Shown piece by piece: positions 1-64,000 of a stretch of 64,000 nt of DNA. The stretch lies in NCBI RefSeq assembly GCF_006517815.1, contig NZ_CP041198.1:4030001-4094000 (forward strand). Reading direction: 5' to 3'. The notes below the pieces were generated by a model that was not told the origin of the DNA, searched no databases, and saw only the letters and a list, made by a program, of their open reading frames with translations. This DNA comes from Pseudarthrobacter sp. NIBRBAC000502770 (GTDB lineage: Bacteria; Actinomycetota; Actinomycetes; Actinomycetales; Micrococcaceae). The stretch's first letter is position 1; the number at the start of each line of letters is the position of its first letter. A program made the position numbers and the translations under genes.

Positions 1-1
1 C

Positions 2-802
2 ACCGTCCCGGCCTTCGGTGGCCTGGTCTACGGGCTCAGCCAGATCGGCGGCGGCCACGGCGGCCAGTCGGGCCCCAGCGCCGGAGCCATCGCTGCCCTT
101 GCGATTGGTGTCGCTGCGCTGACGGTGTTCGTGCTGCGCCAGGTCCGGCTCCAGAGGGCCGCCGCGCCGCTGCTGGACCTTCGCGCGTTCAACTTCCGGA
201 TGTTCACCGTCTCGGTCCTGCTGATGGTGGTGGCCATGATGGCGCTGTTTGGCGGCGTCATCCTGCTCCCGCTCTACCTGCAGGAAGTCCGTGGCCTGGG
301 GTCGCTCGAGACTGGCTTGGCGCTGCTTCCCGGCGGCCTGGCCATGGGCCTGCTCGGCCCCGTCATCGGCCGGTCATTCGACAAGGTAGGCCCGCTGCCG
401 CTCACCGTCACCGGTTCCATCCTCATGGTGGTGACGCTCTGGCAGTTTTCAATGCTCGACGCCGGCACGGCGGTTTGGTGGATCATCACCCTGCACGTCG
501 GGCTGAGTTTCGGCCTGGCCCTGCTGTTCACCCCCGCCTTCACCACCGGGCTGAACCCACTTCCGCCGCACCTGTACTCCCACGGCTCGGCGATCATGAG
601 CACCACCCAGCAGGTGGCCGGCGCCGCCGGCACGGCGCTGCTGGTGTCAATCTTCGCCGTGGTGAGTGCGACGTCGGGGCTCGTCGCCGGGATGAGCGCC
701 GCCTTCATGACGGCAACGGTCATAGCCCTTGCCGCCGTCGTGCTGTCCGCGATGATGCGCAAGACTGAAGGTGCCGGACCGGGCCACGGGCCAGCACACT
801 AG
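2..802 (+). CDS. MFS multidrug exporter (DHA2/EmrB-QacA type), C-terminal part
   Basis: The reading frame is open from base 2, so the N-terminal half lies outside the window; 266 residues are visible. The protein is strongly hydrophobic with about six or seven membrane segments. It contains a cytoplasmic-loop-like stretch RPLDLR/AFNFRMFTV and a segment LPGGLAMGLLGPVIGRSFD, which is the second-half motif typical of the 14-TM DHA2 drug:H+ antiporters. The likely role is drug or solvent export by proton antiport; the substrate cannot be told. Its stop codon overlaps by 4 nt the stop of the hydrolase on the opposite strand. The family call is fairly secure, the substrate is unknown. Confidence 0.85.
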   Translation, partial: TVPAFGGLVYGLSQIGGGHGGQSGPSAGAIAALAIGVAALTVFVLRQVRLQRAAAPLLDLRAFNFRMFTVSVLLMVVAMMALFGGVILLPLYLQEVRGLGSLETGLALLPGGLAMGLLGPVIGRSFDKVGPLPLTVTGSILMVVTLWQFSMLDAGTAVWWIITLHVGLSFGLALLFTPAFTTGLNPLPPHLYSHGSAIMSTTQQVAGAAGTALLVSIFAVVSATSGLVAGMSAAFMTATVIALAAVVLSAMMRKTEGAGPGHGPAH

Positions 803-1635
803 CCGGCGAAGAAGTCGCTCAGTTCCTTGATCAGCTTGTCAGGGGCCTTGATGGCGCCGTCGTGGCCGAAGCCGGGCAGGATGGTGTAGCTGGAGCCGGA
901 GAGGACGTCGTGGATCTGGCCGCACGCGATGCCGAAGTAGGCCGGGCTCTTTTCGCCCACCACAATCAGCGTCTCCAAGGGGAGCGCCTGGAACGGTTCG
1001 GCCGGCATGTCGGCGGCGATGATCGCCTTGATTTCGCGGACGCCGGTGCGCATCAGCTCGCGCTGCTGCTTTCCCTCCGTGGTGCCCGCGGTCAGCTTGT
1101 TGGCCAGGGTGAGCATGGAGAGCGGCATTCTTGATGAGAAGGAGCCGCCGGCTTCCAGGCCGCGTTGGATGACTGCGAGGGCGCGGTCGTGGTCGCCTGC
1201 CGCGATGGCGCGCTCGTACTCCACAATCCAGTCCGCAGTGACGCTGCCGTTCACGGAGACGGCGGGGTCGTAAACCGCCAGACGTTCCACCGGAAGGGTC
1301 CGCGCGGCGTGCAGGGCAACAGCGCCGCCAAAGCTGTGGCCAAAGACATCCGTGCTGGAGGTGTGCTTCATGACGGTGTCCAGGTCACGGATATCCACGT
1401 CCAGCGTGTAATCCTCGGGCTGGGGGGACGACGATCCCCGGCCTCGCCGGTTGAACGTGTGCACCGGCCGGCCCAGGCCCGCGCTTAGTTTCTGGGCAAA
1501 TTTGGTGTAGTCCGCGGCCGTGACCATTGAAGGCGGCACCACCACCACGCCCGACCCTGCCGAAGCCAGTTCCGCGCCGGTGGAGAAGAGCTCAATCGTG
1601 CCGCCGTCGGGGGTCCTGATGTTCTCTCGCGTCAT
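799..1635 (-). CDS. Alpha/beta hydrolase
   Basis: A 278-residue alpha/beta-hydrolase-fold protein. The nucleophile elbow is GHSFGGAVA, an NRRGRGSS segment follows beta-strand 4, and GFGHDGAI near the C-terminus holds the likely catalytic His. No signal peptide is visible, so it is probably cytoplasmic; the substrate is unknown. It is clearly paralogous to the next gene on the same strand: both share RRGRG, GHSxGGAVAL and a LAVYDxAV(N/S)xxGS block. The ATG at 1635 lies six bases after TAGGCT (1642-1647 on the minus strand), as in leaderless genes, although CGGAG is also present. Confidence 0.88.
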   Translation of the reverse strand: MTRENIRTPDGGTIELFSTGAELASAGSGVVVVPPSMVTAADYTKFAQKLSAGLGRPVHTFNRRGRGSSSPQPEDYTLDVDIRDLDTVMKHTSSTDVFGHSFGGAVALHAARTLPVERLAVYDPAVSVNGSVTADWIVEYERAIAAGDHDRALAVIQRGLEAGGSFSSRMPLSMLTLANKLTAGTTEGKQQRELMRTGVREIKAIIAADMPAEPFQALPLETLIVVGEKSPAYFGIACGQIHDVLSGSSYTILPGFGHDGAIKAPDKLIKELSDFFAG

Positions 1636-1690
1636 GCTCCGAGCCTAGCCGAGCAAGTGGTTGCAGGCATCCCGGCCGGTTCGGCCGGAA

Positions 1691-2605
1691 TCAGCCGCGG
1701 TGGACGGGAATAGCTCCGGAGGAATCCGGGCGGGGCCTTTCGTCCGCACCTTCGTCCTTGAAGTACGCCGAGATGTCAGCCACGAGCTCCTTGACCGCTG
1801 CCGGGATGGAGCCGTGGAAGCATTTGGGCGAGAGCTGGTGGGTGCTGCCCGGAACGGCTGCGTGCAGCCGTTCCGCGGTCACCTTGTAATAGTCGGGGCT
1901 CTTCCCGCCGGCCATGAAATGCGTGCCGGACGGCAGCACGCTGAAATCGCGGGCGTGGTCTTTTTCGTCGAAGGCCGCGCGCAGCTCACCCACTCCGCTG
2001 GGCATCACCTCGCGGAACAACGTGTTCACCTTGGTCCGCGACAGCACGGCCATCAGGCCAGCCAGCACGGGATCGGGGATCCGTGCCATGACGGAGCCGG
2101 GGCTGGTGGCCTTCTTCATGTACGCCAGGGCGCGGCCCACCCTGCCGTTGTTGACGGCGTCCTCGAACCCGTCCAGCCAGGCGGTATCGATACTGCCGTC
2201 GATGTTCACCGCTGCGTCGTACACCGCGAGTTTGTCCGGCACGTAGCCGGTGCCGGTGAACTCCTGTACGGCATTGAGCGCCACCGCCCCGCCCAGGCTG
2301 TGGCCCAGGATGTTCCGGGCGCCGGTGGCATCCATCACGGTCCGCACGTCCTCGATCTCGGTGGCCATGGAGTAGCCGGGCGGCTGCTCGGAGGAGTTGC
2401 CACGGCCCCGGCGGTCATAGACGTCAACAGCCCAGCCGTCACCCAGGCCCTTCGCGAGCTCAATGGAGAACGGCCGGTAGATCAGGGCAGTGAGGAACGC
2501 TCCACCGATCAACAGCACCCGCTTTTCGCCAGGAGCATCCTCGGTGCCGTAGCTGTATAAAGCCAGCCTGCCGGCGTCGTGCGTTGGAAGTACCCGTTCT
2601 TTCAC
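1691..2605 (-). CDS. Alpha/beta hydrolase, paralogue of the neighbouring gene
   Basis: A 304-residue alpha/beta hydrolase with nucleophile elbow GHSLGGAVA, the segment DRRGRGNSS and a C-terminal region PKCFHGSIP carrying the probable catalytic His. It is a tandem paralogue of the 799-1635 gene with a longer, charged, proline-rich tail. The start is a GTG at 2605, six bases downstream of TAGGAT (2612-2617 on the minus strand), which suggests a leaderless mRNA. It is divergent from lysS with only about 74 bp between start codons. The substrate cannot be inferred. Confidence 0.88.
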   Translation of the reverse strand: MKERVLPTHDAGRLALYSYGTEDAPGEKRVLLIGGAFLTALIYRPFSIELAKGLGDGWAVDVYDRRGRGNSSEQPPGYSMATEIEDVRTVMDATGARNILGHSLGGAVALNAVQEFTGTGYVPDKLAVYDAAVNIDGSIDTAWLDGFEDAVNNGRVGRALAYMKKATSPGSVMARIPDPVLAGLMAVLSRTKVNTLFREVMPSGVGELRAAFDEKDHARDFSVLPSGTHFMAGGKSPDYYKVTAERLHAAVPGSTHQLSPKCFHGSIPAAVKELVADISAYFKDEGADERPRPDSSGAIPVHRG

Positions 2606-2679
2606 CCGGCCATCCTAGGGTGCAAGCCTGCAGGGCAGCTGAAAGTCCCGCAAGCCAAATCCCGGTAAACTTGATGATT

Positions 2680-4212
2680 GTGACTTCCCAAAACACCCCC
2701 GCGCCCAAGAATGCCCCAGAGCCCATCGACGCCAGCGAGCAGATGCGGATCCGCATGGAGAAGCGCGCCAAACTTCTTGAGCGCGGCACGGAGGCCTACC
2801 CCGTGGGAGTGGAGCGCACGCACTCGCTCGCCGAGATCCGGGAGAAGTACGGCCACCTTGAGGCTGACGAGACCACGGGCGACACCGTAGGCGTTACCGG
2901 CCGCGTGGTCTTCGTCCGCAACACCGGCAAGCTCTGCTTCGCCACCTTGCAGGAGGGCGGCACCGACGGCAAGGGGACGCGCCTGCAGGCCATGCTGAGC
3001 CTGGCCAACGTGGGCGAGGAAGCGCTCGCGGATTGGAAAGCACTGGTGGACCTGGGCGACCACGTGTTCATCAAGGGCGAAGTCATCTCCTCCCGCCGCG
3101 GCGAACTGTCCATCATGGCCGACTCCTGGTCCATGGCCTCAAAGGCCCTGCGCCCGCTGCCCGTACTGCATGCGGACCTGAACGAGGAAACCCGTGTCCG
3201 CCAGCGCTATGTGGACCTGATGGTCCGCGACGAGGCCCGCGAAATGGTCTACACCCGCGCCGCCATCACCCGGTCCATCCGGGAGACGCTGTTCCGTCAC
3301 CGCTACGTGGAAGTGGAGACCCCCATCCTGCAGCTGGTCCACGGCGGTGCCCTGGCGCGGCCGTTCGAGACCCACATGAACGCGTTCGACCAGAAGATGA
3401 CCCTGCGCATCGCCACCGAGCTTTACCTCAAGCGGGCAGTCGTGGGCGGCATCGACCGCGTCTACGACATGGGCCGCGTGTTCCGCAACGAAGGCGTGGA
3501 CTCCACCCACAGCCCTGAGTTCACCACGCTCGAGTGCTACGAGGCCTGGGCGGACCAGTTCGTTATGGCCGAACGCATCAAGGAGATCATCCTCGACGCC
3601 GCGGACGCCGTGGGTGCCGGGCGTGTCCTCCAGACCGAAGCGGGGGAGATCAACCTCGACGGCGAGTGGACCTGGCTGGCCGTCTACCCGGGGCTTTCCG
3701 ACGCCGTTGGGCAGGAAATCACGCCGGACACCCCTGCTGAGGTGCTTCGGGAAATCGCGGCCAAGCACGAGGTCAAGGTGGATCCCAAGTGGGACGCCGA
3801 GAAGCTGGCTGTGGAGCTCTTCGGTGAGATCGTGGAGCCCACCCTGCTGAACCCCACCTTCGTCTACGACTACCCGCCCTCGGCCCAGCCGCTGGCCCGC
3901 CCGCACCGTGAAGACGGCCGGCTGATCGAGGCCTGGGACCTGATCATCGGCGGCATGGAACGCGGCACCGCGTTCTCCGAACTGATCGACCCCGTGATCC
4001 AGCGCGAACGGCTTACCGAACAGTCACTGCACGCAGCGGCCGGCGACGTCGAGGCCATGCAGCTGGACGAGGACTTCCTGCGCGCCCTCGAGTACGGTGC
4101 CCCGCCCATGGGTGGCATCGGCCTGGGCATCGACCGCCTGGTGATGCTCTTCACCGGCGCCGGGATCCGCGAAACCATCCTCTTCCCCTTATTGAAGCCT
4201 GAAGGGCACTGA
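2680..4212 (+). CDS. lysS: Lysine--tRNA ligase, class II
   Basis: Charges tRNA-Lys with lysine in the cytoplasm. At 510 residues it has the class II LysRS layout: an N-terminal OB-fold (VGVTGRVVFVRNTGKLCFATLQ), then the catalytic core with motif 2 (FRNEGVDSTHSPEFTTLE) and motif 3 (GGIGLGIDRLVML). The frame is open further upstream (to 2584), but that part does not look like LysRS. I prefer the GTG at 2680, eight bases after a TAAACT -10-like box at 2666-2671, implying a leaderless transcript. An ATG at 2674 is a second option. It is followed at once by a small membrane protein gene. Confidence 0.95.
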   Translation: MTSQNTPAPKNAPEPIDASEQMRIRMEKRAKLLERGTEAYPVGVERTHSLAEIREKYGHLEADETTGDTVGVTGRVVFVRNTGKLCFATLQEGGTDGKGTRLQAMLSLANVGEEALADWKALVDLGDHVFIKGEVISSRRGELSIMADSWSMASKALRPLPVLHADLNEETRVRQRYVDLMVRDEAREMVYTRAAITRSIRETLFRHRYVEVETPILQLVHGGALARPFETHMNAFDQKMTLRIATELYLKRAVVGGIDRVYDMGRVFRNEGVDSTHSPEFTTLECYEAWADQFVMAERIKEIILDAADAVGAGRVLQTEAGEINLDGEWTWLAVYPGLSDAVGQEITPDTPAEVLREIAAKHEVKVDPKWDAEKLAVELFGEIVEPTLLNPTFVYDYPPSAQPLARPHREDGRLIEAWDLIIGGMERGTAFSELIDPVIQRERLTEQSLHAAAGDVEAMQLDEDFLRALEYGAPPMGGIGLGIDRLVMLFTGAGIRETILFPLLKPEGH

Positions 4213-4214
4213 CC

Positions 4215-4391
4215 ATGGAGTACGTAGCAGTTATCCTTCCCTCTCTTGTGGTGGGCCTGCTGTTCTGGTTTGCCATGAAGGCGATCTTTAATGCGGACAA
4301 GGCTGAACGGCAGGCGGAAGCGCGCGCCCAGGCCGAAGCTGATTCGCTTGCCGTGCGGCCCACGGACCGCCAAGGTCCCGAATCAAAATAG
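4215..4391 (+). CDS. Small membrane protein downstream of lysS
   Basis: A 58-residue ORF starting with ATG two bases after the lysS stop. Residues 4-24 form one hydrophobic transmembrane segment (VAVILPSLVVGLLFWFAMKA). A highly charged Ala/Glu/Arg helix follows (residues 28-46) and the tail is short and polar. Codon third positions are GC-rich as in real genes here, and the tight spacing to lysS suggests co-transcription. The function is unknown; it could be a membrane-tethered regulatory peptide. It is shorter than most ORF cut-offs and easily missed. Confidence 0.75.
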   Translation: MEYVAVILPSLVVGLLFWFAMKAIFNADKAERQAEARAQAEADSLAVRPTDRQGPESK

Positions 4392-4440
4392 CTAAAACCC
4401 CCTACTTTCTGCCTTTATCCCCAAGGAACCATTAGGCGCT

Positions 4441-4470
4441 TTGACGCGTTGCCAAGATAAGAGTCATACT
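4441..4470 (+). promoter_or_regulatory. Probable lsr2 promoter
   Basis: TTGACG at 4441-4446 and CATACT at 4465-4470 with an 18-bp spacer form a housekeeping-type promoter about 60 bp before the lsr2 start codon. An AAGAGGAAG ribosome-binding site lies just before the ATG at 4530. Confidence 0.5.
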
Positions 4471-4529
4471 TTTTTCGGGAAACATCCTGCTTTTCTGAAA
4501 ACCGACTTTCCAGCAAGAGGAAGACTTTA

Positions 4530-4858
4530 ATGGCACAGAAAGTAAACATCATCCTCGTTGATGATCTGGATGGGGGATCCGCAGACGAGAATGTGAAGTT
4601 TGGCCTCGACGGGGTCAACTATGAGATTGACCTGTCCGCAGCCAATGCCGCTGAACTTCGGTCTTCACTGGAGAGGTTCATCACTGCCGCACGCAAGGCA
4701 TCCGGCGGCCGCGCCCAGCGGGCAAAAGCCGCCCCGGGGGCCGCAGCCACGATTCGGCGCAAATCCGGCAATGGGCCCGGGATAACGGGTACACCGTTAA
4801 CAGCCGCGGCCGAATTCAGGCCGAAATCCAGGAAGCCTACCAAAAGGCAAATTCCTAG
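4530..4858 (+). pseudogene. lsr2: Lsr2-family nucleoid protein, frame interrupted (-1) between the two domains
   Basis: Lsr2 is the actinobacterial H-NS-like xenogeneic silencer. The N-terminal dimerisation domain is read from ATG 4530 (MAQKVNIILVDDLDGG...AARKASGG). After the CCCCGGGGG run at 4732-4740 that frame loses similarity and runs on as junk to 5489. The DNA-binding domain is intact one frame back: SAQIRQWARDNGYTVNSRGR, then an IQAEIQEAYQKANS tail ending in TAG at 4856-4858. The span of 329 nt is one base short of a multiple of three; one extra G in the run would restore a normal protein of about 110 residues. It may be a sequencing undercall, a real mutation, or ribosomal slippage. 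The intact C-terminal half argues that any mutation is very recent. Confidence 0.88.
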
Positions 4859-4882
4859 GTACGCGCGTCGCCTGACTATAAA

Positions 4883-4916
4883 GCCCTGCTTCCCACCTTC
4901 GGGAGGCAGGGCTTTT
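4883..4916. terminator. Rho-independent terminator after lsr2
   Basis: GCCCTGC at 4883-4889 pairs with GCAGGGC at 4906-4912, with inner CCC/GGG pairs, followed by TTTT on the plus strand. It sits 24 bp after the lsr2 stop. The minus-strand copy also ends in a short T run, so it may serve the convergent gene as well. Confidence 0.8.
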
Positions 4917-4950
4917 GGCTGGCTGCAGGTATTTAGCGGTACGGGCGTAA

Positions 4951-5568
4951 TTACTCCCGCGCCCCGGCCTGGGATTCACCGCTGTGCGATCCACGGCGCA
5001 GCAGGCTGCCGGCAGCAAACTGCTCGGCGACATAGAACACGAAAGGCGGAATATCACCTGTTTTCGCCAGTACCACTCCACACCCGGCACTGGCGAGGGC
5101 AAGCGCTGCCGCTTCCTTTTTCCGGTGCGGCAAGGTTGCCAGGGCGCCGGACAGGGACCCGAGCGCGAGCACATGCAGCCACGCATAGGCGTAGAACGGC
5201 CACGCCGGGAAGCGGCGCGCCGCGAAGCGCTCCAGGTCCGACGCGCGCATTGCAAGTTCGGACACAAAAAACGGCGCCCCGGCGGCAAGTGCGACGGCGG
5301 CTGTGCCGGCGAGTGCCCTGCTCCTTCCGGGCGGGAGGGCCAGGGCCAGCCGGGCAAACGCCGCGGGCATGGCAGCCGTCCCCGCTGCGGCCACATGTTG
5401 TCCGGCCACCCACCAGCGCTGCCCTTTACGGAGCATGTCGAGCCGCCGCGCAGCGTCGGGCTCCAGGTATACCCCCGGCACCGGGCTGATGCCTGCCAGC
5501 CAAACCGCACCCGCGGCGAGGGCAACCTCCGCCGGGCGCCTGACGCGTTCCAGGTCCACATGCGACAT
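4951..5568 (-). CDS. Predicted integral membrane protein of unknown function
   Basis: A 205-residue Ala/Leu-rich protein with probably four membrane segments: around AEVALAAGAVWLAGI, a stretch at residues 60-110, FYAYAWLHVLALGSLSGAL, and AAALALASAGCGVVLA. The start ATG at 5568 follows GGGAAGGGCGGGAAG, a good ribosome-binding site. It is divergent from clpC. I do not recognise the family. Confidence 0.7.
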   Translation of the reverse strand: MSHVDLERVRRPAEVALAAGAVWLAGISPVPGVYLEPDAARRLDMLRKGQRWWVAGQHVAAAGTAAMPAAFARLALALPPGRSRALAGTAAVALAAGAPFFVSELAMRASDLERFAARRFPAWPFYAYAWLHVLALGSLSGALATLPHRKKEAAALALASAGCGVVLAKTGDIPPFVFYVAEQFAAGSLLRRGSHSGESQAGARE

Positions 5569-5840
5569 CTTCCCGCCCTTCCCGCTGATTCACGCTGCCC
5601 TTGTTGCTCCCGCTGGAGCGTTTAAGGCAGCCATTAGGGCCAAGAATGGCCCATCACCCGGCGTGGGACAAGGGCTGCCTGGAGGGCTCGTTTGTCCGCT
5701 GATGCCCGGCCGCCGGAGTCCGTGGAAGGCGGCGCGGCAATATTCCCGGACGACCCATGTTTCCCCTGTGGCGAACACGCTCCACAACACAGGGGCGGCC
5801 ACGTAGCATCAAAGTACGTCGTAGCTAGGAGTGTGGCGAA

Positions 5841-8333
5841 ATGTTTGAGCGATTTACGGACCGTGCCCGTCGCGTAGTTGTGCTTGCCCAAGAAGAGGCA
5901 CGCATGCTGAACCACAATTACATCGGTACCGAACACATCCTCTTGGGTCTGATCCATGAGGGTGAGGGCGTTGCCGCCAAAGCTCTTGAGTCCTTGAGCA
6001 TTTCGCTCGACGGCGTTCGCGAGCAGGTGCAGGAGATCATCGGGCAGGGGCAGCAGGCTCCCTCCGGCCACATCCCCTTCACCCCCCGTGCCAAGAAGGT
6101 ACTGGAGCTCTCGCTGCGCGAAGCCCTCCAGCTGGGCCACAACTACATCGGCACGGAGCACATCCTGCTCGGCCTCATCCGCGAGGGTGAAGGCGTTGCC
6201 GCGCAGGTGCTGGTCAAGCTCGGCGCCGACCTCAACCGGGTCCGCCAGCAGGTCATCCAGCTCCTCTCCGGCTACCAGGGCAAGGAAACCACCGGCGCAG
6301 GCGTCGGCGGCGGACAGCCCGAGGGCGCTCCCGCCGGGTCCGTGGTCCTGGACCAGTTTGGCCGCAACCTGACCCAGGCCGCGCGCGAGAACAAGCTGGA
6401 CCCGGTCATCGGCCGCGAGCAGGAAATGGAACGCGTCATGCAGGTCCTTTCCCGCCGTACCAAGAACAATCCAGTCCTCATCGGCGAGCCCGGCGTCGGC
6501 AAGACGGCCGTCGTCGAAGGCTTGGCCCAGGCGATTGTCCGCGGCGACGTTCCGGAGACCATCCGTGACAAGCAGCTGTACACCCTGGACCTTGGCTCCC
6601 TGGTGGCAGGCTCCCGCTACCGCGGTGACTTCGAAGAGCGCCTGAAGAAGGTCCTCAAGGAGATCCGCACCCGCGGCGACATCATCCTGTTCATTGACGA
6701 GATCCACACCCTGGTGGGTGCCGGTGCCGCCGAAGGCGCCATCGACGCAGCCTCGATCCTCAAGCCCATGCTGGCCCGCGGCGAGCTGCAGACCATCGGT
6801 GCCACCACGCTGGATGAGTACCGCAAGCACATCGAGAAGGACGCTGCCCTGGAGCGCCGCTTCCAGCCGATCCAGGTCAAGGAACCCTCCGTGGCGCACG
6901 CCATCGAGATCCTCAAGGGCCTGCGTGACCGGTACGAGGCACACCACCGCGTCACCATCACCGACGGCGCCCTGGCCTCCGCTGCAAGCCTGGCCGAGCG
7001 CTACATCTCGGACCGCTTCCTTCCGGACAAGGCCATCGACCTGATCGACGAGGCCGGCGCCCGGCTGCGCATCCGCCGCATGACCGCTCCGCCGGAGCTC
7101 AAGGCCATGGACGAGCGCATCGCCAAGCTGAAGATGGAGAAGGAATCCGCCATCGACGCGCAGGACTTCGAAGGCGCCGCTTCGCTCCGCGACAAGGAAC
7201 AGAAGATGATCTCCGAGCGCGCGGAAAAGGAACGCCACTGGAAGTCCGGCGGCATGGATGACATCTCCGAGGTGGATGAGGATCTCATCGCCGAGGTGCT
7301 GGCCAACTCCACCGGCATCCCCGTCTTCAAGTTGACCGAGGAAGAGTCCTCGCGCCTGCTCAAGATGGAAGATGAACTGCACAAGCGCGTCGTCGGCCAG
7401 GACGAGGCCATCAAGGCACTGTCCCAGGCTATCCGCCGTACCCGTGCAGGGCTCAAGGACCCCAAGCGCCCCGGTGGCTCGTTCATCTTCGCCGGCCCCA
7501 CCGGCGTCGGCAAGACCGAGCTCGCCAAGGCACTTGCCGAGTTCCTGTTCGGTGAAGAGGACGCCCTCATCACGCTGGACATGTCCGAGTACTCCGAGAA
7601 GCACACCGTTTCGCGGCTCTTCGGTGCCCCTCCGGGCTACGTGGGCTACGAAGAGGGTGGCCAGCTGACCGAGAAGGTCCGCCGCCGTCCGTTCTCCGTG
7701 GTGCTGTTCGACGAGGTTGAGAAGGCCCACGCGGACCTCTTCAACTCGCTGCTGCAGATCCTGGAAGACGGCCGCCTGACCGACTCCCAGGGCCGCGTGG
7801 TGGACTTCAAGAACACTGTGATCATCATGACCACCAACTTGGGTACTAGGGACATCTCCAAGAGCGTTGCCACCGGCTTCCAGTCCGGCACCGACACGCA
7901 GACCGGCTACAACCGCATGCGTGCACGGGTCACGGAGGAACTCAAGCAGCACTTCCGCCCCGAGTTCCTGAACCGTGTTGACGACGTCGTGGTGTTCCCG
8001 CAGCTCACCCAGGACGAGATCATCGAGATCGTGGACCTGTTCGTGACCCGCCTGGAGAAGCGCCTCAAGGACAAGGACATGGGCATCGAGCTCACCAAGG
8101 CCGCCAAGGTGCTCCTGGCAACCCGCGGCTACGATCCCGCCATGGGTGCCCGGCCGCTGCGCCGCACCATCCAGCGCGAGATCGAGGACCAGCTCTCCGA
8201 GAAGATCCTCTTCGGCGAGATCCACACCGGCGACATCGTCGTGGTGGATGTCGAAGGCGAAGGCGACGACGCGAAGTTCACCTTCGCCGGCAACGCCAAG
8301 CCGCGCATCCCGGAAATCGCCCCGAGCGTCTAA
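5841..8333 (+). CDS. clpC: ATP-dependent Clp protease ATPase subunit ClpC
   Basis: AAA+ unfoldase that feeds proteins to ClpP. The 830 residues show two N-terminal Clp repeats (each holding [14 protein letters not shown]), AAA-1 with Walker [10 protein letters not shown] and Walker [11 protein letters not shown], and a UVR-like middle region ([23 protein letters not shown]). AAA-2 follows with Walker [10 protein letters not shown] and Walker [12 protein letters not shown], then the C-terminal D2-small domain. Length and order match ClpC rather than ClpB (no long coiled middle domain). AGGAG at 5829-5833 precedes ATG 5841. An inverted repeat CCCCTGTG/CACAGGGG lies upstream (about 5764-5796) and could be a regulatory site. 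Confidence 0.97.
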
Positions 8334-8345
8334 GTTCCACAACGC

Positions 8346-8379
8346 AAGCCCCGCTGCTCCGCAAGGAGCGGCGGGGCTT
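8346..8379 (+). terminator. Rho-independent terminator after clpC
   Basis: A 13-bp stem, GCCCCGCTGCTCC / GGAGCGGCGGGGC with one G-T pair and a GCAA tetraloop, starts 14 bp after the clpC stop and ends in CTTCC. Confidence 0.85.
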
Positions 8380-8420
8380 CCGCATTGTGATCGGCGGCAC
8401 AAACCATGTTGAATCGGTGC

Positions 8421-10541
8421 ATGGCTAATCAGAATCCGGCGATCCCGGACGAGCAACCACTGACCCCCTTCCACGACCTCGACCACTACCTGTCCATCCC
8501 ACGGGTAAGCGGCCTTGCCCTGAGTCCCGACGGCTCCCGGCTGGTGACCACCGTCAGTACCCTGAACGGCAAGGGCATCGAATATGCCAGTGCGCTGTGG
8601 GAGCTGGACCCTGCGGGGCAAAAGCATGCCCGGCGCATCACCCGCAGTGCCAAGGGCGAGGCCGGCGCGGCGTTCGCCGCGAACGGCGATGTCTACTTCA
8701 CGTCCGCGCGGCCCGATCCGGACAGCCCCGATGAAGAGCCAGTCAACGCCCTCTGGCTCCTTCCGGCAGACGGCGGGGAAGCAAGGGTGGTCCTCAGCCG
8801 GCCCGGCGGCGTCGGCAAGGTGATGACCGCCAGGAACGCTGATGCGGCATTCGTGGCCGCCGAGGTCCTGGCAGGTTCCGCGGATGAGGAGGACGACGCT
8901 GAACGGCGCAAATCCCGCAAGGACCGGAAAGTTTCGGCCATCCTGCACAGCGAGTACCCGGTGCGATACTGGGACGCCGACCTGGGTCCCGGCCAGCCGC
9001 GGATCTTCGCCGTGGAAACCGGCGAAGAGAAGGAGCAAGGGAAGCCCAAAACCGTTGACTCCACTGCGCCCCTGGTCCTGCGCAACCTTACGCCCGCTGC
9101 CGGCCCGCGGCTGAGGGAAGCTGAGACAGTGGTCAGCCCGGACGGGAAGACCGTTTACAGCAGCTACACCAGACCCCTCGCCAGGGCGGACAGCCGCTCC
9201 GTCCTGGTGGCGGTGGATGTGGCATCGGGAAGCCTCAAGGTGCTCCTGGACCAGGCGGGCATGAGCTATTTCCCGGGTCCGGTCAGCCCGGACGGCAAGA
9301 CCCTGGTGGTGCTCAGCGAAAGCGACTCCGCCCCGCAACAGGCTCCAGAGATCAGGATGCACCTCCTGGACGTCTCCGGCGGAGCGGGGGAGCCCGGCGG
9401 CCTCCAGCCCCTTGCCCACGATTGGGACCGCTGGCCCAAGCCGGCAGCGTGGCTTCCAGACGGGTCCGCCCTCCTGGTCACAGCCGACGACGACGGCGCG
9501 TCGCCGGTTTTCCGGGTCAGCGTTCCGGCGGCTGCGGCTGAGGTGGGCATCGCCCGGGTGACGCAGGACGCTGCCGCCTACTCCGACGTCGTAGTCTCCC
9601 CGGATGGCCGTTATGCCTACGCCCTGCGCAGCTCGTACGAATTCCCGCCCGAAGCCGTGCGGATCGACGTGGCCACCGGGGAAACCACCCGCCTGCCGGC
9701 ACCTGCCGAACGGCCGTCCCGCCCGGGCCGGCTGGAGCGGATTGCCGCCACGGCTCCGGACGGCTCCCGGGTTCCGGCCTACCTGGCGCTGCCTGAGGGC
9801 GCATCAGCAGAGGCGCCCGCGCCGATGCTGCTCTGGATCCACGGCGGCCCGCTGGGATCCTGGAACGCCTGGACCTGGCGGTGGAACCCGTGGCTCCTGG
9901 CGGCAAAGGGCTACGCGGTGCTGCTGCCGGACCCGGCACTGTCCACGGGCTACGGCCAGGCCTTCATCCAGCGCGGCTGGGGAGCCTGGGGCAAGGCGCC
10001 GTTCACGGACCTCATGGCCGTCACGGACGCCGCAGTGGAACGGCCGGACATCGATGAAGCCCGGACCGCTGCGATGGGAGGCTCCTTCGGCGGGTACATG
10101 GCCAACTGGGTGGCGGGGAACACGGACCGGTTCAAGGCCGTGGTCACCCACGCCAGCCTGTGGGCGCTGGACCAGTTTGGACCCACAACGGATGCCTCGC
10201 AGTATTGGCTGAAGGAAATGACCGAAGAGATGGCGCTGGAGAATTCACCGCACCTGCACGCGGAGAAGATCAGTTCGCCCATGCTGGTGATCCACGGCGA
10301 CAAGGACTACCGCGTGCCCATCGGGGAAGGCCTGCGGCTCTGGTACGAGCTCCTGTCCAAGTCCCGGCTGGCAGCGGACCAGGACGGGCAGACCCCGCAC
10401 CGGTTCCTCTACTTTCCGGACGAAAACCACTGGGTCCTCCAGCCCCAGCACGCCAAGGTCTGGTACCAGGTGGTGGAGTGGTTCCTGGCAAAGAACGTCC
10501 TGGGCCAGGAGCTCGAGCTGCCCGCGGAACTGGGGCTGTAG
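8421..10541 (+). CDS. S9-family serine peptidase (acylaminoacyl/dipeptidyl peptidase-like)
   Basis: Prolyl-oligopeptidase-type exopeptidase, probably cytoplasmic, cleaving short peptides. The 706 residues give an N-terminal beta-propeller with repeated ALSPDGS/VSPDGK strands and a C-terminal alpha/beta hydrolase domain. The catalytic triad is readable: Ser555 in GGSFGGYM, Asp629 in GDKDYRVP, His670 in ENHW. A charged insert (EEDDAERRKSRKDRK) sits between propeller blades. The frame has ATG at 8406 and 8421; I prefer 8421 (MANQNPAIP), but neither has a clear ribosome-binding site. It is monocistronic, after the clpC terminator. Confidence 0.93.
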   Translation: MANQNPAIPDEQPLTPFHDLDHYLSIPRVSGLALSPDGSRLVTTVSTLNGKGIEYASALWELDPAGQKHARRITRSAKGEAGAAFAANGDVYFTSARPDPDSPDEEPVNALWLLPADGGEARVVLSRPGGVGKVMTARNADAAFVAAEVLAGSADEEDDAERRKSRKDRKVSAILHSEYPVRYWDADLGPGQPRIFAVETGEEKEQGKPKTVDSTAPLVLRNLTPAAGPRLREAETVVSPDGKTVYSSYTRPLARADSRSVLVAVDVASGSLKVLLDQAGMSYFPGPVSPDGKTLVVLSESDSAPQQAPEIRMHLLDVSGGAGEPGGLQPLAHDWDRWPKPAAWLPDGSALLVTADDDGASPVFRVSVPAAAAEVGIARVTQDAAAYSDVVVSPDGRYAYALRSSYEFPPEAVRIDVATGETTRLPAPAERPSRPGRLERIAATAPDGSRVPAYLALPEGASAEAPAPMLLWIHGGPLGSWNAWTWRWNPWLLAAKGYAVLLPDPALSTGYGQAFIQRGWGAWGKAPFTDLMAVTDAAVERPDIDEARTAAMGGSFGGYMANWVAGNTDRFKAVVTHASLWALDQFGPTTDASQYWLKEMTEEMALENSPHLHAEKISSPMLVIHGDKDYRVPIGEGLRLWYELLSKSRLAADQDGQTPHRFLYFPDENHWVLQPQHAKVWYQVVEWFLAKNVLGQELELPAELGL

Positions 10542-10577
10542 GCTCCCGGCCGCTCCTGCGCCTCGTAGGATTGCCTA

Positions 10578-11087
10578 GTGACCGACTCCTTCCACATCCG
10601 CCCAGCACGCACCAGCGACGTCCACGCCATCAAGAAGCTTGTGGCTCCCCTGGCTGAGGAGCGCATCCTTATGGCGAAGGAGACGGTGGCGTACTACGAG
10701 AGCCTGCAGGAGTTCCGCATCGCTGAGTCCAGCGACGGCGAAATGATCGGCTGCGGGGCCCTGCACGTCATGTGGGAGGACCTCGCTGAAATCCGAACCC
10801 TTGCCGCGTCCGGGCAATGGCGCGGCAAGGGAGTGGGGCACGTCCTGGTGGAAAGCCTGCTGGAGGAGGCCCGGGCCCTCGGGGTGTCCCGGGTCTTCTG
10901 CCTGACCTTCGAGGTGGACTTCTTCAAGCGCCACGGCTTCGAGGTGATGGCGGACCAGTCCGCCGTGGACCCGGAAGTGTATTCGGAGCTCCTGCGTTCG
11001 CATGACGAAGGTGTGGCCGAATTCCTCGACCTGGCGCGGGTCAAGCCCAACACCCTTGGCAACACCCGGATGATCCGCACCCTCTAG
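10578..11087 (+). CDS. argA: Amino-acid N-acetyltransferase (GNAT; short ArgA type)
   Basis: A 169-residue GNAT protein that probably acetylates glutamate (or glutamine) with acetyl-CoA as the first step of arginine synthesis. It resembles the short single-domain actinobacterial ArgA, with the start FHIRPARTSDVHAIKKLVAPLAEE. Acetyl-CoA binding is indicated by RTLAASGQWRGKGVGHVLVE, and FEVDFFKRHGFEV is the typical late GNAT strand. It starts with GTG at 10578, six bases after TAGGAT (10566-10571), a leaderless arrangement. No arginine genes are nearby. Some other GNAT substrate is the alternative. Confidence 0.82.
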   Translation: MTDSFHIRPARTSDVHAIKKLVAPLAEERILMAKETVAYYESLQEFRIAESSDGEMIGCGALHVMWEDLAEIRTLAASGQWRGKGVGHVLVESLLEEARALGVSRVFCLTFEVDFFKRHGFEVMADQSAVDPEVYSELLRSHDEGVAEFLDLARVKPNTLGNTRMIRTL

Positions 11088-11178
11088 GAAGCAGGGCCTT
11101 CCACCAGGGCAAACGCCTGTTTGCTTTATTCGAATTGATGGATAAACTTCTGGAGGCCGGTATGTGGGGGGCCTCAGG

Positions 11179-11208
11179 AAAGGGACAGTCATTGGGGGCT
11201 GTCCCTTT
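11179..11208. terminator. Terminator-like hairpin between the acetyltransferase and dhaK
   Basis: AAAGGGACAG at 11179-11188 pairs perfectly with CTGTCCCTTT at 11199-11208 around a G-rich 10-nt loop. The TTT at the 3' end is short. The gap 11088-11336 holds no gene I can support. Confidence 0.6.
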
Positions 11209-11336
11209 GCTGCGTCCCGGACCGGTTGCCCTGGCGGGCGGCCGGAAAACCGGGGCCGGAGGAACCTACCGCCAGCCGTGATGCCGGTAGTAGGGTCGGA
11301 GACACATCCTTCAGGAGCACAGCCAGGAGCACCGCC

Positions 11337-12338
11337 ATGAAGAAACTCATCAACGATCCAAAATCCGTCGTCCAGGAATCTGTGCAGGGCTTCGGCCTGG
11401 CGCATGCCGGACTGGTCACCGTCAGTGAAGACCCCATCTACATCACGCGCAAGGACGCGCCAGTGGACGGCAAGGTGGGGCTGGTTTCAGGCGGCGGCAG
11501 CGGGCACGAGCCGCTGCATGCCGGTTACGTGGGACGGGGAATGCTCGACGCCGCGGTGCCCGGGGCTGTGTTCACCTCACCTACCCCGGACCAGATCCTT
11601 CCCGCCACCCTCGCCGTCAATTCAGGTGCCGGCGTCGTGCATATCGTCAAGAACTACACCGGGGACGTCCTGAATTTCGAGACGGCGGCCGAGCTGGCCG
11701 AGGCTGAGGGGGTGAGCGTCCGGACCGTACTGGTCAACGACGACGTCGCGGTGGAGGACTCGCTGTACACCGCCGGCCGCCGAGGGGTGGGCGGCACCGT
11801 CCTCGTGGAGAAGATTGCCGGTGCTGCCGCCGAGCGTGGCGACAGCCTGGACGCGGTGGCCGCCATCGGCGAACGGGTCAACGCCAACGTCAGGACCATG
11901 GGCGTCGCACTGTCGGCCTGCACGGTGCCGCACGCGGGCACGCCAAGTTTCGACCTCGCCGACGACGAGATCGAAATTGGGATCGGTATCCACGGCGAAC
12001 CCGGCCGGCACCGGATTCCCATGGAAGACGCCGACAGCATCACCAACCGCCTGCTGGAACCCGTGCTGGCCGACCTCAAGATCAGTTCCGGGGACAAGGT
12101 CCTGCTTTTCGTCAACGGCATGGGCGGCACACCGCTGAGCGAGTTGTACATCGTGTACCGGCGGGCAGTGCAGGTCCTGGCTGACGCGGGCGCCACCGTG
12201 GAACGGACACTGGTGGGCAACTACATCACCGCACTGGAGATGCAGGGCTGCTCCATCTCGGTCCTCCGGCTCGACGACGAGCTCACGGAACTCTGGGACG
12301 CCCCCGTGCACACCGCCGCCCTGCGCTGGGGCGTGTAG
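11337..12338 (+). CDS. dhaK: PTS-dependent dihydroxyacetone kinase, DHA-binding subunit DhaK
   Basis: Binds dihydroxyacetone covalently and, with DhaL, forms DHAP using phosphate delivered by DhaM from the PTS. The 333 residues match the DAK1 family: [13 protein letters not shown] near the N-terminus and His219 in [12 protein letters not shown] as the substrate-binding histidine. The frame is open upstream to 11226, but AGGAG at 11325-11329 and family length support ATG 11337. It is the first gene of dhaKLM, with no linked glycerol dehydrogenase or regulator. It differs from the second DhaK-type gene at 63266. Confidence 0.95.
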
Positions 12339-12340
12339 CC

Positions 12341-12973
12341 GTGGTGCTTGATGCAAACTGGGCCGTGAAGTGGCTGACGCTGTGCGCGCAGGCCATGGCT
12401 GAACACCGCGTCGAACTCATCGAGCTGGACCGCGCCATCGGGGACTCTGACCACGGCGAGAACATGGACCGCGGCTTCCAGGCGGTCCTTGCCAAACTGG
12501 GCGAATCGACGCCGGAGACGCCGGGGGCCGCGCTGAAGATGACCGCCATGACCCTGATGTCGAAGGTGGGCGGTGCCGCCGGCCCCCTTTATGGGACCGC
12601 GTTCCTTCGCGCTGCCACCGCCCTGGGTGATTCCGCAGAAATTGATGCCTCCGCCTGGGCAGGCGCCCTGGCAGCGGCCCGGGACGGGATCGTGGCGCGC
12701 GGCAAGGCTGAGTCCGGGGACAAGACCATGGTGGATGCGTGGACGCCGGCGGTTGATGCTGCCCGCGCGGCAGCCGACGGCGGCAGTACGGATGTTCTGG
12801 GCGTCCTGGTGGCCGCCGCTGAGGCTGCCGAGGCAGGGGCGGTGGCCACCGACCCCATGGTGGCGCGGAAAGGCCGCGCCAGCTACCTTGGCGAACGCAG
12901 CGCTGGCCACCGGGACCCCGGGGCAGCCTCCAGCGCTTTGATCCTGCGCGCGGCCGTTGGGGCAGCTGCGTGA
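12341..12973 (+). CDS. dhaL: Dihydroxyacetone kinase, ADP-binding subunit DhaL
   Basis: A DAK2 (DhaL) protein of 210 residues that carries tightly bound ADP, is rephosphorylated by DhaM and passes phosphate to DHA on DhaK. Conserved nucleotide/Mg segments are LDRAIGDSDHGENMDRG (the DxDHGxN cluster) and GGAAGPLYGTAF. It starts at GTG 12341, two bases after the dhaK stop, and overlaps dhaM by 4 nt (GTGA), so the three genes are translationally coupled. Confidence 0.95.
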   Translation: MVLDANWAVKWLTLCAQAMAEHRVELIELDRAIGDSDHGENMDRGFQAVLAKLGESTPETPGAALKMTAMTLMSKVGGAAGPLYGTAFLRAATALGDSAEIDASAWAGALAAARDGIVARGKAESGDKTMVDAWTPAVDAARAAADGGSTDVLGVLVAAAEAAEAGAVATDPMVARKGRASYLGERSAGHRDPGAASSALILRAAVGAAA

Positions 12974-13683
12974 CCGTAAGCATCGTGGTGGTGTCCCATA
13001 GCGCAAAGATTGCCGACGGCGCCGTGGAGCTGGCCGCCCAAATGGCACCGGACGTGGTGATCCTTCCAGCCGGCGGCACCGATGATGGCAGGATCGGCAC
13101 CAGCCTGGAGAAGGTCCTCGCCGCCCTGGAAGCAGCCAGTGGGCAGGCGGCAGGGGCTGGTGCGGAGGGCACCGTCGTGCTGACGGACCTGGGATCAGCA
13201 GTGATGACCGCGGAATCGGCCCTCGAGTTTTTGGAGAACCCCGCGGGCGTCCTGCTCGCCGACGCACCACTCGTGGAAGGACTGGTGGCCGCGGCCGTCG
13301 CCGCGCAGGGTGGAGCAGATGTGCAGGCGGTCCGGAAGGCGGCCGAAGGCGTGGGGATCCCCGCCGGCCAGCCGGCACCGGCCGCCGGCGGAACGGACCA
13401 CCTTGAATCTCCCACCAGCGCCGCCCCTGACTTCACCGGCGATTTCGAACTGGTCAACCAGGCAGGCATGCATGCCCGGCCCGCCGCGAAAGTGGCAGGC
13501 GGCCTGGCCTCCCTTGACGCGGAGGTCACCATCAACGGGGTGGACGGAGCGTCCATGACCGGCCTGATGACGCTCGGGGCAGGCAAGGGTACGGTGCTGC
13601 ACGTTGAAGCCTGGGGCGCCGACGCGGAAAAGGCCGTGGAGTATGTCGGGGGCCTGGTGGAGGCCGGCTTCGGCGAGCCCTGA
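12970..13683 (+). CDS. dhaM: PTS phosphocarrier DhaM (EIIA-Man domain plus HPr domain)
   Basis: Relays phosphate from PEP/Enzyme I to DhaL. Of 237 residues, the first ~130 are an EIIA-mannose-like domain with active His10 (VVVSHSAKIADG) and GGTDDGRIGTS. After a Pro/Ala linker, residues ~155-235 are an HPr domain with His168 in GMHARPAAK. It lacks the EI-like third domain of enteric DhaM, so it needs Enzyme I encoded elsewhere. GTG start 12970 overlaps the dhaL stop. Confidence 0.94.
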   Translation: MTVSIVVVSHSAKIADGAVELAAQMAPDVVILPAGGTDDGRIGTSLEKVLAALEAASGQAAGAGAEGTVVLTDLGSAVMTAESALEFLENPAGVLLADAPLVEGLVAAAVAAQGGADVQAVRKAAEGVGIPAGQPAPAAGGTDHLESPTSAAPDFTGDFELVNQAGMHARPAAKVAGGLASLDAEVTINGVDGASMTGLMTLGAGKGTVLHVEAWGADAEKAVEYVGGLVEAGFGEP

Positions 13684-13718
13684 GCCGCCAAACGGTTCCT
13701 GCGAATAAGCTCGATGCC

Positions 13719-13892
13719 ATGGAACGGCCGCTTGCAGAAAACTCCCAGGAAATCGAAGTGCTGGACGGCCAGGCCTCCGTGGAGGAACTGCTCGCCGAAC
13801 TCGGCTTCGACTGGAGCGCTGAGCCGGTGGCCGGAGGACCGCTGCCCGGAAACCCTGAGGGCGATACCTTCACCCAGCCGGCGCTTTTCTAG
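13719..13892 (+). CDS. Small acidic protein of unknown function
   Basis: A 57-residue ORF, acidic and without membrane segments. Its core SVEELLAELGFDWSAEP looks like a short helix. Codon use is typical of real genes here (mostly G/C third bases). The ATG at 13719 lies seven bases after TAAGCT (13706-13711), matching the leaderless pattern. The stop overlaps by 4 nt the stop of the convergent lipoprotein gene. An overlapping ORF from ATG 13714 in another frame looks like a shadow. Confidence 0.5.
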   Translation: MERPLAENSQEIEVLDGQASVEELLAELGFDWSAEPVAGGPLPGNPEGDTFTQPALF

Positions 13893-14395
13893 CCCGGCGG
13901 CTTTTGGGGTACGGGCTGCTGGTGCAGCCCGCCGCCGTCCAGCGTGAGGGATGCCGACAGGAACTTTCCGCACTGCTCACCGAATGGATACAGCGCCTGC
14001 GGACGGAACTCCAGGGTGCGGACGGCCAGCGCCGTGCCGTTGGAAGCCGTGCCGGAAGCGGTCACCACCATGGGTGATTCCGTAAGCGTCTCCAGCATCA
14101 GCGTTGCCACCTTGGTTCCGTCCGGAGATGCGGTGGCCGAACAGGCACCCTCTTCGGTGCACCCCTGACCCACGGAGGAGCTGCCGGCGCGCAGTTCGGC
14201 GTCGGACTCCTTGCAGGTGCCGTCCTGGCAGGCCCGCAGGTGCAACGTGCGCACCTGGGAGGAGTAGCCGGCGGTGACTGTCACGGTCACGGCGGTGGCC
14301 TGCGCAATCGCCGGGCAGGCGCTGCCGGCCGGCCCGCAGGCGGAAAGGAGCGCCGCAGCCATCCCCAATGCCACCAGCAGTCCCGGCTTGTGCAT
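13889..14395 (-). CDS. Putative lipoprotein of unknown function
   Basis: A 168-residue protein with an N-terminal lipoprotein signal (GLLVALGMAAALLSAC, Cys20), so probably anchored on the outer face of the membrane. The mature part is Thr/Ser-rich with several more cysteines (ACPAI, RACQDGTC, QGCTEEGAC, EQCGKF), suggesting disulfides in a beta-sandwich. TAGCCT followed by GAAGGC precedes ATG 14395. I do not recognise a named family. Confidence 0.75.
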   Translation of the reverse strand: MHKPGLLVALGMAAALLSACGPAGSACPAIAQATAVTVTVTAGYSSQVRTLHLRACQDGTCKESDAELRAGSSSVGQGCTEEGACSATASPDGTKVATLMLETLTESPMVVTASGTASNGTALAVRTLEFRPQALYPFGEQCGKFLSASLTLDGGGLHQQPVPQKPPG

Positions 14396-14424
14396 GCCTT
14401 CAGGCTACCGCGCCGGCGGGACAC

Positions 14425-14892
14425 TCAGCCCATCGGGAAAATGCCGATAAACCAGAACGACGCCACCGCGAAGACGGCGAAAAACGCGATCAGGCACCCC
14501 ATGGCGGTACGTGGCTCCGATGACACTTGGAGTGACTCATTGGGATCCGCCGGGTTGTAGGCCACCTCGATAAGGGAGCCCGGCACAGGCGGCTGCACCC
14601 CGGAGATCTCCGACTTGCCCATGAAGAGGGTGCCGCGCGGGTCCGTGAACTGGTACGTGGGGAAGTGGCGGAGGTTCCTGCTGGCGCCGCCAATGCCGCT
14701 GGTCCAGCCGGTGGCGCTGCCGGTCACCGTTGCCTGCGCCTTCGGCCAGGACGCCATTTGCTGTTGCTGGCGCCTGGTCCTGCGCGCCGCGTAGAGCAGC
14801 GAAAATACCACGCCGGCAACGAACAGCGCCCACATGATGTACAGAATGGTCTTCACGTTTCCCCCGGTTCCGGTCACCAAGAAGTATGCCAT
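14425..14892 (-). CDS. DUF3592-like membrane protein
   Basis: A 155-residue protein with two membrane segments (ILYIMWALFVAGVVFSLLYA and CLIAFFAVFAVASFWFIGIF). They flank an extracytoplasmic beta-rich domain containing PTYQFTDPRGTLF, a DUF3592-like pattern. The function is unknown. ATG 14892 gives MAYFLVTG; a GTG at 14856 just before the first membrane helix (preceded by GGGGGAAA) is an alternative start. It is probably co-transcribed with mutY, which ends 22 bp upstream. Confidence 0.75.
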   Translation of the reverse strand: MAYFLVTGTGGNVKTILYIMWALFVAGVVFSLLYAARRTRRQQQQMASWPKAQATVTGSATGWTSGIGGASRNLRHFPTYQFTDPRGTLFMGKSEISGVQPPVPGSLIEVAYNPADPNESLQVSSEPRTAMGCLIAFFAVFAVASFWFIGIFPMG

Positions 14893-14914
14893 CCCGGGCG
14901 GCCACTCCGGCGGG

Positions 14915-15892
14915 TCAGGCTGGAAGCTGGTAACCGCCGTCGTGCATCTCCGCCAGCCCGTCCGCCAGCAGTCCCGCCAGCGCCCGCTCCAGCTGTTCAG
15001 GCGCGGAGTTCAGCCGGTGCAGCGCGGCCAGCGGCACACCGATCCCTTCCGGGGCGAAGCCAAGGTCGGCGGGTTCACGCTGGAATATGTCCGGCGGCAC
15101 CGGCGATTCCGCCAGCCGGAGCACGGCCAGCACGGCGCCGCGGACCTGGCGGTCGGTGCCGTGCCATGCCTGCCCCTTGGGAACGTACGACGGCGGGGGC
15201 TCACCCGCCGCCAGCCAGGCGCAGGAGTCCTTGACCGGGCAGGAGGCGCACTTCGGCGCCCGGGCGGTGCACACCAAGGCCCCAAGTTCCATCACCGCGG
15301 CGTTCCAGCGCACGGAGGTATCGTCGTCGTCCGGCAGCAGGGCAGCGGCCAGGCGCATCTCCGCCGCCGTCAGTGCAGGGGCGGGCAGTGCGACGCCGGA
15401 CACCAGCCGGGCGTGCACCCTGCGGATGTTGGTGTCCACCACCGTTTCCCGGCGGCCGTACGCGAACGCTGCCACCGCGGCGGCCGTGTAGCTGCCCACC
15501 CCGGGAAGGGCCAGCAGCTCGGCGTGGGAGTCCGGGACCCTGCCGCCGTGGTCCTGCACGATCGCGGTCGCTGCGGCGTGCAGCCGCAGCGCCCGGCGGG
15601 GGTAGCCCAGCCGGCCCCAGGAACGGACGGCTTCCCCTGCCGGTTCGCCCGCCAACCCGGCGGGGGTGGGCCAACGCTTGAGCCACTCCTGCCACACGGG
15701 GAGGACCCGGACCACCGGGGTTTGCTGCAGCATGATCTCGCTGACCAGGACGCCCCACGGGGAGCAACCGGGTTCACGCCAGGGCAAATCGCGGGCAATG
15801 CCGGCGAACCACCCGTTGATCCGGTGGTGGAGCTGGTCCAGTTCTGCATTGTCCGCCCGGGCAGGCGTGATGGGGGAGGTTTGAGTGTCGAT
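14915..15892 (-). CDS. mutY: A/G-specific adenine DNA glycosylase MutY
   Basis: Removes adenine mispaired with 8-oxoguanine. It shows the N-terminal PWREPGCSPWGVLVSEIMLQQT block, a helix-hairpin-helix (LPGVGSYTAAA), catalytic Asp in VVDTNIRRV and the 4Fe-4S cluster motif around CTARAPKCASCPVKDSC. The usual first in-frame start is TTG 15787, but MutY-like sequence (INGWFAGIARDL) continues upstream of it. The only start-like codon ahead of that block is ATC at 15892, seven bases after TACAGT (15899-15904, minus strand). I therefore extend to 15892 (325 residues). The start is uncertain; the function is not. Confidence 0.9.
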   Translation of the reverse strand: MDTQTSPITPARADNAELDQLHHRINGWFAGIARDLPWREPGCSPWGVLVSEIMLQQTPVVRVLPVWQEWLKRWPTPAGLAGEPAGEAVRSWGRLGYPRRALRLHAAATAIVQDHGGRVPDSHAELLALPGVGSYTAAAVAAFAYGRRETVVDTNIRRVHARLVSGVALPAPALTAAEMRLAAALLPDDDDTSVRWNAAVMELGALVCTARAPKCASCPVKDSCAWLAAGEPPPSYVPKGQAWHGTDRQVRGAVLAVLRLAESPVPPDIFQREPADLGFAPEGIGVPLAALHRLNSAPEQLERALAGLLADGLAEMHDGGYQLPA

Positions 15893-16007
15893 GCCAACAC
15901 TGTAGTGGATGGGTTCGCGCGGGCGGCAAACCGGTTGTGACGAGAGCGATGCGGATGCGGCGGCGTGGTGGCAGTGCAGATCCGGTGGGTTTCCCTAGCC
16001 TAGGAGG

Positions 16008-16700
16008 ATGGGCAGGCAAGGCAATTCATCAGCGCGCGGCACGGCAGCGGGTTCCAGCAGCGTTCGGAAACCGAGTGCCGCCGTGTACCGGCGGCGGCGC
16101 CTGGCGGCTGGCGGCGCGCTCCTGCTTGCAATCGTGCTGGTGGTCAGCGGTTTCGCGCTCGCCGGTGCCTTCCGCGGCGGTTCGCAGCAGGCCTCATCCA
16201 CCCAGCCGTCCTCCACCGATTCCGCCTCTGCGGCTTCGGCAGGCGCCCCCTCAGCTTCGGCCCCGGCAACTCCATCCGCTTCGCCGACGCCCACTGTGGC
16301 GCCGACCCCCACCTGCAACCAGAACCTGGTGACCGTCACGGCCGCCACCGACAAGCCCTCCTACGGCCCGGGCGAAAACCCGCTGCTCACCCTGAAAGTG
16401 ACCAACGGCGGCACCGTCCCCTGCGAGGTCAACATCGGAACCTCACAGATGGAGTTCCTGGTCACCAGCGGCGCTGACCGGATCTTCTCTTCGAAGGACT
16501 GCCAGGCTTCGAGCGAGGACCTGGTGAAGGTGATTGCGCCGGGCGCCAGCGAAACCGCCAACTTTCCGTGGGGCAGGAACCGCAGCGCCGATGGCTGCAA
16601 AGCCGTGGCCGCCGCCCCCGGTGGCGGCGGGGCGTACTACATCTTCACCGCGAAACTCGGTTCGCGGGCCAGCCCCAAGGCCGTCTTCCAGCTGAACTGA
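16008..16700 (+). CDS. Membrane-anchored extracytoplasmic protein of unknown function
   Basis: A 230-residue protein with a basic cytoplasmic N-terminus, one membrane helix (residues ~36-54, GALLLAIVLVVSGFALAGAF), a long Ser/Ala/Pro/Thr linker (~60-105) and a C-terminal beta-sandwich-like domain with four cysteines. AGGAGG lies just before ATG 16008, with a CCTAGG palindrome around it. Similar anchored proteins near disA are common in this group as far as I recall, but no function is known to me. Confidence 0.8.
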   Translation: MGRQGNSSARGTAAGSSSVRKPSAAVYRRRRLAAGGALLLAIVLVVSGFALAGAFRGGSQQASSTQPSSTDSASAASAGAPSASAPATPSASPTPTVAPTPTCNQNLVTVTAATDKPSYGPGENPLLTLKVTNGGTVPCEVNIGTSQMEFLVTSGADRIFSSKDCQASSEDLVKVIAPGASETANFPWGRNRSADGCKAVAAAPGGGGAYYIFTAKLGSRASPKAVFQLN

Positions 16701-16796
16701 GCTGCCCCTTCATCGATTGCTGCGCAACTGTCGCTTTCAGGCTTCATAACGACAACGACGGAGCATTCGATGGGCGTCATCCCACGGATGGGGATT

Positions 16797-17873
16797 TCAG
16801 AGGAAGCGGTCCAGGAGGCTGGCCTCTGCCATCCGGCTCAGGCCTTCGCGCACAGTGCGGGCACGCTGGTCACCGATCCCGTCAACGGTCATGAGGTCGT
16901 CAATGGTGGCAGCCATCAGGAACTGCAGGCCGCCGAAATGGTCCACCAGGCGGTCGGCCACGGCCTTGGGAACTGCTTTCAGGCCGGACAGCAGCCGGTA
17001 TCCGCGGGGCTGGACCACTGCATCGAGGTTGGCTTCCCCGCCCGCGAAACCAACAATGGCCGCGATCTTGCCCAGGTCGATCAGTTCCGTGGGGCCAAGG
17101 TTGACCAGTTCGTGGACGGCTTTGTCGATGTCATCCGCGGAGGCATTGGGGCTGGCATAGTCGCGGATAATAACGTCGCTGCCGGGCCCCCTTCCCACGG
17201 TGAGTTCGTCGAGCTGGAGGGAGAGCAGCCGGCCGTCCTCGCCCAGTTCCAGCACATACTGTGAAATTTCCTCGGAGATGCGGCGGACCATTTCCTGCCG
17301 CTGAAGGGTGACTGCAACGTCCCGCACCGTCACCATTGCTTCGATTTCCAGCGCGGACAGCGAGCTGGTGACCTGGTCCAGCCGGGCACGGTACCGCTCC
17401 AGGGTGGCGAGGGCCTGGTTGGCGCGTGCCAGGACGTTTTCGGAACCCTCCAGGACATGCCGCAAACCGTTAACGTACAGGGCGATGATCTGCATGGACT
17501 GGCTGACGGAGATGACAGGGACTCCGGTCTGCTTGGCCACCCGTTCCGCCGTGCGGTGGCGGGTGCCAGACTCCTGTGTTTCGATGCTTGAGTCCGGGAC
17601 CAGTTGGACGGCTGCGCGCAGGATATTGCCGGCGTCCTTGTCGCAGATGATGGCACCGTCCATCTTCGCCAGCTCCCGCAGGCGGGTGGGCGAAAACTCG
17701 ATGCCGATATCGAAGCCGCCGGAGCAGATGGAATCGATGGTGCGGTCGGAGCCCAGGACGATCAGTGCGCCCGTGCGCCCCCGGAGGATCCGTTCCAGGC
17801 CGTCGCGGAGGGGAGTTCCGGGTGCAACCCGGCCCAGCGTGGCCCTCAGCGATTCTTCGGGGCTCCGCGCCAT
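16797..17873 (-). CDS. disA: DNA integrity scanning protein DisA, diadenylate cyclase
   Basis: Makes c-di-AMP from two ATP and scans DNA for branched structures. At 358 residues it shows the DAC domain motifs DGA (AKMDGAIICD) and RHR (SGTRHRTAER), a helical spine, and a C-terminal HhH domain (DDLMTVDGIGDQRARTVREGL). ATG 17873 has GAAGGGAAA upstream. In many actinobacteria radA lies directly upstream; here it is about 6.9 kb away with other genes between. Confidence 0.96.
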   Translation of the reverse strand: MARSPEESLRATLGRVAPGTPLRDGLERILRGRTGALIVLGSDRTIDSICSGGFDIGIEFSPTRLRELAKMDGAIICDKDAGNILRAAVQLVPDSSIETQESGTRHRTAERVAKQTGVPVISVSQSMQIIALYVNGLRHVLEGSENVLARANQALATLERYRARLDQVTSSLSALEIEAMVTVRDVAVTLQRQEMVRRISEEISQYVLELGEDGRLLSLQLDELTVGRGPGSDVIIRDYASPNASADDIDKAVHELVNLGPTELIDLGKIAAIVGFAGGEANLDAVVQPRGYRLLSGLKAVPKAVADRLVDHFGGLQFLMAATIDDLMTVDGIGDQRARTVREGLSRMAEASLLDRFL

Positions 17874-18119
17874 AGGTGTTTCCCTTCGAAGGTGCGGACC
17901 GCCGCCCGCAGGAATGCCGGCATCTGCAGTTGTCCGGCAGGACCAAAAAGTGCTCTGGTTCCCGCAAGCTCAATGATAGGGGTAAGAAGCCCAAGTTCCG
18001 CACGGGCAAGCCCCAAAGTGCCTCATTAGGGGGTGGGCCGGACAGCGGGGAAAGTGCAGTCCGGGCCAGGCACCCGATGGGTACTTTTCGTGCTCCCGGC
18101 CCGCGGCCGGGATCTCCGC

Positions 18120-18620
18120 TCAGGCCGCCCCGGCCAGCGGCGTCACCGTTTTAGTGCTGCTGTCCCACAGCCGCGCCGCCGCGCATCGGCCGACGATGCG
18201 CAGGTCCAGCAGGTCCAGGGCCGTTCCCAGCTGGTGGCCGGGGATGCGGCGGGAGATGGTGGCGTGCGGAGTCCAGGCGCCCGGCAGCGTCAGCGGCTGC
18301 GCACCGGAAAGACCCTGGTGCAGGCGCCGGTGCAGGTCCAGCAGGGGAGCGGTTGGCAGGACCGCACGGGCCAGCACATATTTGCCCGGGCCGGCCGGAA
18401 AAACAATGGCTCCGGAAAACGTCATGTCCAGGGGCAATGCTGCCCAAGGTCCTTCCTGCCCGGCCTGCAGGTCCATGCCCGCTGCGAGCGTGACGTGCGG
18501 GCTGTTGCTGGGGGAGGTGTGCGCGGCCAGGCTTGGGAGGCCGGCGGCCTCGAGCCTCGCCCAGTCGGCCCGGAGGAGGGCGTCGGTGCTGTCATCAAAG
18601 ACCAGTTCGATGCTGCGCAT
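18120..18620 (-). CDS. 2H phosphoesterase (2'-5' RNA ligase family)
   Basis: A 166-residue protein with two HxT motifs, HVTL and HATI, about 75 residues apart, the hallmark of 2H phosphoesterases and 2'-5' RNA ligases. The expected role is cyclic phosphodiester hydrolysis or 2'-5' ligation on RNA; the true substrate is unknown. ATG 18620 lies six bases after CATGAT, a leaderless-like arrangement. The 246-bp gap between it and disA holds no clear gene. Confidence 0.82.
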   Translation of the reverse strand: MRSIELVFDDSTDALLRADWARLEAAGLPSLAAHTSPSNSPHVTLAAGMDLQAGQEGPWAALPLDMTFSGAIVFPAGPGKYVLARAVLPTAPLLDLHRRLHQGLSGAQPLTLPGAWTPHATISRRIPGHQLGTALDLLDLRIVGRCAAARLWDSSTKTVTPLAGAA

Positions 18621-18659
18621 AAGCCCATCATGCCGGTCGGCGGGGTGGCCGGGGAAACG

Positions 18660-18890
18660 TCAGCGCTTACGGTCCCGGAGCATCCGCTCCAAATCCCGGC
18701 TGACCTTCGAAAGGGACGCCGCCCGGAGCGCTTTGTGCTCGGCCGCGGTCTGGACGCCGCGTTTTCGCTGCGGGGCTGACGGAAGGGCAGCAGCAGACCC
18801 CTGCGTGGCCGCACCAGCCGGGCCGGCGGCCAGGTTGGTGGCGAGCGGATCGAAGAAGAGGTTGCCCGGGAAAATGGCGCCATGGATCAT
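18660..18890 (-). CDS. Small basic protein of unknown function
   Basis: A 76-residue ORF: a hydrophobic first third (IHGAIFPGNLFFDPLATNL), an Ala/Gly middle and a basic helical C-terminus (KVSRDLERMLRDRKR). It sits 39 bp upstream of the 2H phosphoesterase on the same strand. TTAGCT lies seven to eight bases before ATG 18890, again fitting a leaderless start. No family is recognised. Confidence 0.55.
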   Translation of the reverse strand: MIHGAIFPGNLFFDPLATNLAAGPAGAATQGSAAALPSAPQRKRGVQTAAEHKALRAASLSKVSRDLERMLRDRKR

Positions 18891-19084
18891 GCGCCAAAGC
18901 TAACGGCCCGGCATTTCGAGGCTTTGAACGTCCGGTTTCGCCCGCGTTAAGCGCGGCCGGGACCGGTTTGCGGCCCTGCGATAAACTTGTACTTTGGCCC
19001 TCTGCCAATGACATTCCCGCCCGTGAGCCGCAGTGCAGAACCCGAAAGGCCCTGGGCAGCCACAACCGCAGCGAAAGTAGCACC

Positions 19085-20698
19085 GTGTCCCAAGATGTCC
19101 TGACCCCCGCCCGGATCTCCGAGATTCACAAGGAGGCGGGCCGCCGCAGGACCTTCGCCGTCATTTCCCACCCTGACGCCGGCAAGTCCACGCTCACGGA
19201 GGCCCTCGCCCTGCATGCCAAGGTGATCGGTACCGCGGGAGCCTCCAGCGGCAAGGCCAACCGCAAGGAAACGGTCTCGGACTGGATGCAGATGGAGAAG
19301 GACCGCGGTATCTCCATCAGCTCCGCCGCGCTGCAGTTCTCCTACCGGGACACTGTCATCAACCTGCTGGACACCCCCGGCCACGCAGACTTCTCGGAAG
19401 ACACCTACCGCGTGCTCGCCGCCGTCGACTGCGCCGTCATGCTGGTGGACGCCGCCAAGGGCCTGGAAACCCAGACCATGAAGCTCTTTGAGGTCTGCAA
19501 GCAGCGGAACCTGCCCATCATCACCGTCATCAACAAATGGGACCGTCCCGGCCTGGACGCGCTGGCCCTGATGGACGAGATCACCGAACGCACCGGCCTG
19601 CAGCCGATGCCGCTGACCTGGGCCGTAGGGATCTCCGGCGACTTCCGCGGCGTCTGGGACCTCCGGAACGACCGCTTCGCCCGGTTCCAGCGCAACAACG
19701 CCGGAGCCCAGATTGCCATCACCGAGTACTTCACCCCCGAGGAAGCAGCCGAGGACCAGGGCAGCAACTGGTCCGACGCCGTCGACGAAGCAGGACTGGT
19801 GATCGAGTCAAACCTGGACTTCGACGTCGAGGCCTTCCACGGCGGAAAGGCCACCCCCATCCTGTTCAGCTCCGCAGCGCTGAACTTCGGCGTGAAGGAA
19901 CTGCTGGACGCGCTGGTTGACTTCGCCCCGCCGGCCGCGCCCCGCCCGGACATCGACGGCAAGCCGCGACCGGTCGAATCGCCGTTCTCCGGCTTTGTGT
20001 TCAAGGTCCAGGCGGGCATGAACAAGGCGCACCGCGACCACGTGGCCTTCATCCGCGTCTGCTCCGGCGTCTTCGAGCGCGGCATGGTGGTCACCCAGAC
20101 CCGCACCGGCAAGTCCTTCGCCACCAAGTACGCCCAGCAGGTGTTCGGCCGCGAACGCGAGGTCATCGACGAGGCCTACCCCGGCGACGTGGTGGGCCTG
20201 GTCAACGCTTCTGCGCTGCGCGTGGGCGACAGCCTTTTCCTGGAGAACCCGGTGGAGTACCCGGCCATCCCACTGTTCGCGCCCGAGCACTTCCAGGTGG
20301 CCCGGTCCAAGGACCCCAGCAAGTTCAAGCAGTTCCGCCGCGGCATCGAGCAGCTGGAACACGAAGGCGTCATCCAGCTGCTCCGCTCCGACCTCCGCGG
20401 AGACCAGGCGCCGGTGCTTGCCGCCGTCGGTCCCATGCAGTTCGAAGTGGTGGAGGACCGCATGGCGCACGACTTCAGCGCCCCCATGCGGCTGGAGCGC
20501 CTGCCCTACTCGCTGGCCAGGATTTCGACGGCGGATGCCATGCCCGCGCTGGCAAACGTTCCGGGCGCCGAGGTGCTCTTGCGGTCCGACGGCGAATACC
20601 TCGCCTTGTTCAATGACGTCTGGGCGCTGCGCCGGATCGAGAAGAACCACCCTGACCTGACGCTGCTGCCCATCGGCACGCACAACCCGGCGAAGTAA
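19085..20698 (+). CDS. prfC: Peptide chain release factor 3
   Basis: Translational GTPase that recycles RF1/RF2 from terminated ribosomes. The 537 residues have G1 HPDAGKST, the switch region RGISISSAA, G3 DTPGH and G4 NKWD, then the RF3 C-terminal domains (SGFVFKVQAGMNKAHRDHVAFIRV). The frame is open upstream to 18968, but GTG 19085 (SQDVLTPARISEIHKEAG) with a GAAAG ribosome-binding site gives the normal RF3 length. A ketosynthase gene follows 7 bp later, probably in the same transcript. Confidence 0.95.
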   Translation: MSQDVLTPARISEIHKEAGRRRTFAVISHPDAGKSTLTEALALHAKVIGTAGASSGKANRKETVSDWMQMEKDRGISISSAALQFSYRDTVINLLDTPGHADFSEDTYRVLAAVDCAVMLVDAAKGLETQTMKLFEVCKQRNLPIITVINKWDRPGLDALALMDEITERTGLQPMPLTWAVGISGDFRGVWDLRNDRFARFQRNNAGAQIAITEYFTPEEAAEDQGSNWSDAVDEAGLVIESNLDFDVEAFHGGKATPILFSSAALNFGVKELLDALVDFAPPAAPRPDIDGKPRPVESPFSGFVFKVQAGMNKAHRDHVAFIRVCSGVFERGMVVTQTRTGKSFATKYAQQVFGREREVIDEAYPGDVVGLVNASALRVGDSLFLENPVEYPAIPLFAPEHFQVARSKDPSKFKQFRRGIEQLEHEGVIQLLRSDLRGDQAPVLAAVGPMQFEVVEDRMAHDFSAPMRLERLPYSLARISTADAMPALANVPGAEVLLRSDGEYLALFNDVWALRRIEKNHPDLTLLPIGTHNPAK

Positions 20699-20705
20699 GG
20701 CACTT

Positions 20706-21935
20706 GTGGAAACTCCTGCACCCCGCGCCGTAGTAACCGGCGCCGGAACCATCAACCCCCTTGGTTCCACGGTCAAGGAAACCTGGGAAGCCCTGCTGGA
20801 CGGCCGCTCCGGAATCACGGCGCTGGACCAGGACTGGGCGGAACAGCTGCCGGTCCAAATGGCCGGCCAAGTCACCGCGGACCTTTCGGAGCACCTCAGC
20901 ACCCGCGAGATGAAGCGGATGGACCGGTGCGGCCAGCTCGCCCTGGTTGCGGCCCGGGAGGCCTGGACGCAGGCCGGCAGCCCCGACGTGGACCCTGAAC
21001 GGTTCGCGGTGGTGATCGGGTCCGCTTACGGCGGATTGGGTTCCACCATCGAGCAGGACCGGGCACTGAACCAGTCAGGTCCGCGGAAGGTGTCGCCGCA
21101 TACCCTGACCCGGCTGATGGTGAACGGCCCGGCCGCGTGGGTGTCCATCGACCTCGGTGCCCGCGGGGGCGCCCGGACGCCTGTCAGCGCCTGCGCCTCC
21201 GGGGCTGAGGCGATTGTGCAGGCAGCAGAGCTGATCCGCTCCGGTGCTGCCGACGTCGTGATTGCCGGCGGTGTGGATGCTTCCGTCAATGACCTGGTGA
21301 TCAGCGGCTTCGCCCAGATCCGTGCCCTGTCCACCCGTTCGGATGACCCGCAGCGGGCCTCGCGCCCGTTCGACGGCGGCCGGGACGGCTTTGTGCTCGC
21401 CGAGGGCGCCGGAGTGGTGGTGCTGGAGAGCGAGGAGCACGCCCGTGCCCGCGGTGCCGCCGTCCTTGGGGCCGTGGCCGGCGGAGCGGTGACCTCCGAT
21501 GCCAACGACATTGTGGCCGCCGATCCCGCGATGCAGCGGCGGGTCATGCAGAAGGCACTGGATGCGGCAGGCATGCAGCCGGCTGACATCGGCTTCGTGC
21601 ATGCACACGCCACGTCCACCCCGGTGGGCGACCGGCTGGAAGGCCAGGCGATCAATGCAGTCTTCGGCGCCTCCGTGCCGGTCACGTCCACGAAGGGGCA
21701 CACCGGACACCTGCTGGGCGGCGCCGGTGCGCTGGCCGCCGTCGTGGTCCTCGAAGCCCTGCGCACCGGACACCTGCCCGGGACGCTGAATGTGGAGTCG
21801 CTGGACCGGGAAGTGGACCTCAACGTCGTGACCGAAAACTCCCTGGCCCTGGCTGCCGGATCCCCGCGTGCCGGCCTGGTCAACGCGTTCGGCTTCGGTG
21901 GACACAGCGTTGCCTTGGTAATCGCCGGCGCCTAG
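20706..21935 (+). CDS. Beta-ketoacyl-ACP synthase II-type enzyme (FabF-like)
   Basis: A thiolase-fold condensing enzyme of 409 residues. The catalytic Cys lies in VSACASGAEA and the two His in HAHATSTPVGD and KGHTGHLLGGAG, the C-H-H triad of KAS I/II. GFGGHSVAL is the C-terminal signature (usually GFGGTN). It follows prfC by 7 bp and stands apart from any fabD-fabH-acpP cluster in view. It could be an extra FabF for a special fatty acid or secondary product; the main housekeeping FabF is probably elsewhere. The start is GTG. Confidence 0.9.
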   Translation: METPAPRAVVTGAGTINPLGSTVKETWEALLDGRSGITALDQDWAEQLPVQMAGQVTADLSEHLSTREMKRMDRCGQLALVAAREAWTQAGSPDVDPERFAVVIGSAYGGLGSTIEQDRALNQSGPRKVSPHTLTRLMVNGPAAWVSIDLGARGGARTPVSACASGAEAIVQAAELIRSGAADVVIAGGVDASVNDLVISGFAQIRALSTRSDDPQRASRPFDGGRDGFVLAEGAGVVVLESEEHARARGAAVLGAVAGGAVTSDANDIVAADPAMQRRVMQKALDAAGMQPADIGFVHAHATSTPVGDRLEGQAINAVFGASVPVTSTKGHTGHLLGGAGALAAVVVLEALRTGHLPGTLNVESLDREVDLNVVTENSLALAAGSPRAGLVNAFGFGGHSVALVIAGA

Positions 21936-21959
21936 GCAGACGCTGAAAACGCCGGAATG

Positions 21960-21995
21960 GTGCGGGGACGCCGGAACCCTCCGGCGTTCCCGCAC
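21960..21995. terminator. Strong hairpin between convergent ketosynthase and NUDIX genes
   Basis: A 16-bp stem with one G-T pair, GTGCGGGGACGCCGGA / TCCGGCGTTCCCGCAC, around a 4-nt loop. There is no U tract, as is common for high-GC I-shaped terminators. It would serve both convergent genes. Confidence 0.65.
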
Positions 21996-22038
21996 TGTAC
22001 CGGCGATCCGGAGGGAGCGGGCCGTCCGCGCAGGTCTT

Positions 22039-22527
22039 CTAGCTGGCTGCCAGGCCCTCAACCAGTGCATCCAGGATGGGCAGCTGGCCCTTCACGAGTT
22101 TGGTCCGGGCCTCCTGCTCCGGGAACCAGCGGGCGTCGTCAATTTCGGGATAGTGCTGGATTCTGCCGGACCCCTTGGGCCATTCCAACGGGAACGTGTT
22201 GCTGGAGACCACCTCAGGGGCGAACCCGGCTTCGGCGGCATAGGCGGTGATGAGCTTTCCCGAGGACTGCCGGAACTCGCCCAGCAGCCGGTAGTCGGCC
22301 TCCGGGGCCGCGGTCCCCATCTCTTCTGCAAACTCCCGCAGCGCCGCGGCCAGCGGATCCTCGCCGTCGGCATACTCACCTTTTGGAATGGACCAGGCGT
22401 GGGTGTCCTTGCGCGCCCAGAAGGGACCGCCCATGTGGGCGATCCACACCTGCAAGCCATCCCGGGCCCCCGCGGGAGTGGCGGAGTCCTGTTGGTACAG
22501 CAGGATGCCTGCGCTTCGAATGGGCAT
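22039..22527 (-). CDS. NUDIX hydrolase
   Basis: A 162-residue pyrophosphohydrolase of nucleoside-diphosphate-X compounds. The Nudix box is complete: GEYADGEDPLAAALREFAEE followed by MGT (Gx5Ex7REUxEExGU). The N-terminus SAGILLYQQ and a WSIPKGEY segment resemble NTP pyrophosphohydrolases (MutT/DATIN type). CGGAG precedes ATG 22527. The natural substrate is unknown. Confidence 0.92.
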   Translation of the reverse strand: MPIRSAGILLYQQDSATPAGARDGLQVWIAHMGGPFWARKDTHAWSIPKGEYADGEDPLAAALREFAEEMGTAAPEADYRLLGEFRQSSGKLITAYAAEAGFAPEVVSSNTFPLEWPKGSGRIQHYPEIDDARWFPEQEARTKLVKGQLPILDALVEGLAAS

Positions 22528-22647
22528 TGGATCTCCGGATCTTCAGAAAAGTGCAGTTGCCGTCCGCCGTTAACGTGGAGTTCACGGCGCTGCTCTAGGT
22601 TATTCCTTCAGGCACATTGCCAGTCACTCCGCTCGAAAGGAGCACTC

Positions 22648-22887
22648 GTGGCCAACATTGCTGAGGTTTTGGGACGGCTTACGCCGGAAGAAGTGGACGA
22701 GCTCCGCAGCCTTGGTCCGCAGGGCCACCTGCCGCGGCATCTGGTGGATGCCCTGGACCGCGCGGCCGGGGGCACGGGCTCGGGCCGGGGATACTATGTG
22801 GCAAACGGCAACGTCAGCGCCACCGGCGGCCCGCTGCTGGTGCTGCGCAGCGACGTTTCCAGTTGGCTGGCAGGCGCCCCGTCCTGA
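22648..22887 (+). CDS. Small cytoplasmic protein of unknown function
   Basis: A 79-residue protein starting at GTG 22648 with a strong ribosome-binding site (AAAGGAG at 22636-22642). The frame is open far upstream, but that part is a shadow of the NUDIX gene. The protein has a helical N-terminal half (ANIAEVLGRLTPEEVDELRS) and a Gly-rich turn, GGTGSGRGYYVANG. No family is recognised. The convergent histidine kinase gene ends 56 bp downstream. Confidence 0.72.
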   Translation: MANIAEVLGRLTPEEVDELRSLGPQGHLPRHLVDALDRAAGGTGSGRGYYVANGNVSATGGPLLVLRSDVSSWLAGAPS

Positions 22888-22942
22888 ATTGCCTGCCCGC
22901 AACCCTTTCCCGGCTTTGGGGGCTGGCAAGGCTCCGGGCTGG

Positions 22943-24622
22943 CTAGGCGTGCGGCAGGATGAACGTTGCCGTGGTGCCCACGCCGGGCTCGCTGTCCAGG
23001 CTGATGGAACCTCCGTGGCCTTCGACGATGGTCTTGCTGACGGGCAGTCCCAGGCCGGCGCCCGGGATGGCCGTTTCGCGTGACCGCGCCGAACGGAAGA
23101 ACTTGGTGAACGCCTGTTCCTGCTCTTCGGCGGTCATCCCCAGCCCGGTATCGGTGATGGAGCACGCCATGCCCGAGCCGGTGCTGAGGGCGCGGGCCGT
23201 GATGGTGCCGCCGTTGGGGGAGTACTTGATGGCATTCGAGAGCAGATTCCGGAACACCTGGCTGATCCGCTCCGGGTCCACCCTGGCTGGGAGCGGCTCC
23301 TCCGCGTCAAGCACCAGCTCGAGCCCGTTGCCGGCCGCCTTGGGCTGGGCGGCGTCAACCTCCAGCGCCAGCAGGCGGGCCAGGTCCGTCTCCTCGAGTG
23401 AGAGGTCAACGCGCTCGGATGCGACGGCGATGAGGTCATTGACCAGGTTCAGCAGGTGTTCTGCGTTCCGGCGCACCACATTGAGCTCCTCCCTGACGTC
23501 CTCGTGGCCGGGTTCGTCCAGGACCAGTTCCAGGTAGCCCAGGATGGAGGTCAGCGGTGTCCGCAGCTCGTGAGAGACAGTGGCAACGAAGTCGTCCTTG
23601 GCGGCCAGCGCACTCACCAGGCTGGTGACGTCAACGAAGGTAATGACGGCACCGGCTCCCTGGCCACCCACCGGCGGGAAACCATGCGAGCTCACGGAGT
23701 AGGCATGCTGCCGCTCCGGAGGGCCGGCCCAGTACAGCTCGTCCGCAAAGGCGTCCCCGGCTGCGGCCCGCGCTGCGGGTAGAAGGGCCGCCGGTACGGG
23801 GGTGCAACGGTCCGCCATCAGCAGGCCCTGCCCGCCGGAAGGATCCACGACGCCGGCCAGGGCAGGGTCCGTGCGCATGGCCTTGTTTGCCAGCACGGTG
23901 CGGCCCCGGGCATCCACCACCCACACGCCCACACCCACGGCCTTCAGCACTGCGTCGAGCAGGCCCTGGCGGCGGACGCTTTCGTCCAGGGTGCGCGCCA
24001 GGTCCTGCTCATCCTGAACGATCCGCGCGCGATGCCGGCGGAGGGTGGTGGCTACGACGTGGGCGCTGACCGCGACGACGGCCATTACCAACGGGAGGAT
24101 GAGGACACGGATCATGGATCCGCCCGCCGGTACCGAGCCCTGGAGGAATGAGGGGGCCACCGTACTGAGGACGGTTCCCACAATGGCCAGAACGGGCATG
24201 TACGGCCGGACCTGCGCAGAGAGCCAAATGACGGGGAAGAGCAGCGTCACGCTCAGGACACTGAAGGCCGGGCCTCCCGCCTCGCGCGTGAACCCGATGG
24301 CCAGGCAGTCGAGGAGCGGAATAACGGCGAAGGCGCTTGCCGGGAGCCTGCCCCACGGGATGGCAACGCATGCGGCCGCGATGGCCACATGGAACAGCAG
24401 GGCCGACATGAACAGGTTGCTGGCCAGCGTCGCCGGGCTGAAGGCGGCCGCGGCAAGTACCACCAGTCCGACAGTCGCCGAGACCGGCAACTGGCACACC
24501 GCTATGCGCTTGCGCGCACTGAGCCCCCCGAACAGGCTATCCAGACGGTCCGACACCACAGGCTGCATGGGTGCCCTGCGTGCCTGGCCGGCAACGTCTG
24601 CGACGCCCTGCTGTTCCTGCAT
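22943..24622 (-). CDS. Membrane sensor histidine kinase with PAS domain, orphan
   Basis: A 559-residue two-component kinase. The N-terminal third has about six membrane helices, then come a PAS-like domain (GVGVWVVDARGRTVLANKAM), the HisKA box with phospho-accepting His in ATVSHELRTPLTS, and a HATPase_c domain. The ATPase boxes are RNLLSNAIKYSPNGG, DTGLGM, FTKFFRS and GAGLGLPVSKTIVEGHGG. I prefer ATG 24622, 8 nt after GGGGGAA; TTG 24628 and GTG 24625 are alternatives. No response regulator is adjacent, so the partner and signal are unknown. Confidence 0.9.
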   Translation of the reverse strand: MQEQQGVADVAGQARRAPMQPVVSDRLDSLFGGLSARKRIAVCQLPVSATVGLVVLAAAAFSPATLASNLFMSALLFHVAIAAACVAIPWGRLPASAFAVIPLLDCLAIGFTREAGGPAFSVLSVTLLFPVIWLSAQVRPYMPVLAIVGTVLSTVAPSFLQGSVPAGGSMIRVLILPLVMAVVAVSAHVVATTLRRHRARIVQDEQDLARTLDESVRRQGLLDAVLKAVGVGVWVVDARGRTVLANKAMRTDPALAGVVDPSGGQGLLMADRCTPVPAALLPAARAAAGDAFADELYWAGPPERQHAYSVSSHGFPPVGGQGAGAVITFVDVTSLVSALAAKDDFVATVSHELRTPLTSILGYLELVLDEPGHEDVREELNVVRRNAEHLLNLVNDLIAVASERVDLSLEETDLARLLALEVDAAQPKAAGNGLELVLDAEEPLPARVDPERISQVFRNLLSNAIKYSPNGGTITARALSTGSGMACSITDTGLGMTAEEQEQAFTKFFRSARSRETAIPGAGLGLPVSKTIVEGHGGSISLDSEPGVGTTATFILPHA

Positions 24623-24741
24623 CACCAAGCTTCCCCCAGCACAGAAATCAACGACCTCCGTCTGCCTGAAGGTTCTGCACCTAGAGTACCTGCCGGGAAA
24701 CCGGGCGGCCGCCAGGCCCTACGACCGCCAGGCTTGGGCTG

Positions 24742-26115
24742 CTAGCCGATTAACAAGCTGAGCGCCTCCGTTAGGTGCTCCACTTCCCGCACCGAGAAGC
24801 CGGCCGGCACAGGCCCCGGCCCCGTGTGGCTGGCAGGAACCACGGCGTGCGTGAACCCCAGCCGGTGGGCCTCCTGGATGCGCTGGTTGATCCCGGGAAC
24901 GGGCCGGACCTCGCCGGCCAGGCCTACCTCGCCAAAGGCAACCAGGCGGATGGGCAAGGGCTTGCGGGCCTTGGCTGAGGCCACGGCAAGGGCGACGGCA
25001 AGGTCCGTGGCAGGTTCACTGAGCTTCACCCCGCCCACGGTGGCAACGTAGGAGTCATCCTTGTGCAGCAGGGTGCCCGCACGCTGCTGCAGCACGGCCA
25101 GCAGCATGGACACCCGCGAGCTGTCCAGGCCGCTGGTGGCGCGGCGCGGCTGCGAGTTGGGGCTTTCGGCGAGCAGCGACTGCACCTCCGCCAGCAGGGG
25201 ACGGCGCCCCTCCATGGTGACCGTGATGCAGGTCCCGGAGACAGGTTCCTTGGTGCGGCTGACGAACAGTCCGGACGGATCGGCCAGGCCCTCGATGCCG
25301 TTCTCATTGAGGTCGAAGCACCCGACGTCGTCGGTGGGCCCATACCTGTTCTTCACCGCGCGCAGGAGCCGCAGCCGGGAGTGCCGCTCGCCCTCGAACT
25401 GGCACACCACGTCCACCAGGTGTTCCAGCAGGCGGGGACCGGCGATGGATCCGTCCTTGGTGACGTGACCGACCAGCAGGGTGGTCATGTTCCGCCGTTT
25501 GGCGGCCGCAATGATCGATGCCGCCACCTCGCGGACCTGGGATACGCCGCCGGCGCTGCCGTCGACATCGGCGCTGCTGAGGGTCTGCACGGAGTCCACG
25601 ATCAGCAGCCGCGGTTCGATCTTTTCCACCTGCCCCAGGGCCTGCCCCAGGTCCGTTTCCGCCGACAGGTACAGGGATTCTGCGACGGCGTCGATCCGCT
25701 CGGCGCGCAGCTTCACCTGGGCAGCCGACTCTTCACCGGTGACGTAGAGGACATCCTGGGCAGTCCGGGCGAACTTGGCGGCCACGTCCAGCAGCAGCGT
25801 GGATTTTCCGACGCCGGGTTCGCCAGCGAGCAGGATGACAGCGCCGGGAACCAATCCGCCGCCCAGAACTCGGTCCAGTTCGTCCACGCCGGTGGGAAGG
25901 AAAGCCGCCGTGGTGGCGTCCACATCGGCAATCCGGCGCGCAGGCTCCACGACTGTCGTGGCCGCCGTCGTCCGCGCCACGGCGGTGCCCGTTTCCTCAA
26001 CCGTGCCCCAGGCCTGGCACTCGCCGCAGCGGCCCACCCACTTGGCCGTGGTCCAGCCGCACTCGGCGCATTTGTACGCGGGCGCCTTGGACGCCCGGGA
26101 TGTCTTTGTTGCCAT
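24742..26115 (-). CDS. radA: DNA repair protein RadA
   Basis: RecA-like helicase that drives branch migration in recombination. The 457 residues show an N-terminal C4 zinc finger (CAECGWTTAKWVGRCGEC), Walker A GEPGVGKST, the RadA-specific KNRYGP motif and a C-terminal Lon-protease-like domain. The frame extends to 26145, but ATG 26115 lies seven bases after TAGGGT (26123-26128 on the minus strand), a leaderless promoter. disA, its usual partner, is about 6.9 kb downstream. Confidence 0.96.
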   Translation of the reverse strand: MATKTSRASKAPAYKCAECGWTTAKWVGRCGECQAWGTVEETGTAVARTTAATTVVEPARRIADVDATTAAFLPTGVDELDRVLGGGLVPGAVILLAGEPGVGKSTLLLDVAAKFARTAQDVLYVTGEESAAQVKLRAERIDAVAESLYLSAETDLGQALGQVEKIEPRLLIVDSVQTLSSADVDGSAGGVSQVREVAASIIAAAKRRNMTTLLVGHVTKDGSIAGPRLLEHLVDVVCQFEGERHSRLRLLRAVKNRYGPTDDVGCFDLNENGIEGLADPSGLFVSRTKEPVSGTCITVTMEGRRPLLAEVQSLLAESPNSQPRRATSGLDSSRVSMLLAVLQQRAGTLLHKDDSYVATVGGVKLSEPATDLAVALAVASAKARKPLPIRLVAFGEVGLAGEVRPVPGINQRIQEAHRLGFTHAVVPASHTGPGPVPAGFSVREVEHLTEALSLLIG

Positions 26116-26144
26116 GCGTCCAACCCTAGTGGCGGCCACCGACA

Positions 26145-27272
26145 CTAAAGCGCGGGCAGGACGTCCCTGGCCTCGGCGGCGTCCATGCCGGTGGCTTCCA
26201 GGAGGTCCACCATCAGCGGCCGGAACAGCATGACGACGGTTTCGCCTTCCAGCCGCTGGACCTCCAGCAGTTTGGGATGCAGGCGAAGGGCGATCTCGCT
26301 CAGGTCCCGACGGGCAGTGCGCAGGTGGGCGCGGCGCACTCCTTCATGCGTCTCCGCGAGCCCCAGCGACAGCTCGTCGATGGCGGCGGCCGTCTCCTGC
26401 AGCACCCCGGCGATGCTGTCCGTCGCCTCATCCGAGAGCGCTGTGTGGTTGATGGCGCTGGTCAGCCGGCGGGCGAACACGCGGCTGTTCCTCAGGGCAA
26501 GGTCGATGAAATCCAGGGACTGCTTCAGCCGGTCCAGTTCATCGCGGTGCCGGCGGTAGGCGGGAGCCAGGGTGGCAACCTCGCCGGACGCGCGAAGGGA
26601 CTGGCGCATGGCATCCACGAGGGGCTGACAGTTCCTGCCGCGGATCAGGGCGTGCCAGGCCTGCGTGGAGTCACTGTTCACCAGCGCGCCGGCGCATTCC
26701 CGCAGTACCTCCGCCAGTTCATGCAGCAGCTTCCGCACATCCCGGCGCGGCTCCTGGCGGGGATCCTTGGGCACCAGGATGGTCACCAGCAGGGCGAACA
26801 TGCCGCCCACCACAGCATCGATACTGCGGGTGAACGGGCCACCGGACGGTGCCGGGAGCAAGACCACCAGCAGCGACTGCAGCGCCAGTTGGGTGGTGAA
26901 GATGTTTCCGCTGTCCAGGAACCGGGCCAGCAGGATGGAGAAGAGGAGCACGACGGCGGCCACCCAGATGTCGCCCCCCAGCCAGTGCAGGAGCAGGTCA
27001 CCGACGGCGATGCCGATGGTGCAGCCCAGGCCGACTTCCATCACCCGCCGCAGCCGGGGCTCACGGGAAAACCCCAGGGCGATCAGGGACGAGGTGGCGG
27101 CGAAGAGCGGCCCGGTGTGGCCAAGGATGTACTCCGCGAAGGCGTAGGCGCCCACGGCGCAGACCGTCATCTGGATGGCAGGGACAAACGAGTTGCGGCT
27201 GCGGATCAGCCCGGTCCGGACCCGGCTGCGCAGGAACCGCTTAGTTGTTGAGAGTCCTGCTGGGATGGCCAT
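26145..27272 (-). CDS. FUSC-family (aromatic acid exporter-like) membrane protein
   Basis: A 375-residue protein: the first ~180 residues form about five or six membrane helices (PAIQMTVCAVGAYAFAEYIL, PLFAATSSLIALGF, WVAAVVLLFSILLARF, LALQSLLVVLLPAPSGGP). The rest is a soluble helical domain, the usual FUSC/AaeB-like layout for efflux of small organic acids. The start ATG 27272 lies seven bases after TAGTAT (27280-27285, minus strand), so it is probably leaderless; the frame is open upstream to 27359. It ends 29 bp before radA starts. The substrate is unknown. Confidence 0.85.
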   Translation of the reverse strand: MAIPAGLSTTKRFLRSRVRTGLIRSRNSFVPAIQMTVCAVGAYAFAEYILGHTGPLFAATSSLIALGFSREPRLRRVMEVGLGCTIGIAVGDLLLHWLGGDIWVAAVVLLFSILLARFLDSGNIFTTQLALQSLLVVLLPAPSGGPFTRSIDAVVGGMFALLVTILVPKDPRQEPRRDVRKLLHELAEVLRECAGALVNSDSTQAWHALIRGRNCQPLVDAMRQSLRASGEVATLAPAYRRHRDELDRLKQSLDFIDLALRNSRVFARRLTSAINHTALSDEATDSIAGVLQETAAAIDELSLGLAETHEGVRRAHLRTARRDLSEIALRLHPKLLEVQRLEGETVVMLFRPLMVDLLEATGMDAAEARDVLPAL

Positions 27273-27382
27273 GGGTCCAATACTATTCAGTGCCGATCCC
27301 CTGCCCTGCTCAGGTGCACTACGGCCACGCGTGTGATCTGCGCAATGGTGACCCGGCATTTGTCAGCCAAAATCCCGCCGTC

Positions 27383-27427
27383 GTTAATCCTCCGTTCACT
27401 TTGGACAGCCCATCCCGTTACCTGCGG
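27383..27427 (+). promoter_or_regulatory. Putative PHO box upstream of pstS
   Basis: Two adjacent 11-bp units, GTTAATCCTCC (27383-27393) and GTTCACTTTGG (27394-27404), with a weaker GTTACCTGCGG at 27417-27427. GTTCA-type direct repeats with 11-bp spacing are the known PhoP-binding pattern of actinobacteria. It lies about 100-140 bp before the pstS start codon. The call rests on similarity and position only. Confidence 0.5.
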
Positions 27428-27523
27428 CCCATAACTTACTTGAAGGTACAAAACGTACGCATCGCGCAGCAGGGTTCTCCGTCCCTGTCCCGCACCTGAA
27501 TAACCCTGGAAGGGGTACATCTA

Positions 27524-28645
27524 GTGAAGGCACTCCGCTTCGGCCGCCACGCGGCTATCGCTGTTATCGCAGCCGGCGCACTCGCGCTTACCGCCTGCGG
27601 TTCAGACAACGCCACGAACACCGCGCCTGCAGGCTCCCAGTCCGCCGGCGGCCCCAAGGTCACCGGCACGCTGACCGGCATTGGTTCCTCCGCCCAGGGC
27701 GCAGCCATGGACGCCTGGAAGACCAACTTCGCCTCCGCCAACTCCGGCGCCACCGTGCAGTACTCCCCGGACGGCTCCGGTGCGGGCCGCAAGGCAATCC
27801 TGGACGGTTCGGCCCAGTTCGCAGGCTCGGACGCCTACCTGAAGGATGATGAATACGCCTCGTCCAAGTCCGTCTGCGGACCCGACGGCGCCATCAACGT
27901 TCCCGTCTACATCTCCCCGATCGCCGTGGCCTTCAACGTTCCCGGCGTCACCGACCTGAAGCTGGACGCCACCACCGTGGCCAAGATCTTCCGCGGCCAG
28001 ATCGCCAAGTGGAACGACCCCGCCATCGCTGCCCTGAACGCCGGCGTTACGCTGCCGGACCTGAAGGTCACGCCGGTAAACCGCTCCGACGACTCCGGCA
28101 CCACGCAGAACTTCACTGACTACCTGTCCGCCGCCGCGTCCGACGTCTGGACCGACCCGGCCGCCGGTATCTGGCCCGCCAGCCTCAAGGGCGAAAACGC
28201 CAAGGGCACCTCCGGTGTGGTCAAGACCGTCACCGACACCCCCGGTGCCGTGACCTACGCTGACGATTCCGCCGTCAGCGGCAAGCTGGGCGTTGCCCAG
28301 ATCAAGGTGGGCGATTCCTTCACCAAGATCTCCGCCGACGCTGCTGCCAAGGCAGTGGACGCCGGCCAGCCCGTCGCCGGCCGCGCCGCCAACGACCTCT
28401 CCATCAAGCTGGACCGCAAGACCACCATCGCCGGAGCCTACCCGATCGTCCTGGTGTCCTTCCACGTCCTGTGCACCACCTACGACAAGCAGGAGACCGT
28501 TGACCTGATCAAGGCCTTCGAGCACTACGTAGTTTCCTCCGAAGGCCAGAAGGCTGCAGCAGACTCGGCAAAGTCCGCCCCGCTGTCCTCCGACCTCGCA
28601 GCAAAGGCCGCCAAGGCCATCGACTCGATCAAGGTCAAGTCCTAG
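27524..28645 (+). CDS. pstS: Phosphate ABC transporter substrate-binding lipoprotein PstS
   Basis: High-affinity phosphate receptor outside the membrane. The 373 residues start with a lipoprotein signal (IAAGALALTACGSD). The mature protein shows PstS features: GTLTGIGSSAQGAAMDAW, the phosphate-binding SPDGSGAGRK, FAGSDAYL and NRSDDSGTTQNF. It starts at GTG 27524 after GGAAGGGG. It heads the pstSCAB cluster behind a putative PHO box. A hairpin after its stop probably lets PstS be made in excess over the permease. Confidence 0.96.
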   Translation: MKALRFGRHAAIAVIAAGALALTACGSDNATNTAPAGSQSAGGPKVTGTLTGIGSSAQGAAMDAWKTNFASANSGATVQYSPDGSGAGRKAILDGSAQFAGSDAYLKDDEYASSKSVCGPDGAINVPVYISPIAVAFNVPGVTDLKLDATTVAKIFRGQIAKWNDPAIAALNAGVTLPDLKVTPVNRSDDSGTTQNFTDYLSAAASDVWTDPAAGIWPASLKGENAKGTSGVVKTVTDTPGAVTYADDSAVSGKLGVAQIKVGDSFTKISADAAAKAVDAGQPVAGRAANDLSIKLDRKTTIAGAYPIVLVSFHVLCTTYDKQETVDLIKAFEHYVVSSEGQKAAADSAKSAPLSSDLAAKAAKAIDSIKVKS

Positions 28646-28663
28646 CCAACGCTGTAAAACCGG

Positions 28664-28696
28664 GTTCCCCGCCTGCCGGATGGCAGTGCGGGGAAC
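28664..28696 (+). terminator. Intercistronic hairpin between pstS and pstC
   Basis: GTTCCCCGC pairs with GCGGGGAAC and an inner CTGCC pairs with GGCAG. No T tract follows, so it is more likely an attenuator or an mRNA stabiliser for pstS than a full stop. Confidence 0.6.
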
Positions 28697-28748
28697 TTGG
28701 CTTTGCACCCCGCTTCCTTAATCCAGCAACGAATCGAAGGGCCGTCGA

Positions 28749-29681
28749 ATGACCGCCACCTCCCTGACCAGTACCCAGGGCGCCGGGCGCGCCGGGGACA
28801 AAGTCTTCTCCGGTGCCACGCTCGCCGCCGGGTGCCTGATCCTCGCCGTCCTCTTCGGCGTCGCTCTCTTCCTGGTAGTCCAGGCAATTCCCGCGCTGAC
28901 CGCTCCCGCAGACAAGATCCAGGGCGGGCAGGGTTTCTTCGCCTACATCTGGCCCATCGTGATCGGCACCCTGATCGCCGCAGCCATCGCGCTGGTGATC
29001 GCCACCCCCATCGCCATCGGCGTGGCGCTGTTCATCTCCCACTTCGCACCCCGCCGCCTCGCCTCCGGACTCGGCTACGTGGTGGACCTGCTCGCCGCCA
29101 TCCCCTCCGTGGTCTACGGCGCCTGGGGCGCTGCCTTCCTTGCCAAGGAGATCTCCCCGGCGTACGGCTGGCTCGCGGCAAACATGGGCTGGCTCCCCAT
29201 CTTCCAAGGCCCTGCGTCCAGCACCGGCAAGACCATCCTCACCGCGGGCATCGTCCTCGCCGTCATGGTCCTGCCCATCATCACCTCGCTGTCCCGCGAG
29301 ATCTTCCTGCAGACCCCCAAGCTGCATGAGGAAGCTGCCCTCGCGCTCGGTGCAACCCGCTGGGAGATGATCAGGATGGCCGTGCTGCCCTTCGCCCGTC
29401 CGGGCATCATCAGCGCCATCATGCTGGGCCTGGGCCGCGCACTCGGCGAGACCATGGCCGTTGCCCTGGTGCTCTCCTCCGGTGCCCTGACCGCCAGCCT
29501 GATCCAGTCCGGAAACCAGACCATCGCAGCCGAGATCGCCCTGAACTTCCCCGAAGCCAGCGGCCTCAAGGTCAGCACCCTGATCGCCGCGGGCCTGGTG
29601 CTGTTCGTCATCACCCTTGGCGTGAACATGATCGCGCGCTGGGTCATCACCCGGCACAAAGAATTCTCGGGAGCCAACTAA
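28749..29681 (+). CDS. pstC: Phosphate ABC transporter permease PstC
   Basis: A 310-residue inner-membrane permease with about six helices. The ABC-permease EAA loop is EEAALALGATRWEMIRMAVLP, followed by ALGETMAVALVL, a PstC hallmark. GAAGGG precedes ATG 28749. The stop codon is followed immediately by pstA. Confidence 0.95.
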   Translation: MTATSLTSTQGAGRAGDKVFSGATLAAGCLILAVLFGVALFLVVQAIPALTAPADKIQGGQGFFAYIWPIVIGTLIAAAIALVIATPIAIGVALFISHFAPRRLASGLGYVVDLLAAIPSVVYGAWGAAFLAKEISPAYGWLAANMGWLPIFQGPASSTGKTILTAGIVLAVMVLPIITSLSREIFLQTPKLHEEAALALGATRWEMIRMAVLPFARPGIISAIMLGLGRALGETMAVALVLSSGALTASLIQSGNQTIAAEIALNFPEASGLKVSTLIAAGLVLFVITLGVNMIARWVITRHKEFSGAN

Positions 29682-30794
29682 ATGACCTCCACGCTTACCC
29701 CGGTCCGCAGCAAGCGGTCTGCCCTCACCAAGGGCCAGCTGCCCAAGTATGCACCCTATGCAGTGCTCGTCGGAGCCCTGATCGTCGGGGCCGCCATCCT
29801 CGCCCTGATCGGCTTCAACCCGTTCGGCTGGGGCCTGGTTTCGGCGATTTTGTTCGCCGTTGGCCTGGTTTCCTGGAGCGCCGCCGTGGAAGGCTCCCGC
29901 AAGGCCAAGGACAAGCTGGCCACCTGCCTGGTGGTCGGCTCGTTCCTGGTGGCATTGCTGCCCCTCGTCTCGGTGATCTGGACCGTACTGGTCAACGGCA
30001 TCCCCGGACTTATCGACCCCGGATTCCTCACCACCTCCATGAACGGGGTCACCGGCGCCTTCGACAACAAGGCCGTCGAAAGCGGCGCCCCGGTGATGGG
30101 CGGCATCTACCACGCCCTCCTGGGCACGGTGCAGATCACGCTGCTGGCCACCGTCATCTCCGTTCCCGTGGGCCTGCTCACGGCCATCTACCTGGTGGAG
30201 TACGGCCACGACGGCCGCCTGGCCAAGGCCATCACGTTCTTCGTGGACGTCATGACCGGCATCCCGTCCATCGTGGCCGGCCTGTTCGCAGCCGCGTTCT
30301 TCTTCGCAGTGGTGGGCCCGGGCACCAAAACTGGTGCGGTCGCCGCCGTCGCCCTTTCCGTCCTGATGATCCCCGTGGTGGTCCGCTCCAGCGAGGAAAT
30401 GCTCAAGATCGTCCCCAACGAGCTCCGCGAAGCCGCCTATGCCCTGGGCGTCCGCAAGTGGCGGACCATCCTCAAGGTGGTTATCCCGACGGCGATCTCG
30501 GGCATCGCGTCCGGCGTCACCCTGGCGATCGCCCGGGTTATCGGTGAGACGGCGCCCATCCTGGTCACCGCAGGCTTTGCCACCAGCATCAACTCCAACG
30601 TGTTCGGCGGCTGGATGGCCTCGCTTCCCACGTTCATCTACACCCAGATCCTCAACCCCACCTCGCCCTCCAACCCGGACCCGTCCTCACAGCGGGCCTG
30701 GGGTGCGGCGCTGGTGCTGATCATCCTGGTGATGGTCCTGAATCTGGTGGCGCGTCTGATCGCCCGGATCTTCGCCCCCAAAACGGGCCGGTAG
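29682..30794 (+). CDS. pstA: Phosphate ABC transporter permease PstA
   Basis: A 370-residue partner permease of PstC. The EAA loop is REAAYALGVRKWRTILKVVIP and ARVIGETAPILVTAG is the PstA signature. The N-terminal region is longer than in E. coli PstA, with three extra hydrophobic segments (residues ~25-100), a common actinobacterial form. ATG follows the pstC stop with no gap (TAAATG). Confidence 0.95.
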   Translation: MTSTLTPVRSKRSALTKGQLPKYAPYAVLVGALIVGAAILALIGFNPFGWGLVSAILFAVGLVSWSAAVEGSRKAKDKLATCLVVGSFLVALLPLVSVIWTVLVNGIPGLIDPGFLTTSMNGVTGAFDNKAVESGAPVMGGIYHALLGTVQITLLATVISVPVGLLTAIYLVEYGHDGRLAKAITFFVDVMTGIPSIVAGLFAAAFFFAVVGPGTKTGAVAAVALSVLMIPVVVRSSEEMLKIVPNELREAAYALGVRKWRTILKVVIPTAISGIASGVTLAIARVIGETAPILVTAGFATSINSNVFGGWMASLPTFIYTQILNPTSPSNPDPSSQRAWGAALVLIILVMVLNLVARLIARIFAPKTGR

Positions 30795-30870
30795 CCAGAC
30801 CAGCCGCATCTTCCGCCCACCCGTGGCGGATCCTAGACTTCAATCCATACCCAGTAAGTGAAGGAACACC

Positions 30871-31650
30871 ATGTCTAAGCGCATCGACGTCAAGGACCTG
30901 AACGTGTACTACGGCGATTTCCTCGCCGTTGAGGACGTCAGCATCAACATCGAGGCCAAGTCCGTCACCGCGTTCATCGGCCCCTCCGGCTGCGGAAAGT
31001 CCACCTTCCTCCGCACCCTGAACCGTATGCACGAGGTCATCCCCGGCGCCCGCGTCGAGGGCGAGGTCCTGCTGGACGGCGACAACCTCTACGGACCCGG
31101 CGTGGACCCTGTCACCGTGCGCTCGCAGATCGGCATGGTCTTCCAGCGGCCCAACCCGTTCCCCACCATGTCCATCCGGGACAACGTGCTGGCAGGCGTG
31201 AAGCTGAACAACAAGAAGATCTCCAAGGGCGAGGCCGACGTCCTGGTGGAACGCTCGCTTAAGGGCGCCAACCTGTGGAACGAGGTCAAGGACCGGCTGG
31301 AGAAGCCCGGCTCCGGCCTCTCCGGCGGCCAGCAGCAGCGCCTCTGCATTGCCCGTGCCATTGCCGTGGAGCCGCAGGTGATCCTCATGGATGAGCCCTG
31401 CTCCGCCTTGGACCCGATCTCCACCTTGGCCATCGAGGACCTCATCAACGAGCTCAAGGACCAGTACACCGTGGTGATCGTGACCCACAACATGCAGCAG
31501 GCCGCGCGTGTGTCCGACAAGACGGCGTTCTTCAACATCGCGGGCACCGGCAAGCCGGGCAAGCTGATCGAGTACGGCGATACCCACACCATCTTCAGCA
31601 ACCCCGTGCAGAAGGCCACCGAGGACTACGTTTCCGGCCGCTTCGGGTGA
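30871..31650 (+). CDS. pstB: Phosphate ABC transporter ATPase PstB
   Basis: A 259-residue ABC ATPase with Walker [11 protein letters not shown]-loop [12 protein letters not shown], signature [16 protein letters not shown] and Walker [14 protein letters not shown]. It powers phosphate import through PstCA. A 76-bp gap after pstA contains TAGACT (30832-30837) as a possible extra promoter element. GAAGGA precedes ATG 30871. No phoU follows directly. Confidence 0.96.
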
Positions 31651-31743
31651 GCCATTGGCGCCGTTGGCGATCTACTGACGGGTTTAGTACGCTTATCTAG
31701 ATACTTCCGGAACTAGTAGTAAGCCCGCTAAAGGAGTTTTGCC

Positions 31744-32151
31744 ATGACGCAGACGGCCAGTGACCCCATGGGCCCCCAACTTACTGTTTCCGTACCTGAG
31801 AGGGACGCCGTGCAGGATGCCGTGGAACCGGCCCAGGCGTTTGCCGCCGCGGCGGGGCTGGCGGGGCCCCTTGCGGCCGGGCCGCTGGCGCCCGAGCTTG
31901 AACCGCATCTCTCGCTGGCTGTGGCCCCCGCTGAGGAAGAGGACGTGCTGGCCGAGGTGTGGCGCACCAGCTCCCGCCTCGAAAGCATGCAGTGGGAGCT
32001 GGATACCGCCCAGGAGTCCCTGCGGCAGGCAGTCCGCAAAGCCTCGGCAGCCGGAGTCGCGGACCATGAACTGTGCGCGGCGGCCAACCTCACGCAGGAC
32101 GAACTCACCACCGTGCTGGTGGCCGCGGCGCCCGTAACCCTGGAGCTCTAG
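31744..32151 (+). CDS. Protein of unknown function after pstB
   Basis: A 135-residue acidic, Ala-rich soluble protein with a predicted helical centre (EDVLAEVWRTSSRLESMQWE). AAAGGAG at 31731-31737 precedes ATG 31744. It is 93 bp downstream of pstB on the same strand, so it may belong to the phosphate-regulated group, but nothing in the sequence reveals a function. Confidence 0.7.
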   Translation: MTQTASDPMGPQLTVSVPERDAVQDAVEPAQAFAAAAGLAGPLAAGPLAPELEPHLSLAVAPAEEEDVLAEVWRTSSRLESMQWELDTAQESLRQAVRKASAAGVADHELCAAANLTQDELTTVLVAAAPVTLEL

Positions 32152-32194
32152 CAAACCCTGTGGCTGGCCGTCCCCATTGGGGGCTGGGCTCGCT

Positions 32195-32215
32195 GTGCAG
32201 GGGCTGCCCCTGCAC
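32195..32215. terminator. Hairpin between convergent genes
   Basis: GTGCAGGGG pairs perfectly with CCCCTGCAC around a 3-nt loop, between the stop codons at 32151 (plus) and 32283 (minus). No T tract is present. Confidence 0.5.
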
Positions 32216-32282
32216 GCTAAGCCGGCCCGTCACTGCGCCGCGCGGTACATCCAGCGCGGTACAGGGGCGCCCTGCGGAGTGG

Positions 32283-32690
32283 CTATTCGGGAACTTCCAG
32301 CTGGAACCCGCAGTGGCAGCGCAGGACCCGGGTGGGGAGGGCCACGTCGCTGAGCGTGCTGCCCGACCTGCCGCTGCGGTAGCAGAGCCGCTCAACCTCG
32401 AACTCCGCCTCTTCCATGGGGAAGCCGCAGTGGATGTAGTCGTCCCCGAAGAGGATGACATCGGTCTTCCAGTGCACCTGGTTCAGCGCGGCCGCAACGT
32501 CTGTGGCGTAGGCGGTGTGTTCCTGGAACAGGTCGCAGTCGTTGCAGGTGTAAGAGACCGTGACCAGGTCACTGCCTGCCGCGCCGATGGCCGTGATCGC
32601 GTGGATGGTGAGCTGGTGCTCGGTTCCGCAGGCCTCGCACCGGGGCTGCCGGGGCTGTGGAAGGGGGCGCCGGGAATACGAGGGAGACAT
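32283..32690 (-). CDS. Zinc-ribbon-like protein of unknown function
   Basis: A 135-residue protein (from ATG 32690, MSPSYSRRP) with paired cysteines: RCEACG near residue 20, CNDCDLF in the middle and CHCGFQLEVPE at the end, suggesting one or two zinc ribbons. The frame stays open upstream to 32810, but that stretch is Arg-rich and lacks a good start. The function is unknown. Confidence 0.68.
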   Translation of the reverse strand: MSPSYSRRPLPQPRQPRCEACGTEHQLTIHAITAIGAAGSDLVTVSYTCNDCDLFQEHTAYATDVAAALNQVHWKTDVILFGDDYIHCGFPMEEAEFEVERLCYRSGRSGSTLSDVALPTRVLRCHCGFQLEVPE

Positions 32691-32858
32691 GACGCCTGCT
32701 CTTTTCCGCGTTGTGCATCCGAACCGCCGGTTGGCTGCAGCGGCGCGTCGTCCGCAGCCCTGCACACGGCGTGGACGCCGGTCCCCGGCACCGTTGACCC
32801 GGGGGCGCACTTTGAATGTACGTCACACCGGATTCCCTGTATAGGGGGAGCTGCCCGC

Positions 32859-33869
32859 CTACGTGGAGATGGGGGAGAGTGCCAGCGCAAGCACGAAGCC
32901 GAGGGCGCAGGTAGCCAGCGGGGTCAGCCCCCAGAGCCACAGGATCCGGATGACCAGCTTCCGGTTGGTGACCGAAAAATGCTGGTTCTCCCCTGCACCC
33001 AGGGCGCCGGCTGTGACGGTGTGGGTGGTGGAGAGGGGCCAGTGCAGCCCGATCGCGCCCACAAAGAGCATCACCGCGCTGAATGTCTGGGCCACGGAGC
33101 CACGCAGGGGATCGATCCTGGTGATCTTGTAGCCGATGGTGTGCGAGATCCGCCACCCTCCGAAAAGGGTCCCGGCGGTCATCATCACCGCGGAAAGCCC
33201 CGCCACCCAGGTGGGGATTCCGCCGTCGGCATAGCCGGCCGCCAGCAGTGCCAGCAGCAGGACGGCGCTGACGCGCTGTCCGTCCTGCAGGCCGTGGCCG
33301 AACGCCACTGCCCCCGCCGCTACGGCCTGCCCCCGGCGGAACCGCTGGTTCACCACGTTGGCCTGGGTGTAGCGGGCCACCCATGTGGCCGGGTACACCA
33401 GGAGGAAGGAGCCGCTGTAGGCCACCAGCGGGGAGAGGACCAGCGGCAGGACCACCTGGAACAGCAGCGACTGGTCCACGCCGGCAACGCCCGGGCCTCC
33501 GATGGCCAGGCTCGCAAGCCCTGCACCGGCAAGGCCGCCCACCAGGGCATGGGTGGAGGACGCGGGAATGCCGCGCCACCACATCAGGATGCCCCATGCG
33601 CACGCGCTGGCCAGGCCGGCCACCAGGATGGACAGTCCGTCGGTGCCGGCGGGGAGGCTGATCCAGGTCCGGCTGACGGCGACGGCGAGCAGGGCGCTGA
33701 GGAGGGCGCCGACAAAGTTGAAGAACGCCGCCAGGAGGATGCCCACGCTGGGGGTGAGGGCCCGGTTCCGCACCGCCAGGGCCACCGAGGTGGATGCGTC
33801 GCGGAAGCCGTTCAGGAAGGCAAACGCCGCGGCCAGCAGGACCACCGCGCCGAAGATGACTGCCGCCAC
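32859..33869 (-). CDS. Low-affinity inorganic phosphate transporter, PiT family
   Basis: A 336-residue membrane protein of the PiT family (phosphate:cation symport). Family motifs are FLNGFRDASTSVA near the N-terminus, IPASSTHALVGGLAGA, and a second repeat FGHGLQDGQR with PLSTTHTVTAGALG. It starts at GTG 33869 with AAGGA upstream, 1 nt after the DUF47 gene. Together they form the usual DUF47-PiT pair, complementing the high-affinity Pst system next door. Confidence 0.93.
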   Translation of the reverse strand: MAAVIFGAVVLLAAAFAFLNGFRDASTSVALAVRNRALTPSVGILLAAFFNFVGALLSALLAVAVSRTWISLPAGTDGLSILVAGLASACAWGILMWWRGIPASSTHALVGGLAGAGLASLAIGGPGVAGVDQSLLFQVVLPLVLSPLVAYSGSFLLVYPATWVARYTQANVVNQRFRRGQAVAAGAVAFGHGLQDGQRVSAVLLLALLAAGYADGGIPTWVAGLSAVMMTAGTLFGGWRISHTIGYKITRIDPLRGSVAQTFSAVMLFVGAIGLHWPLSTTHTVTAGALGAGENQHFSVTNRKLVIRILWLWGLTPLATCALGFVLALALSPIST

Positions 33870-33870
33870 G

Positions 33871-34488
33871 TCAGGATTCCTTGACGATGATGCTGCCTAC
33901 CTGGGTGGCCACCCGCCGCATGTCCTTGGTGACCTCCACCAGCTGGTTGGCGATGTCGCGGTTGCGGGAATACTGCGCCCACTTCATGTCCGCGATCATG
34001 TCCGCCACCCACACGCGGTGTGTGCGCTCCGCCCGTTTGGCGAGGCGCAGGATCTCGATCCAGTAGTCCTCGAGGTCGTCCAGGTCATTGAGCCTGCGCA
34101 TGGCGTCAACGGTCAGTTCGGCCTGCCGGCTGATGATCTCCAGCTGGTCGGCGGCGCGTTTGGGGAGACGGTCAAGCCGGTACAGGGCCACCAGTTCCGC
34201 TGCCGCGTCCATCTTCTCCATGGCCTCGTTGAGGTACCGGGACAGGGCGTACATGTCCTCGCGGGGAAGGGGGTTTACGAAGCTGGTGCGCATGTGGGTC
34301 AGCAGCGCGAAATGCAGTTCGGCGGACTTGGCCTCGATGTTGTGCATGTCCTCGACGAGCTTGGCGTGCTCGTCCGCGGGTACGCCAAGGATCTCGGCCA
34401 GGGTGGCGGTGGCCAGCACGATCTGTTGTGCCATCTGTGAGAGCAGGTTCAGCCCTGCGGGCTCCTGTGGAAAAAGGCGCAGCTTCAC
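33871..34488 (-). CDS. DUF47 (PhoU-like) PiT accessory protein
   Basis: An all-helical cytoplasmic protein of 205 residues, starting KLRLFPQEPAGLNLLSQMAQ, the typical DUF47 opening. DUF47 proteins are PhoU relatives thought to regulate PiT transporters. GTG 34488 is chosen from this N-terminus; the frame is open to 34557, but the extra 23 residues do not look like the family. It is upstream of and nearly touching the PiT gene. Confidence 0.88.
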   Translation of the reverse strand: MKLRLFPQEPAGLNLLSQMAQQIVLATATLAEILGVPADEHAKLVEDMHNIEAKSAELHFALLTHMRTSFVNPLPREDMYALSRYLNEAMEKMDAAAELVALYRLDRLPKRAADQLEIISRQAELTVDAMRRLNDLDDLEDYWIEILRLAKRAERTHRVWVADMIADMKWAQYSRNRDIANQLVEVTKDMRRVATQVGSIIVKES

Positions 34489-34802
34489 GTGTTTACTGGT
34501 CTCCAGGGACTTATCAAGGCGGGGGTTGCTGCCGTGTGACTTGACGGCGGCGGGCAACTGGGGATTACTCTACCGGCCCGTAACTGCACCCCGGAATCGG
34601 CCACCTGGAAGAGGGCAGAAAAATGGTGCCGAACCGGATACGCCTCTCGGCGGTAGGCCGCTCTAGGCGGCTAATTGTTGAAGCCCGGGGGTTTCGCGGC
34701 TCGGCACCGGTTTCAGTCTTCTACTTCACCCGGCCCAAGTCAATCTTGACAGCGGGGGCTTGGTTCGTCCCGGAAATCCGGTCCGGCGGCTCCAGCCGGG
34801 GC
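34489..34802. other. Intergenic region, no gene supported
   Basis: A 314-bp gap between the DUF47 start and the gene ending at 34803. It should hold the DUF47 promoter. The only structure I see is a distant inverted repeat, GGTGCCGA (34624-34631) with TCGGCACC (34701-34708). ORFs crossing it are shadows. Confidence 0.4.
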
Positions 34803-35462
34803 TCAGTCCAGTTCGCCCAGGCGCCACGCGTTGGCGGCATGTTCCAGGTCCTCGGCGGTCTTCACCAGCTGGTGGGAGTTGCGGGTCAGCTTGCTGGCAT
34901 GGGCCTCGTTGGCGTGTTCGGCGCCGTCGGCGAGGGTGGCCTGCCCGAGCGCCACGACGCGGCAGAACGCGGCGGAGCGTTCCAGCGCGACGTCGAAGTC
35001 GCCGTCGAATGCGCCGGAAAGGATGGCATCCGCCATGGTGCGCATTTCGTCGGCGCCCGGCGGCTCAGCCGCGCCGGCCACCACGTTGGATACCTGGGCG
35101 GTGTCCCGTCCCGCCCGGAAATAGACACTGATGCGCTCAGGGTCCTGGACGGTGGCGGCGCGCAGCGCGTAAAGCCGCCACAGCGCGCCGGGAAGTGAGC
35201 GGGCGGGGCTCTCGGCCCACATCTCGGCGATCGCATCCAGCCCCTGTTCGTCCGCGAGCTTGACCAGCCGTTCGGTGATCACGGGATCGTCGCTGTCGCG
35301 GCCATGGCGGACCAGTGCCTGCGCGGCAAGGTGGGCGGCCTCCGACACGCGGGCGGGATCGGCCCCGCCTGCGAAGGGCTCGAAGTCCATCGGCGCGAAG
35401 GGCTTGGGCTTATGGTGCCGGTTGCTGCCGCCGTACGGAGTGTGTCCTGCTTGCTCGCTCAT
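34803..35462 (-). CDS. Conserved-looking helical protein of unknown function
   Basis: A 219-residue soluble, acidic, helix-rich protein with a His/Lys-rich N-terminus (SNRHHKPKP) and long alpha segments such as RTMADAILSGAFDGDFDVALERS. ATG 35462 lies six bases after TAGCGT on the minus strand (leaderless-like). It is upstream of and divergent from tRNA-Lys. I do not recognise a named family. Confidence 0.75.
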   Translation of the reverse strand: MSEQAGHTPYGGSNRHHKPKPFAPMDFEPFAGGADPARVSEAAHLAAQALVRHGRDSDDPVITERLVKLADEQGLDAIAEMWAESPARSLPGALWRLYALRAATVQDPERISVYFRAGRDTAQVSNVVAGAAEPPGADEMRTMADAILSGAFDGDFDVALERSAAFCRVVALGQATLADGAEHANEAHASKLTRNSHQLVKTAEDLEHAANAWRLGELD

Positions 35463-35672
35463 GCCCCCACGCTACTCCTGTGCCGCCGCGGAAATCGAGC
35501 GTCTTCAGGGCTTGTCCGCTGGCGGCGGGAAGGCCTGGAACCGTGGGGTGGAAAGGTTCGACGGCGGCGCCCGCGGCGTGTGCCAAGTGGCTGGAACCAT
35601 GGGTTAGAGTATTAACGTCCAGAAATGGATTGGGCCGTACGGGCAGGCACAGCGTGTTTGACCGGCCGGCAG

Positions 35673-35745
35673 GGGCCTTTAGCTCAGTTGGTAGAGCATC
35701 GGACTTTTAATCCGTGGGTCGTGGGTTCGAGCCCCACAGGGCCCA
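35673..35745 (+). tRNA. tRNA-Lys (anticodon TTT)
   Basis: A 73-nt cloverleaf. The acceptor stem is GGGCCTT / AGGGCCC with one G-T pair, the D arm GCTC-AGTTGGTA-GAGC, the anticodon loop CTTTTAA with anticodon TTT at 35706-35708, and the T arm GTGGG-TTCGAGC-CCCAC. CCA is not encoded. Its terminator stem begins 16 bp downstream but is split by an IS. Confidence 0.97.
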
Positions 35746-35775
35746 CCCATCAGGACTACGAAGGTCCGCCGCTAG

Positions 35776-35800
35776 TGAACTGGTCCCCGAAAGTTGGACT
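35776..35800 (+). repeat. IS left terminal inverted repeat
   Basis: It begins TGAACTGGTCCCC and continues GAAAGTTGGACT. It differs from the right repeat at one base (G for C at position 8). Confidence 0.88.
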
Positions 35801-36129
35801 CGTTAATGTGCGGGTTCCACTTTAGCGGCCAGAGATCGGCCCTTCACAGAAGTCCTCTTCCCATTGGGACGGGGGACTTCTGTCGTTGCTGGTGCAGAGC
35901 CGTCGACTGACAGAGCTACTTGGTGAATTTCTTCCCGAGGATTCTGCCCGTTCCAGTGTCAATGGATACGCGATTGAGACGGCAGCTGGCGAGACACGGC
36001 CATCTATTCCGTTCTGCGCGAGGAATGGCCATACGTGCGCAGGGGCTATTGATCAGGCGTTTGGTGACGTAGCTCGAGGAGCCCGAACGGTGAGGAGAAG
36101 CCGCAGAAGGTTCGTGACACGATCGTCGT
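35801..36129. other. Non-coding passenger-side region of the IS
   Basis: About 330 bp between the left IS repeat and the GNAT start. It contains a strong hairpin, ACAGAAGTCC (35846-35855) with GGACTTCTGT (35874-35883). The overlapping ORFs on both strands have poor coding character. The region may hold the passenger promoter. Confidence 0.5.
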
Positions 36130-36609
36130 ATGACTTCATCACCACTGCCAGTTGTACGCGAGGAGCGAGGAAACGCAGCCGCGAGAGATGCTGCAGGGAT
36201 CTGGGCTCGTGCTACTGCCCGTCGCGACCGACTCCCTGCGGTCCCGATGCTCGAGGACAAGCTGCCCGGTATTGAATCAGCTCTTGCCTGCGATGGGGCG
36301 CTGCTTTTGATCGCTCGCGTCGAGGGAGAAGCAAGGGCCTTTGCGCTAGTCATTCCCCGCGTCGATGTTCTGGAAGTGCTCTACTTGGCGGTTGATCCGA
36401 CGGCCTGGGGCACTGGCCTCGCCCGCGAGGTCCTCGACCACCTCCGCCATCACTCAGCAAAGGAAAAGACTCCGATGGAACTTTGGGTTATCGCGGACAA
36501 CAGCAGAGCGATCGCTTCCTACGAAAGTGCTGGATGGACCCGAACGACCGAAGTTAAGGTTCGTAACTCGTCAGGCCGACCGGAACGCCGCTACATCTTG
36601 ACTCATTGA
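36130..36609 (+). CDS. GNAT acetyltransferase, IS passenger gene
   Basis: A 159-residue GNAT protein. The acetyl-CoA-binding core is VLYLAVDPTAWGTGLAREVLDHL and the C-terminal strand pattern is ELWVIADNSRAIASYESAGW, close to RimI- and drug-type acetyltransferases. The substrate is unknown. It lies inside the IS terminal repeats, antisense to orfB and 18 bp from its stop. Codon use is less GC-biased than the neighbours (for example CGATCGTCGTATGAC at the start), consistent with transfer. Possible roles include resistance or acetylation of a small molecule; this is inference. Confidence 0.82.
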   Translation: MTSSPLPVVREERGNAAARDAAGIWARATARRDRLPAVPMLEDKLPGIESALACDGALLLIARVEGEARAFALVIPRVDVLEVLYLAVDPTAWGTGLAREVLDHLRHHSAKEKTPMELWVIADNSRAIASYESAGWTRTTEVKVRNSSGRPERRYILTH

Positions 36610-36627
36610 AGGTTGGCTAGGAGAGAC

Positions 36628-37440
36628 CTATGCCGCAAGCGTCTGAGCCCGGTACTGTACCGGGCTCAAACCATTGAGCCTGGTGGAGATTCTTTCGGTG
36701 TTGTACCAGCGGATGTACTCGTGCAGCGCTGATGCGAGTGCGTCGGTGTTGAGGAACCCGACGCGGTGGAAGAGCTCTTCCTTGAGGTGTCCGAAGAAGT
36801 TCTCCATGACAGCGTTGTCGTAGCAGTTGGCTTTGCGGGACATCGATTGGACCGCGCCGGCGTTCGCCAAGAGCGTGCGCCAGGAGTTGTGCTGATATTG
36901 GAATCCCTGGTCGGAGTGCACGAGTGGTTTCTGCCCGTTCTCCAGCGTGGCCAAGGCGCCGCGCAGCGAGGCGTTGGCCAGCTCTAGATTGGGCGAGGTG
37001 CCAATCGCGTAGGAGATGATCTGCCGGTCGAAAAGGTCCATGATCGGTGAGAGGTAGAGTTTCCGGTCACCGACACTGAACTCGGTCACATCGGTGACCC
37101 ACTTCTGGTTTGGGGCGTCCGCTTCGAACTGGCGTTTCAGCAGGTTCGGGGCCACGATGCCCTGCTCGCCCTGGTAGGAGTTGTACCGCTTCCTGCTTCG
37201 GACCTTGCAGACCAGCCGCAGGGAACGCATCAGCTTCAGTACGGTCTTCTTCGCGACCGTCCACCCTTGCTTGAGCAGTTCAACATGGATCCGGCGGTGT
37301 CCGTACCGGCCGTGGTTCCTCTTGAAAATCTCCGTGACAGCTGCCTTTAGGGAAGCCCGCGGATCGGGGGCTTGGAGGCGGGACTGGTGGTAGAAGAACG
37401 TGGACCGGGGTAGCCCGGCTACGTCCAGGAGAACTTCCAA
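36628..37440 (-). CDS. IS3-family transposase OrfB (DDE integrase core)
   Basis: A 270-residue catalytic half of the transposase. It has an HTH_21-type segment (HGRYGHRRIHVELL) and an rve integrase core with the DDE residues in WVTDVTEF, HSDQGFQY and ENFFGHLKEE. The end, IRWYNTERISTRLNGLSPVQY, is typical of IS3/IS150 OrfB. The frame is open upstream through ALKVRAVIALKAEHR and lies -1 relative to orfA, so the active enzyme is probably an OrfAB frameshift fusion. The TTG at 37440 is only a nominal start. Confidence 0.93.
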   Translation of the reverse strand: MEVLLDVAGLPRSTFFYHQSRLQAPDPRASLKAAVTEIFKRNHGRYGHRRIHVELLKQGWTVAKKTVLKLMRSLRLVCKVRSRKRYNSYQGEQGIVAPNLLKRQFEADAPNQKWVTDVTEFSVGDRKLYLSPIMDLFDRQIISYAIGTSPNLELANASLRGALATLENGQKPLVHSDQGFQYQHNSWRTLLANAGAVQSMSRKANCYDNAVMENFFGHLKEELFHRVGFLNTDALASALHEYIRWYNTERISTRLNGLSPVQYRAQTLAA

Positions 37441-37478
37441 TCGATGTTCGGCCTTGAGAGCGATGACAGCACGGACCT

Positions 37479-37967
37479 TTAGCGCTGTTCCCCGTCCCTC
37501 AAGGCGTTTACTTTTCCCAGGAAGGCCACCTCTGCGCGCAGGCGTTCGTTCTCACGGCGCAGTTGCTCTACCTCAGACTCAGGTTTCCTTGCTGTCCCAG
37601 GATTCGTCTTCGGACGGCCTTTCGGCTTGGGGCGCAGCCCGTCCTCGCCTTCGGTCCGGTACTGACGCGCCCACTTCTCGAGCAACAGTGGAGAGGACAG
37701 CCCAAGCTCTTTCGCCAGGGCGACTTTGGGCTCACCCGCACGGTATCGCTGCACAGCATCAAGTTTGAACTCAAACGAGAACACCGGTCGTGTTGGCTTC
37801 GCCACCAGCGTCGTACCTCCGCGCGTCCGCCATCGACCATACAAGCGTTTGATGGCACCTTTACCTACTCCGAGTCGGGTCGCTACCGCCCAAGCACCCC
37901 AACCCGTTTCAAACAACGCTACCGCGGCCTCGCGCTGCTCCTCGGACAACGAACTTCTTCCATGCAT
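37479..37967 (-). CDS. IS3-family transposase OrfA (helix-turn-helix)
   Basis: A 162-residue DNA-binding half with two HTH-like segments (AWAVATRLGVGKGAIKRLYG and KVALAKELGLSSPLLLEKWA), then a leucine-zipper-like coiled coil (ESEVEQLRRENERLRAEVAF) that mediates multimerisation. It ends in a TAA 39 bp before orfB's nominal start; orfB continues in the -1 frame across this boundary. Confidence 0.92.
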   Translation of the reverse strand: MHGRSSLSEEQREAAVALFETGWGAWAVATRLGVGKGAIKRLYGRWRTRGGTTLVAKPTRPVFSFEFKLDAVQRYRAGEPKVALAKELGLSSPLLLEKWARQYRTEGEDGLRPKPKGRPKTNPGTARKPESEVEQLRRENERLRAEVAFLGKVNALRDGEQR

Positions 37968-37970
37968 AAA

Positions 37971-38022
37971 ACTGCTCCCCGAAAGTCAGAACTGATTTCT
38001 CAGTCCAACTTTCGGGGAGCAG
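37971..38022. repeat. Hairpin just upstream of orfA at the IS right end
   Basis: The segment starting ACTGCTCCCC at 37971 is a near-perfect inverse copy (one extra C) of the right-end repeat segment ACTTTCGGGGAGCAGT at 38007-38022. The pair can form a long hairpin in the orfA leader with about 20 nt of loop. Confidence 0.7.
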
Positions 38023-38027
38023 TTCAC
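38003..38027 (-). repeat. IS right terminal inverted repeat
   Basis: Read inward on the minus strand it begins TGAACTGCTCCCC and matches the left repeat at 24 of 25 positions. Confidence 0.88.
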
Positions 38028-38289
38028 TAGCGCAGGCGGACCTTTCCTTTTAACCTCTTCCGGACCCCAGCTTCCATCCCGGCGGCAGCCCGCCCGAACC
38101 CCCTGATGTGTTCCGGCGGGTGCATGGTTCAGCTGGCGGGGTCGTACTGGAAAGCCCGCACCTCCTGTGCGCAGCGGCAGGCCCTGGCGATTTTCGCGGC
38201 CCACCGGGCAGCTGCGGCGCAAGGATCCATCCGGAATCGCCAGCCCATTTGCGCACGCGGGGCACCGGGGTCACAGGCACAATAGGCTC

Positions 38290-39309
38290 ATGGCAAATAC
38301 CAGCAAGGGCCGGATGCCGCGCCTGGAAGACGTGGCCAAGGTGGCCGGCGTCTCCCACCAGACCGTCTCCCGCGTGGTGAACCACCACCCCAATGTCAGC
38401 AAGGCAACCCGGGAAAAGGTGGAGGCGGCCATCGCGGAACTGGGATACCGGCGCAACACGGCAGCCCGGAGCCTGGTTACGCGGCGCTCGCAGACCATCG
38501 GCGTGCTGGCCAGTGAGCTTTCCCAGTACGGTCCGGCCAACACCCTGCTGGGCGTTGAGCATGCCGCCCGCAACGCCGGCTACTTTGTCAGCATCGCTGC
38601 ACTGCGGGAGGTCAGCCGGGAAGCCATTTCCGACGCCGTAGGCCACTTTATGGACCAGGCCGTGGACGGGATCGCGGTGCTGGTGCCGCACGCGGACACC
38701 CTCGCCGTGCTGGAGCAGATGAACCTTCCGGTGCCCGTGGTGGCCGTGGGCTCTGCTGGCAGCGCGAAGGTGAGCGGGGCCATGGTGGACCAGCGTGCTG
38801 GCGCAAGGCTCGCCGTCGAGCATCTCGTCGGGGAAGGCCACCGGCAGATCGGGCACATCGCCGGGCCGCCCGACTGGACGGACGGGGCAGAACGGGCGGA
38901 GGGGTGGCGGGCCGTCCTCCGGGAGGCAGGCCTGGACGAATCCCTCCTGGTGGAGGGGGACTGGAGCGCGGGGAGCGGCTACGCGATCGGCCGCCGGCTT
39001 GCGTCCGGACTCACGGCGACAGCCATCTTCGTGGGAAACGACCAGATGGCGCTGGGCCTCCTGCGTGCGTTCACGGAGGCAGGCGTCAAGGTGCCCGACG
39101 ACGTCTCCGTGGTGGGTTTCGACGACCAGCCGGAAGCCGGGTACTTCACGCCGCCGCTGACTACCGTCCGCCAGGACTTCGAGGAACTGGGACGCCGCTG
39201 CATGGACATCATGCTGGAGGAGATCGAGTCCGGGGCCGCGGTGAGCTCCACCGTGGTGCCGCCGCAACTGGTCCTCCGCGCCAGCACCGCCTCCCCGGCG
39301 TCGTCCTAG
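38290..39309 (+). CDS. LacI-family transcriptional regulator
   Basis: A 339-residue repressor. The N-terminal HTH is RLEDVAKVAGVSHQTVSRVV followed by the hinge NTAARSLVTRRSQTIGVLAS, then a periplasmic-binding-protein-like sensor domain ending VPDDVSVVGFDDQPEAGYFTPPLTTV. The frame is open upstream, but ATG 38290 (MANTSKGRMPRLEDVA) gives normal length and lies six bases after CACAAT. No sugar genes are adjacent, so the target is probably distant. Confidence 0.93.
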   Translation: MANTSKGRMPRLEDVAKVAGVSHQTVSRVVNHHPNVSKATREKVEAAIAELGYRRNTAARSLVTRRSQTIGVLASELSQYGPANTLLGVEHAARNAGYFVSIAALREVSREAISDAVGHFMDQAVDGIAVLVPHADTLAVLEQMNLPVPVVAVGSAGSAKVSGAMVDQRAGARLAVEHLVGEGHRQIGHIAGPPDWTDGAERAEGWRAVLREAGLDESLLVEGDWSAGSGYAIGRRLASGLTATAIFVGNDQMALGLLRAFTEAGVKVPDDVSVVGFDDQPEAGYFTPPLTTVRQDFEELGRRCMDIMLEEIESGAAVSSTVVPPQLVLRASTASPASS

Positions 39310-39409
39310 CGGCGACGGAAGCCAGGGGGCCAAAAGCCAGGGGCGCCGCAAACCCTTGGGCGGACGCAACAATTGCGGCAGGAAAAATCCAAAAAATCTC
39401 CATGAATCT

Positions 39410-39437
39410 GCATCCAAATTCGTGCCCGCGGCGGTAG
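39410..39437 (+). promoter_or_regulatory. Candidate ECF (SigK-type) promoter for the DUF4397-sortase genes
   Basis: GCATCC at 39410-39415 and CGGTAG at 39432-39437 with a 16-bp spacer. The -35 resembles the CCATCC element reported for mycobacterial SigK, and a SigK-like gene lies in the same cluster. The -10 is only a loose match. Confidence 0.35.
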
Positions 39438-39489
39438 TAGGGGTGTCAGAACAAAACGCCCGGCAGCCGGGCCTTTCAAGGAGATGGAC

Positions 39490-40326
39490 ATGCGCAAAAC
39501 GATCTTCACCGCAGGTGCCGGTGCGGCAGCCATTGCAGCCGCAATCGCCCTGGCCGGTCCCGCCAATGCAGCAGAGGGAGACGCCCAGCTCTCGGTGCTG
39601 CACGGGGTCCCCGGACTGACCGTGGATGTATGGGTCAACGGCGACCGCACGCTTGATGATTTCGCCCCGGGAACCCTTGCCGGGCCGCTTGCCCTCCCGG
39701 CCGGCACCTACGAAATTGCCATCACGGCAGCCGACGCCGCGGACGCCTCCGCCCCGGCAATCGGTCCCGTCAGCGTCAACCTGGCCGCCAATGGAAACTA
39801 CACTGCCGCGGCCCACCTGGGCGCGGACGGCAAGCCCACGGCGAGCCTGTTCACCAATGACGTCTCCCAAATCCCGGCGGGCAAGGGCAAGCTGACGGTC
39901 CGGCACGCCGCGGCGGCACCCGCCGTCGACGTCCTGGCAGGAGGTACCGCCGTGGTCACCAACCTGGCCAACCCGAACGAACAGACCCTTACCCTTGATC
40001 CGGGAACGGTTCCTGCCGCGGTCGCCGCCGCCGGCACCACCGCCCCGGTGATCGGCCCGGGGGACGTCACCGTGGCCGAAGGGACGCACACCATCGTCTA
40101 CGCCTGGGGCAGCCTGGCGGACCAGAACCTGAAGCTCGCCGTGCAGACCATCGAAGGCCTGCACACGGCTCCGGCATCCGTGCCCGGTGCCCTTGGCGGC
40201 TCACCCGACCCCGGCAGGGCAGGCTCCGCAGTTGCCACTGCCGGGTTCAGCCTTGCAGCCCTGGCGTTGCTGGCCGGCGCTGTGGGCGTAAGCCGCGCAG
40301 TCCGTACCCGGCGTGCGGAGCTGTAA
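39490..40326 (+). CDS. Secreted, membrane-anchored DUF4397 protein
   Basis: A 278-residue protein: signal peptide (residues 1-28, ending GPANAAEG), then two DUF4397-type beta repeats beginning AQLSVLHGVPGLTVDVWVNG and KLTVRHAAAAPAVDVLAGG. The C-terminus has a membrane helix (AGFSLAALALLAGAVGVSRA) and an RTRRAEL tail. I see no LPxTG-like motif although a sortase follows. AAGGAG at 39478-39483 favours ATG 39490 over ATG 39484. The function is unknown; DUF4397 proteins are usually surface-exposed. Confidence 0.85.
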   Translation: MRKTIFTAGAGAAAIAAAIALAGPANAAEGDAQLSVLHGVPGLTVDVWVNGDRTLDDFAPGTLAGPLALPAGTYEIAITAADAADASAPAIGPVSVNLAANGNYTAAAHLGADGKPTASLFTNDVSQIPAGKGKLTVRHAAAAPAVDVLAGGTAVVTNLANPNEQTLTLDPGTVPAAVAAAGTTAPVIGPGDVTVAEGTHTIVYAWGSLADQNLKLAVQTIEGLHTAPASVPGALGGSPDPGRAGSAVATAGFSLAALALLAGAVGVSRAVRTRRAEL

Positions 40327-40439
40327 GCGGCGCCGCTGATTGACCGTCAGGCGCAGGGGCCCGGCCGCTCACCCGCGGACGGGCCTTTGCGCCGGGCCAT
40401 TTCCTGTCCAGTGACATGTTCCCGGGAAGGGCGGAAGCA

Positions 40440-41159
40440 ATGAACGCACGTACGACGCCGGCGGGTGGGTACCGCCGTCGGCATTCCTTCAGGAGCGTGG
40501 CAGCGGCGGTGGCAGTCGGGGTGCTGGCTCTTTCCGGCTGCGGTTCCCCTGGGCCGGACGGTTCCCCGCAGGTGTCGCCTCCAGCGGCTGCCCCCAGCCC
40601 GGCGGCTCCGTCGGCCTCCGCCCTGCCGCAGGCCCCCACGGGCGGAAGCGGCCCTGCGGTTGCGCCGCCAGGTGCCATTCAGGTCAGGCCGGCCACCCTG
40701 CCGGCCAGTGCCGCCGTGCCGGCGCCCACCACGCTTAGTGTGGCGGGCACCGCCATCGACATGCCGGTGGTGCCCGGGGGAGTATCCGCCGGGGGAGCGA
40801 TGGAGATTCCGGACGTGTTCGACCGCGCCGCGTGGTACAGGTTCGGCCCGGCGCCCGGGGCAGCCGAAGGCGCTGCCGTTATCGCCGGCCACATCGACAC
40901 AAGATCGGACCGCGCGCCGTTCTCCGCGCTGAAGTCGGTCCCGGCCGGAACCATCATCCGGGTGGGAAGGGAAGGCGCTCCCGCTGTCACCTACCGGGTG
41001 GTTGGCGTGGAACTGATGGCGAAGGACAGGCTCGACGGCGGGTCCCTTTTCAGGCGGACGGGTCCACACGAACTCAAGTTGGTTACCTGCGGCGGCACAT
41101 GGCTGGACGAGCGGATGGACTACAGCGACAATGTGATTGTTACCGCAGTCCCTGCCTGA
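40440..41159 (+). CDS. Class F-type sortase, possibly a lipoprotein
   Basis: A 239-residue sortase-fold transpeptidase. The catalytic His lies in AVIAGHIDT, the Cys in LKLVTCGG, and a downstream Arg in WLDERMDY completes the set. The N-terminus carries VAVGVLALSGCG, a lipobox, so it may be lipid-anchored; a Pro/Ala linker of about 70 residues follows. ATG 40440 is preferred over ATG 40416. It sits between a DUF4397 protein and a SigK-like sigma factor, a grouping I know from other actinobacteria. Confidence 0.88.
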   Translation: MNARTTPAGGYRRRHSFRSVAAAVAVGVLALSGCGSPGPDGSPQVSPPAAAPSPAAPSASALPQAPTGGSGPAVAPPGAIQVRPATLPASAAVPAPTTLSVAGTAIDMPVVPGGVSAGGAMEIPDVFDRAAWYRFGPAPGAAEGAAVIAGHIDTRSDRAPFSALKSVPAGTIIRVGREGAPAVTYRVVGVELMAKDRLDGGSLFRRTGPHELKLVTCGGTWLDERMDYSDNVIVTAVPA

Positions 41160-41240
41160 GCCGGCTCCGCCTTGAACCGGTTCGTGCCCGGCCAGTGGAC
41201 CGCAATGTATCTCGTCGCCGAAGCCGGGAGGGAGCCGCCC

Positions 41241-41819
41241 GTGACGCTCCCCGGCAGTGACTCCCCTGGATGGGATGACGGGCTGACTGCATCCTTCCTG
41301 TCCGGCGATGAGCAGGCGCTGGCGGCGGCCTACCGCGAGTTCGCGCCACTGGTGCACACGCTGGCCCTGCGGTCCCTGGCGGACCGGGCGGCCGCAGACG
41401 ACGTCACCCAGGAGGTCTTCATCCGGGTATGGCGCTCGCGGAACACCTTCAATCCGCAGGTGGCCCGGCTCCCGGCCTGGATCGTTGGAATCACCCGCAA
41501 TGCCATCACGGACGCCCAGCAGTCGTCCGCCCGCGAAGCGCTCAAGGCCTATGCCGCTGCGGGCGCCGGGATGGCAACGGAGGCGGGGGCGGGGATGGAA
41601 GCGGCGGAAACGCTCGCCGACCGGCTGCTCCTGGACGGCGAACTGGAGCGGCTGGGTGAGCCCCAGGGCTCCATCATGAAGCTTGCCTTCTACGAGGACC
41701 TGACGCACGAACAGATCTCGCGGAAACTGGACCTGCCGCTTGGTACCGTCAAGAGCCACATCCGCCGCAGCCTGACGCACCTAAGAAGCAGATTGGAGGT
41801 AGACCATGCCGCATCTTGA
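41241..41819 (+). CDS. sigK: ECF RNA polymerase sigma factor, SigK-like
   Basis: A 192-residue extracytoplasmic-function sigma factor. Region 2 is ALAAAYREFAPLVHTLALRS with DDVTQEVFIRVWRS, and region 4 is LAFYEDLTHEQISRKLDLPL followed by GTVKSHIRRSLTHLRSRL. GTG 41241 has a strong ribosome-binding site (GGGAGGGAG at 41226-41234); TTG 41172 and ATG 41205 are upstream alternatives. Its 3' end overlaps the anti-sigma gene by 14 nt, indicating coupled translation. It probably controls the preceding surface-protein genes. Confidence 0.9.
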   Translation: MTLPGSDSPGWDDGLTASFLSGDEQALAAAYREFAPLVHTLALRSLADRAAADDVTQEVFIRVWRSRNTFNPQVARLPAWIVGITRNAITDAQQSSAREALKAYAAAGAGMATEAGAGMEAAETLADRLLLDGELERLGEPQGSIMKLAFYEDLTHEQISRKLDLPLGTVKSHIRRSLTHLRSRLEVDHAAS

Positions 41820-42633
41820 TCCGGAACAGTTGAGCCTCCTGGCGCTGTACGACGACTGGGATGACCCGGATGGCCGGCAGCACCTCCTGGTCTGCTCCCG
41901 GTGCGCCGCCGATTACGCTGCCCTGCGCCGCACCGTGGAAGCGGTAAAGACAACGCCTGACACCAGCCGGCTGTCCGTTCCCGGGCCCCAGGTCTGGGCC
42001 GGAATCCACCGCGAACTGGGCCTCGGGGAGCCCGTCCGGGAGGACCCGCTCGCGGCTGCGGCTCCCCAGGAGGCAGGCGCCGGCACGGATGGTGCGGCAA
42101 CTCCCGCTGCCACGCCGGCACCCGCGGCTGGGCCGTCGTCGAACGTTGTCCGGCTGGGTGCCGGAACGAAGGGCGCGCCCACCAGGGGTGCCCGCGGCGG
42201 GACGGCATGGTGGCAGCATCCAGGCACCTGGCTGGCCACGGCGGCAGCTGCTGTCCTGGTGGTTTTCGGCACCGTCTGGGCCTTCGACCGGCCACCCCAG
42301 CCGCAGGAGCTGGCCGCAGCCCGGCTGAGCCCCCTCGCGCAGCACTCGGCGGCGGGGTCGGCCAAGGTGGTGGCGGCCGCAGACGGTTCGCGCAGCCTGT
42401 ATGTGAGCCTGGACAAGGATGAGGCCAAGGGTTACCAGGAGGTTTGGCTCATTGCGCCGGATCTCTCCAAGCTGGTGAGCCTGGGGGTCATGAACACCAC
42501 ATCGGGAACGTTCCAGGTGCCGGCAGGCCTTGACCTCTCCCAGTACCCGGTGGTGGACGTGTCCGACGAACCCATGGACGGCAATCCGGCCCACTCCAGC
42601 GTCAGCATCGCCAGGGGCACCCTCACATCCTGA
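41806..42633 (+). CDS. rskA: Anti-sigma-K factor, RskA-like
   Basis: A 275-residue regulator that should hold SigK at the membrane. The cytoplasmic N-terminus has an HxxxCxxC zinc anti-sigma motif (QHLLVCSRCA) and an Ala/Pro-rich linker. One membrane helix (TWLATAAAAVLVVFGTVWAF) leads to an extracytoplasmic RskA-type domain (YVSLDKDEAKGYQEVWLIAP). Its start lies within the sigma gene, the standard arrangement for a sigma/anti-sigma pair. Confidence 0.88.
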   Translation: MPHLDPEQLSLLALYDDWDDPDGRQHLLVCSRCAADYAALRRTVEAVKTTPDTSRLSVPGPQVWAGIHRELGLGEPVREDPLAAAAPQEAGAGTDGAATPAATPAPAAGPSSNVVRLGAGTKGAPTRGARGGTAWWQHPGTWLATAAAAVLVVFGTVWAFDRPPQPQELAAARLSPLAQHSAAGSAKVVAAADGSRSLYVSLDKDEAKGYQEVWLIAPDLSKLVSLGVMNTTSGTFQVPAGLDLSQYPVVDVSDEPMDGNPAHSSVSIARGTLTS

Positions 42634-42681
42634 GCTGCGCCGGGGCGCCCCGGGAGTGCCCCGTCGCAGTGCGTTTGCGGG

Positions 42682-43632
42682 TCAGCGGCCGAAGTGCGGG
42701 TGCGGCGCACCTTCGGGCAGGCGCTCAAGGATGTCTTCGGCCACCTTGCGGACCTTGATGTTCCGGTGGCTCGAAGCCTTGGCAAGGATGGAGAAGGCCT
42801 CCTGGTAGGAGCACCTGTTCTGGGCCATGATCACTCCGCACGCCACGTTGATGGAGGTGCGGCTGTCCAGTGCCGAGCGGAGGTCGCTGGCCAGCGAGCG
42901 TGCAGTGTGCAGGTTGATGGCCATCTGGAGGCTTCTCGTGGCCAGCTGCGCGAAGCTTCGTGCTTCGGCAATGGCCTGGAGTGGGAAGGCTTTTGCGTCC
43001 TGGGCGAAGAAGGCGAGGGCAGCGCTCGACTGGCCGAGGTTGCTGGTGCCGGGGACCCCGTCGTCGGAGGGAAGATCAGCGTCCAGGCGAAGCCTGACGG
43101 CAAGGGTGCTGCCGAAGCCGGCCGCCTGCAGGTGGCTTGAGTACTGCCGCCACCGGAAATCGCCGTTGCGTTGGAGGACCGCCACGGGGTGGCCGCCGGA
43201 CATCACATCGGTCACCGGCCCCTCGGCCCTTTCCCGCTCCCAGTCGAGCAACCGGACTATCTCGTCGGTGGTGCCGGTGATTACAGCCCCGCGCTTGGGC
43301 TGCAGCAGCACCAGTCCGCAGCCCACATCGATTCCGGCGGTCCGGACCACGTGGACAGCCGATGCTGCCACCAGCAGGTCCAGGGAATCTGCCAGGGTCT
43401 GGGCGCCGTTCACCAGGTCAAGAAGAAGGGCGTTGTTCCGTGGAGCCGCCCGTACTTGGCTGGCAGCGGAGGGCAGGGGGGAATGCCCGCCGCGGCGGGC
43501 CAGACGGGCCGGAGGGCCGGCGACGGCTGGGGGAGAGCCCTTGGTCTCGAAGGACTCCTCGTCGCCGGCCCCGCCTATTACCCGGGTCCGGTGGACCGGG
43601 AAGCTTGGGCCTACATGTTGTGAGTGATGCAT
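42682..43632 (-). CDS. GAF-ANTAR domain RNA-binding regulator
   Basis: A 316-residue protein with a basic, Pro/Ala-rich N-terminus (~1-60), a GAF domain (~70-240; DSLDLLVAASAVHVVRTAGI, CGLVLLQPKRGAVITG) and a C-terminal ANTAR domain (INVACGVIMAQNRCSYQEAFSILAKASSHRNIKVRKVAEDI, quoted in overlapping parts: INVACGVIMAQNRCS, EAFSILAKASSHRN). ANTAR proteins bind paired RNA hairpins and cause antitermination. No target hairpins are evident nearby. Confidence 0.9.
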   Translation of the reverse strand: MHHSQHVGPSFPVHRTRVIGGAGDEESFETKGSPPAVAGPPARLARRGGHSPLPSAASQVRAAPRNNALLLDLVNGAQTLADSLDLLVAASAVHVVRTAGIDVGCGLVLLQPKRGAVITGTTDEIVRLLDWERERAEGPVTDVMSGGHPVAVLQRNGDFRWRQYSSHLQAAGFGSTLAVRLRLDADLPSDDGVPGTSNLGQSSAALAFFAQDAKAFPLQAIAEARSFAQLATRSLQMAINLHTARSLASDLRSALDSRTSINVACGVIMAQNRCSYQEAFSILAKASSHRNIKVRKVAEDILERLPEGAPHPHFGR

Positions 43633-43868
43633 ACCAGTCTCGAACCCCCCTAGTGAGACAAGTACCGAGAGCCTGGAGGCCTTGTCTCTGTGAAAAACCT
43701 AATTGCCCTCCTGCCTCCGGTGAATGCGTAGCTGGTACCTGTTTTTCCGATTAGGTAGTACTTGGAGACTGGCTGTTCGCCGCCGATCTGGACGTTGCCG
43801 CAGGTGAGGTGCTCCTTGGCCCTCTCCTGACGCGCAGGAGCCGTTGCGTAGGATGGCCGGCGGCATCG

Positions 43869-43897
43869 TTGACGCTGGCAGCGGCACGGCAAATAAT
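43869..43897 (+). promoter_or_regulatory. Promoter of the arabinofuranosidase gene
   Basis: TTGACG (43869-43874) and AATAAT (43892-43897) with an exact 17-bp spacer, a near-consensus housekeeping promoter placing the start point near 43904. Confidence 0.65.
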
Positions 43898-43900
43898 GTT

Positions 43901-43916
43901 TCTATAACGTTGTAAA
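43901..43916. promoter_or_regulatory. Putative LacI-type operator overlapping the start point
   Basis: The imperfect palindrome TCTATAACGTTGTAAA is centred on AACGTT, the CG-centred form typical of LacI-family operators. It overlaps the expected transcription start, so a bound repressor would block the abfA promoter. The LacI gene at 46109 is the likely partner. Confidence 0.55.
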
Positions 43917-43937
43917 TTGATTGCCGAGGATACCTTC

Positions 43938-45464
43938 GTGACCCAGCCACAGCCCGCCGCAGCAAAAATCACCATTGATCCGTCGTTCACCGTGGGTCCC
44001 GTCCGTCGTCGTACGTTTGGCGCGTTCGTTGAGCACCTTGGCCGGTGCGTGTACACCGGGATCTTTGAGCCCGGGCACCCGGCGGCCGACCAGGACGGCT
44101 TCCGCAAGGACGTCCTGGAACTGACCCGCGAGCTGGGCGTCACCACCGTCCGCTACCCGGGCGGCAACTTCGTCTCCGGCTACCGCTGGGAGGACGGCGT
44201 GGGTCCGGTGGACCAGCGTCCCGTCCGCCTGGACCTGGCCTGGCATTCGACTGAACCCAACACCGTGGGCGTGGACGAGTTCGCCAAATGGTCCGCCAAG
44301 GCGGGCGTGGAACTGATGATGGCCGTGAACCTGGGCACCCGCGGCATCCAGGAGGCACTGGACCTCCTAGAGTACTGCAACATCGACGGCGGGACAACCC
44401 GCTCCGGACAACGCCGCGCCAACGGGGCCGCCAACGGCTACGGCGTCACCATGTGGTGCCTGGGCAACGAGATGGACGGCCCGTGGCAGATCGGCCACAA
44501 GAACGCCCTCGAATACGGCAGGCTGGCCGCGGACACCGCCCGCGGAATGCGCATGATCGACCCCGGCCTGGAGCTCGTTGCCTGCGGCAGCTCCAGCCCC
44601 GCCATGCCCACCTTTGGCGAGTGGGAGCGTGTGGTCCTCACCGAAACCTATGACCTGGTGGACCTCATTTCCGCGCACCAGTACTTCGAGGACACCGGCG
44701 ACCTGCAGGAACACCTGGCCGCCGCGCACAAGATGGAAGCCTTCATCCACGACCTGGTGAGTCACATCGACCATGTGAGATCAGCCAGGAAGTCCAGCCG
44801 GCAGGTGAATATCTCCTTCGACGAATGGAACGTCTGGCACATGAGCCGCGAGGCGTCCAGGGTCCCCACCGGCAAGGACTGGCCGGTGGCACCCGCCCTG
44901 CTTGAGGACAGCTACACGGTGGCGGATGCCGTGGTGGTGGGCGACCTGCTGCTCACGCTGCTCCGGAACACCGACCGCGTCCACTCGGCCAGCCTGGCGC
45001 AGCTGGTGAACGTGATCGCACCCATCATGACCGAACCCGGCGGCCGGGCCTGGAAGCAGACCACCTTCCACCCGTTCGCCCTGACCTCGCGGCACGCATC
45101 CGGCACGGTGCTCCAGCTCGCCGTGGAATCCCCGCTGGCCAGCGGCGGGGTGACGGCGGATTTCACCGCCCTGTCCGCCGTCGCCACGTTTGACCGGGAA
45201 AAGGGCGAGGCCGTGCTGTTCGCCGTGAACCGTTCGGCGCGCCAGGCGCTCACCCTCGACGCCGCAGTGGGTGCCCTGGGTACCGTGCGCGTGCTGGAAG
45301 CGGTGACCTACGCCAACAAGGACCCCTACTGGCAGGCCAGCGCCGATGACTCCACTTCCGTCCTGCCTTCCGGAAACGCCACGGTAAAGGCCGACGGCGG
45401 GCGGCTCACCGCCGAGCTGCCGGCAGTCTCCTGGTCCATGATCCGCCTGGCTGTGGGGTCCTGA
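43938..45464 (+). CDS. abfA: Alpha-L-arabinofuranosidase, GH51
   Basis: An intracellular retaining glycosidase of 508 residues that releases arabinose from arabinan- or arabinoxylan-derived oligosaccharides. The family pattern includes FGAFVEHLGRCVYTGI near the N-terminus, the acid/base Glu178 in LGNEMDGPWQ and the nucleophile Glu296 in FDEWNVWH. There is no signal peptide. CGAGGA precedes GTG 43938; TTG 43917 is less likely. It leads a group with a glycosylase-like gene and a LacI regulator. Confidence 0.95.
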   Translation: MTQPQPAAAKITIDPSFTVGPVRRRTFGAFVEHLGRCVYTGIFEPGHPAADQDGFRKDVLELTRELGVTTVRYPGGNFVSGYRWEDGVGPVDQRPVRLDLAWHSTEPNTVGVDEFAKWSAKAGVELMMAVNLGTRGIQEALDLLEYCNIDGGTTRSGQRRANGAANGYGVTMWCLGNEMDGPWQIGHKNALEYGRLAADTARGMRMIDPGLELVACGSSSPAMPTFGEWERVVLTETYDLVDLISAHQYFEDTGDLQEHLAAAHKMEAFIHDLVSHIDHVRSARKSSRQVNISFDEWNVWHMSREASRVPTGKDWPVAPALLEDSYTVADAVVVGDLLLTLLRNTDRVHSASLAQLVNVIAPIMTEPGGRAWKQTTFHPFALTSRHASGTVLQLAVESPLASGGVTADFTALSAVATFDREKGEAVLFAVNRSARQALTLDAAVGALGTVRVLEAVTYANKDPYWQASADDSTSVLPSGNATVKADGGRLTAELPAVSWSMIRLAVGS

Positions 45465-45530
45465 CATGCCTGGACGCGATGCCGGAAGCCCTTATGACGA
45501 CGACGCCCCGCAGGTGGGAGGATGGACGGC

Positions 45531-46109
45531 ATGGAACTGCACATCACAGGGGATCCTGCTGCGGACAAATTGCTGAGTGAGGACGATTTCGCCCTCCTGA
45601 CCGGCATGCTGCTGGACCAGCAGGTAACGATGGAATCCGCGTTCGCCGGGCCGGAAAAGATCCGGACACGGTTGGGGTCGCTCAAACCCGAAGCCATCGC
45701 AACGCATGATCCGGCGGCTTTCGTGGAAATGTTCAAGGAACGCCCCGCCGTGCACCGCTTCCCCGGCTCCATGGCTGCACGCGTCCAGGCGCTTGCCGCG
45801 GCGGTCCAGGACGAATGGGACGGTGAGACCGCCGCCATCTGGACCAAAGGCTCGCCGGACGGTGCCGAGGTGCTGCGCCGGCTCAAGGCCCTGCCCGGTT
45901 TCGGGGAGCAGAAGGCGAAGATCTTCCTGGCCCTGCTGGGCAAGCAGCGCGGCCTCAAGGCGTCCGGATGGCGCGAGGCGGCGGGCCACTACGGCGACGA
46001 CGGCGCCTACCTCTCGGTGGCCGACATTGTGGACCCGGAATCCCTGGCCAAGGTCCGCGCCAGCAAGCAGGCTGCGAAGGCGGCGGCGAAGGCTGGAAAA
46101 GAGCGTTAA
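45531..46109 (+). CDS. HhH-GPD-type base-excision DNA glycosylase-like protein
   Basis: A 192-residue helical protein with an HhH motif, LKALPGFGEQKAKIFLALLG, and an N-terminal region LTGMLLDQQVTMESAF like the DNA-glycosylase superfamily. The FeS cysteines of EndoIII/MutY are absent. Its Ala/Lys-rich tail may aid DNA binding. GGGAGG at 45515-45520 favours ATG 45531 over ATG 45522. It overlaps the LacI gene by one base (TAATG). A DNA-repair role inside a sugar operon is odd but plausible as a bystander. Confidence 0.82.
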   Translation: MELHITGDPAADKLLSEDDFALLTGMLLDQQVTMESAFAGPEKIRTRLGSLKPEAIATHDPAAFVEMFKERPAVHRFPGSMAARVQALAAAVQDEWDGETAAIWTKGSPDGAEVLRRLKALPGFGEQKAKIFLALLGKQRGLKASGWREAAGHYGDDGAYLSVADIVDPESLAKVRASKQAAKAAAKAGKER

Positions 46110-47113
46110 TGGCAGTAACCATGAACGACGTCGCGAGGGCTGCCGGTGTGTCCCTCAAGACCGTTTCGAACGTATTGAACGACTACGAATTCATCCGTCC
46201 CGCCACCAAGCAGCGGGTGCAGGATGCCATTGCGGAGCTGGGCTACGAGGCAAACCTCACCGCCCGCAGCCTCCGGTCCGGCAAGACGTCCATGCTGGGC
46301 CTGGTGCTGTCCGACCTCTCCGCCCCCTACTACGCCGAGCTGGCATCCAGGCTGATGAAAGCCGCGGCGCGGCACGGCTACCGGGTGCTGGTGGAGCAGT
46401 CCGACGCAGAGGCCGCCGCCGAACTCGGCGCCCTCCACGGGACCTTCCGCCAGCTTACGGACGGCCTCCTGTTCACGCCGTTGGTGGTGGATGCGGAGGC
46501 CATAGCTGCGCGGGCGGGCAGGAAGCCGCTGGTGATGCTGGGTGAGCACATTGTGGATCCCCGCTTCGACCTGGTGACCATGAAGAACAGGGAAGCCGCG
46601 GACGCCCTGACCAGGCACCTGCTGGCCGGTGGCCGCCGTCGTATTGCCGTCATCGGAGCTGACCCCGGCGAGTCCGCCGGAACCGGTGGGCTGCGCCTGG
46701 ACGGGTACCGGACGGCCCTGGCAGCGGCGGGCATCCCTTACGACCCCGCGCTGGTGGCACCCGCGCAATGGCGCCGCGACACCGGTGCCGCCGCCGTCGC
46801 CGGGCTGCTGGACAAGGGTGTGGAGTTCGACGCAGTGTTCGGACTGAACGACGTCCTGGCGCTGGGGGCAATGCACGAATTGCAGGTCCGGGGGGTCAAA
46901 GTCCCGCAGGACGTGGCGGTGGCAGGCTATGACGACCTCGACGAGGCGCGGTTTGCGTCCCCCTCCCTCACGACAATCGCGCCGGGCATGGACGAGATCG
47001 CGGAGCGGTCCATCGGGCTGTTGCTGGACAGGATCGCCGGCCGCGAGCCATCGGTTCAGGGGGTGCATGTGGAAGCCGGGTTCGAACTGAAGATCCGGGA
47101 ATCCGCGCCCTAG
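46109..47113 (+). CDS. LacI-family transcriptional regulator (likely arabinoside regulator)
   Basis: A 334-residue LacI protein: HTH TMNDVARAAGVSLKTVSNVL, hinge NLTARSLRSGKTSMLGLVLS, sensor domain ending VPQDVAVAGYDDLDEARFAS. ATG 46109 overlaps the upstream stop (TAATG). Given the LacI-type palindrome in front of abfA and the shared orientation, it probably represses this operon and responds to an arabino-oligosaccharide. This regulatory link is inferred. Confidence 0.92.
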   Translation: MAVTMNDVARAAGVSLKTVSNVLNDYEFIRPATKQRVQDAIAELGYEANLTARSLRSGKTSMLGLVLSDLSAPYYAELASRLMKAAARHGYRVLVEQSDAEAAAELGALHGTFRQLTDGLLFTPLVVDAEAIAARAGRKPLVMLGEHIVDPRFDLVTMKNREAADALTRHLLAGGRRRIAVIGADPGESAGTGGLRLDGYRTALAAAGIPYDPALVAPAQWRRDTGAAAVAGLLDKGVEFDAVFGLNDVLALGAMHELQVRGVKVPQDVAVAGYDDLDEARFASPSLTTIAPGMDEIAERSIGLLLDRIAGREPSVQGVHVEAGFELKIRESAP

Positions 47114-47203
47114 GCTTCGTCCGGATGATGGACCTGAAACGTGGCGGAAACGTGCGGGGCCTACGCTGAATCCACGCTGTCCCAGGCCGTCGAAGGGAAC
47201 CCC

Positions 47204-47506
47204 ATGCATTTGTTGCCGCGTGAGCAGGAAAAACTCCTGATCGTGGTGGCTGCCGATCTCGCCCGCCGGAGGCAGTCCCGCGGCCTCAAACTGAACTATC
47301 CCGAGGCCGTGGCCATCATCAGCTACGAATTGATCGAGGGTGCGCGGGACGGCAGGACCGTGGCCGAGCTCATGAGCTACGGCACCACGCTGCTCACCCG
47401 CGACGACGTGATGGAAGGCGTGCCGGAGATGATCCATGACGTCCAGATCGAGGCCACCTTCCCGGACGGCACCAAGTTGGTCACCGTCCACAACCCCATC
47501 CGTTAA
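47204..47506 (+). CDS. ureA: Urease gamma subunit UreA
   Basis: The smallest urease structural subunit. ATG 47204 gives exactly 100 residues, the family length, starting [13 protein letters not shown]. It holds the signature [20 protein letters not shown] and ends [15 protein letters not shown] precedes the start. It is the first gene of ureABCEFGD. Confidence 0.97.
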
Positions 47507-47517
47507 GGAGCGCGGCA

Positions 47518-47871
47518 ATGATTCCAGGTGAGTACATCCTGCGGCCTGAGCCCGTCACCGCGAATGCGGGCAGGGAGGCAATCGAGGTCGCCGTGACCAA
47601 CACTGGCGACAGGCCCGTCCAGGTGGGCTCGCATTTCCATTTTGCCGAGGCCAATTCCGCCCTGTCCTTCGACCGCGAAGCAGCTTACGGCCGGCGCCTG
47701 GACATCCCCGCAGGAACGGCGGCCAGGTTTGAGCCGGGGGATTCGCGGACGGTCCGGCTCATTGGGCTGGCCGGGAACCGGGAGGTCTACGGGCTCAGCA
47801 ACGCGGTCAACGGAAGGCTCGACGGCGGGGCGCGCCAAAGCGGGCTCCTCACGGAAGGGAACGGCGAGTGA
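47518..47871 (+). CDS. ureB: Urease beta subunit UreB
   Basis: A 117-residue structural subunit. Family features are [20 protein letters not shown] near the start, [17 protein letters not shown] and the [12 protein letters not shown] segment. It begins 11 bp after ureA and overlaps ureC by 4 nt (GTGA), so translation is coupled. Confidence 0.97.
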
Positions 47872-49598
47872 GCTTCGACATTCCGCGCCGGCAGTACGCC
47901 GACCTCTACGGACCCACCACCGGTGACAAAATCCGCCTGGCAGATACCGAACTCTTTCTGGAAATAGAAAAGGACCTCACCGTGTACGGGGAGGAAGTGG
48001 TGTTCGGCGGCGGCAAGGTGATCCGTGACGGCATGGGCCAGAACGGCCAGGCCGCCCGCGACGAGGACATCCCGGACACCGTGATCACCAACGCCGTCAT
48101 CCTGGATTACACCGGAATCTACAAGGCAGACGTGGCGCTGAAGGACGGCCACATCTTCCGGATCGGCAAGGCCGGCAACCCGCAGATCACGGACGGCGTG
48201 GACATCGTGATCGGCTCAAGCACGGAAATCATCGCCGGCGAGCGGAAGATCCTCACCGCCGGCGGCATCGACACCCACATCCACTTCATCTCTCCGGACC
48301 AGATCCCGACCGCCCTGGCCAGCGGCGTGACCACCATGATCGGCGGCGGCACCGGCCCGGCTGAAGGCACCAAGGCCACCACCGTGACGCCCGGAAAGTG
48401 GCACATCCAGCGGATGCTGCAGGCGGCTGAGGCGTTCCCCATGAACATCGGCCTGTTCGGCAAGGGCCACGCGTCCGCCGTCGAACCCCTCGCCGAGCAG
48501 ATACGCGCCGGGGCCATCGGGCTCAAAGTCCACGAGGACTGGGGCGCCACCACCTCCTCCATCGACACCTCGCTGAGGGTTGCTGACGAATACGACGTCC
48601 AGGTGGCCATCCACACCGACACCCTGAACGAGTGCGGGTTCGTGGAAGACACCATCCGGGCCATCAACGGGCGCGTGATCCACACCTTCCACACCGAGGG
48701 CGCCGGTGGCGGCCATGCCCCGGACATCATCAAGATCGCGGGCATGCCCAACGTCCTGCCCGCCTCCACCAACCCCACGCTGCCCTACACGCGCAACACC
48801 ATCGAAGAGCACCTGGACATGCTGATGGTCTGCCACCACCTCAACCCGGACATCCCCGAGGACGTGGCCTTCGCCGATTCCCGGATCCGTGCCGAGACCA
48901 TCGCCGCCGAGGACGTCCTGCAGGACCTGGGCATCTTCTCCATCACCTCCTCCGACTCCCAGGCCATGGGCCGCGTGGGCGAGGTGATCACCCGCACCTG
49001 GCAGGTGGCGGACAAGATGAAGAAGCAGCGCGGGGTGTTGGAAGACAACGACGGCGGGGCGCACGGCAGTGCGGACGGCGACAACTTCCGGCTCAAGCGC
49101 TACGTGGCCAAATACACCGTCAACCCCGCCATCGCGCAGGGGATCGCAGACACCGTAGGGTCAGTGGAAGTGGGCAAGTTCGCGGACCTGGTGTTGTGGG
49201 ATCCGGCATTCTTCGGGGTCAAACCGGAACTGGTGCTCAAGGGCGGACAGATTGCCTACGCCCTGATGGGTGACTCCAACGGGTCCATTCCCACCCCCCA
49301 GCCGCGGACCATGCGGCCCATGTTCGCCACCTTCGGCAAGGCGGTTCAGCAGTCCTCCATCACCTTCCTGTCCCAGGCAGCGATCGACGCCGGCGTGCCC
49401 GGGGAATTGGGGCTGGAAAAGGTCATCCGCCCCGTCTCCGGCATCCGGAACCTCACCAAAGCCGACCTCAAATACAACGACGCGACGCCCGATATCCAGG
49501 TGGACCCGGAAACCTACCAGGTGACGGTGGACGGCGAGGACGTCACCTGCGAACCGTCCGACGTGCTGCCCATGGCGCAGCGGTACTTCCTCTTCTAG
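47868..49598 (+). CDS. ureC: Urease alpha (catalytic) subunit UreC
   Basis: Nickel hydrolase that splits urea to ammonia and carbamate. The 576 residues have the metal-binding GIDTHIHF, the carbamylated Lys220 in [31 protein letters not shown], the active-site flap Cys/His in MVCHHL and the Asp ligand region SDSQAMGR. All key residues appear present. GTG start. Confidence 0.98.
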
Positions 49599-49630
49599 AG
49601 CCGCGAATTCAAGACCCCGAAAGCAACCAC

Positions 49631-50116
49631 ATGATCATCGACAAAGTCCTGGGCAACCTGCACGACCTGCCGGACTCCGACCTCGCCGCCTACGCCGGTC
49701 TGCACCGCGAAAAAGTCGTCCTGCCCAGTGCCCAGCTGGTCAAACGCATCCAGCGCGCCACCACGGACCACGGCAAAGAGATCGGCATCCGGCTCCCGTC
49801 CGGGTCAGGCGACCTCCGTGATGGCGACATCCTCCACGTCGCCGACGCCAACATGATCGTGGTGTCGGTGCTGCCCACCGACGTCCTGGTCATCGCACCC
49901 CGCACCGTGCACGAAATGGGCGTTACCGCACACTCCCTTGGCAACCGGCACCTCCAGGCACAGTTCTTTGACGCGTCCTCCGAATACGGGGCCGATGTCA
50001 TGGTGTGCGCCTACGACCACACCGTCGAGGACTACCTCCGCCACAACTCAGTGCCCTACACCCGCCAGGAACGCGTCATGCCTGTGCCTTTCCGCCATGC
50101 TGAACACTCGCACTAG
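49631..50116 (+). CDS. ureE: Urease accessory protein UreE, nickel chaperone
   Basis: A 161-residue protein that delivers nickel to the UreDFG-apo-urease complex. The N-terminal UreE domain contains RGLPSGSGDLRDGD-like GIRLPSGSGDLRDGDIL and the C-terminal metal-binding domain has LGNRHLQAQF with a conserved-position His. It lacks a long poly-His tail, ending FRHAEHSH. It is 32 bp after ureC. Confidence 0.94.
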   Translation: MIIDKVLGNLHDLPDSDLAAYAGLHREKVVLPSAQLVKRIQRATTDHGKEIGIRLPSGSGDLRDGDILHVADANMIVVSVLPTDVLVIAPRTVHEMGVTAHSLGNRHLQAQFFDASSEYGADVMVCAYDHTVEDYLRHNSVPYTRQERVMPVPFRHAEHSH

Positions 50117-50164
50117 TACCAGCGTCGCGCTGCGCGCTCCAATACCGGTGGGGGCTTGGGACGC

Positions 50165-50230
50165 CGCGAGGGATATGGGGCCGTGCCCGCTCCGCGGTGC
50201 CCGCCACGCCGCGGCCCCATATCCCTCGCG
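50165..50230. repeat. Urease-operon hairpin repeat, copy 1 (ureE-ureF)
   Basis: A 19-bp perfect stem (arms 50165-50183 and 50212-50230, reading CGCGAGGGATATGGGGCCG on the left) around a 28-nt loop (50184-50211). The loop and the inner seven stem pairs (GGGGCCG/CGGCCCC) are identical in copy 2, while the outer stem differs yet stays fully paired. GCTTGTCTCACC follows at 50237-50248. Confidence 0.9.
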
Positions 50231-50263
50231 CCGCTTGCTTGTCTCACCTTTGGCGGCGGTTCA

Positions 50264-50932
50264 GTGAGCGATTATCAGCTTGCTCTTCAGCAATTGGTGG
50301 ACTCTGCGCTTCCTACTGGGGCTTTTGCTCACTCTTTTGGGTTTGAGACCTACATCGATCGGGAGCTCGTTCTTGATGAAGGGTCTTTCGGGCTCTGGCT
50401 CGGTGCCTTCGTCGGCCAGCAGCTGACCTATTCCGATGGGCTTGCCGTTCGGCTGTACTACGAGGGGGTTGATCTTGGGGAGCTGGATTCTTTGCTTTCT
50501 GCTTCTCTTTTGCCGCGGCAGGTTCGGGAGGCCAGTTTGAAGATGGGCGGCCGGCTTTTGGAGATTGGAGCTGAAGTGTTTCCTTCGCCCGCCCTGGACC
50601 TGTACCGGGAGCTCGTGACCACCGGCCGGGCCGCCGGGCATCAGCCGCTGGCGTTCGCCGTCGTCGCCCGCTCACTGGGCGTGCCGCTCCAGGAAGCGCT
50701 CGCCGCCTACCTCTTCGCCACCGTCACCTCCCTCACCCAGAACGCCGTCCGCGCCATCCCCCTGGGCCAGAACGCCGGGCAGCGGGTGCTGCGGAAAGCG
50801 CACGACGACGTCGCTGCCGCCATCGCCACGATCGCGCACCTGACGGCGGACGACTTCGGCGCCGTCAGCCCCGGACTGGAAATTTCGCAAATGCGGCACG
50901 AACGCCAACGTGCCCGCATGTTCATGAGCTAG
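50264..50932 (+). CDS. ureF: Urease accessory protein UreF
   Basis: A 222-residue helical activation factor acting with UreG and UreD to load nickel. It has the UreF opening DYQLALQQLVDSALPTGAFA followed by HSFGFETYI, and ends QMRHERQRARMFMS. Start GTG 50264 is chosen from family similarity; the frame is open upstream through the hairpin repeat. The first ~105 codons use many A/T-ending codons (16 of the first 30), unlike ureG (4 of 30). From about base 50590 normal GC-rich usage returns, suggesting mosaic origin. Confidence 0.94.
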   Translation: MSDYQLALQQLVDSALPTGAFAHSFGFETYIDRELVLDEGSFGLWLGAFVGQQLTYSDGLAVRLYYEGVDLGELDSLLSASLLPRQVREASLKMGGRLLEIGAEVFPSPALDLYRELVTTGRAAGHQPLAFAVVARSLGVPLQEALAAYLFATVTSLTQNAVRAIPLGQNAGQRVLRKAHDDVAAAIATIAHLTADDFGAVSPGLEISQMRHERQRARMFMS

Positions 50933-50944
50933 CAGGAGGAAACC

Positions 50945-51559
50945 ATGACCGAACCCATCAAAATCGGCATCGGCGGGCCCGTCGGCGCCGGTAAAACCCA
51001 GCTCGTGGAGCGGCTCACCCGGCACATGAGCGGCGACATCTCCATGGCCGCCATCACCAACGACATCTACACCATCGAGGACGCCAAAATCCTCGCCGCC
51101 AACGGCATCCTCCCCGTGGACCGGATCATCGGCGTCGAAACCGGCGGCTGCCCCCACACCGCCATCCGCGAAGACACCTCCATGAACACCGCCGCCATCG
51201 AGGAACTCAAAACCCGCCACCCCGACCTTCAAGTCATCTTCGTCGAATCCGGCGGCGACAACCTCTCCGCCACCTTCAGCCCCGAACTCGTCGACTTCTC
51301 CATCTACATCATCGACGTGGCCCAAGGCGAAAAGATCCCCCGCAAAGCCGGCCAAGGCATGATCAAGTCCGACCTCTTCATCATCAACAAAACCGACCTC
51401 GCACCCCACGTCGGGGCTGACCTGGCCATCATGGAGAGGGACTCAAAGGAGTTCCGCGGCAATAAGCCGTTCTGCTTCACGAACCTCAAGACTGACGAGG
51501 GACTCGACAAGGTCATCGACTGGATCCGGCACGACGTCCTGATGCTTGATTTGGCATGA
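50945..51559 (+). CDS. ureG: Urease accessory GTPase UreG
   Basis: A SIMIBI-class GTPase of 204 residues that couples GTP hydrolysis to nickel insertion. P-loop [12 protein letters not shown], the nickel-binding CPH-type motif in [15 protein letters not shown], and [10 protein letters not shown] for guanine recognition. AGGAGG precedes ATG 50945. Its stop overlaps the ureD ATG (ATGA). Confidence 0.97.
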
Positions 51560-52521
51560 GCACGACGGCGGAGTCCAGTTCAGCGCTTGTCTCACCGGGG
51601 CCTGCGACCGCGGGTGATAGGGGCCGTGCCCGCTCCGCGGTGCCCGCCACGCCGCGGCCCCTATCACCCGCGTCCGCTGATCGGCCCCCGATGGGCGAGC
51701 TTGAGCTTGTGGTCGCCTTGCGTGGACAGCGCACAGTTGCGGCGCATCAGTACCATCGCGGTGCTCTTCGGGTTATGCGGCCGCATTACCTCGATAACTC
51801 CGGGCAGGTTTGTTATGTCGTTGTGAATCCTGGCGGGGCCTATCTGGGGGCTGACCTGTTCTTGCTGGATGTGGAGGTGGGGGACTCGGCATCTCTGTTG
51901 TTGACCACCCAGTCCGCTACGAAGGTTTATCGGACTCCCGGGTCCTTTGCCGAGCAGCGGATGGCTGTCCGGCTGGGGGAGGGGGCTCGGCTGGAACTCA
52001 TGCCGGACCAGCTCATCGCCTACCGGGAGGCCAGCTACCGGCAACGGACCTCTGTAACCTTGCGGCCGTCGTCGTCCTTGGTCATGGCCGAGGTGGTGAC
52101 GCCCGGCTGGTCGCCGGACGGCGCCGCCTTCCGGTATGAGGAAGTGCGGCTGAGGAACCACATCTGCGTGGAAACCGGGGCGGGCACCGAACTGCTGGCG
52201 TTGGACAACCTGCTGATCCGGCCGCCGCTGCACCACGTAAGCGGGCTCGGTTTCATGGAAGGCTACAGCCACCTCGGATCCCTGGTGGTGGTGGATCCCC
52301 GGGTGGACCAGGCGCTCGCCGACGAACTGCACCTGCTGACCGCCGGCAGCGAAGCGCTGACCGGCATCTCACTGACGCGCCCAGTTGCGGGAACCGCCGG
52401 GCTGGTTCTGCGGAGCCTCTCCAACAGCACCGACGAACTGAACCGCCTGCTTCGGTCCTGCACCGACTTCCTGCGCAGTCGCTGGTACGGCCAAGGGCCG
52501 CTGGACCTGAGGAAGCACTGA
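51556..52521 (+). CDS. ureD: Urease accessory protein UreD (UreH)
   Basis: Scaffold protein that binds apo-urease and recruits UreF/UreG. The ATG at 51556 overlaps the ureG stop and gives 321 residues, but family similarity begins at [20 protein letters not shown], just after an internal ATG at 51691 (276 residues, the usual length). Residues 18-39 of the longer form are encoded by the hairpin repeat copy 2. Core motifs include GPGGA-like [12 protein letters not shown] and [11 protein letters not shown]. Codons after 51691 are A/T-ending more often than later in the gene. Confidence 0.92.
51609..51672. repeat. Urease-operon hairpin repeat, copy 2 (inside the long ureD frame)
   Basis: An 18-bp perfect stem (arms 51609-51626 and 51655-51672, left arm CGCGGGTGATAGGGGCCG) with the same 28-nt loop (51627-51654) as copy 1. 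The outer stem sequence differs from copy 1 but both arms have changed together. GCTTGTCTCACC lies upstream at 51585-51596. Confidence 0.9.
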
Positions 52522-53558
52522 TGACCAGCATCGCCGCGCTCTACCGGGACCGGGACTCCCTGCCGCTCCGGACCCGCGCGCTGTTCACCTTTGGTGCAGT
52601 GGCCGCGCTGCACGCTGCCGCCGTCGTCCTTTTGCTTGCCGGAACCCGGCCCGGGGGCGGCGGGGCGCTCTCCTGGGGACTTGTCCTCACCGCTTACCTC
52701 GCCGGAGTGAAGCACAGCTACGACTGGGACCACCTGGCGGCCATCGACAACTCGACCCGAAAGTTCGTGGCACAGCGGCAGCATCCGGTGAGTGTGGGCT
52801 TCGCGTTCAGCCTGGGCCACAGCTCGGTGGTGACCCTGGCCGGGGTGCTGGTGATCGCCGGTGCGTCCATGGTTGGCAGCCTGATTGAGGAAGGTACGGC
52901 CGGCAACGTCGTGCTGGGGCTGATCGGCAGCGGTGTATCCGGGCTGTTCCTGCTGGCCATGGGGCTGTTCAACGGCTCGGCCTTCACCCGCTCGGCCGCT
53001 GCCTTCCGGCGCTCCCGGGCCGGAGCGGCCATCGATCCCCGCGACCTGGAACCGCAGGGACTGGTGGCGCGGCTGCTGGCCAAACCCCTCGCGAGGGTGC
53101 GCCGGCCGCGGAACATCTACGTGGTCGGCTTCCTCTTTGGGCTGGGTTTCGATACCGCAACCACCATCGGGCTGCTGATGATGACGACGGCGGCGTCCCT
53201 GGCCGGGGTACCCCCGTTCGCCCTGCTCGCCCTGCCGCTCGCCTTCGCAGCCGCAATGACGCTGTGTGATTCGGTGAACGGCATGGTGATGATGCGGATG
53301 TACCGGTCGGCACTGGCCGACCCGCGGCGGAAGCTTGGCTTCAATGCTGTGGTGACGGGCATCTCGGCTGTCTCGGCCCTGTTCATTGCCCTGATTACTT
53401 TGGCAGGCTTCATGCATGCTGCCTTCGGCCTGCATGATCCGGTGACGGCTTGGCTTTCATCGATCGACCTGGGAGAGGCCGGCCTGCTGCTGGTGGGGCT
53501 GCTGCTGGCCGTCTGGGGCGGCGCCGCGCTGGCGTGGAGGCAGGCCCGGAACGGATAG
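52521..53558 (+). CDS. Nickel/cobalt permease, NiCoT (HoxN/NixA) family
   Basis: A 345-residue membrane permease with about eight helices that should supply nickel to urease. The HX4DH metal motif in helix II appears as KHSYDWDHLAAIDN, and LGFDTATTIGLLM is the second signature (LGxDTAT). Between them a basic cytoplasmic loop (FRRSRAGAA) is visible. The ATG overlaps the ureD stop, so it is the last gene of the urease operon. Confidence 0.93.
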   Translation: MTSIAALYRDRDSLPLRTRALFTFGAVAALHAAAVVLLLAGTRPGGGGALSWGLVLTAYLAGVKHSYDWDHLAAIDNSTRKFVAQRQHPVSVGFAFSLGHSSVVTLAGVLVIAGASMVGSLIEEGTAGNVVLGLIGSGVSGLFLLAMGLFNGSAFTRSAAAFRRSRAGAAIDPRDLEPQGLVARLLAKPLARVRRPRNIYVVGFLFGLGFDTATTIGLLMMTTAASLAGVPPFALLALPLAFAAAMTLCDSVNGMVMMRMYRSALADPRRKLGFNAVVTGISAVSALFIALITLAGFMHAAFGLHDPVTAWLSSIDLGEAGLLLVGLLLAVWGGAALAWRQARNG

Positions 53559-53562
53559 GGAC

Positions 53563-53591
53563 GCGTCGCCGGCATCCACTGCCGGCAACGC
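53563..53591. terminator. Terminator-like hairpin at the end of the urease operon
   Basis: GCGTCGCCGGCA pairs with TGCCGGCAACGC with one mismatch and a 5-nt loop, 4 bp after the permease stop. It probably serves both convergent transcripts. Confidence 0.6.
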
Positions 53592-53603
53592 GCCCCGTGG
53601 CTC

Positions 53604-55529
53604 CTAGCCGAAATCGGCCACGTAGCTGGGAACTCCGACGGCGTCCGTGGACACCGGTGCTCCGGTGTCATTGACCACGTGGTCCAGTGTCCCGGCGCCG
53701 AGATTCACGGTCAGCAGGCTGTGCAGCCTGACGCCCGGAGTCACCGGAACCTCGAAACCGCGGGTGGCGTGGATGGTGGGATCCACGTTGGTGTACACGT
53801 AGCTGCCGCCGCCCCAGAGTTCGTGGGTTTTGACGGAATCCGAGACTTTGTACCCGGCCCAGCCCAGGACCCCGTCATGCTGCCACGCTGCCTGGTTGGG
53901 GGCGTCGTAGGGCAGCTCGTTCTGGAAGAAGACGGTCTTGCCGTTTTCGCCGTTCCAGACGACGTTGTACTCCTGGTAGTGCTCCACGAACAGGCCGGTG
54001 GCAGTGACGTTGTTGCCGTTGACGATCACACCGTTCCTGCCGGTGTTGGTGGTCCAACCGACACCGTTCCCATGGTCTGCGCGCCAGGCCCAGATGTGGT
54101 CCAGGAGGACGTTGTCGCTGTTGACTTCCAGGCTGACTGAGGCCTTGCCCACGTGGGGCCCGCCGATGCGGAAGAACACATCGTGGAGCGTGGTGGGGTT
54201 GGCTGGATCGCTGAGGACGGCTGAGTTGGCTGGTCCTCCCCCTGCGCCTGGAATCGCTTTGCCGATGCGCATCAGGGCAGGGGAGTTGACCTCGCCCGCG
54301 TCCACGGTAACGGCGGCGATGTCCACGCCGGGGACGTCCGCAACTGTCAGGGGAACCGATCCGTTGACGGCGGAAAGTGTTGCCATTCCAAGTCCAAGCA
54401 CCACTGTTCCTGCACGCTTGACCTCGATGCTCCGGTCAACGTCGTAGACCCCGGGAGTAAGGAGCAGGTTCTTTCCACGGGCCAGCTGCGCGTTGATGGC
54501 CTGCGCTGAATCACCGGGCTTTGCAACATAGAAATCGGACAGGGGGATGCTGCGGCCTTGGGTGGGACCGTTTTCCCACGTGGTCCCGGCCGGGTCCTTG
54601 CGGACGGAGGGCACGAACACGCTGTACTGGCCGGCCGAATCCAACGTCAGGTAGGGCTTCTCGCGGCTGATCGGAGTCTTGTCCAGCGTGGTGTACGGCG
54701 GGTTGGGGAAGGAGGCGGCGGGCGCGCCGTCCACGCCGGAGAAGACCTGGTTCCAGACCCCATTGGACCAGCTGCCGATGCTGCTGTCGCGCACCAGGTA
54801 CTGCTGCTGGGAGCCATTGATGATCGCACCCGTCTTTGAGTCCGCAATGAACCCGCCGCTGGCGTACTGCGGGCCGGCGGTGCAGTAGTCCATCAGGGAG
54901 AGGTTGCCGCCGGTGATGTTGACCCGGCGCATCGGTGAAGCCTGGGAAGCCGCCCAGAAATTCGCGGAACTGCGGCAGCCTTCCAGGCCGGTGACGTTGA
55001 TGGTGAGGTTGGACAGGGAGCGCCAGAAGTTGTTCAGGGCGATGCAATTGTCCGCGGTGAGGCAGCGGTTGTAGACGTCGACGTGTCCATTGATGGTGAC
55101 GTCGGTGGGCGCGGCGCCCAGTCCCGCCACCTCGGTGGAGTAACCCACCTGGACGATCAGCGGCTCTTCAGGGGTGCCATAAGTCCCGGGCTTGAACAGC
55201 AGCGAGTAGCGCTTTGAGCCCATCTCATCGTCCACCTGCTGGGCCGCAATGGCGTCCACGGTGGCCTGGATCTGTGCCACCGGCATGCCGGGGTCGAAGA
55301 CGTAGGTATTGGAACCGAACGGGTTTTGCGGCGTCGGTGCCGGCGGTGGCGGCGACGCCGGAGCCTGGGCTGCGGGCTGGGCTGCTGAGGGCGCCGCCTG
55401 TGCTGCGGCCGTCCCGCCGGCGGCAACAAGGCCAAGGAGAAGGGCGGTGGCGGCTGCAACAGTGCCGGCGCGGCTCCGGCGCTGCGCCGGAAGGGGTCGG
55501 GGTGCGTCTGGGCGTAAGGCTAGCGGCAT
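53604..55529 (-). CDS. Secreted right-handed beta-helix protein, putative carbohydrate-active enzyme
   Basis: A 641-residue exported protein. A signal peptide (RSRAGTVAAATALLLGLVAA) and a Pro/Ala linker precede a long parallel beta-helix-like region with repeated turns such as VTINGHVDVYNRCL, NLTINVTGLEG and VIVNGNNVTATGLFVEHYQE. Proteins of this type are often misnamed coagulation factor 5/8 or adenylyl cyclase; pectate-lyase-like and GH55-like folds are related. The activity is unknown; a polysaccharide substrate is inferred. I take ATG 55529. CebR-like boxes lie upstream. Confidence 0.8.
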   Translation of the reverse strand: MPLALRPDAPRPLPAQRRSRAGTVAAATALLLGLVAAGGTAAAQAAPSAAQPAAQAPASPPPPAPTPQNPFGSNTYVFDPGMPVAQIQATVDAIAAQQVDDEMGSKRYSLLFKPGTYGTPEEPLIVQVGYSTEVAGLGAAPTDVTINGHVDVYNRCLTADNCIALNNFWRSLSNLTINVTGLEGCRSSANFWAASQASPMRRVNITGGNLSLMDYCTAGPQYASGGFIADSKTGAIINGSQQQYLVRDSSIGSWSNGVWNQVFSGVDGAPAASFPNPPYTTLDKTPISREKPYLTLDSAGQYSVFVPSVRKDPAGTTWENGPTQGRSIPLSDFYVAKPGDSAQAINAQLARGKNLLLTPGVYDVDRSIEVKRAGTVVLGLGMATLSAVNGSVPLTVADVPGVDIAAVTVDAGEVNSPALMRIGKAIPGAGGGPANSAVLSDPANPTTLHDVFFRIGGPHVGKASVSLEVNSDNVLLDHIWAWRADHGNGVGWTTNTGRNGVIVNGNNVTATGLFVEHYQEYNVVWNGENGKTVFFQNELPYDAPNQAAWQHDGVLGWAGYKVSDSVKTHELWGGGSYVYTNVDPTIHATRGFEVPVTPGVRLHSLLTVNLGAGTLDHVVNDTGAPVSTDAVGVPSYVADFG

Positions 55530-55596
55530 TGCTGGTCCTGTCAGTGGAGGGGCTGGACGACCACGACGGCTGCGACAGGCAGCCGGGGCCGAGTGG

Positions 55597-55610
55597 TGGG
55601 AGCGCTCCCG
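55597..55610. promoter_or_regulatory. CebR-like LacI operator, site 1
   Basis: TGGGAGCGCTCCCG matches the actinobacterial CebR box TGGGAGCGCTCCCA at 13 of 14 positions. It lies between the divergent beta-helix gene and LacI gene, 68 bp from the former's start. Confidence 0.8.
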
Positions 55611-55653
55611 TCGGGAGAGCGTAGCATCGGGATTTTGCCCCGGCAAGGGTTGA

Positions 55654-55667
55654 CGGGAGCGCTCCCA
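55654..55667. promoter_or_regulatory. CebR-like LacI operator, site 2
   Basis: CGGGAGCGCTCCCA, again 13 of 14 to the CebR box, centred 57 bp from site 1 and about 30 bp before the LacI start codon, suggesting autoregulation. Confidence 0.8.
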
Positions 55668-55696
55668 CGCTGGATCGGTGTCGTATTGTCGGTGTA

Positions 55697-56749
55697 ATGA
55701 ACGAAAAGACCAGCCGGTCCGCTCCGGAAGGGGCAGGGCGGCTCAGTCCCACGCTGGAGGACTTGGCGTCAGCGGCAGGGGTGTCCCGCTCCACAGCATC
55801 CCGTGCCATCAATGGCGGCTCAAAGGTCAGCGCGCAGGCCCAGGCGGCCGTTGACGCCGCGATCGTGGCGCTGGGCTACACTCCCAACCGTGCTGCCCGG
55901 AGCCTGGTCACCCGGCGCGCCGGATCCGTGGCACTGGTGATCCCCGAACCTGATGCCCGGGTCATGTTGGACCCGTACTTCGCCGCCGTCATTACTGGAG
56001 TCAATGAAGCACTGCGCGAGACGGACCTGCAGCTGGTACTGCTGATGTCCCGGGCCGGTGACGACTCGGCGCGGACCATCCGCTACCTGCGCGGCGGCCA
56101 CGTTGACGGCGCGATCGTGGTCTCCCACCACCACGCTGATGACTGGGTGGAGACCCTTGGCGGCACCGGACTGCCCACCGTCTTCATCGGCAGGCCATGG
56201 GACACGTCGTCCGGAATTCCCTATGTGGACCTGGACAACTTCGAGGGAGGCCGGTTGGCGGCACGGCACTTGGCCGGCATCGGCCGCACCCGGCTGGCGA
56301 CTGTTGCCGGCCCTCCTGACATGACGGCCGCCGTCGACCGCCTGGAAGGATGGCGGCAGGGACTCAGGGAAGCCGGCCTTGAGCCCGGACCCGTCATCCA
56401 CGGGGACTTCACGACGGCGGGCGGTGCCGATGCTGCAGCCCAATTGCTGGCTACATCGCCTGACGTGGACGGAATATTCGCCGCATCGGACCTGATGGCG
56501 CTCGGCGTCGTGGACACCCTTCGCGGAAGGGGGCGGCGGGTGCCGGACGACGTGGCAGTGGTGGGCTTCGACAACCACTCCATCCAGGCGGCAAACGGCC
56601 TGGGCCTCACCACGGTGGCCCATCCCATGGTGGACATGGCAGCCGCAGCCGGAAAGCTCCTGGTGGGTGCCATCGCGAATCCCGACGGGGTTCCGGGACC
56701 AGTCATCTATCCTGCGGAACTGGTGGTGCGCGGAAGCTCCGTGCAGTAG
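55697..56749 (+). CDS. LacI-family regulator, CebR-like
   Basis: A 350-residue repressor with HTH TLEDLASAAGVSRSTASRAI, hinge NRAARSLVTRRAGSVALVIP and a sugar-binding domain with VPDDVAVVGFDNHSIQAANG. The two CebR-type boxes upstream suggest it recognises TGGGAGCGCTCCCA and controls itself and the divergent secreted protein. The ligand may be a beta-gluco-oligosaccharide, as for CebR, but that is inference. Confidence 0.93.
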   Translation: MNEKTSRSAPEGAGRLSPTLEDLASAAGVSRSTASRAINGGSKVSAQAQAAVDAAIVALGYTPNRAARSLVTRRAGSVALVIPEPDARVMLDPYFAAVITGVNEALRETDLQLVLLMSRAGDDSARTIRYLRGGHVDGAIVVSHHHADDWVETLGGTGLPTVFIGRPWDTSSGIPYVDLDNFEGGRLAARHLAGIGRTRLATVAGPPDMTAAVDRLEGWRQGLREAGLEPGPVIHGDFTTAGGADAAAQLLATSPDVDGIFAASDLMALGVVDTLRGRGRRVPDDVAVVGFDNHSIQAANGLGLTTVAHPMVDMAAAAGKLLVGAIANPDGVPGPVIYPAELVVRGSSVQ

Positions 56750-56793
56750 CGGACCCAAAACCTCAGGATGTCCGCCCGACTGCCGGGTTGCAC

Positions 56794-57243
56794 CTAGGCG
56801 GCCAGCCCGCCCTTTACCTTGCGGTGCGTCCGATGCCTGGCCGGCGCCAGGCGTGAATGGGCGCCCGCGAGGACCTCGCTGCCGTCCGGCACGGTGCTGT
56901 CCGAATCCAGGTGTGCGCCGTGCTCGATCAGGACGCTGGAGCCGATGCGCGAGTGGCTGCCAATGTGGACACGGTTGCCGATCACCGTGCCCCGGCCGAT
57001 GCGCACGCCGTCGCCGATGACCGTCCTGTCACCGATGATCGCGCCGCGGTCGATCCAGCTGCCGTGTCCAATCCGGCAACCTGAACCCACCTTCGCGCCG
57101 TGCTCCACATAGGTCATGGGGCCGATCCGGGTGCTCTCAGCCACGCTGGCCCCCGGAGCGATGAGGCCGCCGCCGTTGTCGTGGCGGCTGTACCGGGTGA
57201 CCTTCCCGGCGTCGTCCTCTACTGACACAAACTTCGCGGTCAT
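56794..57243 (-). CDS. Left-handed beta-helix (hexapeptide repeat) protein
   Basis: A 149-residue protein made largely of hexapeptide repeats: GASVAESTRIGPMTYVEHGA, CRIGHGSWIDRGAIIGDRTV, IGRGTVIGNRVHIGSHSRIG. These form an LbH coil as in acyltransferases and gamma-carbonic anhydrases. No extra catalytic domain is visible. The basic tail is RHRTHRKVKGG. GAGGG precedes ATG 57243. It could be an acetyltransferase or a nucleotide-sugar modifying protein. Confidence 0.82.
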   Translation of the reverse strand: MTAKFVSVEDDAGKVTRYSRHDNGGGLIAPGASVAESTRIGPMTYVEHGAKVGSGCRIGHGSWIDRGAIIGDRTVIGDGVRIGRGTVIGNRVHIGSHSRIGSSVLIEHGAHLDSDSTVPDGSEVLAGAHSRLAPARHRTHRKVKGGLAA

Positions 57244-57334
57244 ACCATCCCTCGTTACCACCGCGGCTATTTACCGCTCAGTAGGTTAACGGCCGGGAGG
57301 CCGCGAGGATTCCCAGCACGCGGGCCGTGACGCG

Positions 57335-57994
57335 CTACGCCACCAGGTTGGCGGCAGCCGTGTTCATGTGTTCAAGGATGGTCTTCCGGGCCAGGGTGGC
57401 ATCGCCGGTGTCGATGGCGCCCACGATGTCCTTGTGGCGGTCCACGCTCATGTTGCTGACGCCCTTTTCCAGTCCGGCGAACATGATGGACATCCGGATG
57501 GAGCCCTCAAGGGATTCCCAGGAGTGGAGCAGTGTTTCGTTGCCCGTAAGCCGGCAGAGGGTGCGGTGGAACTCGAGGTCGGATTCAATCCGTTCCTCAA
57601 GGCTGCCGCCGGCCGCGGCATCCATGGCATCAATGGCCTTGTGCAGCGACTCGGTGACCTGCTGCCGGTCCGGCAGTTCGCAGAGGGTCCGGGCGGCCAG
57701 CGATTCCAGGGCGGCACGGACAGCATAAATGTCCCGGATTTCCTTTTCATCCAGGTGGCGGACGGACAGGCGTCCGCGGGGGCCGGCGGACAGCAGGCCT
57801 TCCTGTTCCAGCTGGCGGAGGGCTTCGCGGAGCGTGCCGCGGCTGATCTGCAGCATCTCGGACAGTTCCGTTTCCACCAGGTGCCGGCCCGGTTCCAGCT
57901 CGCCGCTGGTGATGGCGGTCCGCAGCGCCGAGAGCGCCTGCTCACGAAGGCTCTTCTTTTCCAGTCCCAGCAGGGGTGCGCCCAATCCGGCCAT
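57335..57994 (-). CDS. GntR/FadR (FCD) transcriptional regulator
   Basis: A 219-residue regulator: winged HTH (LREQALSALRTAITSGELEP, TELSEMLQISRGTLREALRQ) and an FCD domain with metal-ligand-type residues in DLEFHRTLC, DRHKDIVGAID and ILEHMNTAAA. ACTGCTAACAGT lies upstream at 58021-58032 and matches sites around 61463-61545, so it probably controls itself and the adjoining sugar cluster. Confidence 0.92.
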   Translation of the reverse strand: MAGLGAPLLGLEKKSLREQALSALRTAITSGELEPGRHLVETELSEMLQISRGTLREALRQLEQEGLLSAGPRGRLSVRHLDEKEIRDIYAVRAALESLAARTLCELPDRQQVTESLHKAIDAMDAAAGGSLEERIESDLEFHRTLCRLTGNETLLHSWESLEGSIRMSIMFAGLEKGVSNMSVDRHKDIVGAIDTGDATLARKTILEHMNTAAANLVA

Positions 57995-58020
57995 GGCTTT
58001 GTCCTCAATGTCTTAAGTCG

Positions 58021-58032
58021 ACTGCTAACAGT
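58021..58032. promoter_or_regulatory. GntR operator upstream of the regulator gene
   Basis: ACTGCTAACAGT, 27 bp before the GntR start. It differs by one or two bases from the ACTGTYRACAGT sites in the divergent promoter region of the cluster. Confidence 0.6.
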
Positions 58033-58114
58033 CGGTAGTAATTCCGATGGTACGGCAGAAAGCACGGCACCGGCCTTGACCGGTGCCGTGCTTTCCCACA
58101 TGTCTTGAAATCCG

Positions 58115-59134
58115 TCAGCCGAGTTCGGCGAGGACCTTGGCCACGATGCGGTCCACGGATAGCCCGTAGCGCTCGTGCAGGGTGGGCAGGGCGCCGGCGT
58201 CGAGGAACTGGTCCGGCAGCCCGATGGGCACCACGCGCTTGCCTGCTCCGGCGGTGACGACGGCGGAGGCAACAGTTTCGAAAAGCCCGCCCACCACGGA
58301 GTGGTTCTCCAGGGTGACGGCGAGCCGGTCCGTGTTGATTTCCTTGAGGACGGTTTCGGCGTCGAACGGCTTGATGGTGGGGGTGTGCACGACGGCGACG
58401 TCCACGTTGTGTGCCGCAAGGGCCTTGGCTGCCTGCAGGGCACGCATGGTCATCAGTCCGGAGGAGATGAAGACGACGTCGTTGCCGCCGCGCAGCACCT
58501 TGGCCTTGCCGAGTTCGAACGTGTAGCCGTACTCGTCCAGGACGGTGGGCACGTTGCCGCGCAGCAGCCGCAGGTAGGTCGGTCCCTCGGAGGCGGCGAG
58601 CTGCGGGACGGCCTGTTCGATGTCGATCGAGTCGCAGGGGTCAACGATGGTCAGGTTGGGCATGCCGCGGAAGATCGCCATGTCCTCGGTGGCCTGGTGG
58701 CTGGGGCCGTATCCGGTGGTCAGGCCGGGCAGGCCGCCCACAATGTTGACGTTAAGGTTCGGTTCGGCGGCGTCCAGGCAGAGGAAGTCGTAGGCGCGGC
58801 GGGCTGCGAACACCGAGTAGGTGGACGCGAACGGCACCAGCCCGGTCTCGGCGAGCCCGGCGGCGGCGCCGAAGAGCAGCTGCTCGGCCATGCCCATCTG
58901 GAAGAACCGCTCCGGGTAGGCCTGGGCGAAGATGTGCATGTCCGTGTATTTGCCCAGGTCCGCGGTCAATCCCACGATCTTGTCGTTTTCCTGTGCGGCC
59001 TTGACCAGGGCGTGCCCGAACGGTGCGTTGGAGGTCTTCTGGCCCGGGTCGGCGAACGACGCGATCATCGCCGAGGTCTTCAGTTTCGGCTTGGCCGCTG
59101 CTGCGGTGTCGGGGGCCTCGGTGGTGGTGCTCAT
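58115..59134 (-). CDS. Split transketolase, C-terminal subunit
   Basis: A 339-residue protein equal to the pyrimidine-binding and C-terminal domains of transketolase. The catalytic Glu lies in FFQMGMAEQLLFGAAAGLA, followed by STYSVFAARRAYDFL and GPSHQATEDMA. It forms the active site with the N-terminal subunit. ATG 59134 overlaps that gene's stop (ATGA). Split enzymes of this sort occur in specialised pathways (apulose-phosphate or sulfo-sugar cleavage, for example), not in core pentose phosphate metabolism. Confidence 0.92.
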   Translation of the reverse strand: MSTTTEAPDTAAAAKPKLKTSAMIASFADPGQKTSNAPFGHALVKAAQENDKIVGLTADLGKYTDMHIFAQAYPERFFQMGMAEQLLFGAAAGLAETGLVPFASTYSVFAARRAYDFLCLDAAEPNLNVNIVGGLPGLTTGYGPSHQATEDMAIFRGMPNLTIVDPCDSIDIEQAVPQLAASEGPTYLRLLRGNVPTVLDEYGYTFELGKAKVLRGGNDVVFISSGLMTMRALQAAKALAAHNVDVAVVHTPTIKPFDAETVLKEINTDRLAVTLENHSVVGGLFETVASAVVTAGAGKRVVPIGLPDQFLDAGALPTLHERYGLSVDRIVAKVLAELG

Positions 59135-60078
59135 GCTGAAGCCTTTCCTTCGTATCCGGCGGTGAGCTGCTCGCGGCAGGTCTGCCATTCGTTCTCTTCG
59201 ATGCGCATGAAGTGCGCCTTTTCGCGGTTTTCCAGCAGCGGAACGCCGCAGCCCACCTTGGTGTCGCACAGGATCACGGAGGGGCGTCCGACGGCGGCGG
59301 CCTGGGCGGCTGCGTTGTCGAACGCTGCCAGCAGCGCGCCGACGTCGTTCCCGTCCACGCGCTGGGTGTACCAGCCGAAGGATTCCCACTTTTCGGTGAC
59401 CGGCTCGGTGCGGAGCACGGTGTCGGTCTTGCCGTCGGCCTGCAGGGCGTTGATGTCCACCATGGCGGTGAGGTTGCCCAGCTGGTGGTGGTGCGCGCCC
59501 ATGGCGGCCTCCCAGGTGGAGCCTTCGTCCAGTTCGCCGTCGGAGAGGAAGTTGAACACCCGGGCGGACGAGCCTTGGTAGCGCAGGCCCAGGGCCATGC
59601 CGACGGCGATGGTCAGCCCGTGCCCCAGCGAACCGCCGGAGATTTCCATGCCGGGGGTGTAGGTGGACATCCCGGACATCGGCAGCCGCGAGTCGTCCGA
59701 GCCGTAGGTTTCCAGTTCCTCCACGGGGACGATCCCGGCTTCGGCGAGAGCGGCATAGTGGCCGATGGCGTAGTGGCCGGTGGAGAGCAGGAACCGGTCG
59801 CGGGCTTCCCAGTGCGGGTCCCCGGCGCGGAAGTTCAGCTGGTCCCCGTAGACGGTGGCGAGCATGTCCGCGGCACCCAGGGCCTGGCCAACGTACCCCT
59901 GGCCCTGGACCTCGCCCATGTTCAGGGCGTGGTGCCGGATGCGGTACGCGGCGGCGCTGATCTTCTCCAGCCGTTCGGGCGTCACTGCGGTCTGCAGTGT
60001 TTGTCCCTGCGGGGCGGCGTCCTGGACGGTATCTGTAGGCATTGCTGGCTCCGTGGTCGTTTCGTGCGCGGTGGTCAT
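59131..60078 (-). CDS. Split transketolase, N-terminal (TPP-binding) subunit
   Basis: A 315-residue protein equal to the N-terminal TPP domain. It shows STGHYAIGHYAALAEAGIVP, GSLGHGLTIAVGMALGLR and the TPP/Mg motif SDGELDEGSTWEAAMGAHHH followed by DIN. A disordered Thr/Pro-rich start (~30 residues) precedes the domain. It abuts the MFS gene, with start ATG 60078 directly after that stop. Confidence 0.92.
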   Translation of the reverse strand: MTTAHETTTEPAMPTDTVQDAAPQGQTLQTAVTPERLEKISAAAYRIRHHALNMGEVQGQGYVGQALGAADMLATVYGDQLNFRAGDPHWEARDRFLLSTGHYAIGHYAALAEAGIVPVEELETYGSDDSRLPMSGMSTYTPGMEISGGSLGHGLTIAVGMALGLRYQGSSARVFNFLSDGELDEGSTWEAAMGAHHHQLGNLTAMVDINALQADGKTDTVLRTEPVTEKWESFGWYTQRVDGNDVGALLAAFDNAAAQAAAVGRPSVILCDTKVGCGVPLLENREKAHFMRIEENEWQTCREQLTAGYEGKASA

Positions 60079-61416
60079 TCAGGCGTTGACGGTGTTCGGG
60101 GTGCTTTTGGTGGCCTCGTCAGCCAGTTCGCGTTCCCGCTTGCCCCAGGTTTCCCGGGTAGCGACGGCGGCCCAAAGGCCGATCAGGGCGTACGCGCCGA
60201 AGAGCAGTGCCGGGCCCATCCAGCCGAAGCTGACGAACAGCAAGGTGGTGATGAACGGCGTGAAGCCGGAAACCATGGCCGAGATCTGGTACGCGAGGCT
60301 GGCACCGGAGGCGCGGGTCTTGGCCTGGAAGAGCTCCGGGAACCAGGCACCCTGGGCGCCGGCCAAGGAGTTCTGGCAGACCGCATAGGAGATCACGATG
60401 GTGAGGATGATGGCGATGAACAGGCCGGTGTTAACCAGCAGGAACATCGGGATCGCGAACAGTGCGGCAAAAGCGGTGGACCAGACATAAAGGGGGCGGC
60501 GGCCAATGCGGTCCGTCAGTGCGGCCCAGGCCTGGGTGGCGAAGATGCCGATGGCAGACGCGATGCAGAGGGCGACCAGGGTCTGGGTCTTGTCCGCCAG
60601 GTGCTGGCTGTTGAGGTAGGAAATCATGTAGGTGATGGATACTGCGTAGCCGGCAGTCTCGGCGATGCGCAGGCCGATGCCCTTGACGATGTTGCGCCAG
60701 TCAGTCTTGATGACCTCGACGATCGGTGCCTTCACGATGGTGCCGCTGTCCTTCACCTCATCGAAGACCGGGGATTCCGGGACCTTGGACCGGATGATGA
60801 GGCCTACGACGACCAGCACGATGCTGGCCAGGAACGGGATCCGCCATGCCAGCTCACCTCCGAGGCTGGTGCTCGCCAGGAAGGTCAGGTTGGCCAGCAG
60901 CAGGCCCACGGGGAAGCCGGCCTGGACGATTCCGGTGAACTTGCCCTTTGATTTCCAGGGGGCATGCTCGTAGCTCATCAGGATGGCGCCGCCCCATTCC
61001 GCGCCGAAGGCCAGGCCCTGGACGATGCGGACGAAGACCAGCAGTGCCGGGGCCAGCAGTCCCACCGCGGCGTAGGTGGGGAGCAGGCCAATCGCGAAGG
61101 TTGCCAGGCCCATCAGGATGAGGGAGGCGACCAGGACCGGCTTGCGGCCCACCTTGTCGCCGAGGTGGCCGCCGATGATGCCGCCCAGCGGGCGGGCAGC
61201 GAAGCCGACGCCCAGGGTGGCGAAGGATGCTAGGGTCCCCGTTACGGGATCGCTGCCGGGGAAGAATGCGGTGCCGAAGTACAGTGCGGCAGCGGTGCCG
61301 AAGCCGATGAAGTCATACGTCTCGATGACGGCCCCCACGCCGGATCCGATGGCAACTCGCCGGGCGTCCTTGGTGCCGTGGACCGGCCCGCGCATGGTCA
61401 GAGCATCTTTGCTCAT
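60079..61416 (-). CDS. MFS transporter, metabolite:H+ symporter (MHS) type
   Basis: A 445-residue permease with 12 predicted helices. The motif RPLGGIIGGHLGDKVGRKPV is the loop 2-3 signature, and GFGTAAALYFGTAFFPGSDP marks the MHS subfamily (citrate, shikimate and proline-betaine permeases). It probably imports the substrate of the pathway. The frame is open to 61497, but ATG 61416 with AAAGGGAACC upstream is preferred. Confidence 0.9.
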   Translation of the reverse strand: MSKDALTMRGPVHGTKDARRVAIGSGVGAVIETYDFIGFGTAAALYFGTAFFPGSDPVTGTLASFATLGVGFAARPLGGIIGGHLGDKVGRKPVLVASLILMGLATFAIGLLPTYAAVGLLAPALLVFVRIVQGLAFGAEWGGAILMSYEHAPWKSKGKFTGIVQAGFPVGLLLANLTFLASTSLGGELAWRIPFLASIVLVVVGLIIRSKVPESPVFDEVKDSGTIVKAPIVEVIKTDWRNIVKGIGLRIAETAGYAVSITYMISYLNSQHLADKTQTLVALCIASAIGIFATQAWAALTDRIGRRPLYVWSTAFAALFAIPMFLLVNTGLFIAIILTIVISYAVCQNSLAGAQGAWFPELFQAKTRASGASLAYQISAMVSGFTPFITTLLFVSFGWMGPALLFGAYALIGLWAAVATRETWGKRERELADEATKSTPNTVNA

Positions 61417-61462
61417 GGTGGTTCCCTTTCGAAAAGCGGCTGGAGGAAGTCCGCCGCTGTCG

Positions 61463-61545
61463 ACTGTTAACAATTGATGGACACCAGTGTGACCCACATC
61501 ATTATGACTGTCAACAGTCGACTTTTAGAGTTGACTGTTGACAGT
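61463..61545. promoter_or_regulatory. Divergent control region with three GntR operator sites
   Basis: ACTGTTAACAAT (61463-61474), ACTGTCAACAGT (61507-61518) and ACTGTTGACAGT (61534-61545); the last two are exact reverse complements. They lie between the divergent MFS and isomerase genes. A plus-strand promoter TTGACT (61531-61536) / TATTGT (61555-61560, 18-bp spacer) overlaps the third site, a good position for repression. Confidence 0.7.
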
Positions 61546-61602
61546 TAACGAACGTATTGTGGTCCCCATCACTAAAGCCCGGCACGAACCAAAGGATCAA
61601 TG

Positions 61603-62427
61603 ATGTTCCACTCCAGACTTGGGTGCTCATCCATCAGCTTCCGGCACCAGGACCTTGGCACGGCCCTGCGCACCATGAAGGAACTGGGCTTCGAAGAAAT
61701 CGATCTGGGCGCCCTGCCCGGCGTTTGCGACCACGTGCCCTACGGGCTCAACGCGGCCGCGGTGGACACTGTCTCCGCCGAGGTCAACGCGTCCGGCCTG
61801 CGGGTCCGCTCCGTGAACGGCGATGTCGGTGACCTCAACAAGGTGCTCGACGACGAGGGCCGGGCTGCGCGGGAGCGCCACCTCGACGCCCTGCTGACCC
61901 TGACGGCCAACATAGGGGCGAAGGCATTGGTCCTGCCGTGCGGCGCCCTGGACCATAACCCAGTCCGGAGCGTCGAAGAGGATCTGGACCTCGTGGCCGC
62001 CCAGCTCACCGGTGCCGGACAGCGGGCCGCGGAGTTCGGCGTCGAACTTTGGACCGAGTCCCTCCACTTCCTTCGGTTCTGTTGGAACCTGGAGCGCGCA
62101 GGACTCCTGGCCGACCGCCTCGCCGGTTCCGGCGTCGGAATCGTCATGGACTTCAGCCACATTGTGGCGTCCGGCGAAGATATCCAGGCCTACCTGGACC
62201 GGCACCAGGGCCGCATCAGCCACGTCCACCTGCGCGACGCCGTGCCGGGGAACATCAACCTCAGCATCGGCAACGGTGACGCCGACTTCGCCGGCGGCCT
62301 GAAACGCCTTGCCGCCGACGGCTACACCGGCCACTTCTCGCTTGAACTGGAAACCCGGGACGTCACCCATGACGAACGCCCGGCCGCCGCCGCCAAAGCG
62401 GCAAGCTTCATCACCGACCTCATCTGA
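61603..62427 (+). CDS. Sugar phosphate isomerase/epimerase-like TIM barrel
   Basis: A 274-residue xylose-isomerase-like (AP endonuclease 2 family) barrel. Likely metal ligands are the Glu in ELWTESLHF, Asp in VMDFSHI, His in SHVHLRD and Glu in HFSLELET. It probably interconverts an aldose and ketose or an epimer pair in the cluster's pathway. Tandem ATGs exist at 61600 and 61603; AAAGGA spacing favours the second. Confidence 0.86.
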   Translation: MFHSRLGCSSISFRHQDLGTALRTMKELGFEEIDLGALPGVCDHVPYGLNAAAVDTVSAEVNASGLRVRSVNGDVGDLNKVLDDEGRAARERHLDALLTLTANIGAKALVLPCGALDHNPVRSVEEDLDLVAAQLTGAGQRAAEFGVELWTESLHFLRFCWNLERAGLLADRLAGSGVGIVMDFSHIVASGEDIQAYLDRHQGRISHVHLRDAVPGNINLSIGNGDADFAGGLKRLAADGYTGHFSLELETRDVTHDERPAAAAKAASFITDLI

Positions 62428-62456
62428 GCCCCAAAATCAATTCAAGGAGCACCACC

Positions 62457-63230
62457 ATGACCACCATCCAGCGCACCGCCGTCCTCACCGGAGCAACCTC
62501 GGACCGGGGCATCGGCATCACCACGGCCAGCCGTTACGCCCGTGACGGCTGGGGCATCGTCATCCTTGACCTCGACGGCGAGAAGTCCGCCAAGGTCGCG
62601 GCCGAAATCGGCAACGAGTTCAACGTCCCCGCGTTCGGCCACGAGATCGACGTCGCCAACGAAGCCTCCGTGATTGCCGCCCAGGCCGCCGTAGCCGCCG
62701 AAGTGGCCGCCGGCAACCTCCCGCCCGTTGGCGCCCTGGCCAATATCGCCGGCATCACGTCGCCCGTCCCGTTCCTGGAGACCACCCTCGAGCTGTGGCA
62801 CAAGGTCATGGACGTCAACGCCACCGGTACCTACCTGGTGACCAAGGCCTTCCTGCCGGACATGATCGACAACGGCTGGGGCCGGATCGTCAACATGTCC
62901 TCCGTGTCCGCCCAGCGCGGCGGCGGCGTCTTCGGCAAGGTCCCCTATTCCGCCGCAAAGGCGGCCATCCTGGGCTTCACCAAGGCGCTGGCCCGTGAGT
63001 TGGGCACCACCGGCGTCACCGTCAACGCCATCACCCCCGGCGCCGTGGACACCAACATCCGCGTGGGCAGCACCGAGGAGCAGGAAGCAGCCATCAACGC
63101 CGGCATCCCGCTGGGCCGCAACGCCACCACCGAGGAAGTGGCCGCCGTGATCGCCTTCCTCTCCTCCGAGGACTCGGCCTACCTCACCGGCACCACCGTC
63201 GACATCAACGGCGGCAGCCACATCCACTAG
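62457..63230 (+). CDS. Short-chain dehydrogenase/reductase
   Basis: A 257-residue classical SDR. The NAD(P) motif is TGATSDRGIG, followed by NIAGITS and the catalytic Ser/Tyr/Lys in NMSSVSAQRGGG and PYSAAKAAI. The C-terminal VTVNAITPGAVDT and YLTGTTVDINGG are typical of sugar and polyol dehydrogenases. AAGGAG precedes ATG 62457. It is likely a polyol or sugar oxidation step. Confidence 0.93.
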   Translation: MTTIQRTAVLTGATSDRGIGITTASRYARDGWGIVILDLDGEKSAKVAAEIGNEFNVPAFGHEIDVANEASVIAAQAAVAAEVAAGNLPPVGALANIAGITSPVPFLETTLELWHKVMDVNATGTYLVTKAFLPDMIDNGWGRIVNMSSVSAQRGGGVFGKVPYSAAKAAILGFTKALARELGTTGVTVNAITPGAVDTNIRVGSTEEQEAAINAGIPLGRNATTEEVAAVIAFLSSEDSAYLTGTTVDINGGSHIH

Positions 63231-63265
63231 CAGCCGGCCCCGGCGCCAGCCAGAAAGCTCCCTCC

Positions 63266-64000
63266 ATGACAAAGATCTTCAATGACCCCTCCGACTTCGC
63301 CGAAGAAGCCCTCGCCGGGTTCTGCGACGTCCACTCGGACCTGGTCCGGCAGGTTCCCGGCGGTGCCGTCCGCCGCTTCCGGCCGGCAAAACCCAAGGTG
63401 GCCGTCCTGGCCGGCGGTGGCTCCGGGCACTATCCGGCGTTCGCCGGGGTGATCGGCACCGGCTTCGCGGACGGAGCGGTGGTGGGAAACATCTTCACCT
63501 CGCCTTCCGCCCAGCAGGCCTACTCGGTGGCCAAGGCCGCAGAGTCCGGCGCCGGTGTCGTCTTCACCTACGGCAACTACGCCGGCGACGTGATGAACTT
63601 CGGCATGGCCAGCGAGCGCCTGGCCGCCGAGGGCATCGCTGCGGACAACGTCCTGGTGACGGACGACATCGCCAGCGCCCCGCCGTCGGAATCCGCCAAG
63701 CGCCGCGGCATCGCCGGTGACTTCACGGTCTTCAAGGTGATGGGCGCTGCCGCCGAGAATGGCGCGAACCTGGCCGAGGTGGTCCGCCTGGGCCGCAAGG
63801 CCAACGAACGCACCCGCACCATCGGCAGCGCGTTCGCCGGCTGCACCTTCCCGGGCGCCGAATCGCCCCTGTTCACCCTGCCTGAAGGGCAGATGGGCCT
63901 GGGCCTGGGCATCCACGGCGAGCCGGGCCTGCACGACACCCACCTGCCTTCGGCCAAGGAACTGGGCCACGAACTGGTGGCCCGCGTACTCTCCGAAACC
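63266..64000 (+). CDS. Dihydroxyacetone-kinase-type ketose kinase (DAK1 domain), cut by window end
   Basis: 245 residues are visible and the frame is open at the window edge. The DAK1 domain shows KVAVLAGGGSGHYPAFAG, FTYGNYAGDVMNFGMASERL and the covalent substrate His in GIHGEPGLHD. It is diverged from DhaK at 11337 and is probably the N-terminal half of a single-chain ATP-dependent DhaKL kinase. By context it may phosphorylate a C4 or branched C5 ketose (erythrulose or apulose) rather than dihydroxyacetone. Confidence 0.9.
   Translation, partial: MTKIFNDPSDFAEEALAGFCDVHSDLVRQVPGGAVRRFRPAKPKVAVLAGGGSGHYPAFAGVIGTGFADGAVVGNIFTSPSAQQAYSVAKAAESGAGVVFTYGNYAGDVMNFGMASERLAAEGIAADNVLVTDDIASAPPSESAKRRGIAGDFTVFKVMGAAAENGANLAEVVRLGRKANERTRTIGSAFAGCTFPGAESPLFTLPEGQMGLGLGIHGEPGLHDTHLPSAKELGHELVARVLSET

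Follow-up and report, generated by a model that had tools for sequence, protein, structure and literature searches.

The urease operon in the 64-kb stretch of DNA analysed here (hereafter the window) contains two hairpins with the same loop and the same inner stem, in which the outer arms differ in sequence and each stem is perfectly paired. This raises the question of what kind of element keeps its loop constant and its stem paired while the stem sequence changes. The coordinates and sequences of both hairpins matched the initial annotation, and the features of the locus are as follows.

49631..50116, + strand: ureE
50097..50267, + strand: leader open reading frame (ORF), with its ATG within the end of ureE, running through copy 1 to a TGA that overlaps the GTG start of ureF (GTGA)
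50165..50183, + strand: left arm of copy 1, 19 nt, composed of the variable CGCGAGGGATAT and the shared GGGGCCG
50184..50211, + strand: loop of copy 1, constant, 28 nt, short-loop form
50212..50230, + strand: right arm of copy 1, perfectly complementary to its left arm
50237..50248, + strand: GCTTGTCTCACC, common to 51585-51596, loosely associated with the elements and probably not part of them
50264..50932, + strand: ureF, with a probable GTG start just 3′ of copy 1, placed by reading; Pfam UreF on 50261-50929
50945..51559, + strand: ureG
51556..52521, + strand: ureD ORF, with copy 2 in frame as the N-terminal extension; UreD domain match from residue 88
51585..51596, + strand: GCTTGTCTCACC, second occurrence
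51609..51626, + strand: left arm of copy 2, 18 nt, composed of the variable CGCGGGTGATA and the shared GGGGCCG
51627..51654, + strand: loop of copy 2, constant, 28 nt, the same as in copy 1
51655..51672, + strand: right arm of copy 2

Copy 1 (50165-50230) forms a perfect 19-bp stem with a 28-nt loop, and copy 2 (51609-51672) a perfect 18-bp stem with an identical loop. As the initial annotation had stated, the two share this loop and seven inner pairs (GGGGCCG/CGGCCCC) and differ in their outer arms. The perfect parts span 66 nt and 64 nt, respectively, and imperfect outer pairs continue beyond them. When loops of up to 160 nt were allowed, these were the two longest perfect hairpins in the window, the next having an arm of 17. 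The longest arm in 10 dinucleotide-preserving shuffles of the window was 14, compared with 19 and 18 in the two copies, and a chance origin was therefore rejected. Folding energies lay 6-7 SD below those of shuffled sequences for copy 1 on both strands (as RNA and as DNA) and for copy 2 on the + strand (as RNA). No T tract follows the stem of either copy. A 25-nt core, searched with up to 3 mismatches, matched copies 1 and 2 only in the window, with 0 matches expected. A third copy of the core was found elsewhere in the same genome, between grpE and dnaJ, giving a total of three; a broader model found no further convincing copy in this genome, its fourth match having an E value of 2.

A shared GCTTGTCTCACC had also been placed downstream of copy 1 and upstream of copy 2. 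Both occurrences are exact (at 50237 and 51585), with 0.35 expected in the window when one mismatch is allowed, and 4 of 100 shuffles contained at least two. A related motif, TCACCTTNGG, was more frequent close to element copies, with 12 occurrences in 31 kb vs 25 in 303 kb; it stands beside only a minority of the copies, however, and for this reason it was not counted in the element. The repeat itself was thus borne out, whereas its link to the hairpins is at best a loose association.

Searches for further copies, which the initial annotation had proposed, were productive. The exact 30-nt core was found in 22 stretches in named genome records, all from Arthrobacter or Pseudarthrobacter. With up to 3 mismatches, it was present in 108 of 198 genomes of the genus, and a reversed-pattern control gave 0 among the results listed. 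A covariance model built from 41 short-loop copies (R1) detected copies in 16 of 149 genomes of the family; these belong to 6 of the 32 genera sampled, a count that includes the own genus. A broader model (R2, match threshold E ≤ 0.001) gave 85 matches in 37 of 41 genomes of the genus, with 0-5 per genome; a few of the 85 are weak or come from related cores, such as the sole match of genome G032 (E 7.8e-4) and G008:C1, which is the related glpK core. Filters were stricter in the R1 family search, the R2 genus search and the order-wide search. The last of these, with 16 candidates scored per genome, gave no match outside the genus in a sample of 297 genomes and also missed the other genera of the family. 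Viral contigs contained 0 exact core matches and phages 0, and plasmids yielded one inner-module match and one partial match, on two Arthrobacter megaplasmids. With viral contigs and phages at zero and the plasmid matches partial, a phage or plasmid origin was rejected. These results indicate that the hairpins are members of a low-copy dispersed family and not a feature of urease.

We then considered where the copies stand. Recurrent sites were ureE|ureF, ureG|ureD, grpE|dnaJ (at two positions), cysH|cysD, argB|argD, the 3′ end of glpK and the interior of FruA. Further copies lie 3′ of an amino-acid permease gene, convergent with a mannitol-1-phosphate dehydrogenase-like gene, and upstream of a gluconate-permease-like gene (gntT), all named by reading of translations, among other places, and infB|rbfA carries the element in another genus (by reading). 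The sites are thus dispersed over chaperone, sulfate, arginine, glycerol and sugar-transport loci as well as urease. We therefore rejected urease-specific riboregulation; the initial annotation had considered a urease riboregulator or RNA processing site, a proposal that also finds no support in the presence of both orientations at ureD and ArgD or in the one-sided stem changes, which point to the untranscribed strand at ureF and glpK.

For comparison of the urease operons, 110 loci were fetched, of which 109 had a readable ureG|ureD junction. The element was present at 78 of 110 ureE|ureF junctions and 78 of 109 ureG|ureD junctions; it occupied both in 66 of the 110 loci and neither in 20. 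An assembly artefact was rejected on the basis of these 66 doubly occupied loci. Among the 157 matches of the junction scan, a few had an odd length (62, 80 and 87 in L109, L146 and L150). At ureD, the orientation was + in 61 rows and - in 18, one of the latter (L146) being doubtful, and both orientations also occurred in ArgD. Most empty ureE|ureF junctions (26 of 32) measured only 20-59 nt and held no such palindrome, and arms copied from the target were not seen at ureF. The suggestion that the arms are built from local sequence was accordingly not supported, given also the near-identical arms found at unrelated sites (see below). Neither excision nor new insertion was seen within a species. 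Many copies are old and orthologous, and copy number is low; because of this, the constant loop could also reflect a local function.

Open frames run through both copies in the window, which the initial annotation had missed. Copy 2 falls in frame in the N-terminal extension of UreD. Among 78 element-bearing UreD loci, 66 share one phase with an open frame through the element, and the same phase is found in 29 of 31 empty loci; of the 12 copies off the common phase, 4 are open and 8 closed. At ureE|ureF, one phase occurs in 72 of 78 element-bearing loci and another in 29 of 32 empty loci. In 67 of the 78 element-bearing junctions, a leader ORF starts with an ATG in the end of ureE, passes through the hairpin and ends at GTGA, ATGA or TTGA, an NTGA overlap that places a start codon in the ureF frame. 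Since the leader ORF runs through the hairpin, ribosomes likely pass it. ArgD contained the element in 13 of 30 loci, which are the best-scoring of 121 genomes for an element-bearing query, so that this fraction is not a frequency. All 13 copies are in frame. Nine of them share an orientation that reads GVVGHREAG or a variant of it, and the remaining four are inverted and read ARFAVPDH or its long form. The FruA copy encodes the peptide GDGGRGVVGHREAGTTP in the linker that joins EIIA (4-144) to EIIB (189-279). The peptide was found in 13 of 120 listed proteins, again not a frequency, as these were the best-scoring of 7928; of 28 parsed linkers, 19 lack the element peptide and are mostly Ala/Pro-rich. 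One other genus has the element in an E2 acyltransferase, again in a linker. Selection for the frame, common descent and a loop difference divisible by 3 all contribute to frame retention. Judging from these frames, the element would usually sit in a translated frame, and hosts probably translate it in the cell.

The element measures about 65-95 bp with the short loop and about 120-150 bp with the long loop, the long form as cut out being ~133 nt. The long loop is the short loop plus 57 nt, exactly 19 codons, which fold into further hairpins, and both forms fit the same arms at the same site (ureF, L064 long vs L066 short). The inner module of the long loop was found alone on a plasmid. The long form resembles a second module set at the apex of the short loop. 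Arm sequence varies among sites and, within a site, among species, and is unrelated at distant sites. Nevertheless, near-identical arms accompany the core to unrelated places. A unit of ~83 bp, which takes in the two arms and a TCAG tail on the 3′ side, is common to an intergenic copy in genome G044 (L189) and to the inverted ureD copies of L125 and L129, with one loop difference in the inverted ureD copy of L119; G044 carries its intergenic copy and has no UreG match. Similarly, genome G033 has nearly the same 66 bp at ureF (L115) and upstream of the gluconate permease gene (L182). The element thus seems to move as a unit, arms included. Mismatched, apparently recombinant arms occur in the ureD copies of L064, L080 and L094, the ureF copy of L129 and the copy behind ureG in L104, and pairing is therefore not indispensable.

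The 3′ end of glpK allowed element-bearing and plain hairpins to be compared at one site. Of 50 loci, 20 of them hand-chosen, 14 could not be anchored and 36 were classified: 17 carried the element (2 with the long loop), 4 a related core, 12 a plain short-loop hairpin and 3 a partly deleted core. The element therefore stands where relatives have plain terminator-like hairpins, and some of its copies end in T runs (L257, L245). The arms of core-bearing hairpins differ from those of plain ones, and three core-less hairpins with similar arms look like core deletions. Because of this difference in arms, exchange at glpK seems to involve the complete hairpin and not just its loop.

The initial annotation had argued that pairing is kept while the stem sequence changes, and the wider sample agreed. 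Neither of the outcomes that would have spoken against the observation, a lack of other copies or of variation that preserves pairing, was encountered. In 41 short-loop copies, both sides had changed in 20 of 24 pairs; double-change cells numbered 191 vs 74.9 ± 7.6 in shuffled data, with a covariation score of 0.460 vs 0.147. In the broad set, whose alignment was fitted to the structure and so leans towards it, the values were 286 vs 89.9 and 0.783 vs 0.167. Further pair types in this set were not above shuffles (55 vs 53.2; 174 of 500 shuffles reached 55). Inner stem positions were Watson-Crick in 2247 of 2292 cases (98%), with almost no wobble.

One-sided changes showed a strand bias. Among one-step stem neighbours we counted 22 A.C, 1 G.T, 18 other one-sided and 14 double changes, using 191 of 194 unique copies and 99 stem types in comparisons that are partly non-independent. 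A smaller first count gave 12 A.C, 0 G.T, 4 other and 10 double changes. A cruder count, made with a pattern that lost most long forms, gave 5 A.C and 0 G.T among 35 mismatches, with C.T and C.C dominant. In structure-fitted alignments, from which three antisense rows and two rows of a neighbouring second element were dropped, distinct stems showed A.C 14 vs G.T 4 in a mostly non-urease set (2 of its 96 sources, L188 and L300, are urease loci) and 9 vs 1 in the urease set. The inner stem of the long loop also has more A.C than G.T, and its base carries a nearly constant A.C. At ureF, a complete path from G-C (L102) through A.C (L113, L124) to A-T (L111) was observed; the double changes also include A-T/T-A flips (L061/L066 vs L070) that no wobble can bridge. 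Because A.C on one strand is a G.T wobble on the other, selection seems to act on the folding of that other, complementary strand. The A.C bias was present in inverted ureD copies as well, in two events (L106/L126/L159 and L147), so the bias follows the element and not the operon, as far as these few independent events indicate. In most copies the loop on the complementary strand contains CGNAG, where N is A or G. The C(GNA)G triloop is very stable in single-stranded DNA, and CGNAG resembles it.

Taken together, we consider it probable that the hairpins are a mobile palindrome of Micrococcaceae that behaves like a Rickettsia palindromic element (RPE) and is under a single-strand-specific structural constraint. 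Such an element would be defined by its loop and by arms that pair, not by the sequence of those arms, and would disperse as a whole unit, arms included. It would survive where it is harmless to translation, namely at operon junctions, in N-terminal extensions, in interdomain linkers and at 3′ ends. We infer that it was or is mobilised via the folded single strand complementary to GTGCCCGCTYCGCGG. Mobilisation through this single-stranded intermediate would account for a stem that stays paired, and tolerates wobble, on that strand in either orientation to the host gene. Our analysis found no transposase or other candidate for the mobilising enzyme. Selection on mobility, a local function and hairpin-templated correction may each maintain part of the pairing. 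The perfect arms of old orthologous copies could come from selection for a local role, from recent re-insertion or from templated correction. Much more tentatively, and as a proposal that we would not expect to hold, the family may represent a new class of selfish DNA set by the shape of one folded strand, with a fixed loop, a stem free in sequence but paired, modules nesting in apical loops and spread as a single strand, tolerated because it stays open in frames that hosts translate.

Other readings account for parts of these data. A cis-acting RNA element (a riboregulator, a processing site or a stability hairpin), whose constant loop is bound by a shared RNA-binding factor, would produce both the strong covariation and the constant loop. 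It would also suit the positions at operon junctions and 3′ ends, where mRNA hairpins act, and the terminator-like hairpins that relatives carry in the same place at glpK. However, the element points either way with respect to the host gene at different sites, and even within the ureD site and the ArgD site. On the transcribed strand, one-sided changes at ureF are mostly A.C and not G.T, and a small glpK sample (L296) shows the same. Translation through the hairpin would moreover unfold it, and no Rfam family reaches its threshold. We regard an RNA element as unlikely. We also consider it quite unlikely that host hairpins or terminators already in place supplied the arms, with only the loop, as short core or as core plus inner module, being mobile and inserting at their apices. 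The core-less glpK arms differ from those that bear the core, and the three similar ones look like core deletions. At unrelated sites the core is accompanied by near-identical arms, and the empty ureE|ureF junctions are mostly (26 of 32) 20-59 nt long, too short for the palindrome. In favour of loop insertion are arms unrelated between sites, ordinary short-loop hairpins in core-less glpK relatives, and a long form that looks like a second module at the short-loop apex, with the module also occurring alone on a plasmid.

Pairing might also persist without selection if a mutation in one arm were copied to the other by hairpin-templated (quasipalindrome) correction. An inner stem that is 98% Watson-Crick with almost no wobble, and A-T/T-A double changes (L061/L066 vs L070) unbridgeable by wobble, would fit such copying. 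Against this, the strand bias follows the strand of the element in both ureD orientations (two inverted-copy events), the stepwise series G-C, A.C, A-T exists, and correction of arms alone leaves the invariant loop and the dispersal unexplained; we give this explanation little credence. The initial annotation had further suggested a REP-like mobile palindrome. Its dispersed and probably mobile character was upheld, but a strict REP of a RAYT (TnpA-REP) system is extremely improbable: although the element is short, palindromic, partly extragenic and found in both orientations, Y1_Tnp was detected in 2 of 198 genomes, one of them over the cut-off, while 5 of 14 control genomes were positive, and the 0-5 copies per genome (41 genomes) often lie in coding frames.

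We know of no enzyme identified as mobilising RPEs. In published accounts, RPEs are ~150 bp and fused in frame to host genes (PMC10969869), and they occur in unrelated genes, where their open frame adds a peptide (PMC10969869, PMC2694212). The likeness to RPEs that underlies our preferred reading is one of behaviour and description, not of sequence or structure, and we do not claim membership. Like RPEs, the present element is palindromic, dispersed and in frame in unrelated genes. It forms one long hairpin and in its long form is of similar size to RPEs, whereas the short form is smaller than ~150 bp; and, judged from sequence, the frame is kept open in UreD (66 of 78), ArgD (13 of 13), FruA (13 of 120 listed) and the E2 linker. 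Unlike RPEs, it belongs to a different phylum and has a low copy number, a constant loop with free arms, two loop forms and a strand bias.

Comparison with other short palindromes gave partial resemblances. REPs of the RAYT system are also short, dispersed palindromes, which probably move in the form of folded single strands. The element differs from them in that the Y1 transposase has no match in 196 of 198 genomes (own genome included), copies are few, insertions are coding and arms have no fixed sequence; REPs would number tens to hundreds, extragenic and with a fixed consensus, whereas the element gave 0-5 matches per genome in 41 genomes and has three copies in the own genome. It resembles MITEs in being small and non-autonomous with inverted repeats, but the terminal inverted repeats of MITEs are fixed, whereas here the inverted repeats are the variable part. 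The attC sites of integrons are recognised as one folded strand and have a variable stem sequence with a kept structure, as does our element; in attC, however, the end boxes are conserved and the apex varies, whereas here the apex is constant. Rfam 15 had nothing at gathering score over the element, and MIR8670 matched the ureF copy of L060 at chance level (22.9 bits vs 150 needed, E 2). The accessible parts of the open literature on palindromes in Arthrobacter, Micrococcaceae and Actinobacteria (including PMC12306157; subscription papers fall outside this scope) contain no description of it.

Palindromes that code for protein in this way are, in the literature examined, known from Rickettsia. 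Free-living actinobacteria such as these have many sequenced relatives, and a counterpart among them would make the mode of movement directly testable. Natural material for this is provided by loci with and without the element, by single sites occupied in both orientations, by partly deleted copies and by the strand signature. The strand signature predicts which strand a recognising protein would bind, which under the single-strand model would be the GGCGTGGCGGGCACCGCGAAGCGG strand. The copies also form a large natural set of stems with conserved structure and almost free sequence. A caution for annotation is that in some of these bacteria mobile DNA would form part of the protein sequence, in the N-terminal extensions of both UreD and ArgD as well as in the linker of FruA. 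Within ArgD, the shorter alleles resemble in-frame deletions, and the near-empty allele of L328 shares the right-arm side and may be a deletion product.

Mixed arms were observed in several copies of the element, the dispersed palindrome with a constant loop and variable paired arms. Among the fetched loci of the own genome and its relatives (L-numbers, with coordinates internal to each locus), L064, L080, and L094 (ureD) carried copies with a left arm of one type and a right arm of another. Left and right arms of different types were also found in the ureF copy of L129 and in a copy behind ureG (L104 1913-2045). These copies look as if they had recombined inside the shared loop.

In relatives, a separate short palindromic repeat, GGTGGTTGAGCCTGTCGAAACC (translated as VVELVETRG), was found at the ureE/ureF and ureG/ureD junctions and at ArgD N-termini (e.g., L107, L096, L323, L330, and L338). 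Because this repeat shares the urease junctions and the same ArgD N-terminus with the element as landing sites, several elements may share these positions as hot spots.

The grpE-dnaJ interval of the own genome (L003 1607-1707) harbored a second hairpin family adjoining the element. Its design is that of the first family: perfect but variable arms and a variable inner stem surround two segments, CGCCCCTACGC and GCTCCGGCAGGCCCGATGCCACTCCC, that stay constant apart from minor differences. Further members were located in L008, L025, L037, L041, L042, and L054, and a related core was detected at the glpK loci L218, L241, L244, and L255.

Further perfect inverted repeats in the window, with arms of 12-17 nt, were as follows:
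37970-38024, inverted repeat
43514-43571, inverted repeat
55596-55668, inverted repeat containing GGGAGCGCTCCC palindromes, which resemble a regulator operator
58058-58095, inverted repeat
61507-61545, inverted repeat

By eye, T- and G-ending codons were frequent directly 3′ of the hairpins, at the starts of ureF (window about 50230-50580) and ureD (window from 51690), whereas third positions in the remaining urease operon were C-rich. An Rfam match to 5_ureB_sRNA (window 48019-48312, minus strand; 120 bits, E 5e-32) lay antisense to the ureC-like gene, and conserved coding sequence may be its sole cause.
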